A stretch of DNA of 43,922 nucleotides from NCBI GenBank assembly GCA_903929475.1, contig CAIYUV010000165.1:1-43922 (forward strand), read 5' to 3'. A program made the position numbers and the translations under genes. Position 1 is the stretch's first letter; each line of letters starts with the position of its first letter. Below, piece after piece: positions 1 through 43,922 of the stretch. The notes under the pieces are model-generated. The model was given only the letters and a program-made list of their open reading frames with translations, was not told the origin of the DNA and ran no database searches. This DNA comes from an uncultured Spartobacteria bacterium. Its GTDB lineage: Bacteria; Verrucomicrobiota; Verrucomicrobiia; Chthoniobacterales; Chthoniobacteraceae.

Positions 1-164
1 CCTCCTCTTCGTGTGCTTGGTGCCTTCGTGGTGAAATACATACGGCGTTTGCGGGAGCGGGGGCGGAGTCGGCAGGGAGGATGGGGGCATTTTCCATGAA
101 CGGGATGCAACCATTCTGGAGCGAATCGCATAAAACGCACGGATAGAGAGGCTAGAGGAACATG

Positions 165-542
165 AAGCCGGGAAAAATGCTCCGGCAGACTGAAAAAACA
201 CGCCGACAGCGGCGAAAAATGAGCCGTCAGCGACGCCAAATGAGCCGGAAGTGGCGATATTTGATCTGTCAGCGACGTGAAATGAGTTGGAAGTGGCGAT
301 ATTTGACATGACAGCGACGCCAAATGAACTGGAAGTGGCGATATTTGATCTGTCAGCGACGATATATGAAAGCGCAGTCACGATAAATGAGTTGGCAGCG
401 ACGATAAATGAGTCGGCAGCCGCGATAAATTTTCCGCCAGTGGCGATTTTTGACCATCCAGCGGTGCTCTTTTCGACGCCGGAGACACCCGCTGAACCGG
501 CGGCGGCGCTTCGGAAACCGGCGGCGGGAATCGGTGTTGCGG
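165..542. repeat. Tandem array of about 18 degenerate 21-bp units
   Basis: Units start at 165, 186, 207, 228, 249, 270, 291, 312, 333, 354, 375, 396, 417, 438 and so on to 522 without an indel. Approximate consensus is cAGYGRCGataaATGAgcYGg. The middle of the array alternates two versions (AAGTGGCGATATTTGATCTG and CAGCGACG..AAATGA), giving a 42-bp higher-order period at 249-353; units become GC-rich and degenerate after 459. The period is a multiple of three, so a heptapeptide frame stays open for part of it (287-658), but that frame is stopped by TGA at 278-280 and lacks a credible start, so I do not call it coding. The array lies upstream of proB on the same strand. Confidence 0.85.
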
Positions 543-857
543 GAGGGGCGTTTTATTCATCCGTGGATTTCATCGGGGGAGCGATTGGCGTGTTCCGTGA
601 GGCGGTGATGGCGATCTGCAAATTGTCGGACTCGGAAAAACAGGGTTGGATCCCATGAAGGCCCGGGGTGGCTGCTGTTTGTGGGATGGTTTTCTGGATT
701 GTGGATGGGGAGAGAGTGGTTTTTGCGGGGAATGGGAGTGGAAACATGGAGAGGGGGATGGCGGGAGTGATGCCTTTCATGGCTGGGGCGAGGCAGCGGC
801 GTTGCATGGCGGGCGGGCACGGTTCGGGGCAGATGATGCACTTTGACTTTCACTTTC
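543..857. other. Intergenic stretch before proB, no gene recognised
   Basis: GC-rich sequence between the 21-bp array and proB. Open frames cross it on both strands, but their translations are low-complexity and resemble no family I know. The frame of proB extends upstream to 668, but the extension (74 residues) does not look like a glutamate kinase N-terminus. Confidence 0.4.
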
Positions 858-879
858 GCGGGCGCTGTGTAGCGTCCGC
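858..879 (+). promoter_or_regulatory. Hairpin just upstream of the proB start
   Basis: GCGGGCGCT-GTGT-AGCGTCCGC forms a 9-bp stem with one mismatch and a 4-nt loop. It is followed by ATTCTTTTCC and then the proB ATG at 890. No Shine-Dalgarno site is visible between hairpin and start. It could be a leader structure affecting proB translation or a weak terminator for upstream transcription; the sequence does not decide. Confidence 0.4.
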
Positions 880-889
880 ATTCTTTTCC

Positions 890-1669
890 ATGGCAATCGA
901 ACGCAAACGCATCGTCCTGAAATTCGGCTCCGGCATCCTCGCGACGCCGCGCGGGACGAATCTGGATCAACGGCAGTTCACGCGTCTCACCAGGGAAGTG
1001 AGCGCGCTCGTCGCGGCGGGGCACGAGGTGCTTGTGGTATCGAGCGCTGCGGTTGCGGCGGGGCTGGGTGCGCTTGGGCTGAACGAACGCCCGGCGGAGC
1101 TTTCCGCGCGGCAGGCCTGTGCGGCGGTGGGGCAGGGGAGGTTGATGACCACTTACACCGAGCATTTTCAAAAACACGGGCTGACGGTCGCGCAAATCCT
1201 CCTCACATACGCGGATCTCGACAGTCGCAGCGCCTACGCGAATGTGCGCAACACGATTTCGCGTCTGCTCGCGAGCCGCGTGGTGCCGATCATCAACGAG
1301 AACGACACGGTGGCGGTGGAGGAGTTGAATTTCGGCGACAATGACCGGCTGAGCGCGGAGGTGGCGATTCTGGCCGAGGCGAATTTGCTCGTGTTGCTGA
1401 CGAGCGTGGACGGGCTGCTCGATGCGAAGGGAAAAACCATCGCGCGCGTGGACGACATCAGCGACGTGGCGAAATTTGTGCGCGAGGAAAAGGGGCGGCT
1501 GAGCGTCGGCGGGATGTCGTCGAAGCTCCAGGCGGTGAAGGCGGCGGTGGAGGCGGGAATCCCCACCGTCATCGCCAGCGGACGCCGCGCGGGAGAGATC
1601 GGACGCGCCGCCGTCGGCAAACCGGCGGGCACTTACTTTCCGCCGCTCGTGCCGCTGCTAGCGCAGTGA
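890..1669 (+). CDS. proB: Glutamate 5-kinase, short form without PUA domain
   Basis: Phosphorylates L-glutamate with ATP to glutamyl 5-phosphate, the first step of proline synthesis in the cytoplasm. The 259-residue product starts MAIERKRIVLKFGSG, the family's N-terminal nucleotide-binding motif. It also has the amino-acid-kinase features VVSSAAVAAG, the NENDTVAVEEL stretch around the glutamate site, FGDNDRLSA and VGGMSSKLQA. The Escherichia coli enzyme is about 367 residues and ends in a PUA domain; this protein stops after the kinase domain, a known shorter form. I chose ATG 890 because the family N-terminus begins there; the frame is open to 668 upstream. No proA lies next to it. The stop codon ends one base before the stop of the convergent gene, leaving no room for a dedicated terminator. 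Confidence 0.95.
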   Translation: MAIERKRIVLKFGSGILATPRGTNLDQRQFTRLTREVSALVAAGHEVLVVSSAAVAAGLGALGLNERPAELSARQACAAVGQGRLMTTYTEHFQKHGLTVAQILLTYADLDSRSAYANVRNTISRLLASRVVPIINENDTVAVEELNFGDNDRLSAEVAILAEANLLVLLTSVDGLLDAKGKTIARVDDISDVAKFVREEKGRLSVGGMSSKLQAVKAAVEAGIPTVIASGRRAGEIGRAAVGKPAGTYFPPLVPLLAQ

Positions 1670-2677
1670 TTAGCGGGAGAGCTTTTTGAGTTGCCCGGCG
1701 GTTTCTTCGAGAGCGTCGAGCGAGCGCAGCACGCCGTCCTTGTCGAGCAGCCATGTGGTGGGAAGAGCGTTGATGCCGAGGGTCTGGATCAGCGGGCTGT
1801 CCCAGCCCTTGCCGTCCCACGCGATGGGAGTTTTCACATTTTGCTCCGCAAGAAATGCGTCGAGCAACTTGCGATCGCTGTCGAGACTGATGCCGATGAA
1901 GACGACGCCGGCGGAGTCGCGTTGCAAATCGGCGAACGCTTTTTTCGACGGCGCACTCCACGTGGCGAAGAAGACGATGACGACCGGCCTGCCGCGCCAG
2001 TCTCTGGCGTCCACGCGCTTTCCATCGAGTGATGTGAAGCGCAGCGGGAGCACCTTTCCGAAAAGCGAAAGGCGTTTCAGATCGTCCGTGATTTGCGCGA
2101 GCGTGCCGGGGTCTTTCGTGAGTTTCTGCGCGGAGAGCAGGAGGGTTTCCTTGGTTTTTGGCTGGCTGTCGAAAAGGCGGGAGACTTCGGCGAGCATCAC
2201 GCCGAGCCTGTGATCTCCGCCATGTTTGCGCTGGAAATCCTGCGCCGCGTCGAGCAGCCCGTCGCGTTCGATCTCGCTGGGGCGTTTGCCGCGCAAACGG
2301 CGCATCTTTTCGGAAACTCTCGCGAAATCCACGTCCGCCTGCTGTGCCGGAGTGGTGGCGAGAATCTGTGCATCATTCAGCAGGCGGGCGGCCTCTTCCG
2401 GCGCAGCCTCGCCCTTCAACTCGGCACGAAGACCGAGCAAACGCGAGAGCCGCAGCCGGGCGTCGCACGCATTTTCGTCGCCAGTGTGTGCGGCGATGTA
2501 GTCGCGCAATGCACGCTCCTGTTTATCCAGATGAGCGAGGGAAAGCTGGCGTGCCTCATCGGCGGTCTGCGGCTGCACACCGGGGCCGGCATCGAGCGCG
2601 GTGACGCGCGCCCAGTCTTCGCGCACTTCACCGGCGAAGGCGGACGATGCGATGATGAGAAAGAGCAGTGTGCGCAT
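1670..2677 (-). CDS. Secreted TlpA/thioredoxin-fold protein lacking the CXXC cysteines
   Basis: A 335-residue protein with an N-terminal signal peptide (MRTLLFLIIASSAFA, likely cleaved near residue 15). A helical segment of about 200 residues follows, then a TlpA/AhpC-type thioredoxin-fold domain (about 208-335) with PVVIVFFATW, GISLDSD and the cis-proline region INALPTTWLLD. At the active-site position, where TlpA-like proteins have WCxxC, this protein reads W240-S-A-P-S244: both cysteines are serine, so thiol-disulfide exchange is not expected. It probably has a structural or binding role in the cell envelope. ATG 2677 was chosen because the signal peptide starts there; a 12-residue extension is possible. 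It is divergent from a TlpA-like gene with an intact CPPC motif at 2801. Confidence 0.85.
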   Translation of the reverse strand: MRTLLFLIIASSAFAGEVREDWARVTALDAGPGVQPQTADEARQLSLAHLDKQERALRDYIAAHTGDENACDARLRLSRLLGLRAELKGEAAPEEAARLLNDAQILATTPAQQADVDFARVSEKMRRLRGKRPSEIERDGLLDAAQDFQRKHGGDHRLGVMLAEVSRLFDSQPKTKETLLLSAQKLTKDPGTLAQITDDLKRLSLFGKVLPLRFTSLDGKRVDARDWRGRPVVIVFFATWSAPSKKAFADLQRDSAGVVFIGISLDSDRKLLDAFLAEQNVKTPIAWDGKGWDSPLIQTLGINALPTTWLLDKDGVLRSLDALEETAGQLKKLSR

Positions 2678-2800
2678 CTTGCAAAGATGCCGGATGCACG
2701 GAGGAGGATGCAAGACACGGGAATAAGTCCGCGATTATTTCCTCCCAACTTTGAACGATGTCGGCATTCTCCGCGTCGCATACACACCAACTCACCAAAT

Positions 2801-3274
2801 ATGAAAAAATACCTCGCACTACTCGCAGCCGCCGCTCTTGCGTCCGGCCTCACTCAATCCTGCACCGCCGCGCCCAAGGACTGGGTCGGCAAACCACTGC
2901 CCGCACTCGGCGTCGAATACCTCGGCAAGGCGGCGGACGTAAAAGGCCACGTGGCAATCGTGGAATTCTGGGCCACATGGTGCCCGCCATGCCGCAAATC
3001 CATTCCGCATCTCAATGAGCTGAACAAGAAATTCAAGGACAAGGGGCTCGTTGTCATCGGCATCACGGACGAGGATAAGAATAAGGTGGAACAGTTCCGC
3101 AAGGGCACGCCGATGGAATACAACGTGGCGATTGATAAGGATGGAAAGCTCAGCCAGCAGTTCGGCATCACGGAGATTCCGCAGGCATTCATTGTCGGAA
3201 AGGACGGCAAGATCGTGTGGGAAGGACACCCGCTGGAATTGAAAGAGGCCACCATCGAAGAAGCACTCAAATAG
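2801..3274 (+). CDS. TlpA-like thiol:disulfide oxidoreductase, exported
   Basis: A 157-residue protein with a signal peptide (MKKYLALLAAAALASG). The cysteine at residue 21 could be a lipidation site, although the preceding residues fit a lipobox poorly. The thioredoxin-fold domain has the active site WCPPC (Cys61, Cys64) and the cis-proline segment ITEIPQAFIV. Proteins of this family keep periplasmic thiols reduced, for example during cytochrome c maturation. No cytochrome maturation genes are adjacent, so the substrate is unknown. The start follows from the signal peptide; the open frame continues far upstream but is antisense to the divergent gene. A clear hairpin terminator follows the stop codon. 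Confidence 0.9.
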   Translation: MKKYLALLAAAALASGLTQSCTAAPKDWVGKPLPALGVEYLGKAADVKGHVAIVEFWATWCPPCRKSIPHLNELNKKFKDKGLVVIGITDEDKNKVEQFRKGTPMEYNVAIDKDGKLSQQFGITEIPQAFIVGKDGKIVWEGHPLELKEATIEEALK

Positions 3275-3292
3275 CCCGCGCAGATTTTCACG

Positions 3293-3330
3293 ACGCCCGT
3301 CCTTGCATCCGCAAGGGCGGGCGTTTTGTT
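3293..3330 (+). terminator. Intrinsic terminator of the TlpA-like gene
   Basis: ACGCCCGTCCTTGC and GCAAGGGCGGGCGT pair with one mismatch around a 4-nt loop (3293-3324), followed by TTTTGTTT. It reaches the stop codon of the convergent gene at 3330. Confidence 0.85.
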
Positions 3331-4232
3331 TAGCGCGATTTTTCCACGGGCACGATGGTGACGTAAATCGGGCGGTGATCGCTTGCGTCATACCAATTTG
3401 GCGAACGATAGACGGTCGCGGTGTCACGAAGCGTCTCCGGCCAGAGTCCCGTTGAGACGAAGAGGTAATCTATGCGCGAGTATTGGTCGGCGAATTTCCA
3501 ATAGTGAGTCCAGCGGTCGCCGACGGAGTCCTTCGCCCACAAGTCGCTCATGTGGGCCGGCGTGCCTTTCGCGCCGGTGATCTCGGCAAACATCGGCTCG
3601 TTCTTCGTGTCGTTGCAATCGCCGTAGCAGATGAGGTTCGTTCCGGGCGCGGCGGTGAGGATGGCGTCGAGATGCTCGCGGAGTTTCGCAGCCTCGTGTC
3701 GGCGGATGAGCGCCTCGCCTTCGGGAGTTGGAAGCTTCGATTTCAAATGCACGCCGACGCAACGCAGGCGGTATGCGGGCGTGACTTGCACGGTGGCGTC
3801 GAGGATGCCGCGCTTCATTTCGAGTTCCTTGCCATCGAGCGTGAAGGTGACGCGCTTCGCGGAATTGCGCTCGACGATGGGGAACCGGCTGAGCAGCGCG
3901 ACGTGGCGGTCGGGGTCGCCTGCTTGAAGATACTCGCTGTCTTTGTAAGCGAGGCCGGCTTTTTCCAGGCGCGCCTTGAAGTCATCAAACATTTTTGGCG
4001 AGCCCATCTCGGAGACGCCGAGGATGTCCGGGTTGATTTCCTTGATGACCGAAATGAGCGCCTCGATTTCTTTTTCCGACTTCGGTTTTGCGCGATGCTC
4101 CGCTGGTGCGGACTGATCGTTGCCAATATAATTCCGCACATTGTATGCACAAAAGATGATGCCTTTTGTGGGATCGCGTTCTTCAGCGTGGAGGGTGATT
4201 GCGAAACAAACGAGGAGCAGGAGGCGTTTCAT
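3330..4232 (-). CDS. Secreted endonuclease/exonuclease/phosphatase family protein
   Basis: A 300-residue protein with a signal peptide (MKRLLLLVCFAITLHA). The EEP fold is supported by FCAYNVRNY (start of the fold), ILGVSEMG (metal-binding Glu), VGVHLKSK, YGDCNDTKNEP (the GDxND catalytic element), SRIDYLFVS and the C-terminal ASDHRP. Members hydrolyse phosphodiester or phosphomonoester bonds in nucleic acids, phosphoinositides or sphingomyelin; the substrate cannot be told here. Export suggests an extracellular or periplasmic substrate. ATG 4232 gives the normal signal peptide; a TTG four codons upstream is possible. The tatA gene lies upstream on the same strand with a terminator between them, so this gene is probably transcribed separately. 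Confidence 0.88.
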   Translation of the reverse strand: MKRLLLLVCFAITLHAEERDPTKGIIFCAYNVRNYIGNDQSAPAEHRAKPKSEKEIEALISVIKEINPDILGVSEMGSPKMFDDFKARLEKAGLAYKDSEYLQAGDPDRHVALLSRFPIVERNSAKRVTFTLDGKELEMKRGILDATVQVTPAYRLRCVGVHLKSKLPTPEGEALIRRHEAAKLREHLDAILTAAPGTNLICYGDCNDTKNEPMFAEITGAKGTPAHMSDLWAKDSVGDRWTHYWKFADQYSRIDYLFVSTGLWPETLRDTATVYRSPNWYDASDHRPIYVTIVPVEKSR

Positions 4233-4241
4233 GGCTGCGCA

Positions 4242-4278
4242 CAAAAAAAGACAGGCCCGCCGGTTTGGCGAGCCTGTT
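4242..4278 (-). terminator. Intrinsic terminator of tatA
   Basis: On the minus strand ACAGGCTCGCC and GGCGGGCCTGT pair around a short AAACC loop (4251-4277), followed by a run of seven T (plus-strand A run at 4243-4249). It lies just after tatA and just before the next minus-strand gene. Confidence 0.85.
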
Positions 4279-4303
4279 TCTGTGAAAATTGGAGAGCGTG
4301 CGA

Positions 4304-4618
4304 TTAAGCGACAGTTCCCGAGTTGTGATCGGTTGTCACTGGCGCGGCTGGCTGACTGGTGACGGGCTGCGTGCCGGGCACTGCCTGCGTTTGCACAGTC
4401 TGTGTTTCAATCTGCTTGGGCGGCTGAGGCGCAGGGTCGCGCATGATTTCGTCCTGAATGTCATTCTTTGCCTTCGAGAACTCCCGGATGGCCTGGCCGA
4501 AACCGCGGGCCAGTTCCGGCAGACGCTTGGCACCGAATAGAAGCAGCAGGACGAAGAGGATGACAAACGTCTGCCCTCCCATGAGATTTGCGAGCGCTGG
4601 TGTGAATGAGATGTTCAT
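4304..4618 (-). CDS. tatA: Sec-independent translocase subunit TatA/TatE
   Basis: Pore-forming component of the twin-arginine pathway that exports folded proteins across the inner membrane. The 104-residue protein has a short periplasmic N-terminus, one transmembrane helix (about residues 12-30, TFVILFVLLLLFG), the hinge FGAKRLPELARG, an amphipathic helix (GQAIREFSKAKNDI) and a polar Pro/Gln/Thr-rich tail. This is the TatA family pattern. ATG 4618 was chosen because the frame upstream has no family resemblance. No tatB or tatC is present in the window, so the partners are elsewhere. Its 163-bp upstream region is shared with the divergent gene at 4782. Confidence 0.9.
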   Translation of the reverse strand: MNISFTPALANLMGGQTFVILFVLLLLFGAKRLPELARGFGQAIREFSKAKNDIQDEIMRDPAPQPPKQIETQTVQTQAVPGTQPVTSQPAAPVTTDHNSGTVA

Positions 4619-4781
4619 AGTGTTTTTTGTTGCAGTCTGTTTAGCACCCATGCCGGCTGGCTGCAACTGATGATTCGTTACAGATGTTCAACCCGGATTT
4701 TCAGCAGGACTTAGAAAATGAACGGAAGAAGATGCGCGCGTCGGTGCTCGACAGGGCTGCTGGTTTTTTGAAACTCCACTC

Positions 4782-6194
4782 ATGGGCGACGAAACATTGA
4801 ACACTCATCAAAAGGCGCTGCGGGTGAATCTCGACAAGCGGTGGTATGGAAGTTTTGCCGAAATCGGCGCGGGGCAGGAGGTGGTGCGGTGGTTTTTCCG
4901 AGTGGGCGGGGCGAGCGGCACGGTGGCGAAAAGCATGTCGGCCTACGACATGGCGGTGAGCGACGCCATTTACGGCACGGCGGATCGCTACGTCTCGCGC
5001 CCGCGTTTGCAGTCCATGCTCGATCATGAGTTCGGACTGAACATCGAGCGCCTCTCGGCATCGCGCGGAGACAGCACATCATTCTTCTCGTTCGCAAACA
5101 CGGTGGCGACGCGCAACTTCGCCGGAACGAACGAATGCCACGGCTGGCTCGGAGTGAAATTTCAAGCCCAGCCGCGCGATGAAGCCAGTCAGGTCATCAT
5201 CCACGTGCGTATGCTCGACACGGACGCTGCTGCGCAGCAGGAGGCGCTCGGCATTGTGGGCGTGAATCTTTGCTACGGCGCGTTCTTTCTCCATCACGAG
5301 CCCGAGGCGCTCGTGGAAAGCCTGCTCGACAGCCTCACGACCGGGCGCATTGAGATTGATATGATCGAATTCAGCGGGATCGAATTCCGCAACGTGGACA
5401 ACCGCCTCATGGCGCTGAAACTCGTGCAGGTCGGTCTCAGCGGTGCGGCGATGTTCGGGCCGGATCGCGTCGTGCTCCAGCCGAGCGAAGTTTTTTACCA
5501 CAAAGCCGTCCTCGTCGAGCGCGGCAGCTTCCGTCCCGTCACGCACGTGAACGTGGACATGATGCGTTGTGCGATGGAGAAATTCACCGCCGACGAAGCG
5601 CTGCAAGGCAAGTCCGTGGTGCAGGTGATGGAACTGACGATGCACAATCTTCTCGCGACCGGTGCCATGGATCGAAAGGACTTCCTCGCCCGCGCCGACG
5701 TGCTCAGCGCGTGCGGAATGACGGTCATGGTCTCCGACTACAGCGAATTTTTCCGTCTGGCCGCGTATCTCGCCCGCATCACGAAGGAGCGCATCGGCCT
5801 CGTGCTCGGTGTTCCCACTCTCGTCGAAATCTTCCAGGAAAAATACTACACCCAACTCCCCGGCGGTATTCTCGAAAGCTTCGGACGCCTTTTTAAAAAC
5901 GATCTCAAGCTCTTCGTCTATCCCCTCCAGGAACAGATCGGCGGCACACTCTCCACAGTGGACACGCTGCAAGTCGCGCCTGATCTTCAAAAACTTTTCG
6001 AGTATCTGCGTGACCGTGGCAGCTTTGTCGGGCTCGACAATTTCAAGCCCGAGTGTCTCTCCGTCTTCAGCCGCGACGTCCTCTCCCGAATTGCGGCGCG
6101 CGATGCTGAATGGGAAAAAATGGTGCCTGTCGCAGTGGCGGAGTTAATCAAAGCCCGCGGCTTTTTTGGCTACGGAAATGGTGCCCGCAAATGA
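4782..6194 (+). CDS. Conserved protein of unknown function, 470 residues
   Basis: I do not recognise the function. The protein has no signal peptide and no membrane helix, so it is probably cytoplasmic. Its composition is that of an ordinary folded protein, with segments such as HGWLGVKFQ, IIHVRMLD, VGVNLCYGAF, MIEFSGIEF and LKLVQVGLSG that look like beta strands of an alpha/beta core, and a C-terminal part (from about residue 280) with several predicted helices. ATG 4782 is the first start in a clean frame. The stop overlaps the start of the 42-residue membrane protein (ATGA), implying translational coupling and perhaps a shared role. Upstream is a 163-bp region shared with divergent tatA. 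Confidence 0.75.
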   Translation: MGDETLNTHQKALRVNLDKRWYGSFAEIGAGQEVVRWFFRVGGASGTVAKSMSAYDMAVSDAIYGTADRYVSRPRLQSMLDHEFGLNIERLSASRGDSTSFFSFANTVATRNFAGTNECHGWLGVKFQAQPRDEASQVIIHVRMLDTDAAAQQEALGIVGVNLCYGAFFLHHEPEALVESLLDSLTTGRIEIDMIEFSGIEFRNVDNRLMALKLVQVGLSGAAMFGPDRVVLQPSEVFYHKAVLVERGSFRPVTHVNVDMMRCAMEKFTADEALQGKSVVQVMELTMHNLLATGAMDRKDFLARADVLSACGMTVMVSDYSEFFRLAAYLARITKERIGLVLGVPTLVEIFQEKYYTQLPGGILESFGRLFKNDLKLFVYPLQEQIGGTLSTVDTLQVAPDLQKLFEYLRDRGSFVGLDNFKPECLSVFSRDVLSRIAARDAEWEKMVPVAVAELIKARGFFGYGNGARK

Positions 6195-6319
6195 GCGACG
6201 ACTGGCGCCAGCGCAACAACATGACCGGCCGCGAAGCCATGAAAGCCGCCGCCGCCATCCTCGGTCTCCTCGCCGCGTGTATCCTCGTTCTCTGGGTGCT
6301 CACGCGCTTCATGCGCTAG
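6191..6319 (+). CDS. Small single-span membrane protein, 42 residues
   Basis: The ATG at 6191 overlaps the TGA of the preceding gene (ATGA), the signature of translational coupling. The product has a charged N-terminus (MSDDWRQRNNMTGREAMK), one hydrophobic helix (about residues 19-39, AAAAILGLLAACILVLWVL) and a short basic C-terminus (TRFMR). This predicts an inner-membrane peptide with the N-terminus in the cytoplasm or periplasm undecided. I know no family for it. Its coupling to the 470-residue protein suggests it anchors or regulates that protein. Confidence 0.65.
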   Translation: MSDDWRQRNNMTGREAMKAAAAILGLLAACILVLWVLTRFMR

Positions 6320-6404
6320 GAAAAACGGTTTTCACATTTCGTTTCCGAATGCTTTACCCAAAGGGAGAAAGATCTGCCGCATTTCGACGGTAACTTTCAA
6401 AATA

Positions 6405-8294
6405 CTACTCGAGCTGCTTAGGCGGTCTTGACGATGGGAGAGCGGAAAGGCGGCCTTGGATTTCTTTCAGTTGTAGTTGCAAATTTGTTTGTTCGTCCGT
6501 GGATAAGCTCGGCGCACGCAGGCGTGATATAACTGAGTCACGGCGGCGGGTGAGGTCGCGGCGTTCCAATTCATGCCAGCAGTCCTCGGCCATCACTTTC
6601 GCTCCGGGAGGGACGGGGCGTTCGAGCAGGGAGCAAAGTGCGGCTTCTTCCGCAGTGCCGAGGGTGGAGAAGAAGCCGTTGAGCGAAGCGTTGTCATCGG
6701 GGCGCAAGTCGGTGCCGAGGATTTTGGCCAGCAGCGCGGAACTTTCCGTGCCGTCGTCGAGCACGCGCTCCCAAGGCTGTGCTTGCAGCCATGCGCGGGA
6801 GACTGCGTGCCGCAGCGCGAGAAGCACGAGCCACTGGTGGGTGGGGGGAAGTGCCAGGCGCTCGGGCTTCGGTGGCTTTGTTCCATCCGCGTTGGTGTCC
6901 CCCGTGTTTTTTGGGCGGACAATTCCGCGCAAGATTGCCGCGAACGTTTTTTCCACACGCGACTTGAACTGCTCCGGCAATTCCTTCGTTGGGCTTTTCT
7001 CGCCGGTGTGGACGAGCCGCGTGTATTCGGTGCGCCCGATTTCCAGAACGTCGGCGATTTGGCTCATCAGCGTTTCCTTTACGAAGCCGTCTTTCAGCAT
7101 TCGCGCATAGCCCGTCAGTTTCTCGGCAGCCGCCGCGCGTCCTCGCGGTGTGGAAAAATCGGATCGCTGGCTGAGTCGCGCGATTTGGAAATCGAAAAAA
7201 TCCTTCGCCTCGCCGATGCGTGACGCAAACGCCTCGCCGCCGTGCTTTCGGATCAACGAATCGGGGTCCTCGCCCGGCGGCATCTCCGCACAGCGCACCA
7301 ACAATCCCTCGCCGAGTAACTGCGACAGCGAACGCTCCGCCGCCTTTTCGCCCGCCGCATCCGCATCGAAACACAACACCACCTCCTCCACGTAGCGCTT
7401 CAAAATCCGCGCCTGCTGCTCCGTGAACGCCGTGCCCTGCGGCGCGATCACATTCTGCACGCCGTTTTCAAACGCCGTGATCAAATCAATCTGCCCCTCG
7501 CACACAATCGCCTGCTTCTTTTCGATGAGCGCGCGCTTTGATTTATTGAGGCCGAAAAGCACTTTTCCCTTCGTAAAAAGCAGCGTCTCCGGTGAGTTCA
7601 CATATTTCGCGGGGCTTTGCTCCGCATTCAGCACGCGCCCGCTGAAAGCGATCACTTCGCCCGTGTCGTTGCAGATCGGAAACATCACGCGCCCGCGAAA
7701 CCGATCATACAAACGCCCGCTGTCTTCCTTTTTTGCGAAGAGCCCGCTCGCCTCCAACTCCTCCACGTTGAACCCCTCGCGTTGTGCGTGGCCGAGCAGC
7801 GCGTCCCACGACTCGGGGGAAAATCCAATCTTCCACGACTTCGCCACCTCCGCCGACAGCCCGCGCATTTTCAAATAATCGCGCGCACCCTCCGCCGTCT
7901 TCCCTCGCATGAGTTGCGTGTGAAAAAACTCCGCCGCCACCGCGTGCAACGCCAGCACCCGGCGTCGCAAATCCGCGCGCTCTAAATCCTCGCCACTCAT
8001 CTGTGCATCGGGGATTTGAATGTTCGCTTTCTCTGCCAGCTTCCGCACCGCCGCGATGAATTCGATGTGCTCGTAATCCATCACAAACCGGAACACCGAG
8101 CCGCCCGCGCCGCAGCCGAAGCATTTAAAAATCTGCCGCTGCGGATTCACCGTGAACGATGGTGTGCGCTCCGTGTGAAATGGGCACAGCGCCTTGTAGG
8201 CCGGCCCCATCCGCTTCAATGGAAAATAGGAGCCAATCACCTCGACGATGTCATTCGCCGCGGCGATCTGCTCGATTATTTCCGGCGGAATCAT
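6405..8294 (-). CDS. dnaG: DNA primase
   Basis: Synthesises RNA primers for chromosome replication together with the replicative helicase. The 629-residue protein starts MIPPEIIEQIAAANDIVEVI. The N-terminal zinc-binding domain has CPFH and CFGCG (CHC2 type) within the first 70 residues. The catalytic core has the TOPRIM elements CEGQIDLITAF and VVLCFDADAAGEKAA. The C-terminal part (after about residue 430) is less conserved, as usual for the helicase-interaction region. ATG 8294 matches the family N-terminus; the open frame upstream runs into a repeat element. The usual neighbours rpoD and rpsU are absent. It is separated from the minus-strand PHP/glycosyltransferase gene by a large inverted repeat. 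Confidence 0.97.
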   Translation of the reverse strand: MIPPEIIEQIAAANDIVEVIGSYFPLKRMGPAYKALCPFHTERTPSFTVNPQRQIFKCFGCGAGGSVFRFVMDYEHIEFIAAVRKLAEKANIQIPDAQMSGEDLERADLRRRVLALHAVAAEFFHTQLMRGKTAEGARDYLKMRGLSAEVAKSWKIGFSPESWDALLGHAQREGFNVEELEASGLFAKKEDSGRLYDRFRGRVMFPICNDTGEVIAFSGRVLNAEQSPAKYVNSPETLLFTKGKVLFGLNKSKRALIEKKQAIVCEGQIDLITAFENGVQNVIAPQGTAFTEQQARILKRYVEEVVLCFDADAAGEKAAERSLSQLLGEGLLVRCAEMPPGEDPDSLIRKHGGEAFASRIGEAKDFFDFQIARLSQRSDFSTPRGRAAAAEKLTGYARMLKDGFVKETLMSQIADVLEIGRTEYTRLVHTGEKSPTKELPEQFKSRVEKTFAAILRGIVRPKNTGDTNADGTKPPKPERLALPPTHQWLVLLALRHAVSRAWLQAQPWERVLDDGTESSALLAKILGTDLRPDDNASLNGFFSTLGTAEEAALCSLLERPVPPGAKVMAEDCWHELERRDLTRRRDSVISRLRAPSLSTDEQTNLQLQLKEIQGRLSALPSSRPPKQLE

Positions 8295-8387
8295 TGCCAC
8301 GCCGTGAGTGGGCTGACGCGCGCCCCGCCTGTCAAGATTCCCCTCGATACGATTGTAAAAGAGCAGTGCGCGCAAAGTCGCTTGCGC

Positions 8388-8511
8388 AAGGAGCGGCGAC
8401 ATTCCTGTCGCCGACCTTCATGACGCGAAGCGCCTGATCTCCATGGCGTGACCTTTGGGAAAATGGGCGCTTCGCGTTTCGTGGCGGGCGACAGGAATGT
8501 CGCCCCTCCTT
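8388..8511. repeat. 124-bp imperfect inverted repeat with nested hairpins
   Basis: Outer arms 8388-8412 and 8487-8511 pair over 25 bp with one mismatch. Each arm contains the palindrome GGCGACA-TTCC-TGTCGCC. Inner arms 8423-8434 and 8466-8477 pair perfectly over 12 bp (ACGCGAAGCGCC). The element ends three bases before the stop codon of the PHP/glycosyltransferase gene, so on the minus strand it lies directly after that gene's end. It resembles a pair of REP sequences in opposite orientation, or a MITE. It may act as a terminator or mRNA-end stabiliser. Confidence 0.85.
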
Positions 8512-8514
8512 GAA

Positions 8515-10899
8515 CTACGTTGCATCCCACCAGCGTCGCGCGGCGTCGCGCCAGTCACGCGTCGAGACGGACAGGATCGCCGCCTCGCACATCCGTGCGC
8601 GCAGCGTGGAGTCGCCGACGAGTTGCGTCACCGCCTTTGCAAAATCCTCCACATCATTTCCCCTCGTGATGAGCCCGCTCACGCCATGCTCCACCAAATC
8701 CTTCGGCCCGCCTTGATCGGACACGACGCACGGCAGCCCGCACGCCTGCGCTTCGATGACCACATTTCCAAAAGTGTCCGTCGTGCTCGGAAAGACGAAC
8801 ACATCCGCGCTCGCGAATGCACATGCGAGTTCCTCGCCGCTGAGATAACCCGTGAAAATCGCGTCGGGCGCGAGCCTCCGCAACTCGGCGAGATATGGGC
8901 CGTCGCCAACGAATGCGAGCGCGAGTGATTTCCGATTCTGCATCCGCTCCCACGCCGCCACGATCACATCCAAATCCTTCTCCTTCGACACGCGACCCAC
9001 ATACAGCAAAACCGTCGCGCCCGCTGCCGCTCCACGCTTTTGCCAAAAGGAAACATCGCGCCGTTTCGCACTGAAGAGTTGCGTGTCGAGTCCGCGCGGA
9101 AGAATACGCAATTTCTCCGCCGGGATTCCGTTTTTGATCCAGCTCCCGCGATAGCTCTCGCTGTTCACCCAGACCGTATCCATCTGCGCGTAGAATGTGC
9201 GCATGAACGTCCACGCCAGCGTTTCCCATGAGCGGTCGTCGGTGAGGATGCGCACGTATTGTGGGAAGTCGGTGTGGTAGATGCCTGCCGTGCGCAGTCC
9301 GAGCAGTCGTGCGGCGAGCAGCGCAGTGAGGCCGACCGGACCTGGCGTGCTGATGATCACCTCGGTGAAACCTCCACGCTGGATGTAGTCGAGCATTTGC
9401 AAGACAGGCGGGAAGCTCAGCTTTTGCAGTTCGTATTCCGGCAGCTCGAACTCGCCGACAGGCTCGAAGTTTTTCAGCGGGATGCCCGTGATCGTGCTCG
9501 CCATTCGGCTTGTCACGACAGTGAGCTGGTCGCCGTTTTCGATGGTTGCGGCAGTCATGCGGCGGATGGTCGTTGCCACGCCGTTCACGTCTTCGAGCGT
9601 GTCCGTGAACCACGCACGCTTCGAGTTTTGGAGCATCGGCGCGGGTTCGCTGGAAAAAGCGCGACTGATTTCGCCCAGCCATGCGCGGTCCGGTGCGAGC
9701 TGTCGAAACGCGACAAAATACGGCGCTATGGAGAGCGCGACGGGCACAAGCATCGAGACATCCTGAATTGCTTCGACGAGCTTTCCGCTGCTCAGCTTTT
9801 TCACAAACGAAGTAAAGAACCGATAGAGCAGACGGTCGGCAAACATACACGCCGTGATGAATGCTCGACGCTCCGGCTCCGTCACCCCGCTGGTCGCTTT
9901 GGCTAGGAGCGTCTGCACTTCGCTATCGCGAAAAGTCGCCGCGAATTGCCGCCAGATGCTCGCATTCTTCGGCTTCGCCATCTCGAAGATTTGGCCGTTC
10001 ATGATTCCCTGCGCGAGGAACCCCATCTTTTCACCAAGCGAAAACTCCGTCGGATTCGACCCCTCCATGAAACGCGAAAACGCCTTACCTGCGAGACCGC
10101 CGCCCTTGAGAGCCGAGACTTTTTCCGATGCAAAGCGAAACACAGTTCCGTAAAGCCCGTGCGCATGCGCCAGTGGCGTGCCGCCCACGCCGCCCACCTT
10201 GCAGCGCCCTTCGCGGATCTCGCTGAGAAAAGCGGACGCATCCGCGACGTTCGCAGTCTCCGTCCACGCGTGTGCTGTGAAAAGCCCGCTGCGATCATTG
10301 CTGCCGCCGACGAGCACTTTCTCCCACGCTCGATCGTGGGTCGGCGCGAGGTTGTGTCGGTTCGACAACTCTTCGATTTTTCCCGGAGTCAGTCCTGCGA
10401 GGAGAAAGCGGGCCACTTCGCTCGTGAGCGCGTCGCGTGTGCCATTCACGCCCTCGAAATGCCGGAACAGCAACACGAGTTTCTCGATGTGCGCAGCGCT
10501 GATGCGTCCATCACCACGATGCAGCGGATGCGCCACTGCGTGCGCGAGTCCGCGTTCGGCGAGGTATCGCTGGAGGTCGTAGATGTTCTCGCGCTGCCGT
10601 TGAATTTCCCGGTGCTCCGCCTCGTTCAATCCCCACACGAGCAGATGCACCTTCGCGCGATCCTCGGGGAATTGCGCCGTCACTTCCTCGCTCAGAAAAA
10701 CACCCGGCTTTCCCGCAACAGCGAGGCAGCCATCCAGCGTGTCGCGATCTGTAAGCGTAAAATAATCCATCCCGCGCGCGCGTGCCTTTTCAAAAAGTGC
10801 CGCCGGCTCCGCATAGCTCGCAGGCAGACCGACTCGCCGGAAAAGCCATTCTGCCGCCGGGCCGCTGTGTTTCGAGTGCAGGTGCAAATCAGCGCGCAT
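8515..10899 (-). CDS. PHP-domain phosphoesterase fused to a GT4 glycosyltransferase
   Basis: A 794-residue fusion. Residues 1 to about 260 form a PHP (polymerase/histidinol phosphatase) metal-dependent phosphoesterase domain: MRADLHLHSKHSG with the HxH metal ligands (His6, His8), DYFTLTDRDTLDG near residue 45 and AHAVAHPLH near 120. A mostly helical linker (about 260-430) follows. Residues about 430-794 form a GT-B family-4 glycosyltransferase: VNGVATTIRR loop, YHTDFPQY, LLYVGRVSKEKDLD, FVGDGP and TDTFGNVVIEAQACG, where Asp708 and Glu716 occupy the EX7E positions as in SqdX/PimB-like enzymes. Such GTs add sugars to lipids; acceptor and donor are unknown. ATG 10899 is chosen because the PHP motif starts directly after it. 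It follows the CPXCG gene by 56 bp and is probably last in the fabF operon. Confidence 0.9.
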   Translation of the reverse strand: MRADLHLHSKHSGPAAEWLFRRVGLPASYAEPAALFEKARARGMDYFTLTDRDTLDGCLAVAGKPGVFLSEEVTAQFPEDRAKVHLLVWGLNEAEHREIQRQRENIYDLQRYLAERGLAHAVAHPLHRGDGRISAAHIEKLVLLFRHFEGVNGTRDALTSEVARFLLAGLTPGKIEELSNRHNLAPTHDRAWEKVLVGGSNDRSGLFTAHAWTETANVADASAFLSEIREGRCKVGGVGGTPLAHAHGLYGTVFRFASEKVSALKGGGLAGKAFSRFMEGSNPTEFSLGEKMGFLAQGIMNGQIFEMAKPKNASIWRQFAATFRDSEVQTLLAKATSGVTEPERRAFITACMFADRLLYRFFTSFVKKLSSGKLVEAIQDVSMLVPVALSIAPYFVAFRQLAPDRAWLGEISRAFSSEPAPMLQNSKRAWFTDTLEDVNGVATTIRRMTAATIENGDQLTVVTSRMASTITGIPLKNFEPVGEFELPEYELQKLSFPPVLQMLDYIQRGGFTEVIISTPGPVGLTALLAARLLGLRTAGIYHTDFPQYVRILTDDRSWETLAWTFMRTFYAQMDTVWVNSESYRGSWIKNGIPAEKLRILPRGLDTQLFSAKRRDVSFWQKRGAAAGATVLLYVGRVSKEKDLDVIVAAWERMQNRKSLALAFVGDGPYLAELRRLAPDAIFTGYLSGEELACAFASADVFVFPSTTDTFGNVVIEAQACGLPCVVSDQGGPKDLVEHGVSGLITRGNDVEDFAKAVTQLVGDSTLRARMCEAAILSVSTRDWRDAARRWWDAT

Positions 10900-10955
10900 A
10901 TCTCCGCGCACTCTGCGCGAGCGCCTGCACGTGGTGCGAGAATCTTCAGCGCCAA

Positions 10956-11141
10956 TCAGCCTCGGCTGCTCTCGACGGCGATGACTTCGCCCGCTTCGCA
11001 CTCGATGCGGAGTTCGATGGGGCGGCAGCAGACGGTGCAATCCTCGACTGTGGTGTGACTGCCTTGCGAGGTGTCGGCGGTGCTCGGAAATATTTCGCCG
11101 CAATACGGGCACTCGACTTCGATCTCGACGACGTAATCCAC
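10956..11141 (-). CDS. CPXCG-type cysteine-rich small protein
   Basis: A 61-residue protein with CPYCGE at residues 11-16 and a second pair CTVCC at about 35-39, ending in basic and acidic residues. Two Cys pairs this far apart suggest a small zinc ribbon. The family is a conserved set of short bacterial proteins without a settled function. The start is GTG 11141, four bases after the rsfS stop, with a weak AAGAG upstream. Close packing indicates co-transcription with rsfS. Confidence 0.8.
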
Positions 11142-11145
11142 GCTC

Positions 11146-11490
11146 TTATTTGAGCTTCAAGCGCGGCGCGTCATTCCACAGGTCTTCGAGGCGGTAGAGT
11201 TCGCGTTTGCTTGGGTGGAATATGTGGACGATCACGCTGCCGAAATCCGCGACGACCCATTGGCTGAGCGGGAAGCCGTCCACACCGAGCGGGCCGACAC
11301 GGTGTTTCTTTCGCAACGTCTCGGTGATTTCACCGGCTATCGCCTTGAGCTGCGGCTCGGATGCGCCGGTGCAGATGACGAAGAAATCTGTGAATGTGGA
11401 AATGCCCCGAAGGTCCACGACGATGATGTCTTCGGCTTTTTTGTCGGCGGCGATTTGTGCGCTGAGACGCGCGAGTTGTTCTGAGTTAAT
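11146..11490 (-). CDS. rsfS: Ribosomal silencing factor RsfS, probable ATT start
   Basis: RsfS (Iojap/YbeB family) binds ribosomal protein L14 and blocks joining of the 30S and 50S subunits when nutrients are scarce. The 114-residue protein has the family segments [25 protein letters not shown] and [20 protein letters not shown]. No ATG, GTG or TTG lies at the expected N-terminus. The only start that gives a normal length and has a Shine-Dalgarno site is ATT at 11490-11488, six bases after AAGGAG, overlapping the nadD stop (ATTAA). nadD and rsfS are neighbours in many bacteria, which supports both calls. Reading further upstream in frame would place the start deep inside nadD and add residues with no family resemblance. 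Confidence 0.92.
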
Positions 11491-12052
11491 GGTTTTCTCC
11501 TTGGTAGATTTGATGTGCTTCGATGATCGAGCGCACGGCTTCCGAAACGAAGTAACGGATGCTTCGCCTTTCGGCAACCCGCTTGCGCACTTCGGTCGCC
11601 GAAATATCGAAACGACGCTGGATACGCGGGAAGTCGTGTGGTGGAGAATTTGCCGCATCGCGCTCGAAAACGACGAACTTTACGAGCGTGCTCAGTTCCC
11701 CGATGCGCCGCCACGCGGGCAGGTCGCGCAAATTGTCCTGGCCGATGAAATAGAACAGTTCGTCGCCCGGCGTGCGCGCGCGCCATGCCTCGACAGTCTC
11801 CACGGTGTAGCTCGGCCCTGCGCGGTGGACTTCGGAGTCGTCACATTCAAAGCGTGGCTCGCCTGCGATGGCAGCGCGCACCATTTCCAGACGCAGTGCT
11901 GGCGATGCGTGCGTGGCATTTTTAAAAGGCGAACACGCGGCGGGGATGAAGATGACGCGATCCAGCGCGAGCTGTTCCATCGCCTCGCGGGCGAGAATCA
12001 GGTGCCCGTGGTGGATGGGATCAAAGGTGCCTCCGTAGAGCGCGGTGCGCAT
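11486..12052 (-). CDS. nadD: Nicotinate-nucleotide adenylyltransferase
   Basis: Transfers AMP from ATP to nicotinate mononucleotide to make deamido-NAD in NAD synthesis. The 188-residue protein begins MRTALYGGTFDPIHHGHL, the nucleotidyltransferase GGTFDPxHxGH signature, and has the C-terminal ISATEVRKRVAERRSIRYFV, the ISxTxxR motif that binds ATP phosphates, plus FYFIGQDNL. Length is typical. The start is ATG 12052, 49 bp after the end of fabF. Its stop overlaps the proposed rsfS start. Confidence 0.96.
   Translation of the reverse strand: MRTALYGGTFDPIHHGHLILAREAMEQLALDRVIFIPAACSPFKNATHASPALRLEMVRAAIAGEPRFECDDSEVHRAGPSYTVETVEAWRARTPGDELFYFIGQDNLRDLPAWRRIGELSTLVKFVVFERDAANSPPHDFPRIQRRFDISATEVRKRVAERRSIRYFVSEAVRSIIEAHQIYQGENH
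11497..11502 (-). promoter_or_regulatory. Shine-Dalgarno site that decides the rsfS start
   Basis: AAGGAG on the minus strand inside the last codons of nadD, six bases before ATT 11490. It is one of the few strong ribosome binding sites in the window. Confidence 0.75.
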
Positions 12053-12101
12053 GGTTCGTAGTCTTGGCGGATGCGCGGTTGCTGTCGAGCCGCCGGGTGC
12101 G

Positions 12102-13349
12102 CTATCCCTCGAAGGCGCGGACGACGAGCGTCACGTTGTGGCCGCCGAATCCGAAGCTGTTGTTGAGGGCGACGCGCACTTTGGCCTCGCGGGCGGTGTG
12201 CGGGACAAAGTCGAGGTCGCACTCTTCGCCGGGGTTATCGAGGTTGATGGTCGGCGCGATGATTCCTGTCTGGATACTCTTCACGCAGACGATGGTTTCC
12301 ACGACGCCCGCAGCTCCGAGCAAATGGCCGGTCATGCTCTTGGTGCTGCTCACGGGGACGCGCTTTGCGTAGTCGCCCATCACGGCTTTGACGGCGCGGA
12401 CTTCCGCCACGTCGCCAACCGGGGTGGATGTGCCGTGTGCATTGATGTAGTCCACTTCGGAAACGTTGATGCCTGCTTTGTGGATGGCGATGCGCATGGA
12501 ACGCTGGGCCTGCTCGTGGTTAGGGAGCGGTGCGCTCATGTGGTAGGCGTCGGTCGTCATGCCATAGCCGGCGACTTCCGCGAGGATGTTTGCGCCGCGC
12601 GCCTTCGCGTGTTCGAGTTCCTCCAACACGACGATGCCCGCGCCTTCGCCCATGACGAAGCCGTCGCGATCTTTGTCCCACGGACGGCTGGCGCGCGTGG
12701 GGTCGTCGTTGCGGGTGCTGAGTGCCTTCATCGCGGCAAAACCCCCGATGCCGAGCGGGACGATGGCGCTTTCACTTCCGCCTGCGAGGAAAACATCGGC
12801 GTCGCCTTCGCGGATGAGCCGCCAAGCTTCGCCGACCGAGTGCGCGCTCGTGGCGCAGGCGCTGACGGGTGCGTAGCTCGGGCCTTGCAAGCCGTGCTCC
12901 ATTGCGACCATGCCGCCCGCCATGTTGGTAATGAGCATCGGGATCATGAAAGGCGAGATGCGGCCCGGACCTTTCTCCATGTAATTGGTGTGCTGATCCT
13001 CGGTGGTTTTCAGTCCGCCGATTCCGCTGCCGATGATGCAGCCGAAACGCTCGGGGTCTTTCACCTCGGAAAAGCCAGCGTCCGCCATCGCGCCCTTCGC
13101 GGCGGCGATGGCGAGATGCACAAAGCGGTCACTGCGGCGCACGTCCTTCGGCACTTTGAAAAACTTCACGGGATCGAAATCGCGCACCTCGCCCGCGATT
13201 CGGCAGTCGAACTTCGCACAATCGAAAAGCGTGATGGGCCCGATGCCGCTTTTGCCTGCGATGAGGTTGCTCCAAAGGGTCGGCACATCATGCCCCAAGG
13301 GCGTGATGGCTCCCATGCCAGTGATGACGACTCGACGATTGCTGCTCAT
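12102..13349 (-). CDS. fabF: 3-oxoacyl-[acyl-carrier-protein] synthase II
   Basis: Elongating condensing enzyme of type II fatty-acid synthesis. The 415-residue protein starts MSSNRRVVITGMGAITPLG. It has the nucleophile Cys165 in PVSACATSAHS, the active-site histidines in INAHGTSTPVGD and KSMTGHLLGAAG, and the C-terminal NNSFGFGGHNVTLV. ATG 13349 is the family start. No acpP or other fab gene is next to it. It is the first gene of an apparent minus-strand operon (fabF-nadD-rsfS-CPXCG-PHP/GT) and is divergent from the LuxE-LuxC-like gene, with a 96-bp region between them that must hold both promoters. Confidence 0.96.
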   Translation of the reverse strand: MSSNRRVVITGMGAITPLGHDVPTLWSNLIAGKSGIGPITLFDCAKFDCRIAGEVRDFDPVKFFKVPKDVRRSDRFVHLAIAAAKGAMADAGFSEVKDPERFGCIIGSGIGGLKTTEDQHTNYMEKGPGRISPFMIPMLITNMAGGMVAMEHGLQGPSYAPVSACATSAHSVGEAWRLIREGDADVFLAGGSESAIVPLGIGGFAAMKALSTRNDDPTRASRPWDKDRDGFVMGEGAGIVVLEELEHAKARGANILAEVAGYGMTTDAYHMSAPLPNHEQAQRSMRIAIHKAGINVSEVDYINAHGTSTPVGDVAEVRAVKAVMGDYAKRVPVSSTKSMTGHLLGAAGVVETIVCVKSIQTGIIAPTINLDNPGEECDLDFVPHTAREAKVRVALNNSFGFGGHNVTLVVRAFEG

Positions 13350-13445
13350 AAAGTCCGCGCATCCATAGCGGCGAGGCGTGGGGCGGCAACTGCAAAGTGT
13401 GCGGACGCGCTTGCCGCCAGCCGATGATCTGCACACGCTCCATGC

Positions 13446-15623
13446 GTGCAGTCCTTTCAAAAAGACAACCTCCTCGCCGAATACGCGGCCATCGAGCAGC
13501 GCGTGCTGGCTGCCTTGCGCGACGATTTACGCGGGGAGGAGTTCGGCGCGCTCGCGCTGGAGATTCATGCTTTTCAGCTTCGCTGGAATGAGCCGCTCGC
13601 CCGCTGGTGCGCGACTTTTCCCGCGCCGAAAAACTGGCGTGAAATCCCGGCTGTGCCGCAGGCGATGTTCAAGCGGTTCCGCGTCGCGTGCTTTCCGCCG
13701 GAGCTGGCGGGAAAAACTTTCCTCACCAGCGGCACGACCGGCGAAACGCGCGGCGCGCATCATTTGCACAACACGACGCTCTACGACGCGGCGGTGCTTG
13801 CGGGCTGGCGTCGGCTTGCGCTGCCGAAAGCGGTCCCGCTCATTGTGGCGCCGTCGCCCGCCGATGCGCCCAATTCTTCGCTCTCGCACATGATGGGCCT
13901 GCTCGCGGGTGAGGTGGGGCAGTTCATCGCTCGAAGCGACGGCTCGCTCGATTTCGCACGCGCAGCGGCTGTGCTGGAAAGGAATTTTTCCAACGGACAG
14001 CCCGTCGCACTGCTCGGCACCGCGCTGGGCTTTCTGAATTTAATGGAGGGTTGGGGAAGTGCGAGCCCGCGATTGTGCGATGGTTCGTTTCTCGTCGAGA
14101 CGGGCGGTTTCAAAGGCAGCGGGCGGGAGATTGAAAAGAGCGAACTTTACGCCCGCCTGAGCGAGTTTTTTGGGCTAAAAGAGGGCGCGATTTGGAATGA
14201 ATACGGGATGTGCGAACTCGGCTCGCAGTTTTATACCCGCGGCCTCGGCGCTGCGCACACGGGCGGACCGTGGGTGCGTGCGATGGTCGTTTCGCCGGAG
14301 AGCGGGCGCGAGGTTACCGTTGGTGAGCGGGGTGTGTTGCGCATCTTCGATCTCGCCAATCTCGGCAGCACGCTCGCGGTGCAGACGGCGGATTTCGCCG
14401 TGCTGCGCGATGAAGGTTTCGAGTTGCTCGGACGCGATCCCGCTGCTGTCCCGCGCGGCTGCTCGCGTCAGGCGGATGAAAAGCGCGGCGCAGCCTCGGC
14501 ATCGGTCGTAGTTCAGCGTGCGTCCGAACACGCTCCGCTCGCGGGCGGAAATACGCAGGCGCGTTGTGTTGCGCTCGCGGCGGCAGTGAACCGCTTTCCT
14601 TTTCTCGGCGAAGTCAGCGCCGATTCCCTGCGTGCGCTCATCGCCGCAGAGCTTGGCCACGCCGAGGCGCTCGACCGCTTTATCCCGCACGGCGCGCATC
14701 ATTCCCGCGCCGTGGCACCCGCGACCATCCTCCACATCCTCAGCGGAAATACTCCCGCCGCTGCGCTCCAGTCATTGCTGCGCGGTCTGCTCCTCGGCTC
14801 GCGCAATCTTTGCAAACTCCCATCCAGCGGACTGCCGGAGGTCGCGCAATTCCTCGCCGCATTGCCGCCGGAGCTGTGCGCGCTCGTCGAAGTATCCGCG
14901 CAACTCCCCGACGACTGGCTCGCGCTCGCCGACGCGATCATCGTCTTCGGCAACGACGAAACCATCGCGCATTTCCGCGCGCTCGCGCAGCCGTGGCAGG
15001 CCTTCATCGCCCACGGCCACAAGCTCAGCTTCGGCATTGTTTTCGATGACCCGGCTTTCGCCAGCGCCGCCGCCGCCGCGCGCGATGCGTCTGTTTTCGA
15101 TCAGCAGGGCTGCCTCTCGCCGCACGTCATCTACGTTCGGGAAAGCGGCACTTTCACCGCGAGGGCATACGCGGAACGAGTCGCAGCGGAGATGGCCGTT
15201 TTTGAAAAACACACCCCGCGCGGCCCGCTCACGCTCAGCGAGGCGAACAGCATCCGCACCCTTCGCAACGAGACCACATTCCGCGTTGCGAACGGCGAGC
15301 CGCTCGCGCTCTTCGCCAGCGCTGATACCGCGTGGACAGTCATCGCCGATTCCACGCCCGGCTTTCCCTCATCTCCGCTCAACCGCGTGCTGTTCATCAA
15401 GCCACTCCCCGCCGACCTCGCCGACACGCTCGCGCCAGTCCGCGCCCATCTCAGCACATGCGGAATCTGCCCCACCACGCACGAACACGCGGAATTTGCC
15501 GCCAGTCTCGGCCTCACCCGCATCTGCCCGCTCGGTAAAATGCAGCAGCCCCCGCTCACATGGCATCACGACGGAGCCCCCGTGCTCGCCCCCCTCGTGC
15601 GCTGGGTGGATTGGGAAAATTAA
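13446..15623 (+). CDS. Fused LuxE-like acyl-protein synthetase and LuxC-like acyl reductase
   Basis: A 725-residue single open frame. Residues about 1-345 match LuxE-type acyl-protein synthetases: TSGTTGETRGAHH (adenylate-forming motif, 94-106), WNEYGMCELGSQ (250-261) and a terminal PRGCS (Cys339, at the place where LuxE carries its acyl-accepting cysteine). Residues about 400-725 match LuxC acyl reductase: ILHILSGNTPAAALQSLLRG, NLCKLPSS, FGNDETI, AHGHKLSFGIVF and FDQQGCLSPHVIYV with the likely catalytic Cys556. In luminous bacteria LuxE activates a fatty acid and LuxC reduces the acyl group to aldehyde. No luciferase genes (luxAB) are in the window. The start is GTG 13446, the first start in frame; no Shine-Dalgarno site is visible. 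It is divergent from fabF. Confidence 0.87.
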   Translation: MQSFQKDNLLAEYAAIEQRVLAALRDDLRGEEFGALALEIHAFQLRWNEPLARWCATFPAPKNWREIPAVPQAMFKRFRVACFPPELAGKTFLTSGTTGETRGAHHLHNTTLYDAAVLAGWRRLALPKAVPLIVAPSPADAPNSSLSHMMGLLAGEVGQFIARSDGSLDFARAAAVLERNFSNGQPVALLGTALGFLNLMEGWGSASPRLCDGSFLVETGGFKGSGREIEKSELYARLSEFFGLKEGAIWNEYGMCELGSQFYTRGLGAAHTGGPWVRAMVVSPESGREVTVGERGVLRIFDLANLGSTLAVQTADFAVLRDEGFELLGRDPAAVPRGCSRQADEKRGAASASVVVQRASEHAPLAGGNTQARCVALAAAVNRFPFLGEVSADSLRALIAAELGHAEALDRFIPHGAHHSRAVAPATILHILSGNTPAAALQSLLRGLLLGSRNLCKLPSSGLPEVAQFLAALPPELCALVEVSAQLPDDWLALADAIIVFGNDETIAHFRALAQPWQAFIAHGHKLSFGIVFDDPAFASAAAAARDASVFDQQGCLSPHVIYVRESGTFTARAYAERVAAEMAVFEKHTPRGPLTLSEANSIRTLRNETTFRVANGEPLALFASADTAWTVIADSTPGFPSSPLNRVLFIKPLPADLADTLAPVRAHLSTCGICPTTHEHAEFAASLGLTRICPLGKMQQPPLTWHHDGAPVLAPLVRWVDWEN

Positions 15624-15661
15624 ACTCGGGGCATAAAGGGGGACGGCCCCTCTCCTTGCCG

Positions 15662-16498
15662 TTACTGCGGCGGGCTGATGCTGCCGTCCGGGAAGGTGAT
15701 GATGGTCTTCGGTAGGGCGGCGCGCAATTCGCGCAGCGCGGCGGCGGGGATTTTGTAGCAGCGGTAGAGGTCGAGATCTTGTAGGCTGGTGAGGCCCTTG
15801 AGGGCGTCCACGTTTTGCAGCGCTGGGCAGCGGTCGAGGTAGAGCCTTTGAAGGGTGGTAAGGCCCTTCAGGCCGTCCACGTTTTGCAGCGCGGTGCAGG
15901 TGCTGAGGGCGAGCGTTTGCAGGGCAGTGAGGCGCTTGAGGGCGTCCACGTTTTGCAACTCGTCGCTGTCGGTAAGGTAGAGCTTTTGCAGGTCGGTGAG
16001 GCCTTTGAGGGCGTCCACGCTTTTCAGCGCTTTGCAGTTGACGAGGCCGAGCTCTTGCAGGCCGGTGAGGCCCTTGAGGGCGTCCACGTTTTGCAGCGCG
16101 GTGCTGCCGCCGAGGTCGAGCGTTTGCAGGGCGGAGAGGCCCTTGAGGGCGTCCACGTTTTCGTCCTTACATTTCGTAGCATACAATTCCGTGGGATTGA
16201 GATGGTGGAGCATTTCGCGGTAGCGGCCAATGTCGGGGACTTTTCTCATTTCAAGCACGCGGGGGTGCTCGCCCCATGTCTCCTTTTTGAGCGCATTGTG
16301 CCAGTCCTGCTTGATGAGGCTGAGGGTGTCTTCGCACTCCCACGTGAACCCCGCCTCCTTCGCCTCGCGGACGGCGTTGTTGTAGGCGTTTAGCTTCCAC
16401 ACCTGCCAGCCGATGCCGCCGAGGAAGAGGACGATGAGCACGCACCAAAGCTTCTTCCCAAAGCTGCTCTCGCCATGCGTGGTGTGCCCGTCTTTCAC
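15662..16498 (-). CDS. Membrane-anchored leucine-rich-repeat protein
   Basis: A 278-residue protein with an N-terminal anchor (about residues 15-33, KKLWCVLIVLFLGGIGW) and a polar segment to about residue 105. About six leucine-rich repeats of 23 residues follow, of the form xLQNVDALKGLTxLQxLxLxxC, encoded by a 69-bp DNA repeat. The C-terminus (RELRAALPKTIITFPDG) caps the repeats. LRRs of this kind bind proteins; no ligand can be inferred. The open frame extends to 16810, but that part consists of palindromic repeat sequence and a terminator. I therefore place the start at GTG 16498, with AAGG five bases upstream. The uniform repeats suggest recent internal duplication. Confidence 0.75.
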   Translation of the reverse strand: MKDGHTTHGESSFGKKLWCVLIVLFLGGIGWQVWKLNAYNNAVREAKEAGFTWECEDTLSLIKQDWHNALKKETWGEHPRVLEMRKVPDIGRYREMLHHLNPTELYATKCKDENVDALKGLSALQTLDLGGSTALQNVDALKGLTGLQELGLVNCKALKSVDALKGLTDLQKLYLTDSDELQNVDALKRLTALQTLALSTCTALQNVDGLKGLTTLQRLYLDRCPALQNVDALKGLTSLQDLDLYRCYKIPAAALRELRAALPKTIITFPDGSISPPQ

Positions 16499-16566
16499 GC
16501 CCGCCTTGTGCCGCGTGCGGGGAGTGTTGGCAAGGCGGGGATGGGCGGGAATGTGCCCTGCGTGGA

Positions 16567-16763
16567 GCACCAACGGTGCGCGGACAAGCCAGCCCAGGGC
16601 ATCGCCCTGGGAACCCGGTCGTAAAAAAACCAAAGCCCCAAAGGGGCGGCCACAATTGTCGCGCCCCGTTGGGGCTTTGGTCATCGTGGGCGGGGGACCC
16701 AGGGCGGCGACCGCGCGGCGCGCGGCCGTGCCCGGGGCTGGCTTGTGGATGGGCCGTTGGCCC
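16567..16763. repeat. Composite palindromic (REP/BIME-like) element
   Basis: Parts in order: palindrome GCACC-AAC-GGTGC (16567-16579); long-range arm ACAAGCCAGCCC (16584-16595); palindrome CCCAGGGC-ATC-GCCCTGGG (16593-16611); hairpin 16630-16680; returning arm GGGCTGGCTTGT (16735-16746, perfect 12 bp); palindrome GGGCC-GTT-GGCCC (16751-16763). The same order of parts is found at 25078-25290 with different but still paired stems. A third copy of the outer motif was not seen. Confidence 0.85.
16622..16680 (-). terminator. Strong intrinsic terminator inside the composite element
   Basis: CCAAAGCCCC (16630-16639) pairs with GGGGCTTTGG (16671-16680), with further inner pairing of GGGGCG with CGCCCC. 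On the minus strand the stem is followed by a run of seven T (plus-strand A run 16623-16629). Any minus-strand transcript from proS reading through the 21-bp array would end here. Confidence 0.75.
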
Positions 16764-16882
16764 GCCACACCACGGATCGTCCGCTGCCTCCGGGGCCCCC
16801 GGCTCTGCAAAGCAAAGCCCCCCTGAGGCTCATGCGGAATAGCTTTGTTGGCGGGGATGAGTCTGCGCTTTTCAAGAGGGGA

Positions 16883-17155
16883 GGTGGAGGTCGGAGTAAG
16901 ACAGGTGCTGATGGGAGGAACTGAGGTGGCGGTCGGGAGGACGGAGGTGGTGCTTGGAAGGGGGCGGTTCCTGGTCGCGAGGATGGTGTTCGCCGTCGGG
17001 GGCGTGGAGGTGGCGGTCGGGGAAACGGAGGTGGCGCTTGGAGGGGCGGAGGTGGCGGTCGGAGGGACGGAGGTGGCGGTCTGGGGGACGGAGGTGGCGG
17101 TCGGAGGGACGGAGGTGGCGGTCGGAGGGACGGAGGTGGCGGTTTCTTTAGCCTC
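16883..17155. repeat. 21-bp tandem array, GGTGGCGGT type
   Basis: GGT anchors recur at 16883, 16904, 16925, 16946, 17009, 17030, 17051, 17072, 17093, 17114 and 17135, all spaced in multiples of 21 without an indel; units between 16967 and 16988 are degenerate. The best copies read GGTGGCGGTCGGAGGGACGGA. The array continues in the same phase into the palindromic sub-array at 17156. Frames are open on both strands (GGTEVAV heptapeptides forward, PPPPSLR reverse), as expected of any stop-free 21-bp repeat. I do not call a gene. Confidence 0.88.
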
Positions 17156-17260
17156 AACGGCTGTTCCGTTGGCCCCAACGCTTCATCCGTTGGACCCAAC
17201 GCTTCGTCCGTTGGCCCCAACGCTTTGTCCGTTGGCCCCAACGGAATCAGCGTTGGGGCT
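17156..17260. repeat. 21-bp palindromic sub-array, CGTTGG-n-CCAACG type
   Basis: Four 14-bp palindromes CGTTGGnCCCAACG lie at 17167-17180, 17188-17201, 17209-17222 and 17230-17243, separated by 7-bp spacers (cttcatc, cttcgtc, ctttgtc), with a half-palindrome at 17251-17258. The period is 21 bp and in phase with the array before it. The arrangement resembles iterated protein-binding sites or tandem small hairpins. It lies about 190 bp past the proS stop; 17261-17449 shows no other feature. Confidence 0.88.
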
Positions 17261-17449
17261 ATTCTGCCTGATTCCAGTGCTGGGTTTCCTCAGAGTTGAG
17301 GCGCTCCTTTTCCCAAGAATCGCCTTCTTTTCTACCCGAGGCCCATTGGGGAGCAGACCGGCTCGCTGGAGCAGTCCGCCAATGCTCTGGAATCCTGCGC
17401 TGCCACTCCCGGAATCGCGCCCGCCGTTGCTGCGGAGCCGCTGAATCCG

Positions 17450-18970
17450 CTAGTAGCTCTTCGCGAAGAGCACGCGGCGTTTGCTGGGCTTGCCGCTCCA
17501 GACGCAGGGGCCGTCCTCTGCGGGGGCGTCGGCGGGGATGCAGCGGATGGTGACTTTGAGCTGCTCTTTGATTTCCGTCTCGGTCTCGGCGGTGCCGTCC
17601 CAATGGGCGAGGGCGAAGCCGCCGCTGATCTTGCTGTCGTCCTTGGCGGTGAAGAATTTCACGAAGTCCTCGCGGGTTTCGATCTTCACCGTGTGCGTGT
17701 CGCGCAGTGCGGTGGCGCGGGCGAGGAGTGTGTCGTGGATTTCCTGCAAGGTCGTGGCGATGCTTGCGAGGAGATCGGCATTGGTCGGGAAGGTTTTTTC
17801 TTTGTGCCCGCGATCGCGGCGCGCAAAGGCGACGGTTCCTTTTTCCAAATCGCGGGGCCCGATTTCCACGCGCACCGGGACGCCTTTTTTGATCCACTCC
17901 CAGCTTTTCACGCCGCCGGTGAGGTCGCGCTTGTCCACTTCGACGCGGATGGGCTCGCCGGCAAAAATGGTCGCGCGCAGTTGCGCGGCGAGGGCGTCGC
18001 ACGCGGCGAAGACGGCATCGCGCATGTCGGGCTTCGGCACGATGGGCAGGATGACGACGTGCGCGGGTGCGATGCGCGGCGGGAGGATGAGGCCGTCGTC
18101 GTCGCCATGCGCCATGATGACGGTGCCGATGAGGCGCGTGCTGACGCCCCAGCTCGTTGTCCACGCGAACTCTTTTTTGTTTTCGCGCGAGAGAAACTCG
18201 ATGCCGCTCGCCTTCGCGAAATTCTGCCCGAGGAAGTGCGACGTGCCGGCCTGAATGGCCTTGCGATCCTGCACCATCGCCTCGATACAAAGCGTCTGCT
18301 CCGCGCCGGGGAAACGTTCGCCCGCGCTCTTCTCGCCGGTGAAAACCGGCAGCGCCAGCCAGTCGCGCGCAAACGTGGCATACACGCCGAGCATCTGTTC
18401 CGTTTCGGCGATGGCCTCGGCTTTTGTCTCATGCGCGGTGTGGCCCTCCTGCCACAGAAATTCCGCCGTGCGCAGGAAGACGCGCGGGCGCATTTCCCAG
18501 CGGACGACGTTGGCCCACTGGTTGATCAAAATCGGGAGGTCGCGATACGACTGCACCCATTTCGCGTAAGTCGCGCCGATGATCGTCTCGCTCGTGGGCC
18601 GCACGACGAGCGGCTCCGCCAGCTCCGCAGAAGGCGCAGGCCGCAGCCCGCCCTTGCCGTCGCTTTCGAGGCGATGATGCGTGACCACCGCGCACTCCTT
18701 CGCAAAACCCTCCACATGCTGGGCCTCCTTCGCCATGTAGCTGAGCGGAATGAAGAGCGGGAAATACGCATTCTTGTGTCCGGTCGCCTTGAACATCCCA
18801 TCGAGCCCGCGCTGCATCGCTTCCCAAATTCCGTAGCCCCACGGCTTGATCACCATGCAGCCGCGCACGTCGGAATTTTCGGCAAGGTCGGCGGCTTTTA
18901 CGACTTGCTGATACCATTCAGGAAAGTCGGCGTCGCGTGTCGGAGTGATGGCGGTCTGTGGCTGGCTCAT
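17450..18970 (-). CDS. proS: Prolyl-tRNA synthetase, type 3 (archaeal/eukaryotic-like)
   Basis: Charges tRNA-Pro with proline. The 506-residue protein has the class II motif 2 region (VVRWEMRPRVFLRTAEFLWQ-like, from about residue 155), PTSETIIGATYAKW, HTAHETKAEA and the motif 3 region SWGVSTRLIGTVIMAHGDD. Its anticodon-binding domain (about 280-390) is followed by a C-terminal domain ending in KRRVLFAKSY with a terminal tyrosine, typical of the archaeal/eukaryotic-like form. It lacks the large editing insertion of the E. coli-type enzyme. ATG 18970 is a good start. It is divergent from a glycosyltransferase-like gene. Confidence 0.96.
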   Translation of the reverse strand: MSQPQTAITPTRDADFPEWYQQVVKAADLAENSDVRGCMVIKPWGYGIWEAMQRGLDGMFKATGHKNAYFPLFIPLSYMAKEAQHVEGFAKECAVVTHHRLESDGKGGLRPAPSAELAEPLVVRPTSETIIGATYAKWVQSYRDLPILINQWANVVRWEMRPRVFLRTAEFLWQEGHTAHETKAEAIAETEQMLGVYATFARDWLALPVFTGEKSAGERFPGAEQTLCIEAMVQDRKAIQAGTSHFLGQNFAKASGIEFLSRENKKEFAWTTSWGVSTRLIGTVIMAHGDDDGLILPPRIAPAHVVILPIVPKPDMRDAVFAACDALAAQLRATIFAGEPIRVEVDKRDLTGGVKSWEWIKKGVPVRVEIGPRDLEKGTVAFARRDRGHKEKTFPTNADLLASIATTLQEIHDTLLARATALRDTHTVKIETREDFVKFFTAKDDSKISGGFALAHWDGTAETETEIKEQLKVTIRCIPADAPAEDGPCVWSGKPSKRRVLFAKSY

Positions 18971-19095
18971 AGTTTTGGAAAAAGGGCGCGCAAACTATCC
19001 GCGCACCCGCCGAGCCGCAAGCTTCACGGGCGATCTTCATTTCACGACGTGCGCTACTTGCCGCCGACGGCGCTGTGTCTATGCTCCGCGCCCGA

Positions 19096-20046
19096 ATGCA
19101 ACTAGCAGTCCTCAATCCCGGTGGCCGCGATCCCGAGCAGCACTTTACAAATGGAGCGGGCGCGCCGGACGACAGCACGCACGCACCCGTGAACTACCAC
19201 GCCTACGCCGCGTGCACGAACGGCGCTTTCTACGATGACGCCGCGCGAATTCCCGAATCCCAACGCCACGTGCTGCTGCTGCGCCGCGATTTAAAAGCCG
19301 CACGCCGCGCGCTGCGTGAGCTTTTAGCTCGTGGGAAAAAGGTGGCCGTGTCGTGGAAAGAGAGCGGCCAGCATCAGGTGGCGAAGCAACTCGAAGGTAG
19401 CGACGCGCTCCTGCTCTTCCGCGAAATCTGCGCCGAGGCAAACGCGGCACTCAGCAGCACGCCCGAGTTGGTGCCGCTTTATCGCACAGCGGGTGCGCGC
19501 GTGGCGGAGTTCATCCCCACACCGTATGCGGTGGACGACGCGCGCTGGGATTTCTCCGTGCCGCTCGATCAGCGCAGCGGAATTTTCGTCGGCACGCGCG
19601 AGTGGGATGTGCCTTCGCGCAACCACGCGGTAGCGCTCAAACAAGCGTGCGCAATGGGCGTTCCGGTAACGGCGTTTAATTGCGATGGGCGCTCCGGGCG
19701 AAAGAAACTAGCAGCTCTCGGTTGTGAGCAATTGCGCGTGGTGGAAGGGCCGCTGAAATACACGGAATACCTGCGAGCGATGGCGAAATGCCGCGTGGTT
19801 TTTCAACTCGATTCGAGCGCAGTGCCCGGCCAGGTCGCCGGCGACGCGCTGCTGTGCCGGATGCCGTGCATCGGTGGGAACAGCGCCGTCGAGCGGCTGG
19901 CGTTTGAGGGAATGGAACTGGAGCCGCTGCTGCACGATGACGCCGCTTGGCGCGAGGCGGTGGAGACGTCGCAGACAAGGGCGCGTGAGTCGCTCAGCTT
20001 CACTGCGGTGGCGCGAAGGCTCGGGGAGTTTTTTGGATCGCTGTGA
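19096..20046 (+). CDS. Glycosyltransferase-like protein (GT-B type, tentative)
   Basis: A 316-residue cytoplasmic protein starting MQLAVLNPGGRDPEQHF, with a glycine-rich N-terminal loop typical of GT-B enzymes. It has IFVGTREWDVPSRNH, ALKQACAMGVPVTAFN and a C-terminal stretch VFQLDSSAVPGQVAGDALLCRMPCIGG that resembles the donor-binding region of GT-B transferases. The family assignment is by overall pattern only. ATG 19096 fits the strand-loop start best; ATG 19081 or GTG 19075 would add 5-7 residues. Its stop overlaps the GTG of the next gene (GTGA), so the two are translationally coupled. Confidence 0.65.
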   Translation: MQLAVLNPGGRDPEQHFTNGAGAPDDSTHAPVNYHAYAACTNGAFYDDAARIPESQRHVLLLRRDLKAARRALRELLARGKKVAVSWKESGQHQVAKQLEGSDALLLFREICAEANAALSSTPELVPLYRTAGARVAEFIPTPYAVDDARWDFSVPLDQRSGIFVGTREWDVPSRNHAVALKQACAMGVPVTAFNCDGRSGRKKLAALGCEQLRVVEGPLKYTEYLRAMAKCRVVFQLDSSAVPGQVAGDALLCRMPCIGGNSAVERLAFEGMELEPLLHDDAAWREAVETSQTRARESLSFTAVARRLGEFFGSL

Positions 20047-20964
20047 AAAAATTTCTCCATTGGTTCTGGCGTTTCTCGGTGTATGGAGCCGCAGTTTTGC
20101 TCGTTGCGGGGCTGCTGCTGCGGCTCACAGTGCGGGATCGTTTCGATGGATTGTCGTTCGTTTATTACGCTACACCGTGGGCGCTGCTGATGTTTGCCGG
20201 TGTGGTGTGCGCGATCCATTGGAGGAAACACCGGCGCGTCAGCAGAGCATTTCTCATGGCCGCGATTTTCTGCGCGTCCGTGTGGGCATGGACGAGTTTC
20301 CGCTTTGCGCCGAAGGACACCGGTCGCGCGGAGTTTCGCGTGGCGTATTGGAATATCGCGCGCCCCGGCTGGCGCATTGACAGTGTGCTGGAGCGGTCGA
20401 AATCATGGCAGGCGGATTTGCTCGGCTTCGGCGAATGCAAGGCGGGAGGGTCGTTGCAGGTGAAGTGGAACCAGCAACTCGCGCCGAAATTAATCACGGA
20501 GCTTCACCGCCAGATGATGCTCGTGTCGGCGGAGCACGCGGATTTGGTGGAGACCGGCTCGCTCAACAAAGCAGGGGAATACGAACTTCGCCGCGTGAAG
20601 CTAGGTGGTCGCCGTGCGCTCGTGCTGGCCGTGGATTTCGACGGCGACCCACGGCAGACCCGGCGCGCGCCATTTGAGCGGCTCTATCAAATCGTGAGAG
20701 CGCACGCGGACGAGCCATTGATCGTGATGGGCGATTTTCAACACGCCGATTGACTCGGTCTATTTTGAAAAACTGCGCGCATTGCTGAACGACGCGTTCG
20801 AGACTGCTGGCAGTGGTTACGCAGCGACGTGGCCGATGGTCGCGCCGGTGTTGAGCATCGATCACATCTGGCTGAGCAAACACTTCCGCGTCGTGCGCTG
20901 CGAACACCGCACATCGCTCTACTCGGATCACCGGGCCGTCGTCGTGGATCTCGGCTGGCGGTAG
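20043..20964 (+). pseudogene. Membrane-anchored endonuclease/exonuclease/phosphatase protein, frameshifted
   Basis: The first frame (GTG 20043 to stop 20753) encodes three hydrophobic segments (about residues 12-27, 42-60 and 68-80) and the first part of an EEP domain (FRVAYWNIARPGW, DLLGFGECK, VLAVDFDG). It then runs into QHAD and a stop. Removing one T from TTTT at 20735-20738 restores GDFNTPIDSV and joins the second frame, which carries the terminal EEP motifs SIDHIWLSKHF and YSDHRAVVVDL and ends at 20964. The break lies exactly in the catalytic GDFN motif. The intact product would be about 306 residues, with the catalytic domain outside the membrane, as in other EEP proteins of this layout. 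It may be a real pseudogene or a homopolymer sequencing error. Confidence 0.82.
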
Positions 20965-20970
20965 CGAACG

Positions 20971-22191
20971 CTACGCGAGCACCTGATCGCGGGGGATGCC
21001 GTAGAGATCGAAGACCCGGACAATGGTGTCTTCGATTAAGTTATTCGGGCAGCTCGCACCTGCGGTGACGCCGATGGTGACGGGAGATTCCGGCAGCCAG
21101 TCCTCGGTGACGACTTCGTGTTTTTTGTGCTGGTCGAAATGCGTGATGCGTTCGCGCGATTCGAGTTTTCCGGCGTTGCGGATGAAGTAGGTCGGCAACA
21201 CTGCCTCGCCCATTTCTGCGAGGTGCGAAGTGTTCGAGCTGTTGTAGCCGCCGATGACGAGGAGCAGGTCGAGCGGTTCTGCGAGCATGTCCTTGAGTGC
21301 ATCCTGCCGCTCCTGCGTGGCTCCGCAGATCGTGTCAAAAAATCGGTAGTTGTTCTTCGCACGCTCAGCACCGTCCCGCGTTTGCACCGCTGCCATGATG
21401 CGCCGCTGCACCTCCTCGGTTTCTCCGCGCATCATTGTGGTCTGGTTGGCGACGCCGACGCGCTTGAGATGTTCGTCGGGATCAAAGCCGGGGCTCATCG
21501 CTCCAGCGAAGCGTGAGAGAAACGCCACCTTGTCGCCGCCTTTGCGGATGTAGTCGCAGACGTAATCGGTGTCATCGAGCGTGAGCACGACGAGGTAGTG
21601 GCCGCGTTCGCCCGCGATGGCGCGGCTGGCGGTTGCGCGCGTTTCCTCGTGTGTGGCCTTGCCGTGGATGATGCTCGTCATGTCCTCGGCGGCGTTTTGT
21701 TTCACGCGCTTCCACACGCTCATCACGTCGCCGCAAGTCGTGTCCACGATTTGCGCGCCGCGCTCCTTGATGCGTGCGAGCGTGGTCACATCGGTGCCAA
21801 AGGCGGGGACGATCACCACGTCGTCGGCAGTGATGGTGTCCACATCCGCCTGCGAATCTTTTCCGAGCAAATTGCGGATTCCGAGTGCGGAGATTTGCTC
21901 GTTCACCTCGGGGTTGTGGATGATTTCGCCGAGGATGAAGAGGCGGCGGTCGGTGAAAACTTTTGCAGCCGCGTAGGCGAGGTCTATGGCGCGCTCGACG
22001 CCGTAGCAAAAACCGAACTGCTTCGCTAGCCGCACGGTCACTCCATCAACTCGGAGCACGCCGCCGTTCGCGCGCACGCGCTCGACGACTTCGCTGCGGT
22101 AGTGCGTCTCGACCTGCGCCTGCACGGCGGCCATGACGTCGGGCGTGCGAAGGTTGACGCGTTTCGGAGCGGTTGGAGTTTCAGCGGACAC
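20971..22191 (-). CDS. ispH: 4-hydroxy-3-methylbut-2-enyl diphosphate reductase
   Basis: Last enzyme of the MEP isoprenoid pathway, an iron-sulfur protein making IPP and DMAPP. The 406-residue protein has the three conserved cysteines in FGFCYGVERAI (Cys62), VDTTCGDVMSVW and GASCPNNLIED, plus IIHGKATHEET and IGGYNSSNTSHL. It is the long form found in plants and cyanobacteria rather than the roughly 316-residue E. coli form. GTG 22191 was chosen because residues just after it look native; the next ATG (20 codons in) is an alternative. It is convergent with the frameshifted gene before it, with only 6 bp between stops. Confidence 0.95.
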   Translation of the reverse strand: MSAETPTAPKRVNLRTPDVMAAVQAQVETHYRSEVVERVRANGGVLRVDGVTVRLAKQFGFCYGVERAIDLAYAAAKVFTDRRLFILGEIIHNPEVNEQISALGIRNLLGKDSQADVDTITADDVVIVPAFGTDVTTLARIKERGAQIVDTTCGDVMSVWKRVKQNAAEDMTSIIHGKATHEETRATASRAIAGERGHYLVVLTLDDTDYVCDYIRKGGDKVAFLSRFAGAMSPGFDPDEHLKRVGVANQTTMMRGETEEVQRRIMAAVQTRDGAERAKNNYRFFDTICGATQERQDALKDMLAEPLDLLLVIGGYNSSNTSHLAEMGEAVLPTYFIRNAGKLESRERITHFDQHKKHEVVTEDWLPESPVTIGVTAGASCPNNLIEDTIVRVFDLYGIPRDQVLA

Positions 22192-22227
22192 GATGCGGTA
22201 TGATAGGCGGCAGACGCGAAATGGCGA

Positions 22228-22266
22228 AAGAAAAGGCGCCCGCAACGTGAGTCGCGGGCGCCTTTA
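22228..22266 (-). terminator. Intrinsic terminator of the L,D-transpeptidase gene
   Basis: AAAGGCGCCCGC (22232-22243) pairs perfectly with GCGGGCGCCTTT (22254-22265). On the minus strand the hairpin is followed by TTTTCTTT. It separates the transpeptidase gene from ispH. Confidence 0.85.
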
Positions 22267-22281
22267 CAAAGAGCAAACGCG

Positions 22282-22914
22282 TTACTGTTGGATGAGCAAT
22301 TGTCCGGGAGGGTCTTGGAAATAGCTCGACGACATGAGGCGTGACGAGGACGGATCGGGATCGTTGCGCTGGTCGAGACGGCGCACGGTTTTACCGATGG
22401 TCGCGTCCTCGGGTTGCGAAGAGGCGATATTCACGGGCGTGCCCACGTGAACGAGTGCGAAGAAACGCGCCGCCGCCTCGCGGTGCATGCGGATGCAGCC
22501 GTGCGTGCGCGGGATGCTCCACACAAAGCCTTCGTGGAATCCATACGATGGCGCAAACTCGCACCAGAATCCCATCGGATAACCCACGGCGACGCTCTGG
22601 CCGTGGTGGATGTCTGCGCCATTGCCCTGCGAATCAAACCCAAAGCTGCCCGAGCGCTTATTGCGGATTTTATTGCTGATGGTGTGATTACCCGAAGGCG
22701 TGGAGTTGTGTTCGCCTACGCAACCTTGCACGGCCATGAGGCAGCGGTCGCCTTCCATGACGTAGATGTGCTGCGTGCCATTGGAGACTTTCACGCGGAC
22801 GTTGGCGGGATTTTTCGGAGCATAAGCGGTGACGCTGTAGCCGCCGGAACTGTTGACGCACGCACCGAGCGTGAGCGCGGCGAGGGCTGTGAGGAGTGAG
22901 AGAAGTTTTTTCAT
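22282..22914 (-). CDS. L,D-transpeptidase (YkuD family) lipoprotein
   Basis: A 210-residue exported protein with a lipoprotein signal peptide (LTLGAC, Cys19). The YkuD domain (about 38-172) shows VKVSNGTQHIYVMEGD at its start, SPSG-type loop TPSGNHTI and the catalytic motif RTHGCIRM with Cys140 and His138. Such enzymes form 3-3 peptidoglycan cross-links or attach lipoproteins to peptidoglycan in the periplasm. The last 35 residues are polar and outside the domain. ATG 22914 follows from the signal peptide. The acyltransferase gene lies 53 bp upstream on the same strand, so both envelope genes may be co-transcribed and end at the terminator downstream. Confidence 0.92.
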   Translation of the reverse strand: MKKLLSLLTALAALTLGACVNSSGGYSVTAYAPKNPANVRVKVSNGTQHIYVMEGDRCLMAVQGCVGEHNSTPSGNHTISNKIRNKRSGSFGFDSQGNGADIHHGQSVAVGYPMGFWCEFAPSYGFHEGFVWSIPRTHGCIRMHREAAARFFALVHVGTPVNIASSQPEDATIGKTVRRLDQRNDPDPSSSRLMSSSYFQDPPGQLLIQQ

Positions 22915-22967
22915 CGGCGGGGAGGAGAAACGGACGGCGATGCGCTGTCAACGCCGTCGGCGGCGAA

Positions 22968-23939
22968 TTATGCACCGAGTTCCTTGCGGCGCAGTTTTTC
23001 AAATGCGCCGGATTCGTTGGCATAAAAGGGATACGCATCCGAAGTGCCGCGCGGTTTGTAGCGGAAATGTTTGTAGGGCCACAGCCACAGGCCGGGCCGG
23101 GCGCGGATGTGTGGCTCGAAATGATCCCAGCACATCTGCGAGATTTGCTGAAGGCTCGCATCCGCCGGGAATTTCAGCGGGGCAAGATAGTGGATGGTCG
23201 CGCCGCCGTCCGCATCGGGAATGCACATTGCGGGAACGATGGCGGCCTCGCCGCGCTGCGCGAGCACCGCGTGGAGCATGCTCACACACATTTCCATGCC
23301 GAACGCGCGGATGACCGTGCTCGCCTGCTGCGGGCGAAGCGAGAGGTCGGTGAGCAGCGCTGTGCAGCCGCCGCGCTTCACGGTCCTGAGCATTTTCATC
23401 ATCGAGTTTTCCTGCGGGATAATTGTCTGGCCGGTCCTCTCACGCAGGGAACGAAAGATTCCGGCCAGCGCGGGGTTTTTGAACTCCTCCGCGACCGCGA
23501 TGCAAGGGTGACCGCCCCACGGGGCGGAAAGCGACGCCCACTCCCAATTGCCGAGGTGCAGCGTGAGCAGCACAGCGCCGCGCTTTTGCACATCGAGAAG
23601 TTCGACATGACCCTCCCAAAAATGGATGCGCAGCCAGTGGCGGTTATCCGGGCGCGCGAGGGCGGGCGCCCAAAAAAGATCGATCATCGTGCGTGCAAAA
23701 TTGCGGTAGCTCGCCCGCACAATCTCCAGTCGCTGCTCCGTGGAAAGTGCAACGCCGAGGGCGCACTCGACATTTGCCAGCGCCACAGCGCGTCCGCGCC
23801 GGTCGAGGCGGAAGGCGATTTCACCAAGCGCATTCGCCAGGCGGACACATCGCCCGCGCGAAAGTCGCGGGATGAGCCACGCGAGCAGCCGCACGCTTGC
23901 GGCTTCGATGCGGTGGCGGATGCGTTTCCAGAGTGACAT
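22968..23939 (-). CDS. Lysophospholipid/lipid A acyltransferase (LpxL/HtrB-like)
   Basis: A 323-residue inner-membrane acyltransferase. The catalytic HX4E motif is present as LHLGNWEW (His128, Glu133). It also has NFARTMIDLFW, KNPALAGIFRSLRERTG (acceptor region), QENSMMKMLRTVKRGG, and the LSLRPQQ and WPYKHFRYKP segments of the LPLAT superfamily; the N-terminus holds an amphipathic or membrane helix. Members add secondary acyl chains to lipid A or related lipids, supporting an outer membrane in this organism. ATG 23939 is chosen from the protein start; a long extension upstream is antisense to the next gene. It may be co-transcribed with the transpeptidase. Confidence 0.88.
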   Translation of the reverse strand: MSLWKRIRHRIEAASVRLLAWLIPRLSRGRCVRLANALGEIAFRLDRRGRAVALANVECALGVALSTEQRLEIVRASYRNFARTMIDLFWAPALARPDNRHWLRIHFWEGHVELLDVQKRGAVLLTLHLGNWEWASLSAPWGGHPCIAVAEEFKNPALAGIFRSLRERTGQTIIPQENSMMKMLRTVKRGGCTALLTDLSLRPQQASTVIRAFGMEMCVSMLHAVLAQRGEAAIVPAMCIPDADGGATIHYLAPLKFPADASLQQISQMCWDHFEPHIRARPGLWLWPYKHFRYKPRGTSDAYPFYANESGAFEKLRRKELGA

Positions 23940-24043
23940 GGGCGGTGAATGCAGCAGCAGGCAGGGGGCGGAGTGCAAGCGCAAGTGTCGTCTTCCCGCA
24001 CTTACGCTTGCACTTTTTGCCGGGGCACGCGCTTTCTTCCCGT

Positions 24044-24982
24044 ATGAAAACCGACGCGTATCTCGATCTCGCCTTCTCCATCCTCGCGCAGCCGACTGCG
24101 CCATTTCACGAAGACGCAGTGCGTTACGAAATCGAACGGCTGCTGGAGGACTGCCCACATGTGAGCGTGCGGCGCGATGCGTTTGGCAACGTCATCGCCC
24201 ACTACCGGCGCGGACGTGCGAAGGCGCGATTCGCCTTCGCAGCGCACATGGACCACCCCGCGTATGTCGGGCGCGAATTTCTCGGCGGCGTCCCCGAAGT
24301 TTATCGGAAAAAGAAACCCACCACGCAAAAGTTTGGCGCGTTTCGGATGTGGGATTTGCCAGCCTTCGAGGTGCGCGCCGGGCGGATTTATTCGCGTGCG
24401 TGCGATGACCTCATCGGTTGCGCATGCATCGTGGCGATGCTGCGGGAACTGGAGCAGAGCGGCGCGGAATGTTCGGCATACGGGATTTTCACACGTGCCG
24501 AGGAAGTGGGTTTTGTCGGAGCGATCCAGCTCGCGCAAAGCGGCGCGCTTCCCAAAGGCACCACCATCGTCTCGCTCGAAACGAGCAGCGTGAAAGGCGG
24601 GCCGGTCGCGCTCGGCGCGGGCGTGATCGTTCGAGTGGGCGACCGCACGAGCGTCTTCGACAGCGCTGCGACTGCGGAAATTCAAGACGCCGCCGCACGC
24701 GCAAAAATCCCGCATCAGCGTGCGCTCATGCAGGGCGGCACTTGCGAAGCGACGGCTTACGCGCTCTACGGCTACCGCACCGCCGCGCTGTGCGTGGCCC
24801 TTGGCAATTACCACAACTGCGGCCCGCGCAACCGCATCGCGCCGGAGTATGTGAATGTTGCCGACGCCGTGGGCATGGCGCAGCTCTGCGTGGAAATTGC
24901 AAAAGCCAAACCCTCCGACCCACACGCCGATTTACGCAAACGTTTGGAAAAGCGGATGCGCGCGCATCGGCGGCATTTTTAG
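24044..24982 (+). CDS. M42/M20-type metallopeptidase
   Basis: A 312-residue cytoplasmic aminopeptidase-like protein. Two-metal ligands are visible: AAHMDHP (His68, Asp70), CDDLIG (Asp121 bridging region) and RAEEVG (Glu153-Glu154 with the catalytic base), followed by GFVGAIQLA. A late NYHNCGPRN supplies a further histidine. The pattern matches the M42 (glutamyl aminopeptidase/endoglucanase M) and M20 clan, though the chain is a little shorter than most M42 enzymes. Likely role is release of N-terminal residues from peptides. ATG 24044 is the first sensible start; upstream the frame overlaps the divergent acyltransferase. It ends 95 bp before a palindromic element. Confidence 0.85.
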   Translation: MKTDAYLDLAFSILAQPTAPFHEDAVRYEIERLLEDCPHVSVRRDAFGNVIAHYRRGRAKARFAFAAHMDHPAYVGREFLGGVPEVYRKKKPTTQKFGAFRMWDLPAFEVRAGRIYSRACDDLIGCACIVAMLRELEQSGAECSAYGIFTRAEEVGFVGAIQLAQSGALPKGTTIVSLETSSVKGGPVALGAGVIVRVGDRTSVFDSAATAEIQDAAARAKIPHQRALMQGGTCEATAYALYGYRTAALCVALGNYHNCGPRNRIAPEYVNVADAVGMAQLCVEIAKAKPSDPHADLRKRLEKRMRAHRRHF

Positions 24983-25077
24983 TCGGATACCACGATAGGA
25001 AACGCAGATACGCGCAGATCTATTTGGGTAGTATTTTTCTGGGTGCGGTCTTTGTAGTCTTCGGACGCGATGATTGA

Positions 25078-25290
25078 GGGCCAAAGGCCCGAATTCATAC
25101 CAGCCTTGGGCAACGCCCAAGGAAAGCTCCCCACACGGACAAAGGGCTGAAAGCCCGGCATCAAATCGTAAGCGATTCCGTCAGCGAATAGATCGGGCCT
25201 TCAGCCCTTTTGCCGTCTTTGGATTCAAACCTAGGCCGACGCTCGTTCCTCGCTCTGGCCTAGGCTGGTATGGATTCGGGCCGTTGGCCC
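25078..25290. repeat. Composite palindromic (REP/BIME-like) element
   Basis: Outer arms 25078-25105 and 25263-25290 pair over 28 bp with two mismatches. Parts in order: GGGCC-AAA-GGCCC; CCAGCC; palindrome CCTTGGGC-AAC-GCCCAAGG (25104-25122); arms 25141-25156 and 25195-25210 (16 bp, one mismatch); hairpin CCTAGGCC(25230-25237)...GGCCTAGG (25257-25264) whose loop contains CGCTCGTTCCTCGCT; GGCTGG; GGGCC-GTT-GGCCC (25278-25290). It lies between the convergent peptidase gene and metG and could end transcription of both. The 24983-25308 gap holds nothing else. Confidence 0.9.
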
Positions 25291-25308
25291 TCGGCCCGGT
25301 GTGCGGGT

Positions 25309-27033
25309 TTAAGCGGCGACTTCGATGCGGGGGAAAAGCGGGACGGGTTTGCCGAGCACGTGGCCGTCGGGCAGGCCGCCCCAGACGGCATCGGCGAGGC
25401 GGAAACGCGTGTCCTTGCCGGCTTCGTCGAGCTTCCAGTTGAGCTGGTCGAAAATCCCATGCGCCGCTTTCGGCAGCACCGGCGAGATCAGGATGGCGAT
25501 GATGCGGAGGGATTCGGCGAGGGTGTAGAGGACGGCGTCGAGCTTGTTAGCTTGTGTAGGGTCTTTGGCGAGTTTCCAAGGAGCAGAGCTTTCGACGTAT
25601 CCGTTAGACAGAATGCAAAGGGACAAAGCGCGTCCCAGCGCTGAACTCCAAGCATGAGCATCTGCACTCTCAAAATAATGCTGAACTTCAACCTCTATCC
25701 ATGTCGCTGGATCAGAGCTTACAGGCGGCATTTCAGGAATTGCTACAAACCATGCCTTGCGCGCTTCTGCGGTTGGTGGCCCGATGATTCGTCCCTCTCG
25801 ATACTTCGCCGCCATGTTCAGTGAACGGTTCAGCAAATTGCCGAGCGAATTTGCGAGATCGACGTTGTAAGATTGGACGAGCCTTTCCTCGCTGAAGTCC
25901 GCGTCTTTACCCGTGGCGATGTCGCTCATGAGGTAGTAGCGCAGGGCTTCGGGGCCGTATTTGTCGGCGAGGAGGTCGGGGTCCACGACGTTGCCGAGGC
26001 TCTTGCTCATCTTTTCGCTTTCGCCGCCTTTGCCTCGGATGTTCCACCAGCCGTGCACGAGCAGCGTGGGCATTTCGTCGTCGGTGAAGCCGAGCGCTTT
26101 GAGCATGATGGGCCAATAGACGCCGTGGGCGGGGATGAGGATGTCCTTGCCGATGACGTGGAGCGGGGGCCAGAAGTCCGAGAAAGAGGGTGACTGGTGA
26201 TTGGTGACTGGTGACTGGTTGCGCTCGCCGTAGTGCGGGTCGTGACCGGGGGCGAAGGTGATGTAGTTCACGAGCGCGTCGAACCACACGAAGGTGACGA
26301 AGCCAGCGCCGAAGCTCTCGGGAAACGGGATGCCCCATTTCAGTCGCGAGGCGGGGCGGGAGATACAGAGATCGCCTTCGAGTTTTTCCACGGCGTTGCG
26401 AAGTTCGGAGACGCGGAAATCGGGAACGACGAACGGCTTTCCGTCGGCGCTGCGTTTATCAATGAAATCGAGGAGCCACTGTTTGGGGTCCCAACCGGGC
26501 AGTCCGGTCGCGGGGTCTTGCGTGAGGCGGAAGTAAAAATTTTCCTCGTCGCGCTCTTCGACGACGCCCCACTCGGGGCCGAATAGTCCGTCCGGGCCGC
26601 GCTCTTTGTCGGTGAGGAATTGTTCCTGCCGCACGCTGTAAAAACCGCGTTGCGATTTTTTGTAAATCCACCGGCTCTGTCCCGTCGCGGGGTCTTTGTC
26701 GTCCCACAGTTTTTGCAGATTGGCGCGCACGCATTCTTTGTGAAGCGGGTCGGTGGTCGCGGCCCACGCGTCGTATTTCACGTCGAGTTTCTCCCACAGC
26801 ACGCTGAACTTTTTTGTGATGCCGTCCACGTATTCCTGCGGCTCGATGCCGGCTTTCTCCGCGCTCTGCTGCACTTTCTGCCCGTGCTGATCCACCCCGG
26901 TGAGGTAGAAGACTTCGTCGCCTTTCAGCCGATGGTAGCGCGCGAGCACATCGGCGAGCACCTTTTCGTAAGCGTGGCCGATGTGCGGTGCGCCGTTGGT
27001 GTAATCAATCGCGGTGGTGATGAAGAAAGACAT
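25309..27033 (-). CDS. metG: Methionyl-tRNA synthetase, short form
   Basis: Charges tRNA-Met. The 574-residue protein starts MSFFITTAIDYTNGAPHIGHAYEK-like (first 24 residues), the HIGH motif region, and has EKMSKSLGN as KMSKS. The fold includes VIGKDILIPAHGVYWP and HGWWNIRGKGGESEK. The C-terminal tRNA-binding (EMAP-like) domain of longer enzymes is absent. The connective region contains an unusual Asn/Gln/Ser/Pro/Thr-rich insert (NQSPVTNHQSPS) encoded by a 7-bp repeat. ATG 27033 matches the family start. It is the last feature before the palindromic element and its promoter must lie in 27034-27200. Confidence 0.96.
   Translation of the reverse strand: MSFFITTAIDYTNGAPHIGHAYEKVLADVLARYHRLKGDEVFYLTGVDQHGQKVQQSAEKAGIEPQEYVDGITKKFSVLWEKLDVKYDAWAATTDPLHKECVRANLQKLWDDKDPATGQSRWIYKKSQRGFYSVRQEQFLTDKERGPDGLFGPEWGVVEERDEENFYFRLTQDPATGLPGWDPKQWLLDFIDKRSADGKPFVVPDFRVSELRNAVEKLEGDLCISRPASRLKWGIPFPESFGAGFVTFVWFDALVNYITFAPGHDPHYGERNQSPVTNHQSPSFSDFWPPLHVIGKDILIPAHGVYWPIMLKALGFTDDEMPTLLVHGWWNIRGKGGESEKMSKSLGNVVDPDLLADKYGPEALRYYLMSDIATGKDADFSEERLVQSYNVDLANSLGNLLNRSLNMAAKYREGRIIGPPTAEARKAWFVAIPEMPPVSSDPATWIEVEVQHYFESADAHAWSSALGRALSLCILSNGYVESSAPWKLAKDPTQANKLDAVLYTLAESLRIIAILISPVLPKAAHGIFDQLNWKLDEAGKDTRFRLADAVWGGLPDGHVLGKPVPLFPRIEVAA
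26191..26220. repeat. Heptamer tandem repeat inside metG
   Basis: Four consecutive units TGACTGG, TGATTGG, TGACTGG, TGACTGG (26191-26218). On the coding strand they translate into NQSPVTNHQSP. Three heptamers make 21 bp, so the frame is kept only for certain copy numbers. Confidence 0.85.
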
Positions 27034-27190
27034 GAGAAAATTTTCGGGCCGGGAAGATGCGGGAAGCGGCCTTCGCTGGCAACTGCGCTGTGATGAGATT
27101 CCTGCTCTCACTCGCTGAACTGAAATGCACTTGCCGGTGTGCTCTTCAATTTCGATGAAGCGGAGACGAAGGAGCAAGGCTCAAAACCCT

Positions 27191-27232
27191 TTTAAAAAAT
27201 GAAAGCCGTGCGATCCCCACGACCGCACGGCT
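27191..27232 (-). terminator. Intrinsic terminator downstream of the response-regulator gene
   Basis: GAAAGCCGTGCG (27201-27212) pairs with CGCACGGCTTTC around an 11-nt loop. On the minus strand it is followed by ATTTTTTAAAA. The response-regulator gene ends 217 bp before it. The 27034-27200 remainder presumably holds the metG promoter; I see no clear -35/-10 pair. Confidence 0.75.
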
Positions 27233-27394
27233 TTCGTTATTGGAATCCAGGTCACCTTCAAGAAACCTGAACTCGCGCTCCCGCCGCACCCACCTTCAAT
27301 AGACGCGGCGAAAATTTTGTGTTTTTCCTCGGCGAATTGCTCCGCCTTGGACTTACGCGAGTGGGTTGTAGCCTATTTCCTGCAAATCTGTCCC

Positions 27395-27416
27395 CCACTC
27401 AAATGAGTGGTTTTTT
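27395..27416 (+). terminator. Orphan plus-strand terminator-like hairpin
   Basis: CCACTC-AAAT-GAGTGG followed by TTTTTT. No plus-strand gene precedes it within 2.4 kb. The stretch 27233-27394 shows no protein-coding gene that I can support. A small RNA ending here is possible. Confidence 0.5.
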
Positions 27417-27448
27417 AACGGGGCCTGAAACGGGGGAAATAACGCCCG

Positions 27449-28129
27449 TCACCCATTTTTGGTTCGTGAAGTGGACGAACCACGAACGCGGAGAAATTTG
27501 TGCGCTGCCTCGGTGCGGGAGCGGACATGGAGCTTTCCGTAGATTTGCTTCAGGTGCCAGCGCACGGTGTCGAAACTCACGTTCAGCCGGTCGCCAATTT
27601 CTTTGTTCGAGAACCCTTGTGTAAGCTGCTCCAGGATTTCCTGCTCCCGGCGCGTCAGGTTCAAATCGTCGGTAGTCGGCGGGGCGGGGACCTGAAAGGT
27701 CTCGATTACCTTGCGGGCGATCTCGCTCGTCATGGGTGCGCCGCCTTTGCTGACGTCGGTGATGGCTTCGAGAATTTTTTCCGGGTCTGCGCGTTTCAGA
27801 AGATAGCCGCTGGCTCCTGCGCGCAGGGCTTTGAATACGGTTTCGGTGTCATCATACACGGTGACGATGATGACGTGGAGCGACGGCAGAGTTTCTTTCA
27901 GTCGCGCCGTGCATTCGACGCCGGACATATTCGGCAGATGGAGGTCCATGAGCACCACGTCGGGGGGATTTTCCGGGATTTCGCGCATGGCGTCCTCGCC
28001 GCAATCGCACACGCAGATGCAGGAAAACCCGGGCGTTTCGTTGATGAGACGCTGGAAGGCGCGGCGGATGCCAGCGTTGTCCTCGACGAGGGCCACGGAA
28101 ATCACAGACGTTGGTGCGGCGGATGGCAT
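27449..28129 (-). CDS. NarL/FixJ-type response regulator
   Basis: A 226-residue DNA-binding regulator. The receiver domain (about 10-128) has Glu16-Asp17, phospho-acceptor Asp62 (VVLMDLHLPN), the switch threonine in VTVYDD and the lysine in GYLLKRADP. The LuxR-type helix-turn-helix (about 158-220) reads LTRREQEILEQLTQGFSNKEIGDRLNVS. It is expected to be phosphorylated by the kinase encoded 9 bp upstream and to bind promoters as a dimer. ATG 28129 is the natural start. Targets are unknown; the neighbouring cupredoxin gene and amino-sugar genes are only positional candidates. A terminator lies beyond its end. Confidence 0.95.
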   Translation of the reverse strand: MPSAAPTSVISVALVEDNAGIRRAFQRLINETPGFSCICVCDCGEDAMREIPENPPDVVLMDLHLPNMSGVECTARLKETLPSLHVIIVTVYDDTETVFKALRAGASGYLLKRADPEKILEAITDVSKGGAPMTSEIARKVIETFQVPAPPTTDDLNLTRREQEILEQLTQGFSNKEIGDRLNVSFDTVRWHLKQIYGKLHVRSRTEAAHKFLRVRGSSTSRTKNG

Positions 28130-28138
28130 GGTTAACTA

Positions 28139-31100
28139 CTAACGGACTTCATCGCCATTGTTACTACTTAAATGAGCCGCTGTTTCCTTTCCGTTTCGGC
28201 CTGAGTCCGAGAGAGGCAGCGTGAATTCAACAATCGTCCCATTTCCCGCTGTGCTCCGCACGTGGCAGCGACCACTCATACGGGTAAGGCGCATCCGCAT
28301 ATTAAACATCCCGTCGCCACCAAGACCGACGGTTTTTTCCGGGAGGCCGCATCCGTTGTCTTCGATCACCACGCGCAGCGTCCCGTCCTGCACGGAAACC
28401 CGCAGCAGGACCTCGGTCGCGGAGGAATGCTTCGCCACGTTGCTGAGTGCTTCTTTAAACGCGAGGAAAAGCTCGTGCCGCTGCTCGGAACTCATGTGCG
28501 CGGATGGAATATCCGTCGCCACATCGAACCGGCAGTGGATCGGCGTTGGTTCAAAAAAGCGCTCTGCGTAGTGGATGAGATAGCTCGTGACCGAGGGGAT
28601 GTCGTCCCGCTTGGGATTCACCGCCCACACGATTTCGTCGAGCGCCTCGACCATCTCCCTCGATTTGCCGACGACCTCTTTCAAATAATCCTGCGCCTTT
28701 TCCAGCGATGTCGCAGGGCGGACGCCGAGTGAACCAATCAAGCTGACCTCGGTGAGCCGTGCGCCGAGGTCGTCGTGGAGATCCTCGGCGATGCGCGCAC
28801 GTTCTCGCACCAGCGCCTGCTGCTGCCTGAGCCGCTCCGCCTGAGCGCGCAACCTGCTACGGGCAAAATACATGATCGCGCCGACGATCAGGAGCAAGAC
28901 AGCGAGCATTGCCCCGATGCGAAACCAGATCGTCTGCCAGTAAAAAGGCTCCACTTTGAAGGCGAATGCCGCACCGGCCTCGTTCCAAATCCCTTTGTTG
29001 CTGCAAGCGCTCACTTGGAAGCGATATTTGCCCGGCGGTAACTGGCTGAAAAACGCCACGCGCTGGTCCCTCGCATCCACCCAATCATCATCCAGCCCTT
29101 CCAGACGGTAGCGGTAGTGCAAATTCTCCTGCCCCAAAAAACTGATGACGCCGAATTCCACTCCCAACTGGCGCACGCCCCTGCCCAGCGAAACTGGCTG
29201 ATGGAGTTCCTTCAAATTCACCAGCGGCGACGCTTGCGGTGTTGCTGAAATGAGACGGCTCTCGTAGGCGGCGAAAGGTTCTCCATTGAGATTGACACGC
29301 TCAATCAGCACCGTTGGACGCAACGGATTTTCCGCTCTGCATTCGGGCCGAATCACCACCAGACCCGCAGACGTTGCCATACAAATCTCCCCTGCCCGGC
29401 TTCGCATCGCACGCGGCCAGCATTCCACGCTCGCAGCCACCCTCGGCCAGCCCTCACCGCGACCGAGAAACATGGGTTCAAGTTTCTCCAGCCTCCCATC
29501 CGCCACCGCCTCTAAATCCTCCAGCTTCAGGCAAAAAACATTGGTATTCCCGCCGCACCACAGCCAGCCGCTGTCATCCGACTGGATTTGCGAAATGGAC
29601 TGCTCCTCGATTCTCTGCTCCCTCCCAAATAGTGTGAACCTGCCCTGCTTGAGCCGCCCCAGCCCTCGCGTCGCATAGCCGATCCACAAGCTACCATCCG
29701 GTGAGCAATGCAGACTGCATATCTGTTCCCTCCATGCAGAGAGTTTTGGTGTGAGATTCAGCAGCGTATCTCCATTGGAACGCAACACCATCCCGGCATC
29801 GGTTGCCACCCAGACCGTGCCGCTGGCATCCTCCGCCATGGCGCAGACGTTTCCGTGTCCGGGTGGCAGCGGGAACGTTTGCAATTTTCCATCGCGCAAA
29901 CGGAACAGCGATTCTGCGGAGTCCATGCCGACCCACAAATCCCCATTGGCAGCAGAAAGAAGCGCCTGAACCACTCGCAGGGACATTTTATCAAATGCAG
30001 AAATGCGGGAGAATTTCCCATCGATCCACCGGAATACCCCGTTTGCATGCGTTCCCAGCCACGCCCCCCCTTGCGAGTCAGCCACCACGCTTGTGCACCA
30101 CACACCGCCGGGCCATCCGTGCTGTGGCGTCATCCGTTCCCACGCCGCGCCGCGCCAACGCGTCAGCATTCCAAAATTCCCGGTCGCGAAGAATGTGCCT
30201 TCACCCGTCTCACAGAACGACTGCACGCCCGGCGACGCGTCAACGATGGGTTGCACAATCTTCGTCAATTGCTCGCGCACCTGGATCAGCCCCGCGCGAC
30301 GCGTGCTGAGCCAGAGATTCCCCTGCTCATCGTCGGACATGCTCACAATCCCCGGGCATGACACCGGCACCTGTTTAAAACTCCGCCCATCGTAGTAAAA
30401 CAGCACCGCCTCCGGTTTGTCCTCGCTCGCCGGGGCTTCCTTGGCGGCAGCCACCCACAGCCTCCCGCGCCGATCCTCAAAGAGCACCTTTAGCTTTCCA
30501 AACGGAATCCGTCCCAATTTCTCCACAACCCCGCTTTCCTCACATCGCCACACCTCATCGCCATCGCTACACCAGACTCCACCTTTGCGTGCCATTTCAA
30601 TACGGATGACCTCCTGTTTAAACTTGTGCAACGGAAGCAATCCCTCATCGCGCAAAAAACCAACCTCAAGTTCCTTGGCAAACCAAATCTGCCCATTGGA
30701 ATCGCTGGCCAGAGCGGTCGCATACTTGGCACTTGGATGCGTCTCGATGGTATGCACGCGCCCATCTTGAATCCGGCGAGGATTGTTTAAACCGGTATAG
30801 GAAACCCAAATCGCCCCGTCCTTGTCCTCAACGATGGAACGGAAATTCCCGCCTCCCAGCCCATCCTTCGGGGTGAAAACCCGGACGCCCGCATCATCCA
30901 CACACGCCACCGTGCCGCCCGTCTTGCACAGCCATAGACGCTTTCGCCGATCCATGAGCGTAGCGGGCGTAAACACATCCGGTGTAATATCCGAAACAAT
31001 CTTCGGAAGGGCCTCAAATTTCACCCCTTCAGAACGAAACACCCCCGTGCGAGTGACCACCCACAAATAGCCATCCGCCCGCCGCACGACACTCATCACA

Positions 31101-31288
31101 CTATTGGCCGTCGTCCCATCATCCACCGGCCACGACCGGACATAAAATGACGGCTCTCCCGCAAACGGCTCGGGCAGTCTCTCCGCGAAAGCCGCTCCCG
31201 TCAGCGTCCATATCGCGACCAAAAAAACCAGCCATCGAAAGCATCGCGACGCATTAAGACATCCAGACGATGGAAGGAAAAGGAGCAT
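28139..31288 (-). CDS. Hybrid-type propeller sensor histidine kinase (Reg_prop/Y_Y_Y/HisKA_3)
   Basis: A 1049-residue sensor. It has a signal or anchor peptide (about residues 17-36), then about 650 residues of two-component-regulator propeller repeats (motifs such as GYLWVVTRTGVFR, GAIWVSYTGL, GNLWLSTRRAGL, GDLWVGMDSAES), a Y_Y_Y domain (about 710-775, LPPGKYRFQVSA), one transmembrane helix (about 782-808), a HisKA_3 dimerisation domain with His838 (AEDLHDDLGARL) and an HATPase domain with N-box NVAKHS (950) and G-box DNGCGLP (977). It senses something outside the inner membrane, often a polysaccharide breakdown product in related systems. Unlike many such proteins it has no receiver or DNA-binding domain; the regulator is the separate gene 9 bp downstream. 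The cupredoxin gene lies 71 bp upstream on the same strand. Confidence 0.94.
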   Translation of the reverse strand: MLLFLPSSGCLNASRCFRWLVFLVAIWTLTGAAFAERLPEPFAGEPSFYVRSWPVDDGTTANSVMSVVRRADGYLWVVTRTGVFRSEGVKFEALPKIVSDITPDVFTPATLMDRRKRLWLCKTGGTVACVDDAGVRVFTPKDGLGGGNFRSIVEDKDGAIWVSYTGLNNPRRIQDGRVHTIETHPSAKYATALASDSNGQIWFAKELEVGFLRDEGLLPLHKFKQEVIRIEMARKGGVWCSDGDEVWRCEESGVVEKLGRIPFGKLKVLFEDRRGRLWVAAAKEAPASEDKPEAVLFYYDGRSFKQVPVSCPGIVSMSDDEQGNLWLSTRRAGLIQVREQLTKIVQPIVDASPGVQSFCETGEGTFFATGNFGMLTRWRGAAWERMTPQHGWPGGVWCTSVVADSQGGAWLGTHANGVFRWIDGKFSRISAFDKMSLRVVQALLSAANGDLWVGMDSAESLFRLRDGKLQTFPLPPGHGNVCAMAEDASGTVWVATDAGMVLRSNGDTLLNLTPKLSAWREQICSLHCSPDGSLWIGYATRGLGRLKQGRFTLFGREQRIEEQSISQIQSDDSGWLWCGGNTNVFCLKLEDLEAVADGRLEKLEPMFLGRGEGWPRVAASVECWPRAMRSRAGEICMATSAGLVVIRPECRAENPLRPTVLIERVNLNGEPFAAYESRLISATPQASPLVNLKELHQPVSLGRGVRQLGVEFGVISFLGQENLHYRYRLEGLDDDWVDARDQRVAFFSQLPPGKYRFQVSACSNKGIWNEAGAAFAFKVEPFYWQTIWFRIGAMLAVLLLIVGAIMYFARSRLRAQAERLRQQQALVRERARIAEDLHDDLGARLTEVSLIGSLGVRPATSLEKAQDYLKEVVGKSREMVEALDEIVWAVNPKRDDIPSVTSYLIHYAERFFEPTPIHCRFDVATDIPSAHMSSEQRHELFLAFKEALSNVAKHSSATEVLLRVSVQDGTLRVVIEDNGCGLPEKTVGLGGDGMFNMRMRLTRMSGRCHVRSTAGNGTIVEFTLPLSDSGRNGKETAAHLSSNNGDEVR

Positions 31289-31359
31289 GAACTCGCATAA
31301 CCTGCCAAAGCTCTCAAGTTACAGCAAGCCAGACGGCAAAACCCTGAATGTATCGCGCC

Positions 31360-34300
31360 CTATTTGGCCGGATGCGGTGCTGCCAGATAGGCGTCCACGT
31401 CTTTGGTGACGATGAGTTTGCCCCACATGATGATGTAGTGGCCGGGGACGGTGCAGACGTATTCAAATTCGCCTTCGTCGTAGATGGCGGCGACTTTGAG
31501 AGTCTGTTTCTGTCCGGGCTCGATGAGCTTCGTAGCGGCGAGGATGTCGTCGCTTTGTGGGATGAATGGACGGCCTGCTTTGTCGAGTTTATCGGGCGTC
31601 ATCGTAGAGGATGCGGTGCCGACTTTTTCGTGGGTGCCGGGTTTTACGACGGCGAGGTTGTGAGACTGCGTGTCCGCATTTTCCAAAACGATCTCAAAGG
31701 GCTTGCCGGCTTCGACGACGAGCGTTTTTTGATCGTAGCTCATCTTTTCGTGGACGGTGTGGAGGACATAGACGCTGACGCTGAGGGCGCGGAGTTCCTT
31801 GCGGATGCGCGCGGCGTCGGCGGGGGCCATGAGCGCGGCGAATTCGCCTCCGAGCTGGGCGGTCTCGATGTAGTCCTGCTTGGTGCGGTCGCCTGCGGGG
31901 ACGGTCTTTGCCCATGTGAGGATGCTTTCGGCGACGGGGCCGGCGACGGCTTTGTCCCACGATTCGCGCGGGAGCTGCAGGATGGCGCGGACGGCGACGG
32001 TGCGGTCATTACCCTCACGAACTGCGGCGGCGAGGGTGGCGAAGTTGTGCTTTGCAAAATCCGCGCCGGTGAGCGGGAGTTGCTGCATTGCCGCGGCGTG
32101 GAGGGCAGGAATTGCGATTGCTTTGGTCAGGATGGTTTGGAATTTCGCACGCAAGGCCGGGTCGGCGATTCCGGCGATGGAATTGAGGACGATGGAGCGC
32201 GTGTCGTCGTCCTTGGCTGCGGCCCAGACTTTGTCGGGCTGGCCGTCGGCAACGACGAGTGCGCCGACTGCTGCACGGCGGACACCTGGTTGCTGGGCAC
32301 CGCCTGCGAGCGTGCTCAAGGCAGCGCGCGCTTTGCCGAGTTCTGCGGCTGTGGAGGTGGCGAGGATTTTGGCGAGTTCATCAGCGGCGCCACCGCCATT
32401 GGCATCGGCGTGCTGGAGTGCGGTGACGAGTTCGGTGACTTTGTCGGTCTTGCGAATCGCGGCGAGATTGGTGAGCGCGTCCATGCGTTTTCCGAGGTCG
32501 GTGCCTTTGCGCTCGATGCGCTCGATGAAGACGGGCTCGGAGTCCGGCGCGCCATTGAGATCTTTGTCCGAAAGTTTCGAGACATAGGCGGCGAGGATTC
32601 TCGGATCGCTCGGGAGGATGTTTTCCTTCGTGAGCGAATGGAGCTGACGCATCGTTTCTTTATAGACGTAGTCGAGGTAGTAGTCGTTGCGTTGTGCTAG
32701 TGAGGCGTAGGTGATCTGGAATGCCTCGGGGACATTCTTTCCATCGAAGAAACTCGCAGCACGCACGGCTTGCAGGCGGACGCGCGCGTCTTCGTCACCA
32801 GCGGCAACTTTCAGCAAAGCAATGGCGTCCGGCACGCTGTTGCGCCAGTAGCAGAGGACGCGGGTCGCGGCGGCACGGGCCTGCGGGTTTGGGGATTTGA
32901 GGACGCGCTTGAGCAAGTCCACGTCCACGACGTTCTGCCATTGGTGAAGCCACAGCGCCTCGGTGAGGTGGTGTTCAAATTCCTTGTCGGTCTTGTCGAG
33001 CCCGGCGACCCATGTTTTCGCGGCAGCGATGACATCCTTCACGGGATGTTTTTCGAGTTCGATCTTGGCGAGCATCCGAGTGTCATCAATCGGCGATTTC
33101 AGCAAATCGAGCAGCGCCGGGATGGGCTGGCCGTCTATTTTTGCAGGCTTGGAGAGCGGGCGTCCCTCGTAGGTGATGCGGTAGATGCGGCCATGTTCGT
33201 GGTCGCGATTCGTATCGCGGAGATGATGCTGGAGATGGCCGATGATCGTCTGCGACCAGTCGCAAAAATAGATCGCACCGTCGGGCCCATTGCTCACGCA
33301 GATGGGGCGGAAAGTCGGCGTCTGGGCCGGGTCGCCGGAGACGAGATTTTCGATAGTCATGCCCTTGAGTCCCGAGCCGTCCTGTGTGACGCGCACGCGG
33401 GTGATGGCCTGGAGACCGATGACGTTGAGATTCAGGAAATCACCCTGCCAGTCCTCCGGGAAATGCGCGCTGCTCACCATGCCGGTGCCGGGGCACGGAC
33501 GCGAAGGGCGGTTCCAGAAATGCTGCATGCCGGGATGTTTGCCCGAATCGAGACGTCCGCTGATCGCGGGTGCGAAATAGGTCTCGTTCATCGTCGCGTT
33601 CGTCACGAGGTCATTGCCCCAGCGGTCAAACACCTTGCCGTGCGCGTTCACGAGTTCATAGGCAGCGTAAAGCTCCGTGTTGCCCGTGTTGAAATCAAAG
33701 CGCCAGAGGCAGCCGTCCGCGTGACGGATCGGGCCGTTGGTCGTCTCGATCTGTGTGCGGTGAAACACGCCGTCGCTGAAGAACGTCGCGCCGCCCGGCT
33801 CGCGCACCATCGCGTTGGTCGAGTGATGCGAGTCCGCCGAATCAACGCCCATCGCAATCCGCTCAAACGTATCGGCCTTGTTGTCGCCATTCGTATCGCG
33901 TGCATACCACAAATCGGGCGCCTGCATCACCGCCACGCCGTCTTTGTATAAAGTGAAACCGGTCGGCGCATTCAGGTTGTCCATGAACGTCGTGCACTTG
34001 TCCGCCTTCCCGTCGCCATCCGTGTCTTCCAGAATCAGGATCTTGTCGCCGTCCTTGCTGGTGGGTTCACGCTCGGGGTAATTTTTCCACACCGCGACCC
34101 ACAGGCGGCCCTTCGTGTCCCACTGCATCTGCAAAGGATTCGCCAGTTCGGGGAACTGCTTCTCGTCGGCAAACAGGTTGATTTTGCAATTGGGCGCGAG
34201 CTTGAGTTTGGCCATCACTTCCTCACCGCTCGGGTAAGTGTGCGAGAGGTCGGGCTTGTCGCCGGGCTTGTTGGTGAAAGCGGAAATCGGCTCCGGCAAA

Positions 34301-35283
34301 TTGTCATCCTTCACCACGAGGTCGCTGCCCTTCGCAATCGCCCACACGCGCTGCTCGCGGTTCGCCGTCATCACGTCGCGAATCTGCATTTCGCGCTGCA
34401 TGACCGTGTAGTTCAAAATGGGGCCTGTGCCCGGCTTGTTGATGATCTTCGAGGGCTCCTTTTCGTCTCGCACGCGAGGCTGATACTTCTCTTGGGAACG
34501 CCCGCCATACACGTTATAGCCGTCCACTGTCCGGTAGCGCTGGTGGAATTCCCAGTTTTTCTGATTCACCGCGACACGGAGTTTTTCGTTCAGCGTCTGC
34601 GGAGACTCGCCGAAAAGCCCCTGAAACATCGCCGGTGCGAGCGCCTTGTCGCCCGCTTCGCTGAGAAACCAGCCATTGATCGTGAGCGACTGCCCCTTTG
34701 CCGCCGCCGCCTGATACGCCGCCTGCGATGGTGCAAACAAATCCACGAACTGCGCGCCAGACTCCTTCGCCACCGCCTCCACCGCCGCCGCGTAGAGTTT
34801 CACATTCTCGTTGATCGATTTTGGGTCGGCGAAATTTGGATCGCTCATTTTCTCCGCAGCGATGGGAGAAAACAGCACCACGCGCGCGCCAGTCGCCTGC
34901 GTGTCCTTCACAAATTTCTGCAACGTCCCCTTGAATCCATCCAAACCGGGCGCGCCCTTGAACGACTCGTTATAGCCGTAGAATGCAAAGACAACGGTCG
35001 CGCCCGTCCGCTTGAACCACTCCTCGCGCGAACCGAAATTCTGCGAGCGGTGCCAAGTGCCCACTTCATCCGCTGCGACACCGAGATGGCGGAAAACAAG
35101 TTCCTTCTCCGGAAAACGCTGCTGGATGAGCGTTTCGAGATAACCCGTGTGCTGCATCCGATCCGCAATCGAGCCACCGACGATGGCGATGTGGTCGTTG
35201 GGTTTCAGTTCAAGTTTCTGCTGCGCCTGCGCGAAAGCACAGGTGGCGACAAGGGCGAAAGGGGCAAGGTAACGAATGTTCAT
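31360..35283 (-). CDS. Giant secreted protein: SGNH, beta-propeller, HEAT and cupredoxin domains
   Basis: A 1307-residue exported protein (signal peptide residues 1-19). Domain order: SGNH-hydrolase-like (about 27-225, block I VGGS with Ser38); a six-bladed dehydrogenase-like propeller (about 355-705) with two calcium-loop-like motifs DTDGDGKAD (420) and DTNGDNKAD (463); alpha-helical HEAT-like repeats (about 720-1165); and a C-terminal azurin/plastocyanin-like domain (about 1170-1300) with copper ligands His1208, Cys1277, His1282 and Met1286. PVC bacteria have many propeller-HEAT proteins of this layout ending in a cytochrome c; here no CXXCH motif is present and a blue-copper domain takes its place. 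The function may be periplasmic oxidation of a sugar with electrons leaving through copper. In the SGNH part the usual terminal Asp-x-x-His reads N203-G-W-F206. ATG 35283 fits the signal peptide. Confidence 0.9.
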   Translation of the reverse strand: MNIRYLAPFALVATCAFAQAQQKLELKPNDHIAIVGGSIADRMQHTGYLETLIQQRFPEKELVFRHLGVAADEVGTWHRSQNFGSREEWFKRTGATVVFAFYGYNESFKGAPGLDGFKGTLQKFVKDTQATGARVVLFSPIAAEKMSDPNFADPKSINENVKLYAAAVEAVAKESGAQFVDLFAPSQAAYQAAAAKGQSLTINGWFLSEAGDKALAPAMFQGLFGESPQTLNEKLRVAVNQKNWEFHQRYRTVDGYNVYGGRSQEKYQPRVRDEKEPSKIINKPGTGPILNYTVMQREMQIRDVMTANREQRVWAIAKGSDLVVKDDNLPEPISAFTNKPGDKPDLSHTYPSGEEVMAKLKLAPNCKINLFADEKQFPELANPLQMQWDTKGRLWVAVWKNYPEREPTSKDGDKILILEDTDGDGKADKCTTFMDNLNAPTGFTLYKDGVAVMQAPDLWYARDTNGDNKADTFERIAMGVDSADSHHSTNAMVREPGGATFFSDGVFHRTQIETTNGPIRHADGCLWRFDFNTGNTELYAAYELVNAHGKVFDRWGNDLVTNATMNETYFAPAISGRLDSGKHPGMQHFWNRPSRPCPGTGMVSSAHFPEDWQGDFLNLNVIGLQAITRVRVTQDGSGLKGMTIENLVSGDPAQTPTFRPICVSNGPDGAIYFCDWSQTIIGHLQHHLRDTNRDHEHGRIYRITYEGRPLSKPAKIDGQPIPALLDLLKSPIDDTRMLAKIELEKHPVKDVIAAAKTWVAGLDKTDKEFEHHLTEALWLHQWQNVVDVDLLKRVLKSPNPQARAAATRVLCYWRNSVPDAIALLKVAAGDEDARVRLQAVRAASFFDGKNVPEAFQITYASLAQRNDYYLDYVYKETMRQLHSLTKENILPSDPRILAAYVSKLSDKDLNGAPDSEPVFIERIERKGTDLGKRMDALTNLAAIRKTDKVTELVTALQHADANGGGAADELAKILATSTAAELGKARAALSTLAGGAQQPGVRRAAVGALVVADGQPDKVWAAAKDDDTRSIVLNSIAGIADPALRAKFQTILTKAIAIPALHAAAMQQLPLTGADFAKHNFATLAAAVREGNDRTVAVRAILQLPRESWDKAVAGPVAESILTWAKTVPAGDRTKQDYIETAQLGGEFAALMAPADAARIRKELRALSVSVYVLHTVHEKMSYDQKTLVVEAGKPFEIVLENADTQSHNLAVVKPGTHEKVGTASSTMTPDKLDKAGRPFIPQSDDILAATKLIEPGQKQTLKVAAIYDEGEFEYVCTVPGHYIIMWGKLIVTKDVDAYLAAPHPAK

Positions 35284-35447
35284 TTTGAAAAGGAGCGCGT
35301 TGGTGTGGGGGAAAAACCTTTCCACGGCAAGTGCGTTAGAGCGTGTTTTAGTTTTTTTCACCCGCGCCCGGCGCGATTCGCCAGTTTGTCTCGCTCCCGA
35401 CGACATCCTGGGCGAGAAACACCGCGCTCCCAGCTTCACAATTCATT

Positions 35448-36245
35448 ATGTCACTTCTCGAACGCCTTTTGTCCGTCGGCTGCGTCCGTAAAACCATCTG
35501 GCGACTTTGGTATCCATTCCTCACGCGGCGATTGCGCGGCGAAGAAGTGCTGTTTCTCAACTACGCCTTCGAGACCGACCCGCCTGTCTCGCTACCGCTC
35601 GCGCCGGAGGACGAGCCGAACCGCACCTGCGTCCAGCTTTACTACCACGTCGCATCGCAAGTGGACTTACGTGGGAAAAATGTGCTCGAAGTGAGTTGCG
35701 GACACGGCGGCGGCGCGTCGTGGATCACCCGCACGATGCAGCCCGCGAGCTACACTGGTCTCGATCTCAATCCGACCGGCATCCGCTTTTGCGAACAGCG
35801 ACACAACGCAGCCAGTCTTCGATTCGTGCAAGGCGATGCTCAGCGGCTCCCGTTTCCCGACGCTTCACTTGATGCAGTAATCAACGTCGAGGCCTCGCAC
35901 TGCTACCCGGACTTTCCCGGCTTTCTCGCCGAAGTCGCACGTGTGCTGCGCTCCGGCGGCCATTTTCTCTACACCGACTTTCGGTTTCGCGACGAAATCG
36001 CCGCATGGGAATCCGCCATCGCCGCCGCCCCACTGGAAATTGTGAAATCCCGCGACATCGGTCCCGAAGTTCTTCGCGGAATGGGCTGCAACGCCGCCCG
36101 CAGCCTCGCATTGATCCACGAACGTCTTCCCCGCTTCCTCCATTCACTCGGGCGTGATTTTGCAGGAGTGCCCGGCTCCCGCGTCTATGTCGCGCTGGAA
36201 ACGGGCGAACTTTCCTACCGCTCCTGGTGCTTCCGCAAACTCTGA
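35448..36245 (+). CDS. Class I SAM-dependent methyltransferase
   Basis: A 265-residue enzyme with the SAM-binding motif I VLEVSCGHGGGASW (about 82-95), motif II region YTGLDLNPTGIRF, then LRFVQGDAQRLPFPDASLDAVINVEASHCYPDF (motifs II-III) and VLRSGGHFLYTDF. The N-terminal FLNYAFETD and the general pattern resemble the (phenol)phthiotriol-type lipid methyltransferases, but the substrate cannot be assigned. No signal peptide or membrane segment is evident apart from a short hydrophobic-aromatic N-terminus. ATG 35448 is the first start. The 164-bp upstream region is shared with the divergent cupredoxin gene. Confidence 0.88.
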   Translation: MSLLERLLSVGCVRKTIWRLWYPFLTRRLRGEEVLFLNYAFETDPPVSLPLAPEDEPNRTCVQLYYHVASQVDLRGKNVLEVSCGHGGGASWITRTMQPASYTGLDLNPTGIRFCEQRHNAASLRFVQGDAQRLPFPDASLDAVINVEASHCYPDFPGFLAEVARVLRSGGHFLYTDFRFRDEIAAWESAIAAAPLEIVKSRDIGPEVLRGMGCNAARSLALIHERLPRFLHSLGRDFAGVPGSRVYVALETGELSYRSWCFRKL

Positions 36246-36280
36246 GCGCAGAACTTTCCGCGCTCTGATCGGCGAGTGGA

Positions 36281-36320
36281 AAAAAATCATGTGTGCTTTG
36301 GCAGACATGATGATTTTCTT
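36281..36320 (+). terminator. Possible terminator of the methyltransferase gene
   Basis: AAAAATCATGT pairs with ACATGATGATTTT around a 12-nt loop with a short bulge, followed by CTTGCC. A second hairpin, GAGCGC...GCGCTC (36244-36266), sits at the stop codon. T-tract is weak. Confidence 0.4.
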
Positions 36321-36370
36321 GCCTTGCGCCGGAAAAATCTCCAGCTTCTGCCCGTCAACTCTAACCGACC

Positions 36371-36562
36371 ATGAACAAAACACTATCACTCCTCACCATC
36401 GTTCTCACCCTCGCCTTCGCAGCCTGCAGCACGCAGAGCGGATGCAAAAAAGTTGAAATGGGCCAATGCGGCTCCACGGCCAAGGGCAAACATGTTATGC
36501 TACAGAAAAACGCCTTTGCTTCTGGCGGTCACGTAGTGCGCCTGGCCAATCCTTCCCACTAA
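36371..36562 (+). CDS. Small lipoprotein, 63 residues
   Basis: The signal peptide MNKTLSLLTIVLTLAFAAC ends in a lipobox-like AFAAC, so Cys19 should be lipidated after export. The mature part (about 45 residues) contains two further cysteines (SGCKKVEMGQCGS) and is otherwise polar. No family is recognised. A weak bidirectional hairpin follows the stop. It could be an envelope-stress or small structural lipoprotein; the sequence alone does not say. Confidence 0.65.
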   Translation: MNKTLSLLTIVLTLAFAACSTQSGCKKVEMGQCGSTAKGKHVMLQKNAFASGGHVVRLANPSH

Positions 36563-36572
36563 GAAGGGCACA

Positions 36573-36600
36573 CACTCAAAGTGCGTTGAGTGACTTTTGA
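36573..36600. terminator. Weak hairpin between convergent genes
   Basis: CACTCAA-AGTGCG-TTGAGTG (36573-36592), followed by ACTTTTGA on the plus strand. It lies between the small lipoprotein gene and the convergent secreted-protein gene. Confidence 0.45.
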
Positions 36601-36632
36601 AACTGCCCGGACAACTGACCGGTTGCAGATTG

Positions 36633-37136
36633 TTATTTTGTCGCTGCAAAGGTGCGGATGCTTTCCGCCACCACCTCGTCCCATTTGTCGCCATCCGTTT
36701 TGAGCGAGGAGAAAGTCGCTATCACGGCTTTCTTATATTCCAGCCTGATCTGGAATGAAATGAACCGGAGATCCCGATCCTGTTGCTTTGCTTCGAATAC
36801 ACTGCGGTAACAAAGCAGACCCGAGTCCAATTTGAAAATCGCGGGCTCCGTGGTGATCTTTCCTTTCAAAACAGACTCAACCCCGCGCATCGCTTTCGTC
36901 ATGTAGCTTTCAAAGCTCCCATCGAAGGCCTCATCCGAAAAATTGATTTTCGGTGCAAAGCCGTCCCCGGTTGTCGCCGCGTGATGGATTTTATATTTAA
37001 GCCCCGGGAACTCCCCTATCTTCCACCCTGTCGGCGGCCGGAATTCAAATTTCCCATCTTCCTCCGTATATAACGGGCCAAGCTCGGCCCATGCTGCCGT
37101 GACAATGAGCAACAGGGCGAGCAGGGCAGGGCGCAT
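36633..37136 (-). CDS. Secreted PsbP-like protein of unknown function
   Basis: A 167-residue protein with a signal peptide (MRPALLALLLIVTAAWA). The mature part starts YTEEDGKFEFRPPTGWKIGEF and continues through ISFQIRLEYKKAVIATFSS to SIRTFAATK at the end, a pattern common to PsbP/DUF1795-like beta-rich proteins. The function is unknown. ATG 37136 follows from the signal peptide. It is 15 bp downstream of lpdA on the same strand and probably co-transcribed with it, though no functional link is evident. Confidence 0.72.
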   Translation of the reverse strand: MRPALLALLLIVTAAWAELGPLYTEEDGKFEFRPPTGWKIGEFPGLKYKIHHAATTGDGFAPKINFSDEAFDGSFESYMTKAMRGVESVLKGKITTEPAIFKLDSGLLCYRSVFEAKQQDRDLRFISFQIRLEYKKAVIATFSSLKTDGDKWDEVVAESIRTFAATK

Positions 37137-37151
37137 GATATTTTTTCGTTT

Positions 37152-38543
37152 TTAAATATGGATCGCGTGGCCGTAGGCGACTCCGGTGGCTTCGTGCACG
37201 GCTTCGCTGAGCGTGGGGTGCGCGTGGATGGTCGCTTCGATTTCGTCCTTGGTGATCTCGGCGGTGATGGCGAGGCCGAGTTCGGCGATCATTTCGGTCG
37301 CCTCGGGGCCGACGATGTGCGCGCCGAGGAGTTCGCCGTGCGGCTCGCCGTAGATGAGCTTCACGAAGCCCTCGAGTTCGCCGATGGCGCGGGCTTTGCC
37401 GCTCGCCATGAACGGGAACTTGCCGACTTTGAATTTCTTCCCCGCTTCCTTCGCCGCGCGCTCGGTGAGGCCGACGCTCGCGACTTGCGGATGGCAATAC
37501 GTGCAGCCCGGAAACACCGTCACCTTCTTCGGCTTCGCGCCTGCGACGAACATCCCCTCGACCGCCTGCACGGCCTCGTAGCTCGCGACGTGCGCCAGCC
37601 ACGGCGGCCCGATGATGTCGCCCGCTGCGAACACTCCCGGCACGCTCGTCTCGTAGCGGTCGTTCGTCTTGATGTAACCGCGCTCCGTCTTCACCAGCGA
37701 AATTTTCCCGCAGGGCATGAGCGGCTGCACGCCGATGGCCACGAGGCACACCTCGGCTTCGAGCACCTGCTCCTTGCCGTCCGCGCCTGCTACGGTGACG
37801 CGCACGCCGTTCGCGGTCGTCTCGGTCTTCGTCGTTTTCGTGTTCGTGAGCACTTTGATTCCCTGCTTCGCAAACGACCGCTCCACGACCTGCGAAACCT
37901 CGGTGTCCTCGACAGGCAGCGCGTTCGGAGCCATTTCGACCATCGTCACCTTCGTGCCGAATGCGTTGTAAAAATACGCGAACTCCACGCCAATCGCACC
38001 CGCGCCGATGACAATCATCGAGCCGGGTTGCTTCGGCAGCACCATCGCCTCGCGCGAGCCGATCACCGTCGTTCCGTTGAAAGGAAGCCCTGGCATCGGG
38101 CGCGACACGCAGCCGGTGGCGACGAGCACTTTCGCTGCGGTGTGCGTCTCCACTTTTCCATCCGCGTCCTTCACGGAAACTTCGCCCGCCTTGTCCATCG
38201 AGGCCTCGCCGCGAATGTAGTCCACCTTGTTTTTCTTGAAGAGAAACTCGATGCCGCCCGCGTTCTTGTCGCTCACGTCGCGGGAGCGCGCGATCACTTT
38301 GCTCCAGTCGTATTCCAGCCCGGTGAAAGTGAGGCCAAACTCCGCGGCACGATGTTTCATCAAGTGATACAGCTCGGCGTTGCGCAGCAGCGATTTCGTC
38401 GGGATGCAGCCCCAGTTCAGGCACGTCCCGCCCGCGCGTTCCTTCTCCACGCACGCGACGCGTTTGCCGAGCTGCGCTGCTTTGATTGCGCCGACGTAGC
38501 CCGCAGGCCCGCCACCGATGACGATGAGGTCGTAGTTTGCCAT
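37152..38543 (-). CDS. lpdA: Dihydrolipoyl dehydrogenase (E3)
   Basis: Re-oxidises dihydrolipoamide in 2-oxo acid dehydrogenase complexes and the glycine cleavage system, passing electrons via FAD to NAD. The 463-residue protein starts MANYDLIVIGGGPAGYVGAI-like (FAD motif in first 20 residues), has the redox motif GGTCLNWGCIPTKSLL (Cys41 and Cys46 by position), a NAD-binding VIGAGAIGVEFAYF and the C-terminal HAHPTLSEAVHEA with the active-site His-Glu. No E1 or E2 genes are adjacent in this window. The histone-deacetylase-family gene lies 57 bp upstream on the same strand. Confidence 0.97.
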   Translation of the reverse strand: MANYDLIVIGGGPAGYVGAIKAAQLGKRVACVEKERAGGTCLNWGCIPTKSLLRNAELYHLMKHRAAEFGLTFTGLEYDWSKVIARSRDVSDKNAGGIEFLFKKNKVDYIRGEASMDKAGEVSVKDADGKVETHTAAKVLVATGCVSRPMPGLPFNGTTVIGSREAMVLPKQPGSMIVIGAGAIGVEFAYFYNAFGTKVTMVEMAPNALPVEDTEVSQVVERSFAKQGIKVLTNTKTTKTETTANGVRVTVAGADGKEQVLEAEVCLVAIGVQPLMPCGKISLVKTERGYIKTNDRYETSVPGVFAAGDIIGPPWLAHVASYEAVQAVEGMFVAGAKPKKVTVFPGCTYCHPQVASVGLTERAAKEAGKKFKVGKFPFMASGKARAIGELEGFVKLIYGEPHGELLGAHIVGPEATEMIAELGLAITAEITKDEIEATIHAHPTLSEAVHEATGVAYGHAIHI

Positions 38544-38600
38544 AGAAAAAAAGTGAGCGCGGAAGATGCGGGCGCGACCGCCGATGCGTCAAAGGGATTC

Positions 38601-39530
38601 TCAAACCAGCGCGCCGACGTGCGCGGTCGCGGCGCTCGCCAGACCGGCGAGATTGTAGCCGCCTTCGAGCATGCTCACCACGCGGCCACCGGCTGTTTTT
38701 TCAGCGATGCCGCGGACGATTTTTGTGAGGTCGGCGAAATCTTTGTCCGTGAGCAGGAAATTTCCCAGCGGATCGCCTTCGCGGGAGTCAAAGCCCGCGC
38801 TGATCATCACCAGCTCCGGGCGAAACTTTTCCATCGCGGGGACGAGTTTCGTTTCAAATGCGCCGAGGATTTCTGCGCGTCCGCTCCCGGCGGGGAACGG
38901 GCAGTTCAGCGTCGTGCCCCTGCCTGCGCCCGCGCCGGTTTCATGCGCCGCGCCGGTGCCGGGATACCACGGCGACTGATGGGTGTTGAAAACGAATACG
39001 CTGCCGTCTTCGTAAAAAATATCCTGCGTCCCGTTGCCGTGGTGAACGTCCCAATCCACGATCAGCACGCGCTCGATTCCGAGCCGACGACGCGCGAACC
39101 GGGCGGCGAGGGCAACGTTGTTCAGCACGCAAAATCCCATCCCTTTCACCGCGTTCGCGTGGTGCCCCGGCGGGCGGATGAGGCAGAAAGCGGTCTTCGC
39201 TTCGCCCTTCACCACAGCCTCCGTCGCGGCGACCGCGCAACCAGCGGCGGCGTTCGCGGCGTCCCAGGATTCCGGCCCGATGTTCGTGTCGCCGGTGCTG
39301 AGGTGATCGTATCCGCCACGGATTTCGCGTTCGGCGATTTCGAGATAACGCGCTTCGTGAGCGAGCAACCGGTCTTCGTGCGTAAGCGCGCGGGGGCCGA
39401 TCACCTTGGCCTTCGCGACGATGCCCGCCGTGTTCAGAGCGCCATACACAGCGGCATACCGCGCGATTTGCTCCGGGTGTCCTTTTCCGGGATTGTGCGT
39501 TTTGCAGACGGGATCGGTGGCAAGAATCAT
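38601..39530 (-). CDS. Histone deacetylase family protein (acetoin/polyamine deacetylase-like)
   Basis: A 309-residue zinc amidohydrolase. Active-site motifs are RPPGHHA (tandem His), GFCVLNNVALAA, DWDVHHGNGTQ (Asp-His zinc ligands), NTHQSPWYPGTG, and SAGFDSREGDPLG (third zinc-ligand Asp). Bacterial members deacetylate acetylpolyamines, acetoin-utilisation proteins or other N-acetyl groups; the substrate here is unknown. ATG 39530 gives the normal family N-terminus (MILATDPVCKTHNPG). Upstream lies the RAYT element. Confidence 0.93.
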   Translation of the reverse strand: MILATDPVCKTHNPGKGHPEQIARYAAVYGALNTAGIVAKAKVIGPRALTHEDRLLAHEARYLEIAEREIRGGYDHLSTGDTNIGPESWDAANAAAGCAVAATEAVVKGEAKTAFCLIRPPGHHANAVKGMGFCVLNNVALAARFARRRLGIERVLIVDWDVHHGNGTQDIFYEDGSVFVFNTHQSPWYPGTGAAHETGAGAGRGTTLNCPFPAGSGRAEILGAFETKLVPAMEKFRPELVMISAGFDSREGDPLGNFLLTDKDFADLTKIVRGIAEKTAGGRVVSMLEGGYNLAGLASAATAHVGALV

Positions 39531-39693
39531 GGCCGGATATTTCACGAAACCACCCCGCAGCGCAACCGCCCCAAGCGTCATTTCGCAAAGGGGTAAATGA
39601 TCTGCCTGCCCTACTTCCTCCATTTCAAAATACCCCGTCGCCATCGCAATCTTGCGCAAACGAACGCCGCCCATCAACCCGAAGGGTTTCGAG

Positions 39694-39731
39694 CCATTAG
39701 CCGGAGGTTGAGCGAAGCGACACCACCGGAT
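39694..39731 (-). repeat. Left terminal hairpin of the RAYT element
   Basis: Stem CCGGAGGT (39701-39708) with ACCACCGG (39722-39729), one mismatch. On the minus strand the loop is GTCGCTTCGCTCA, a shortened version of the right-end loop. Confidence 0.85.
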
Positions 39732-39784
39732 ACGATGCGCGCGAAAACCAACGCATCCCGACGGGATGCCAGCCACTCACCGTT

Positions 39785-40231
39785 ATGCCTTCGACATTTC
39801 TCGCCCTGCATTACCACATCGTCTTTTCCACCAAGGATCGCGCGCCTTTGATTGATGCGGCGTGGCGTGAGCGGCTTTACGAATACCTCGGCGGCACGGT
39901 GAACGGGCTCGGCGGTTTCACCCAAGGCATCGGCGGCGTGGCGGACCATGTGCATTTGCTCGTGGGGTTGAAGGCGACGCATTGTCTCGCGGATTTCATG
40001 CGGGAGTTGAAAAAGGCGTCCTCGGTGTGGGTGCATGAGGAAATCAAGTTCGGTGCGTTTGCGTGGCAGGAGGGATACGGCGCGTTCACGGTCAGCCCGA
40101 CAGCGCGGGCGAGCGTTCGCCGATACATCGCGAACCAAGAGGAGCATCATCGCACGAAGACGTTTCGCGAGGAATTGGTGGAGTTTTTGGTGAAGGCGGG
40201 GGTGGCGTTTGAGGATCGGTATTTAGATTGA
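39785..40231 (+). CDS. REP-associated tyrosine transposase (Y1/HUH, IS200-like)
   Basis: A 148-residue single-strand DNA transposase of the IS200-like Y1 family. It starts MPSTFLALHYHIVFSTKDR and has the HUH metal site DHVHLLVGLK (His-x-His at about 57-59), a helix with LADFMRELKKASS, FAWQEGYGAFTVS and the region ANQEEHHRTKTFREEL with the conserved downstream residues. The presumed catalytic tyrosine lies in EGYGAF or RRYIANQEEHH. Length is typical of RAYTs. It would cut single-stranded DNA at REP hairpins; RAYTs are usually single-copy and immobile but spread REP sequences. ATG 39785 is a clean start following a hairpin. Confidence 0.92.
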   Translation: MPSTFLALHYHIVFSTKDRAPLIDAAWRERLYEYLGGTVNGLGGFTQGIGGVADHVHLLVGLKATHCLADFMRELKKASSVWVHEEIKFGAFAWQEGYGAFTVSPTARASVRRYIANQEEHHRTKTFREELVEFLVKAGVAFEDRYLD

Positions 40232-40288
40232 TGCGCGGAGCGTGGAGGGCTGGCATCCCTCCGGGATGCGTGGCGTGCGGGGACGGTG

Positions 40289-40332
40289 ATCCGGTGGTGT
40301 CGCTCGTTCCTCGCTCAACCACCGGCTAATGG
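40289..40332 (+). repeat. Right terminal hairpin of the RAYT element
   Basis: Perfect stem CCGGTGGT (40291-40298) with ACCACCGG (40318-40325); the loop contains CGCTCGTTCCTCGCT (40301-40315), identical to the loop of the hairpin at 25230-25264, whose stem is different. Confidence 0.88.
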
Positions 40333-40454
40333 CGGGCAGTCCCTCCGGGACTTATCGCGCCGAGTTGCCTTTCGCATGATGTGAAACGATTGGAGACGCA
40401 AATAATTTACCTGTTTCTTGTCCCTCCATGAAAAATTTCGGTGGTTGCGGAAGC

Positions 40455-40484
40455 CCCGCTGCTGGCAATAGCAGCGGGTTTTTT
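40455..40484 (+). terminator. Strong plus-strand terminator without an obvious upstream gene
   Basis: CCCGCTGCT-GGCAAT-AGCAGCGGG followed by TTTTTT. The RAYT gene ends 224 bp before it, with hairpins between. A 20-codon frame (ATG 40428 to TGA 40490, MKNFGGCGSPAAGNSSGFFV) spans the hairpin; I do not call it a gene. The region 40354-40454 otherwise shows nothing. A short non-coding RNA ending here is possible. Confidence 0.65.
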
Positions 40485-40494
40485 GTATGAAAGA

Positions 40495-41979
40495 CTACCA
40501 AGTTTCTCTCGGCCCAAGATCCCGAATCTGGGAGCTACGGGCGTGAAATCCAGCAAGCCGATACGCTTTCGCGGCTTTTTTCTTGTCGCCAATTTGGGCA
40601 TACAAGTCACCAAGTTCTTCGAATGCACCAGCGGCACGATACCATCTTGCTGCCTGTGTCTCACTCTGAGCAACGCCAATACCCAATTCATAGCAATAGC
40701 CCAACATTCGCATGCCGTCCTCATGCCCTTGCTCCGCCGCCTGACGATACAACCTTACAGCCTGTTTGTTTCGGGATCCCGGTGCATTCTCGCTCGGTCG
40801 GCACGAATGAACCCAGCCATGCCTGTAAGCATGTCCAAGTTTGACCATTGCTTCCAGATCTCCCTGTTCCGCGGCTTTCGCATACCAAACGGCTGCTTGG
40901 GCCAACTCAGATTTTTTGAATACTTCCTCGCGATCGTCCGCAACGGATGAGAAAAAGAACGCCGGATCGCAGCGGAGAGCAAAGGCGACCACTTCGTCAA
41001 TACTGCAACCGCACCGCGAGCAGAAACCGTTGTTGAAAGGATGCTCAGACAACAAACCATGCTGTTCAGGATCGCAATCAGGTTCTTCCACATGAATCGC
41101 GTTTGAGGTTGTCTCGCACACATAGATATGAAGATCGTGCCATGCAGCCCGTCCTGCGGACCAGTAATCGCCAAGTTTTGTTTGTGAATTTGGGTGCCCA
41201 CTTTTTGCAGCTCGATAGAACCAATCGAGTGCGACGCGTTGACCGTTCTTCAGATCTCCGTGGTCCCAGTGCAGGCACGCCAATTTGTATTGGGCATCTA
41301 AACTCCCTTTTCCCGCACACTCCTTATAGCACTCAACAGCTTTTTTGAATGCAGCCGTCCCACGGCCGCAGCCTTTACTGTAACAGTCCCCTAGCCGTTC
41401 AAGCGCGTTGACGCTGCCACGTCTTGCCGCGCTTTCATACCAAGTCAGTGCCTCGGACGAGTCGGAACAATCGCCCATAGCAACGAGGGCCTCAATGTGC
41501 CCTTTCTTGGCCGCCTGTGCGAAAGCGGCTCTTGCTTTGGTGCTATCTCTTCCGAATTCACCGGTTAGATAGTGAATGCCGAGTTTGTATAAAGCGATCG
41601 GATCTCCGGTCGAGGCAAGATCTTCGAGCTTTCGGAAGGCTGGATAGGCTGGGAGTTGGGAGATAAGCGACTGCCGCTCATGCTCGATTGCAGCCAATTC
41701 CCTCGAGAAGGAATTCTGAAACTTAGCGATAACGCCGGCGATCGCCTTCTGAATAGGACTCGGATAGAGTTCGATATCTCCCGAATTGGCTGCGACCGCC
41801 TTGATGTGCCGCATGGTGATCTTGCAGCCTGCCGGAATGAGAATTTCACCCGTTGCCGCATTGCCGACATCGAGAGGAATTCTTTCTCCAAGCAGAATTG
41901 CCGCGAGGTTCTCGATAAGGGGCTGCCTCAAGGTCGCCAATTTCTCGCGACAGTAGGCGTTGATTGCTTCGACTTCCAT
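40495..41979 (-). CDS. Sel1-repeat protein with a cysteine motif
   Basis: A 494-residue soluble protein without signal peptide. Residues about 120-275 and 355-480 contain Sel1-like repeats (for example ALYKLGIHYLTGEFGRD, AVWYAKAAEQGDLEAMVKLG, AVRLYRQAAEQGHEDGMRML), which form alpha-helical solenoids for protein binding. Between them is a segment with Cys320, Cys323 and Cys325 (FCSRCGCSID). The N-terminal 75 residues include TGEILIPAGCKITMRHIKAV, which recalls the TGEVL..AG..IT element of RNA polymerase beta subunits. The gene is visibly richer in A+T than its neighbours, suggesting transfer or relaxed selection. ATG 41979 is the likely start. No partner is indicated by the neighbours. Confidence 0.8.
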   Translation of the reverse strand: MEVEAINAYCREKLATLRQPLIENLAAILLGERIPLDVGNAATGEILIPAGCKITMRHIKAVAANSGDIELYPSPIQKAIAGVIAKFQNSFSRELAAIEHERQSLISQLPAYPAFRKLEDLASTGDPIALYKLGIHYLTGEFGRDSTKARAAFAQAAKKGHIEALVAMGDCSDSSEALTWYESAARRGSVNALERLGDCYSKGCGRGTAAFKKAVECYKECAGKGSLDAQYKLACLHWDHGDLKNGQRVALDWFYRAAKSGHPNSQTKLGDYWSAGRAAWHDLHIYVCETTSNAIHVEEPDCDPEQHGLLSEHPFNNGFCSRCGCSIDEVVAFALRCDPAFFFSSVADDREEVFKKSELAQAAVWYAKAAEQGDLEAMVKLGHAYRHGWVHSCRPSENAPGSRNKQAVRLYRQAAEQGHEDGMRMLGYCYELGIGVAQSETQAARWYRAAGAFEELGDLYAQIGDKKKAAKAYRLAGFHARSSQIRDLGPRETW

Positions 41980-42054
41980 TCTCTCAGTCTGGTCGTTGCC
42001 GCAGGGAGTTCAATTCTGAAACGTCAGTGTCGCTCACGCTCAAGCCCCCTGCGA

Positions 42055-42840
42055 TCACACCCGCTGCCATTGCGGTTTGTTATCGAAGACCCAGCGGTAG
42101 TATTCGCATTTTTTCAGGCGCGCGGCGGCGGGTTCGTCCATGAGGCATTTGGCGACGGGGTGCATTTGCAGGATGCTGGCGGGGTTCATCGCGGTGATGG
42201 GGCCTTCGACGGCCTCGGCGACGGCCTGCGCCTTGCCTGCGCCGAATGCGAGCAGGAGGACGGCGCGCGTTTCCATGATGGTGCCGACGCCCATCGTGAT
42301 GCAGTGGAGCGGCATCTTCGCAAAGTCGCCGCCGAAATTATACACATTGTCGGCGCGCGTCCGCTCGGTGAGTGTCTTGATGCGCGTGCGCGAGGCGAGC
42401 GAGGAGGAGGGTTCGTTGAAACCGATGTGCCCGTCGGAGCCGATGCCGAGGAGTTGCAAATCAATCCCGCCCGCCGCGCGGATGGCCGCCTCGAAGCGCG
42501 CACATTCCGCAGGCACGTCGGCAGCCATGCCGTCGGGGATGTGGATGCGCTCGCGGGGGATGTTGATGTGGGAGAAAAGCTGCAAGTCCATGAAGGCATG
42601 GTAGCTCGCCGGGTGCTCCGCTTGCAGTCCCACGTATTCATCGAGGTTGAAAGTGGTCACGCGCGAGAAATCGAGTCCCTCTTCGCGATGGAGGCGGATG
42701 AGTTCCTGATACGTGGCGATGGGCGTGGAGCCGGTCGCGAGGCCGAGGACGGAGTCGGGCTTTTCGCGGACTTGCCGCGCAATCAAACGTGCCGCGATGA
42801 CGCTGGCGGCATTGGCTGTTGGCTGGATGATGATTTCCAT
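42055..42840 (-). CDS. nagB: Glucosamine-6-phosphate deaminase
   Basis: Converts glucosamine 6-phosphate to fructose 6-phosphate and ammonia. The 261-residue protein has the phosphate-binding GLATGSTPIATYQEL, TTFNLDEYVGL (catalytic Asp), LLGIGSDGHIGFNEPSSS (active-site His) and TMGVGTIMETRAVLLLAFG. Start ATG 42840 gives a normal length. The upstream PIG-L deacetylase gene ends 12 bp before it, so the two form an operon for using N-acetylated amino sugars, for example from chitin or cell walls. Confidence 0.96.
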   Translation of the reverse strand: MEIIIQPTANAASVIAARLIARQVREKPDSVLGLATGSTPIATYQELIRLHREEGLDFSRVTTFNLDEYVGLQAEHPASYHAFMDLQLFSHINIPRERIHIPDGMAADVPAECARFEAAIRAAGGIDLQLLGIGSDGHIGFNEPSSSLASRTRIKTLTERTRADNVYNFGGDFAKMPLHCITMGVGTIMETRAVLLLAFGAGKAQAVAEAVEGPITAMNPASILQMHPVAKCLMDEPAAARLKKCEYYRWVFDNKPQWQRV

Positions 42841-42852
42841 TTTTAAAACAAA

Positions 42853-43707
42853 TCACTTGCCGAGCTGGCGCTGGAGTTTCTCGGTCACGTCCGTCTTGAA
42901 CCGCTCGATGGCGTCGGTGACGAACTCCACGATGTCGAGCGAGTCGTTGTGCGCGAGCGGCGTGAGGTCCATGGCGAAGGCGAGGGCGTCGCACCGGTCG
43001 GTCGCGTGGCTGGTGAAGAAGGTGGCGTTGGCGCGGCGGCGGCCCATCACGGCGAGGTCGTAGCGTTTGCCGCCGCCGATCTGGCTGTCGAAAATTCCGT
43101 TGAGCGCGGCGGCGAGGTTGTCGTGTCCGCTCAAGTCCTGGATGGCTTTTTCGGCGTCGCCGAGCCAGTCGAGATCGCGCCAGACTTCGCAGCCGTGGAC
43201 GACTTCGGGACGCTCAGCACGCGGCAGCGCGCGGATGGCCTGAATCGCAGCGATGAACACGGCGATGTGCGTGTCGTGTTTATCGGCGGGATTGTGCGTG
43301 TAGATGACGCGCGGACGCGTCGCGACCAGCAGTTCGACGAGGTCTTCGCGGAGCCGCGTGTCGGCGGGGTTCTTGATGGCGGCGCTCGGGTAATCGAGCT
43401 GCACCATCGCGGCGTAGCGACCGATGATTGCAGCCTCGCGCTGTTCCTCGCGGCGGACGGACTTCATTTGTTCATCGGTGAAATGCGCGTATTTCCCCGT
43501 GCGCGAACTGCCGCCGCCATCGGTGCAGGTGACGCCGCCAAAACGCTCGGCTTCATTTTTAAAACACCCGGCGATGCCGTGAAATGCCATGAATTCCAAA
43601 TCGTCCTGATGCGCGCCGATGCCGAGGTGCGTGACGCGGGCGAGCGCGGCTTCCGGCGGCTGTCCATCGGGAATGAAAACGTCGGCGGTCGGTAGGTGGA
43701 GTTTCAT
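42853..43707 (-). CDS. PIG-L family deacetylase
   Basis: A 284-residue zinc-dependent N-deacetylase (LmbE-like). The metal-binding motif is present as GAHQDDLEFMA (PHxDDxE type, with Ala in place of Pro), and the second His motif as HNPADKHDTH. Known members deacetylate N-acetylglucosamine groups of small sugars and glycolipids. Placement 12 bp upstream of nagB suggests it supplies glucosamine or glucosamine phosphate to NagB. ATG 43707 was chosen because the 27-residue extension upstream resembles no family. The insertion sequence left end lies 86 bp upstream and may have replaced its promoter. Confidence 0.9.
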   Translation of the reverse strand: MKLHLPTADVFIPDGQPPEAALARVTHLGIGAHQDDLEFMAFHGIAGCFKNEAERFGGVTCTDGGGSSRTGKYAHFTDEQMKSVRREEQREAAIIGRYAAMVQLDYPSAAIKNPADTRLREDLVELLVATRPRVIYTHNPADKHDTHIAVFIAAIQAIRALPRAERPEVVHGCEVWRDLDWLGDAEKAIQDLSGHDNLAAALNGIFDSQIGGGKRYDLAVMGRRRANATFFTSHATDRCDALAFAMDLTPLAHNDSLDIVEFVTDAIERFKTDVTEKLQRQLGK

Positions 43708-43792
43708 CAGGGCGATGAATGAGGCGGTATAGGGGAATCGAGCTTTCTGCGAGTGAAAAGGCGGGAGATGGCTCTTGCAAGTTACCAACTAA

Positions 43793-43922
43793 GGAAACGC
43801 TGATTTAATCGCTCCGTGCTGCAGAAAAAGCGAGTCATTGGAGGGTGAGTTTGGTAGAGAGGGATGCATGAAACACCAAATGAGTTTCGCGCAGGGAGAG
43901 TATGCTGGGAAAAAGAAGGTGA
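43793..43922 (+). mobile_element. Left end of an IS5-type insertion sequence (cut by window end)
   Basis: The likely left terminus starts GGAAACGCTGATTTAATC at 43793, preceded by CTAA (43789-43792), which fits the YTAR target of IS5-group elements. A transposase gene begins 75 bp inside. The right end is outside the window. Confidence 0.65.
43868..43922 (+). CDS. IS5 family transposase, N-terminal fragment at window edge
   Basis: Only 18 codons are present: MKHQMSFAQGEYAGKKKV. This matches the N-terminus of IS5-type (DDE) transposases, which begin with a QMSF.QAEY..KKK pattern followed by TRRE outside the window. ATG 43868 is the expected start. The frame is open at the window end, so whether the gene is intact cannot be judged. 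Confidence 0.7.
   Translation, partial: MKHQMSFAQGEYAGKKKV

Follow-up and report, generated by a model that had tools for sequence, protein, structure and literature searches.

The window, meaning the whole stretch of 43,922 nucleotides analysed here, from an uncultured Spartobacteria bacterium, encodes a protein in which a LuxE-type acid-activating half and a LuxC-type reductase half form one chain. We consider this fusion probably a single-chain carboxylic acid reductase for queuosine synthesis, which would convert 7-carboxy-7-deazaguanine (CDG) to an aldehyde; amination of that aldehyde would give preQ1 without passing through preQ0. The link between the joint presence of LuxE and LuxC (LuxE+LuxC) and queuosine synthesis is strong, and as genomes with the pair are always without QueF, the fusion probably supplies a precursor of a modified tRNA base, by a route not yet described, and not a fatty aldehyde. 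Slightly less firmly, we expect that LuxE-LuxC replaces QueC and QueF in a second route to preQ1 in many Verrucomicrobiota, with a single-chain form in one genus, and that non-luminous LuxE-LuxC pairs more widely include reductases of N-heteroaromatic acids in cofactor or tRNA-base metabolism, with a deazaguanine as substrate here and a thiamin precursor in a clade with TPP riboswitches.

Two halves in one open reading frame

The frame is open over 725 codons, and both sequence motifs and both catalytic cysteines were located in it (Table 1), which bears out the original prediction that a LuxE-type and a LuxC-type half share one frame. The reductase half, predicted to belong to PF05893, matched that family above the Pfam cut-off (residues 391-720, E = 2.8e-55) and carries the catalytic Cys556. 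The activating half of the window protein gave no match to PF04443, the family named for it, over the curated Pfam cut-off, but matched the NCBIfam LuxE model (E = 7.2e-5) and the LuxE chain of PDB 7xc6 (7xc6_E; E = 1.8e-6). A split homologue (L033:4986-6095) does pass the PF04443 cut-off (E = 4.8e-10).

Table 1. Features of the window, and plasmid loci with a TPP riboswitch
Feature	Position	Strand	Basis
Single-chain LuxE-LuxC carboxylate reductase (probable), 725 aa	13446..15623	+	open frame, GTG start, profile matches
LuxE-type acid-activating half, residues 1-340	13446..14465	+	NCBIfam, 7xc6 LuxE chain, tree, fold
TSGTTGETRG nucleotide-binding motif, residues 94-103	13725..13754	+	motif read from translation, alignment
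Cys339 codon (PRGCS, residues 336-340)	14460..14462	+	aligned with C-terminal LuxE cysteine
Inter-domain linker, residues 336-367	14451..14546	+	disordered in model; length varies among fused proteins
LuxC-type reductase half, residues 368-725	14547..15620	+	Pfam, 7xc6, tree, fold
Cys556 codon (FDQQGCLSPH, residues 551-560)	15111..15113	+	aligned with LuxC nucleophile
fabF, divergent neighbour, not counted in the system	12102..13349 (start about 13349)	-	profile searches, locus comparison
Plasmid LuxE-LuxC loci with TPP riboswitch	L073, L074, L075, L076, L077, L091, L092, L094, L095, L096		

Structure prediction agreed with the expected LuxE and LuxC folds in both halves. In the AlphaFold model, 7xc6_A was the best match to the LuxC half (Z 28.5 over 353 residues), with other aldehyde dehydrogenases at Z of about 22 or less. 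Because the LuxC half filled the match lists of the full chain, the LuxE half was folded alone. The resulting model fits 7xc6_E at 2.0 A over 115 of its 118 resolved residues, and its best full-length matches were PaaK-type acid-AMP ligases and EhpF (Z 17-21, up to 20.9), several of the best-matching PaaK-type structures having aromatic acids bound. These aryl-acid ligases differ from the window enzyme in sequence (9-15% identity) and are not fused to a reductase, and many of them make CoA thioesters. Cys339 was invariant across all homologues aligned. It sits in the linker, where the LuxE fold ends, a stretch that is disordered in the model and, by inference from that model, may act as a swinging arm.

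Fused and split forms

The protein was found in nine of the ten genomes of the window's genus, each time in a single uninterrupted frame; the tenth genome, without the protein, is 76% complete. The nearest named relative belongs to a Chthoniobacteraceae MAG (93% identity). Outside this genus, relatives carry the halves as separate genes, either adjacent and overlapping or located on different contigs. The overlap in related genera is what might have pointed to two genes joined by a frameshift or an assembly error. There is next to no chance of this, however, and the survey of relatives for split and fused forms contradicts it, as the single open frame recurs in nine genomes, on different contigs and at 56-94% identity. 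The length of the linker differs between the fused proteins. The LuxE tree places the fused forms of the genus in one clade (support 100/97), and the LuxC tree does so with lower support (79/86), suggesting that the fusion probably arose once in this group.

Queuosine genes in 57 relatives

The joint product of QueD and QueE is CDG, which is a carboxylic acid, and we therefore compared the presence of the next enzymes, QueC and QueF, with that of LuxE+LuxC in 57 relatives. The results showed that none of the 22 genomes with LuxE+LuxC has QueF, against 23 of the 30 with neither gene, and that full-score QueC follows the same pattern (0/22 vs 24/30). Weak or partial QueC-like matches occurred in three LuxE+LuxC genomes (G010, G048 and G053), and the fragment in G048 is possibly a true QueC. 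Among the seven genomes with neither LuxE+LuxC nor QueF, four are 73-84% complete, and in one (G032) QueC is truncated where the contig starts. The other two, reduced genomes of 0.9 Mb, are also without QueA and any PTPS protein. QueA was found in 54 of the 57 relatives, including every LuxE+LuxC genome (as a fragment in G009), which indicates that preQ1 is still used in these genomes.

PTPS proteins of two kinds occur in the relatives, one long and the other a short QueD of the E. coli type. The short QueD was present in 20 of the 22 LuxE+LuxC genomes, and the long PTPS never occurred with LuxE+LuxC. Two genomes (G040 and G042) combine the short QueD with QueC and QueF, so the route cannot be read from the QueD type alone. 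QueA and a short QueD that passes the NCBIfam cut-off (98.3 vs 89.25 bits) are both present in the genome from which the window comes. In ten LuxE+LuxC genomes, among them G003 of the window's genus, a gene matching the QueE model lies directly upstream of QueD, and in two distant lineages (L033 and L038) LuxC is followed by QueD, a PTPS-family gene. Within the window, no queuosine gene was found near the fusion, and no preQ1 riboswitch reached the Rfam gathering score near LuxE/LuxC or QueE-QueD in the loci examined.

Two genomes with LuxC and no LuxE (G024 and G045) retain both QueC and QueF. In the LuxC homologue of G045 (L062:903-1982, minus strand), a leucine replaces the catalytic cysteine, and the gene is perhaps a decaying remnant. 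In L038, an MFS transporter gene (6024-7268, plus strand) lies between LuxE and LuxC, ahead of QueD. Further PTPS-like proteins besides the two main kinds were seen in L121 (G038), L126 (G054) and L129 (G042), and in G042 and G052 three PTPS-like stretches in one frame adjoin a weak QueF-like match.

Independence of the association and the wider sample

Most of the genomes compared are MAGs. The QueA gene tree (INDEPENDENCE) was used as a stand-in for the species tree. LuxE+LuxC changed state 11 times among 46 usable genomes on this tree, and its presence equalled the absence of QueF with no exception. Seven genomes were left out of this test. Four were incomplete or truncated at a contig edge; the other three had LuxC as the only one of the pair and lacked QueF, and their LuxE may simply not have been assembled. 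When the four incomplete or contig-edge genomes were put back, Fisher's test gave 4e-10. Independent, well-supported pairs on the QueA tree agreed in six of six cases (p = 0.031).

A QueF comparison run after the queuosine hypothesis had been set down covered a wider sample of 289 genomes across the phylum. QueF was over the cut-off in 229 of them and absent from all ten with LuxE+LuxC of this clade (hypergeometric 8e-8 with kinship ignored; G000 and G038, which are among these ten, had also been part of the first sample). A weak QueF-like match was present in G060. Within genus g60, one genome (G295) has LuxE+LuxC without QueF, and two (G267 and G306) show the reverse.

It is decidedly unlikely that the association with queuosine genes reflects descent or transfer and not function. 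The type of QueD does switch along with LuxE+LuxC, and within the order there are only the six well-supported independent contrasts. Nevertheless, the pattern recurs in families f1, f4, f5, f6, f15, f16 and f19 and holds even when LuxE and LuxC lie on separate contigs, and a link without function would leave the production of CDG and the use of preQ1 with no step to connect them.

A proposed second route to preQ1

In luminous bacteria, LuxE activates an acid and passes the acyl group to LuxC, where it is reduced to an aldehyde. The adenylation, the two acyl transfers and the reduction proposed here follow from this known working of LuxE and LuxC, and CDG is proposed as the substrate because of the gap in the pathway. 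The substrate, the aldehyde product, the amination step and the channelling are what we infer, and they would combine as follows. The LuxE half would adenylate CDG, the product of QueE, with ATP, and the activated acyl group would move to Cys339 on a mobile tail, the linker. The tail would then deliver it to the LuxC half, at Cys556, for reduction by NAD(P)H to 7-formyl-7-deazaguanine. A putative aminotransferase would convert this aldehyde to preQ1, which would be put into tRNA and elongated by QueA. Such a route would share with QueC and QueF its start (CDG), its end (preQ1) and its genomic slot between QueE and QueA. The enzymes, however, are unrelated, and thioester reduction with transamination would take the place of nitrile formation and nitrile reduction, so that the nitrile preQ0 would be avoided.

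No aminotransferase was consistently linked to the LuxE/LuxC or QueD/QueE loci examined. This would suit an enzyme acting at another step of 7-deazaguanine or pterin metabolism, for example on 6-carboxytetrahydropterin, the product of QueD, or supplying a formyl- or hydroxymethyl-deazaguanine to some other process in cells that obtain preQ1 by salvage, as would the position of LuxC beside QueD and not QueE in L033 and L038. We regard such a role as unlikely, since QueE, the user of the QueD product, is retained beside QueD in ten LuxE+LuxC genomes, QueA still needs preQ1, and QueF and full-score QueC are missing together exactly where LuxE+LuxC occurs.

A recurring neighbour cluster (c8) was considered as the aminotransferase and rejected, as it consists of argininosuccinate and adenylosuccinate lyases. 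In G060, a class III aminotransferase gene cut by the contig start (L087:3-566, plus strand) lies directly upstream of LuxE-LuxC. It had no close match among the other loci examined, and we treat this candidate for the amination step as a lead only. Replacement of FolB was also considered and rejected, FolB being nearly universal.

Synthesis of preQ1 has been described as needing QueD, QueE, QueC and QueF (PMC11130926), and surveys take QueC and QueF as the mark of queuosine-making organisms (PMC6593275). Such surveys would score LuxE+LuxC genomes as unable to make queuosine. Should the proposal hold, this known pathway would acquire a branch of non-homologous enzymes that works by different chemistry, and a function would be assigned to LuxE and LuxC beyond light production. 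A natural single-chain enzyme that reduces heteroaromatic acids would also be of use in biocatalysis. We found no paper tying LuxE or LuxC to queuosine or thiamin in the literature searched, a set that lay largely outside subscription papers.

Relation to other LuxE-LuxC groups

Plasmids of Azospirillum, Pantoea, Pseudomonas, Priestia, Niallia, Lactiplantibacillus and Levilactobacillus carry adjacent LuxE and LuxC genes. In the annotated records an SDR gene comes next, and several of the loci also have an NMT1/THI5-type ABC transporter or an NCS2-type permease. A TPP riboswitch lies upstream in nine plasmid loci over the gathering score, with the Priestia one below it (49 bits, E = 5e-7). Read from gene content and regulation, these operons suggest salvage of an oxidised thiamin precursor from acid to aldehyde to alcohol.

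As the closest named relatives in the plasmid collection (29-36% identity over about 90% for the operons of Azospirillum, Pantoea, Niallia and Lactobacillaceae plasmids), they raise thiamin-precursor salvage as a role for the window gene too. This role is exceedingly improbable and was rejected. ThiC is present in the window's genome, the partner SDR family is absent from the relatives, and the TPP-riboswitch operons form a clade apart from the window family in both the LuxE and the LuxC tree. These operons further differ in having split genes, with SDR and transporter genes in the operon, and thiamin regulation; in the window, no riboswitch was found at the fusion gene. A riboswitch near Methylacidiphilum-like copies was set aside because it belongs to thiC, with unrelated genes between.

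An independent LuxE-LuxC fusion of 840-848 aa was found in L066 (8188-10731, minus strand) and L089 (7511-10030, plus strand). An AMP ligase and an Fe-alcohol dehydrogenase adjoin it, and the L089 copy lies inside a surface-glycan locus. Glycan-locus LuxE-LuxC proteins, split or fused, come from the same two families as the window protein but differ from it in belonging to another clade, in matching PF04443 strongly and in having a longer linker. One genome with the glycan-type fusion (G216) keeps QueF.

The fabF neighbourhood and the fatty-aldehyde reading

The original prediction placed the fusion divergent from fabF and took this to link it to fatty-acid synthesis, with a free fatty aldehyde made in cis. 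The divergent position is correct for the window, and formation of an aldehyde in cis is plausible. The functional link to fabF was rejected, however, since the adjacency occurs in only two of the nine fused loci, those of the window and G007, which are 94% identical. A fatty-acid substrate and fatty aldehyde product likewise found no support: the gene occurs where QueF and full-score QueC are missing, and PaaK-type ligases, several of which take aromatic acids, were the best structural models for the LuxE half.

It is very unlikely that the enzyme is a fatty acid reductase that releases free long-chain aldehyde and is tied to fabF. Both halves are homologous to the LuxC-LuxE bioluminescence complex (PDB 7xc6), with both catalytic cysteines aligned, and fabF does face the fusion. 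The window enzyme nevertheless differs from that complex in being one chain and not two, in being without the N-terminal 100 residues of LuxC and in its link to queuosine genes instead of luciferase. The two are also distant in the trees, 7xc6 sitting on a very long branch of the LuxE tree, and the NCBIfam lux equivalog cut-offs were not approached (63.8 of 750 bits for LuxC and 21.9 of 550 for LuxE).

Where LuxE and LuxC are unlinked, their neighbours (TPR, ExbB and ExbD near LuxE; RadC near LuxC) gave no pathway clue. Downstream of the fusion in the window, a gene for a leucine-rich-repeat protein (15662-16810, minus strand) shares only 59% identity with its counterpart in G007, a relative that is otherwise 94% identical, which indicates that it is changing fast. 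A further gene of the window (8515-11112, minus strand) appears by eye to join a PHP-type N-terminal part to a glycosyltransferase, and in L034 an MGDG-synthase-like plus PHP protein adjoins LuxC.
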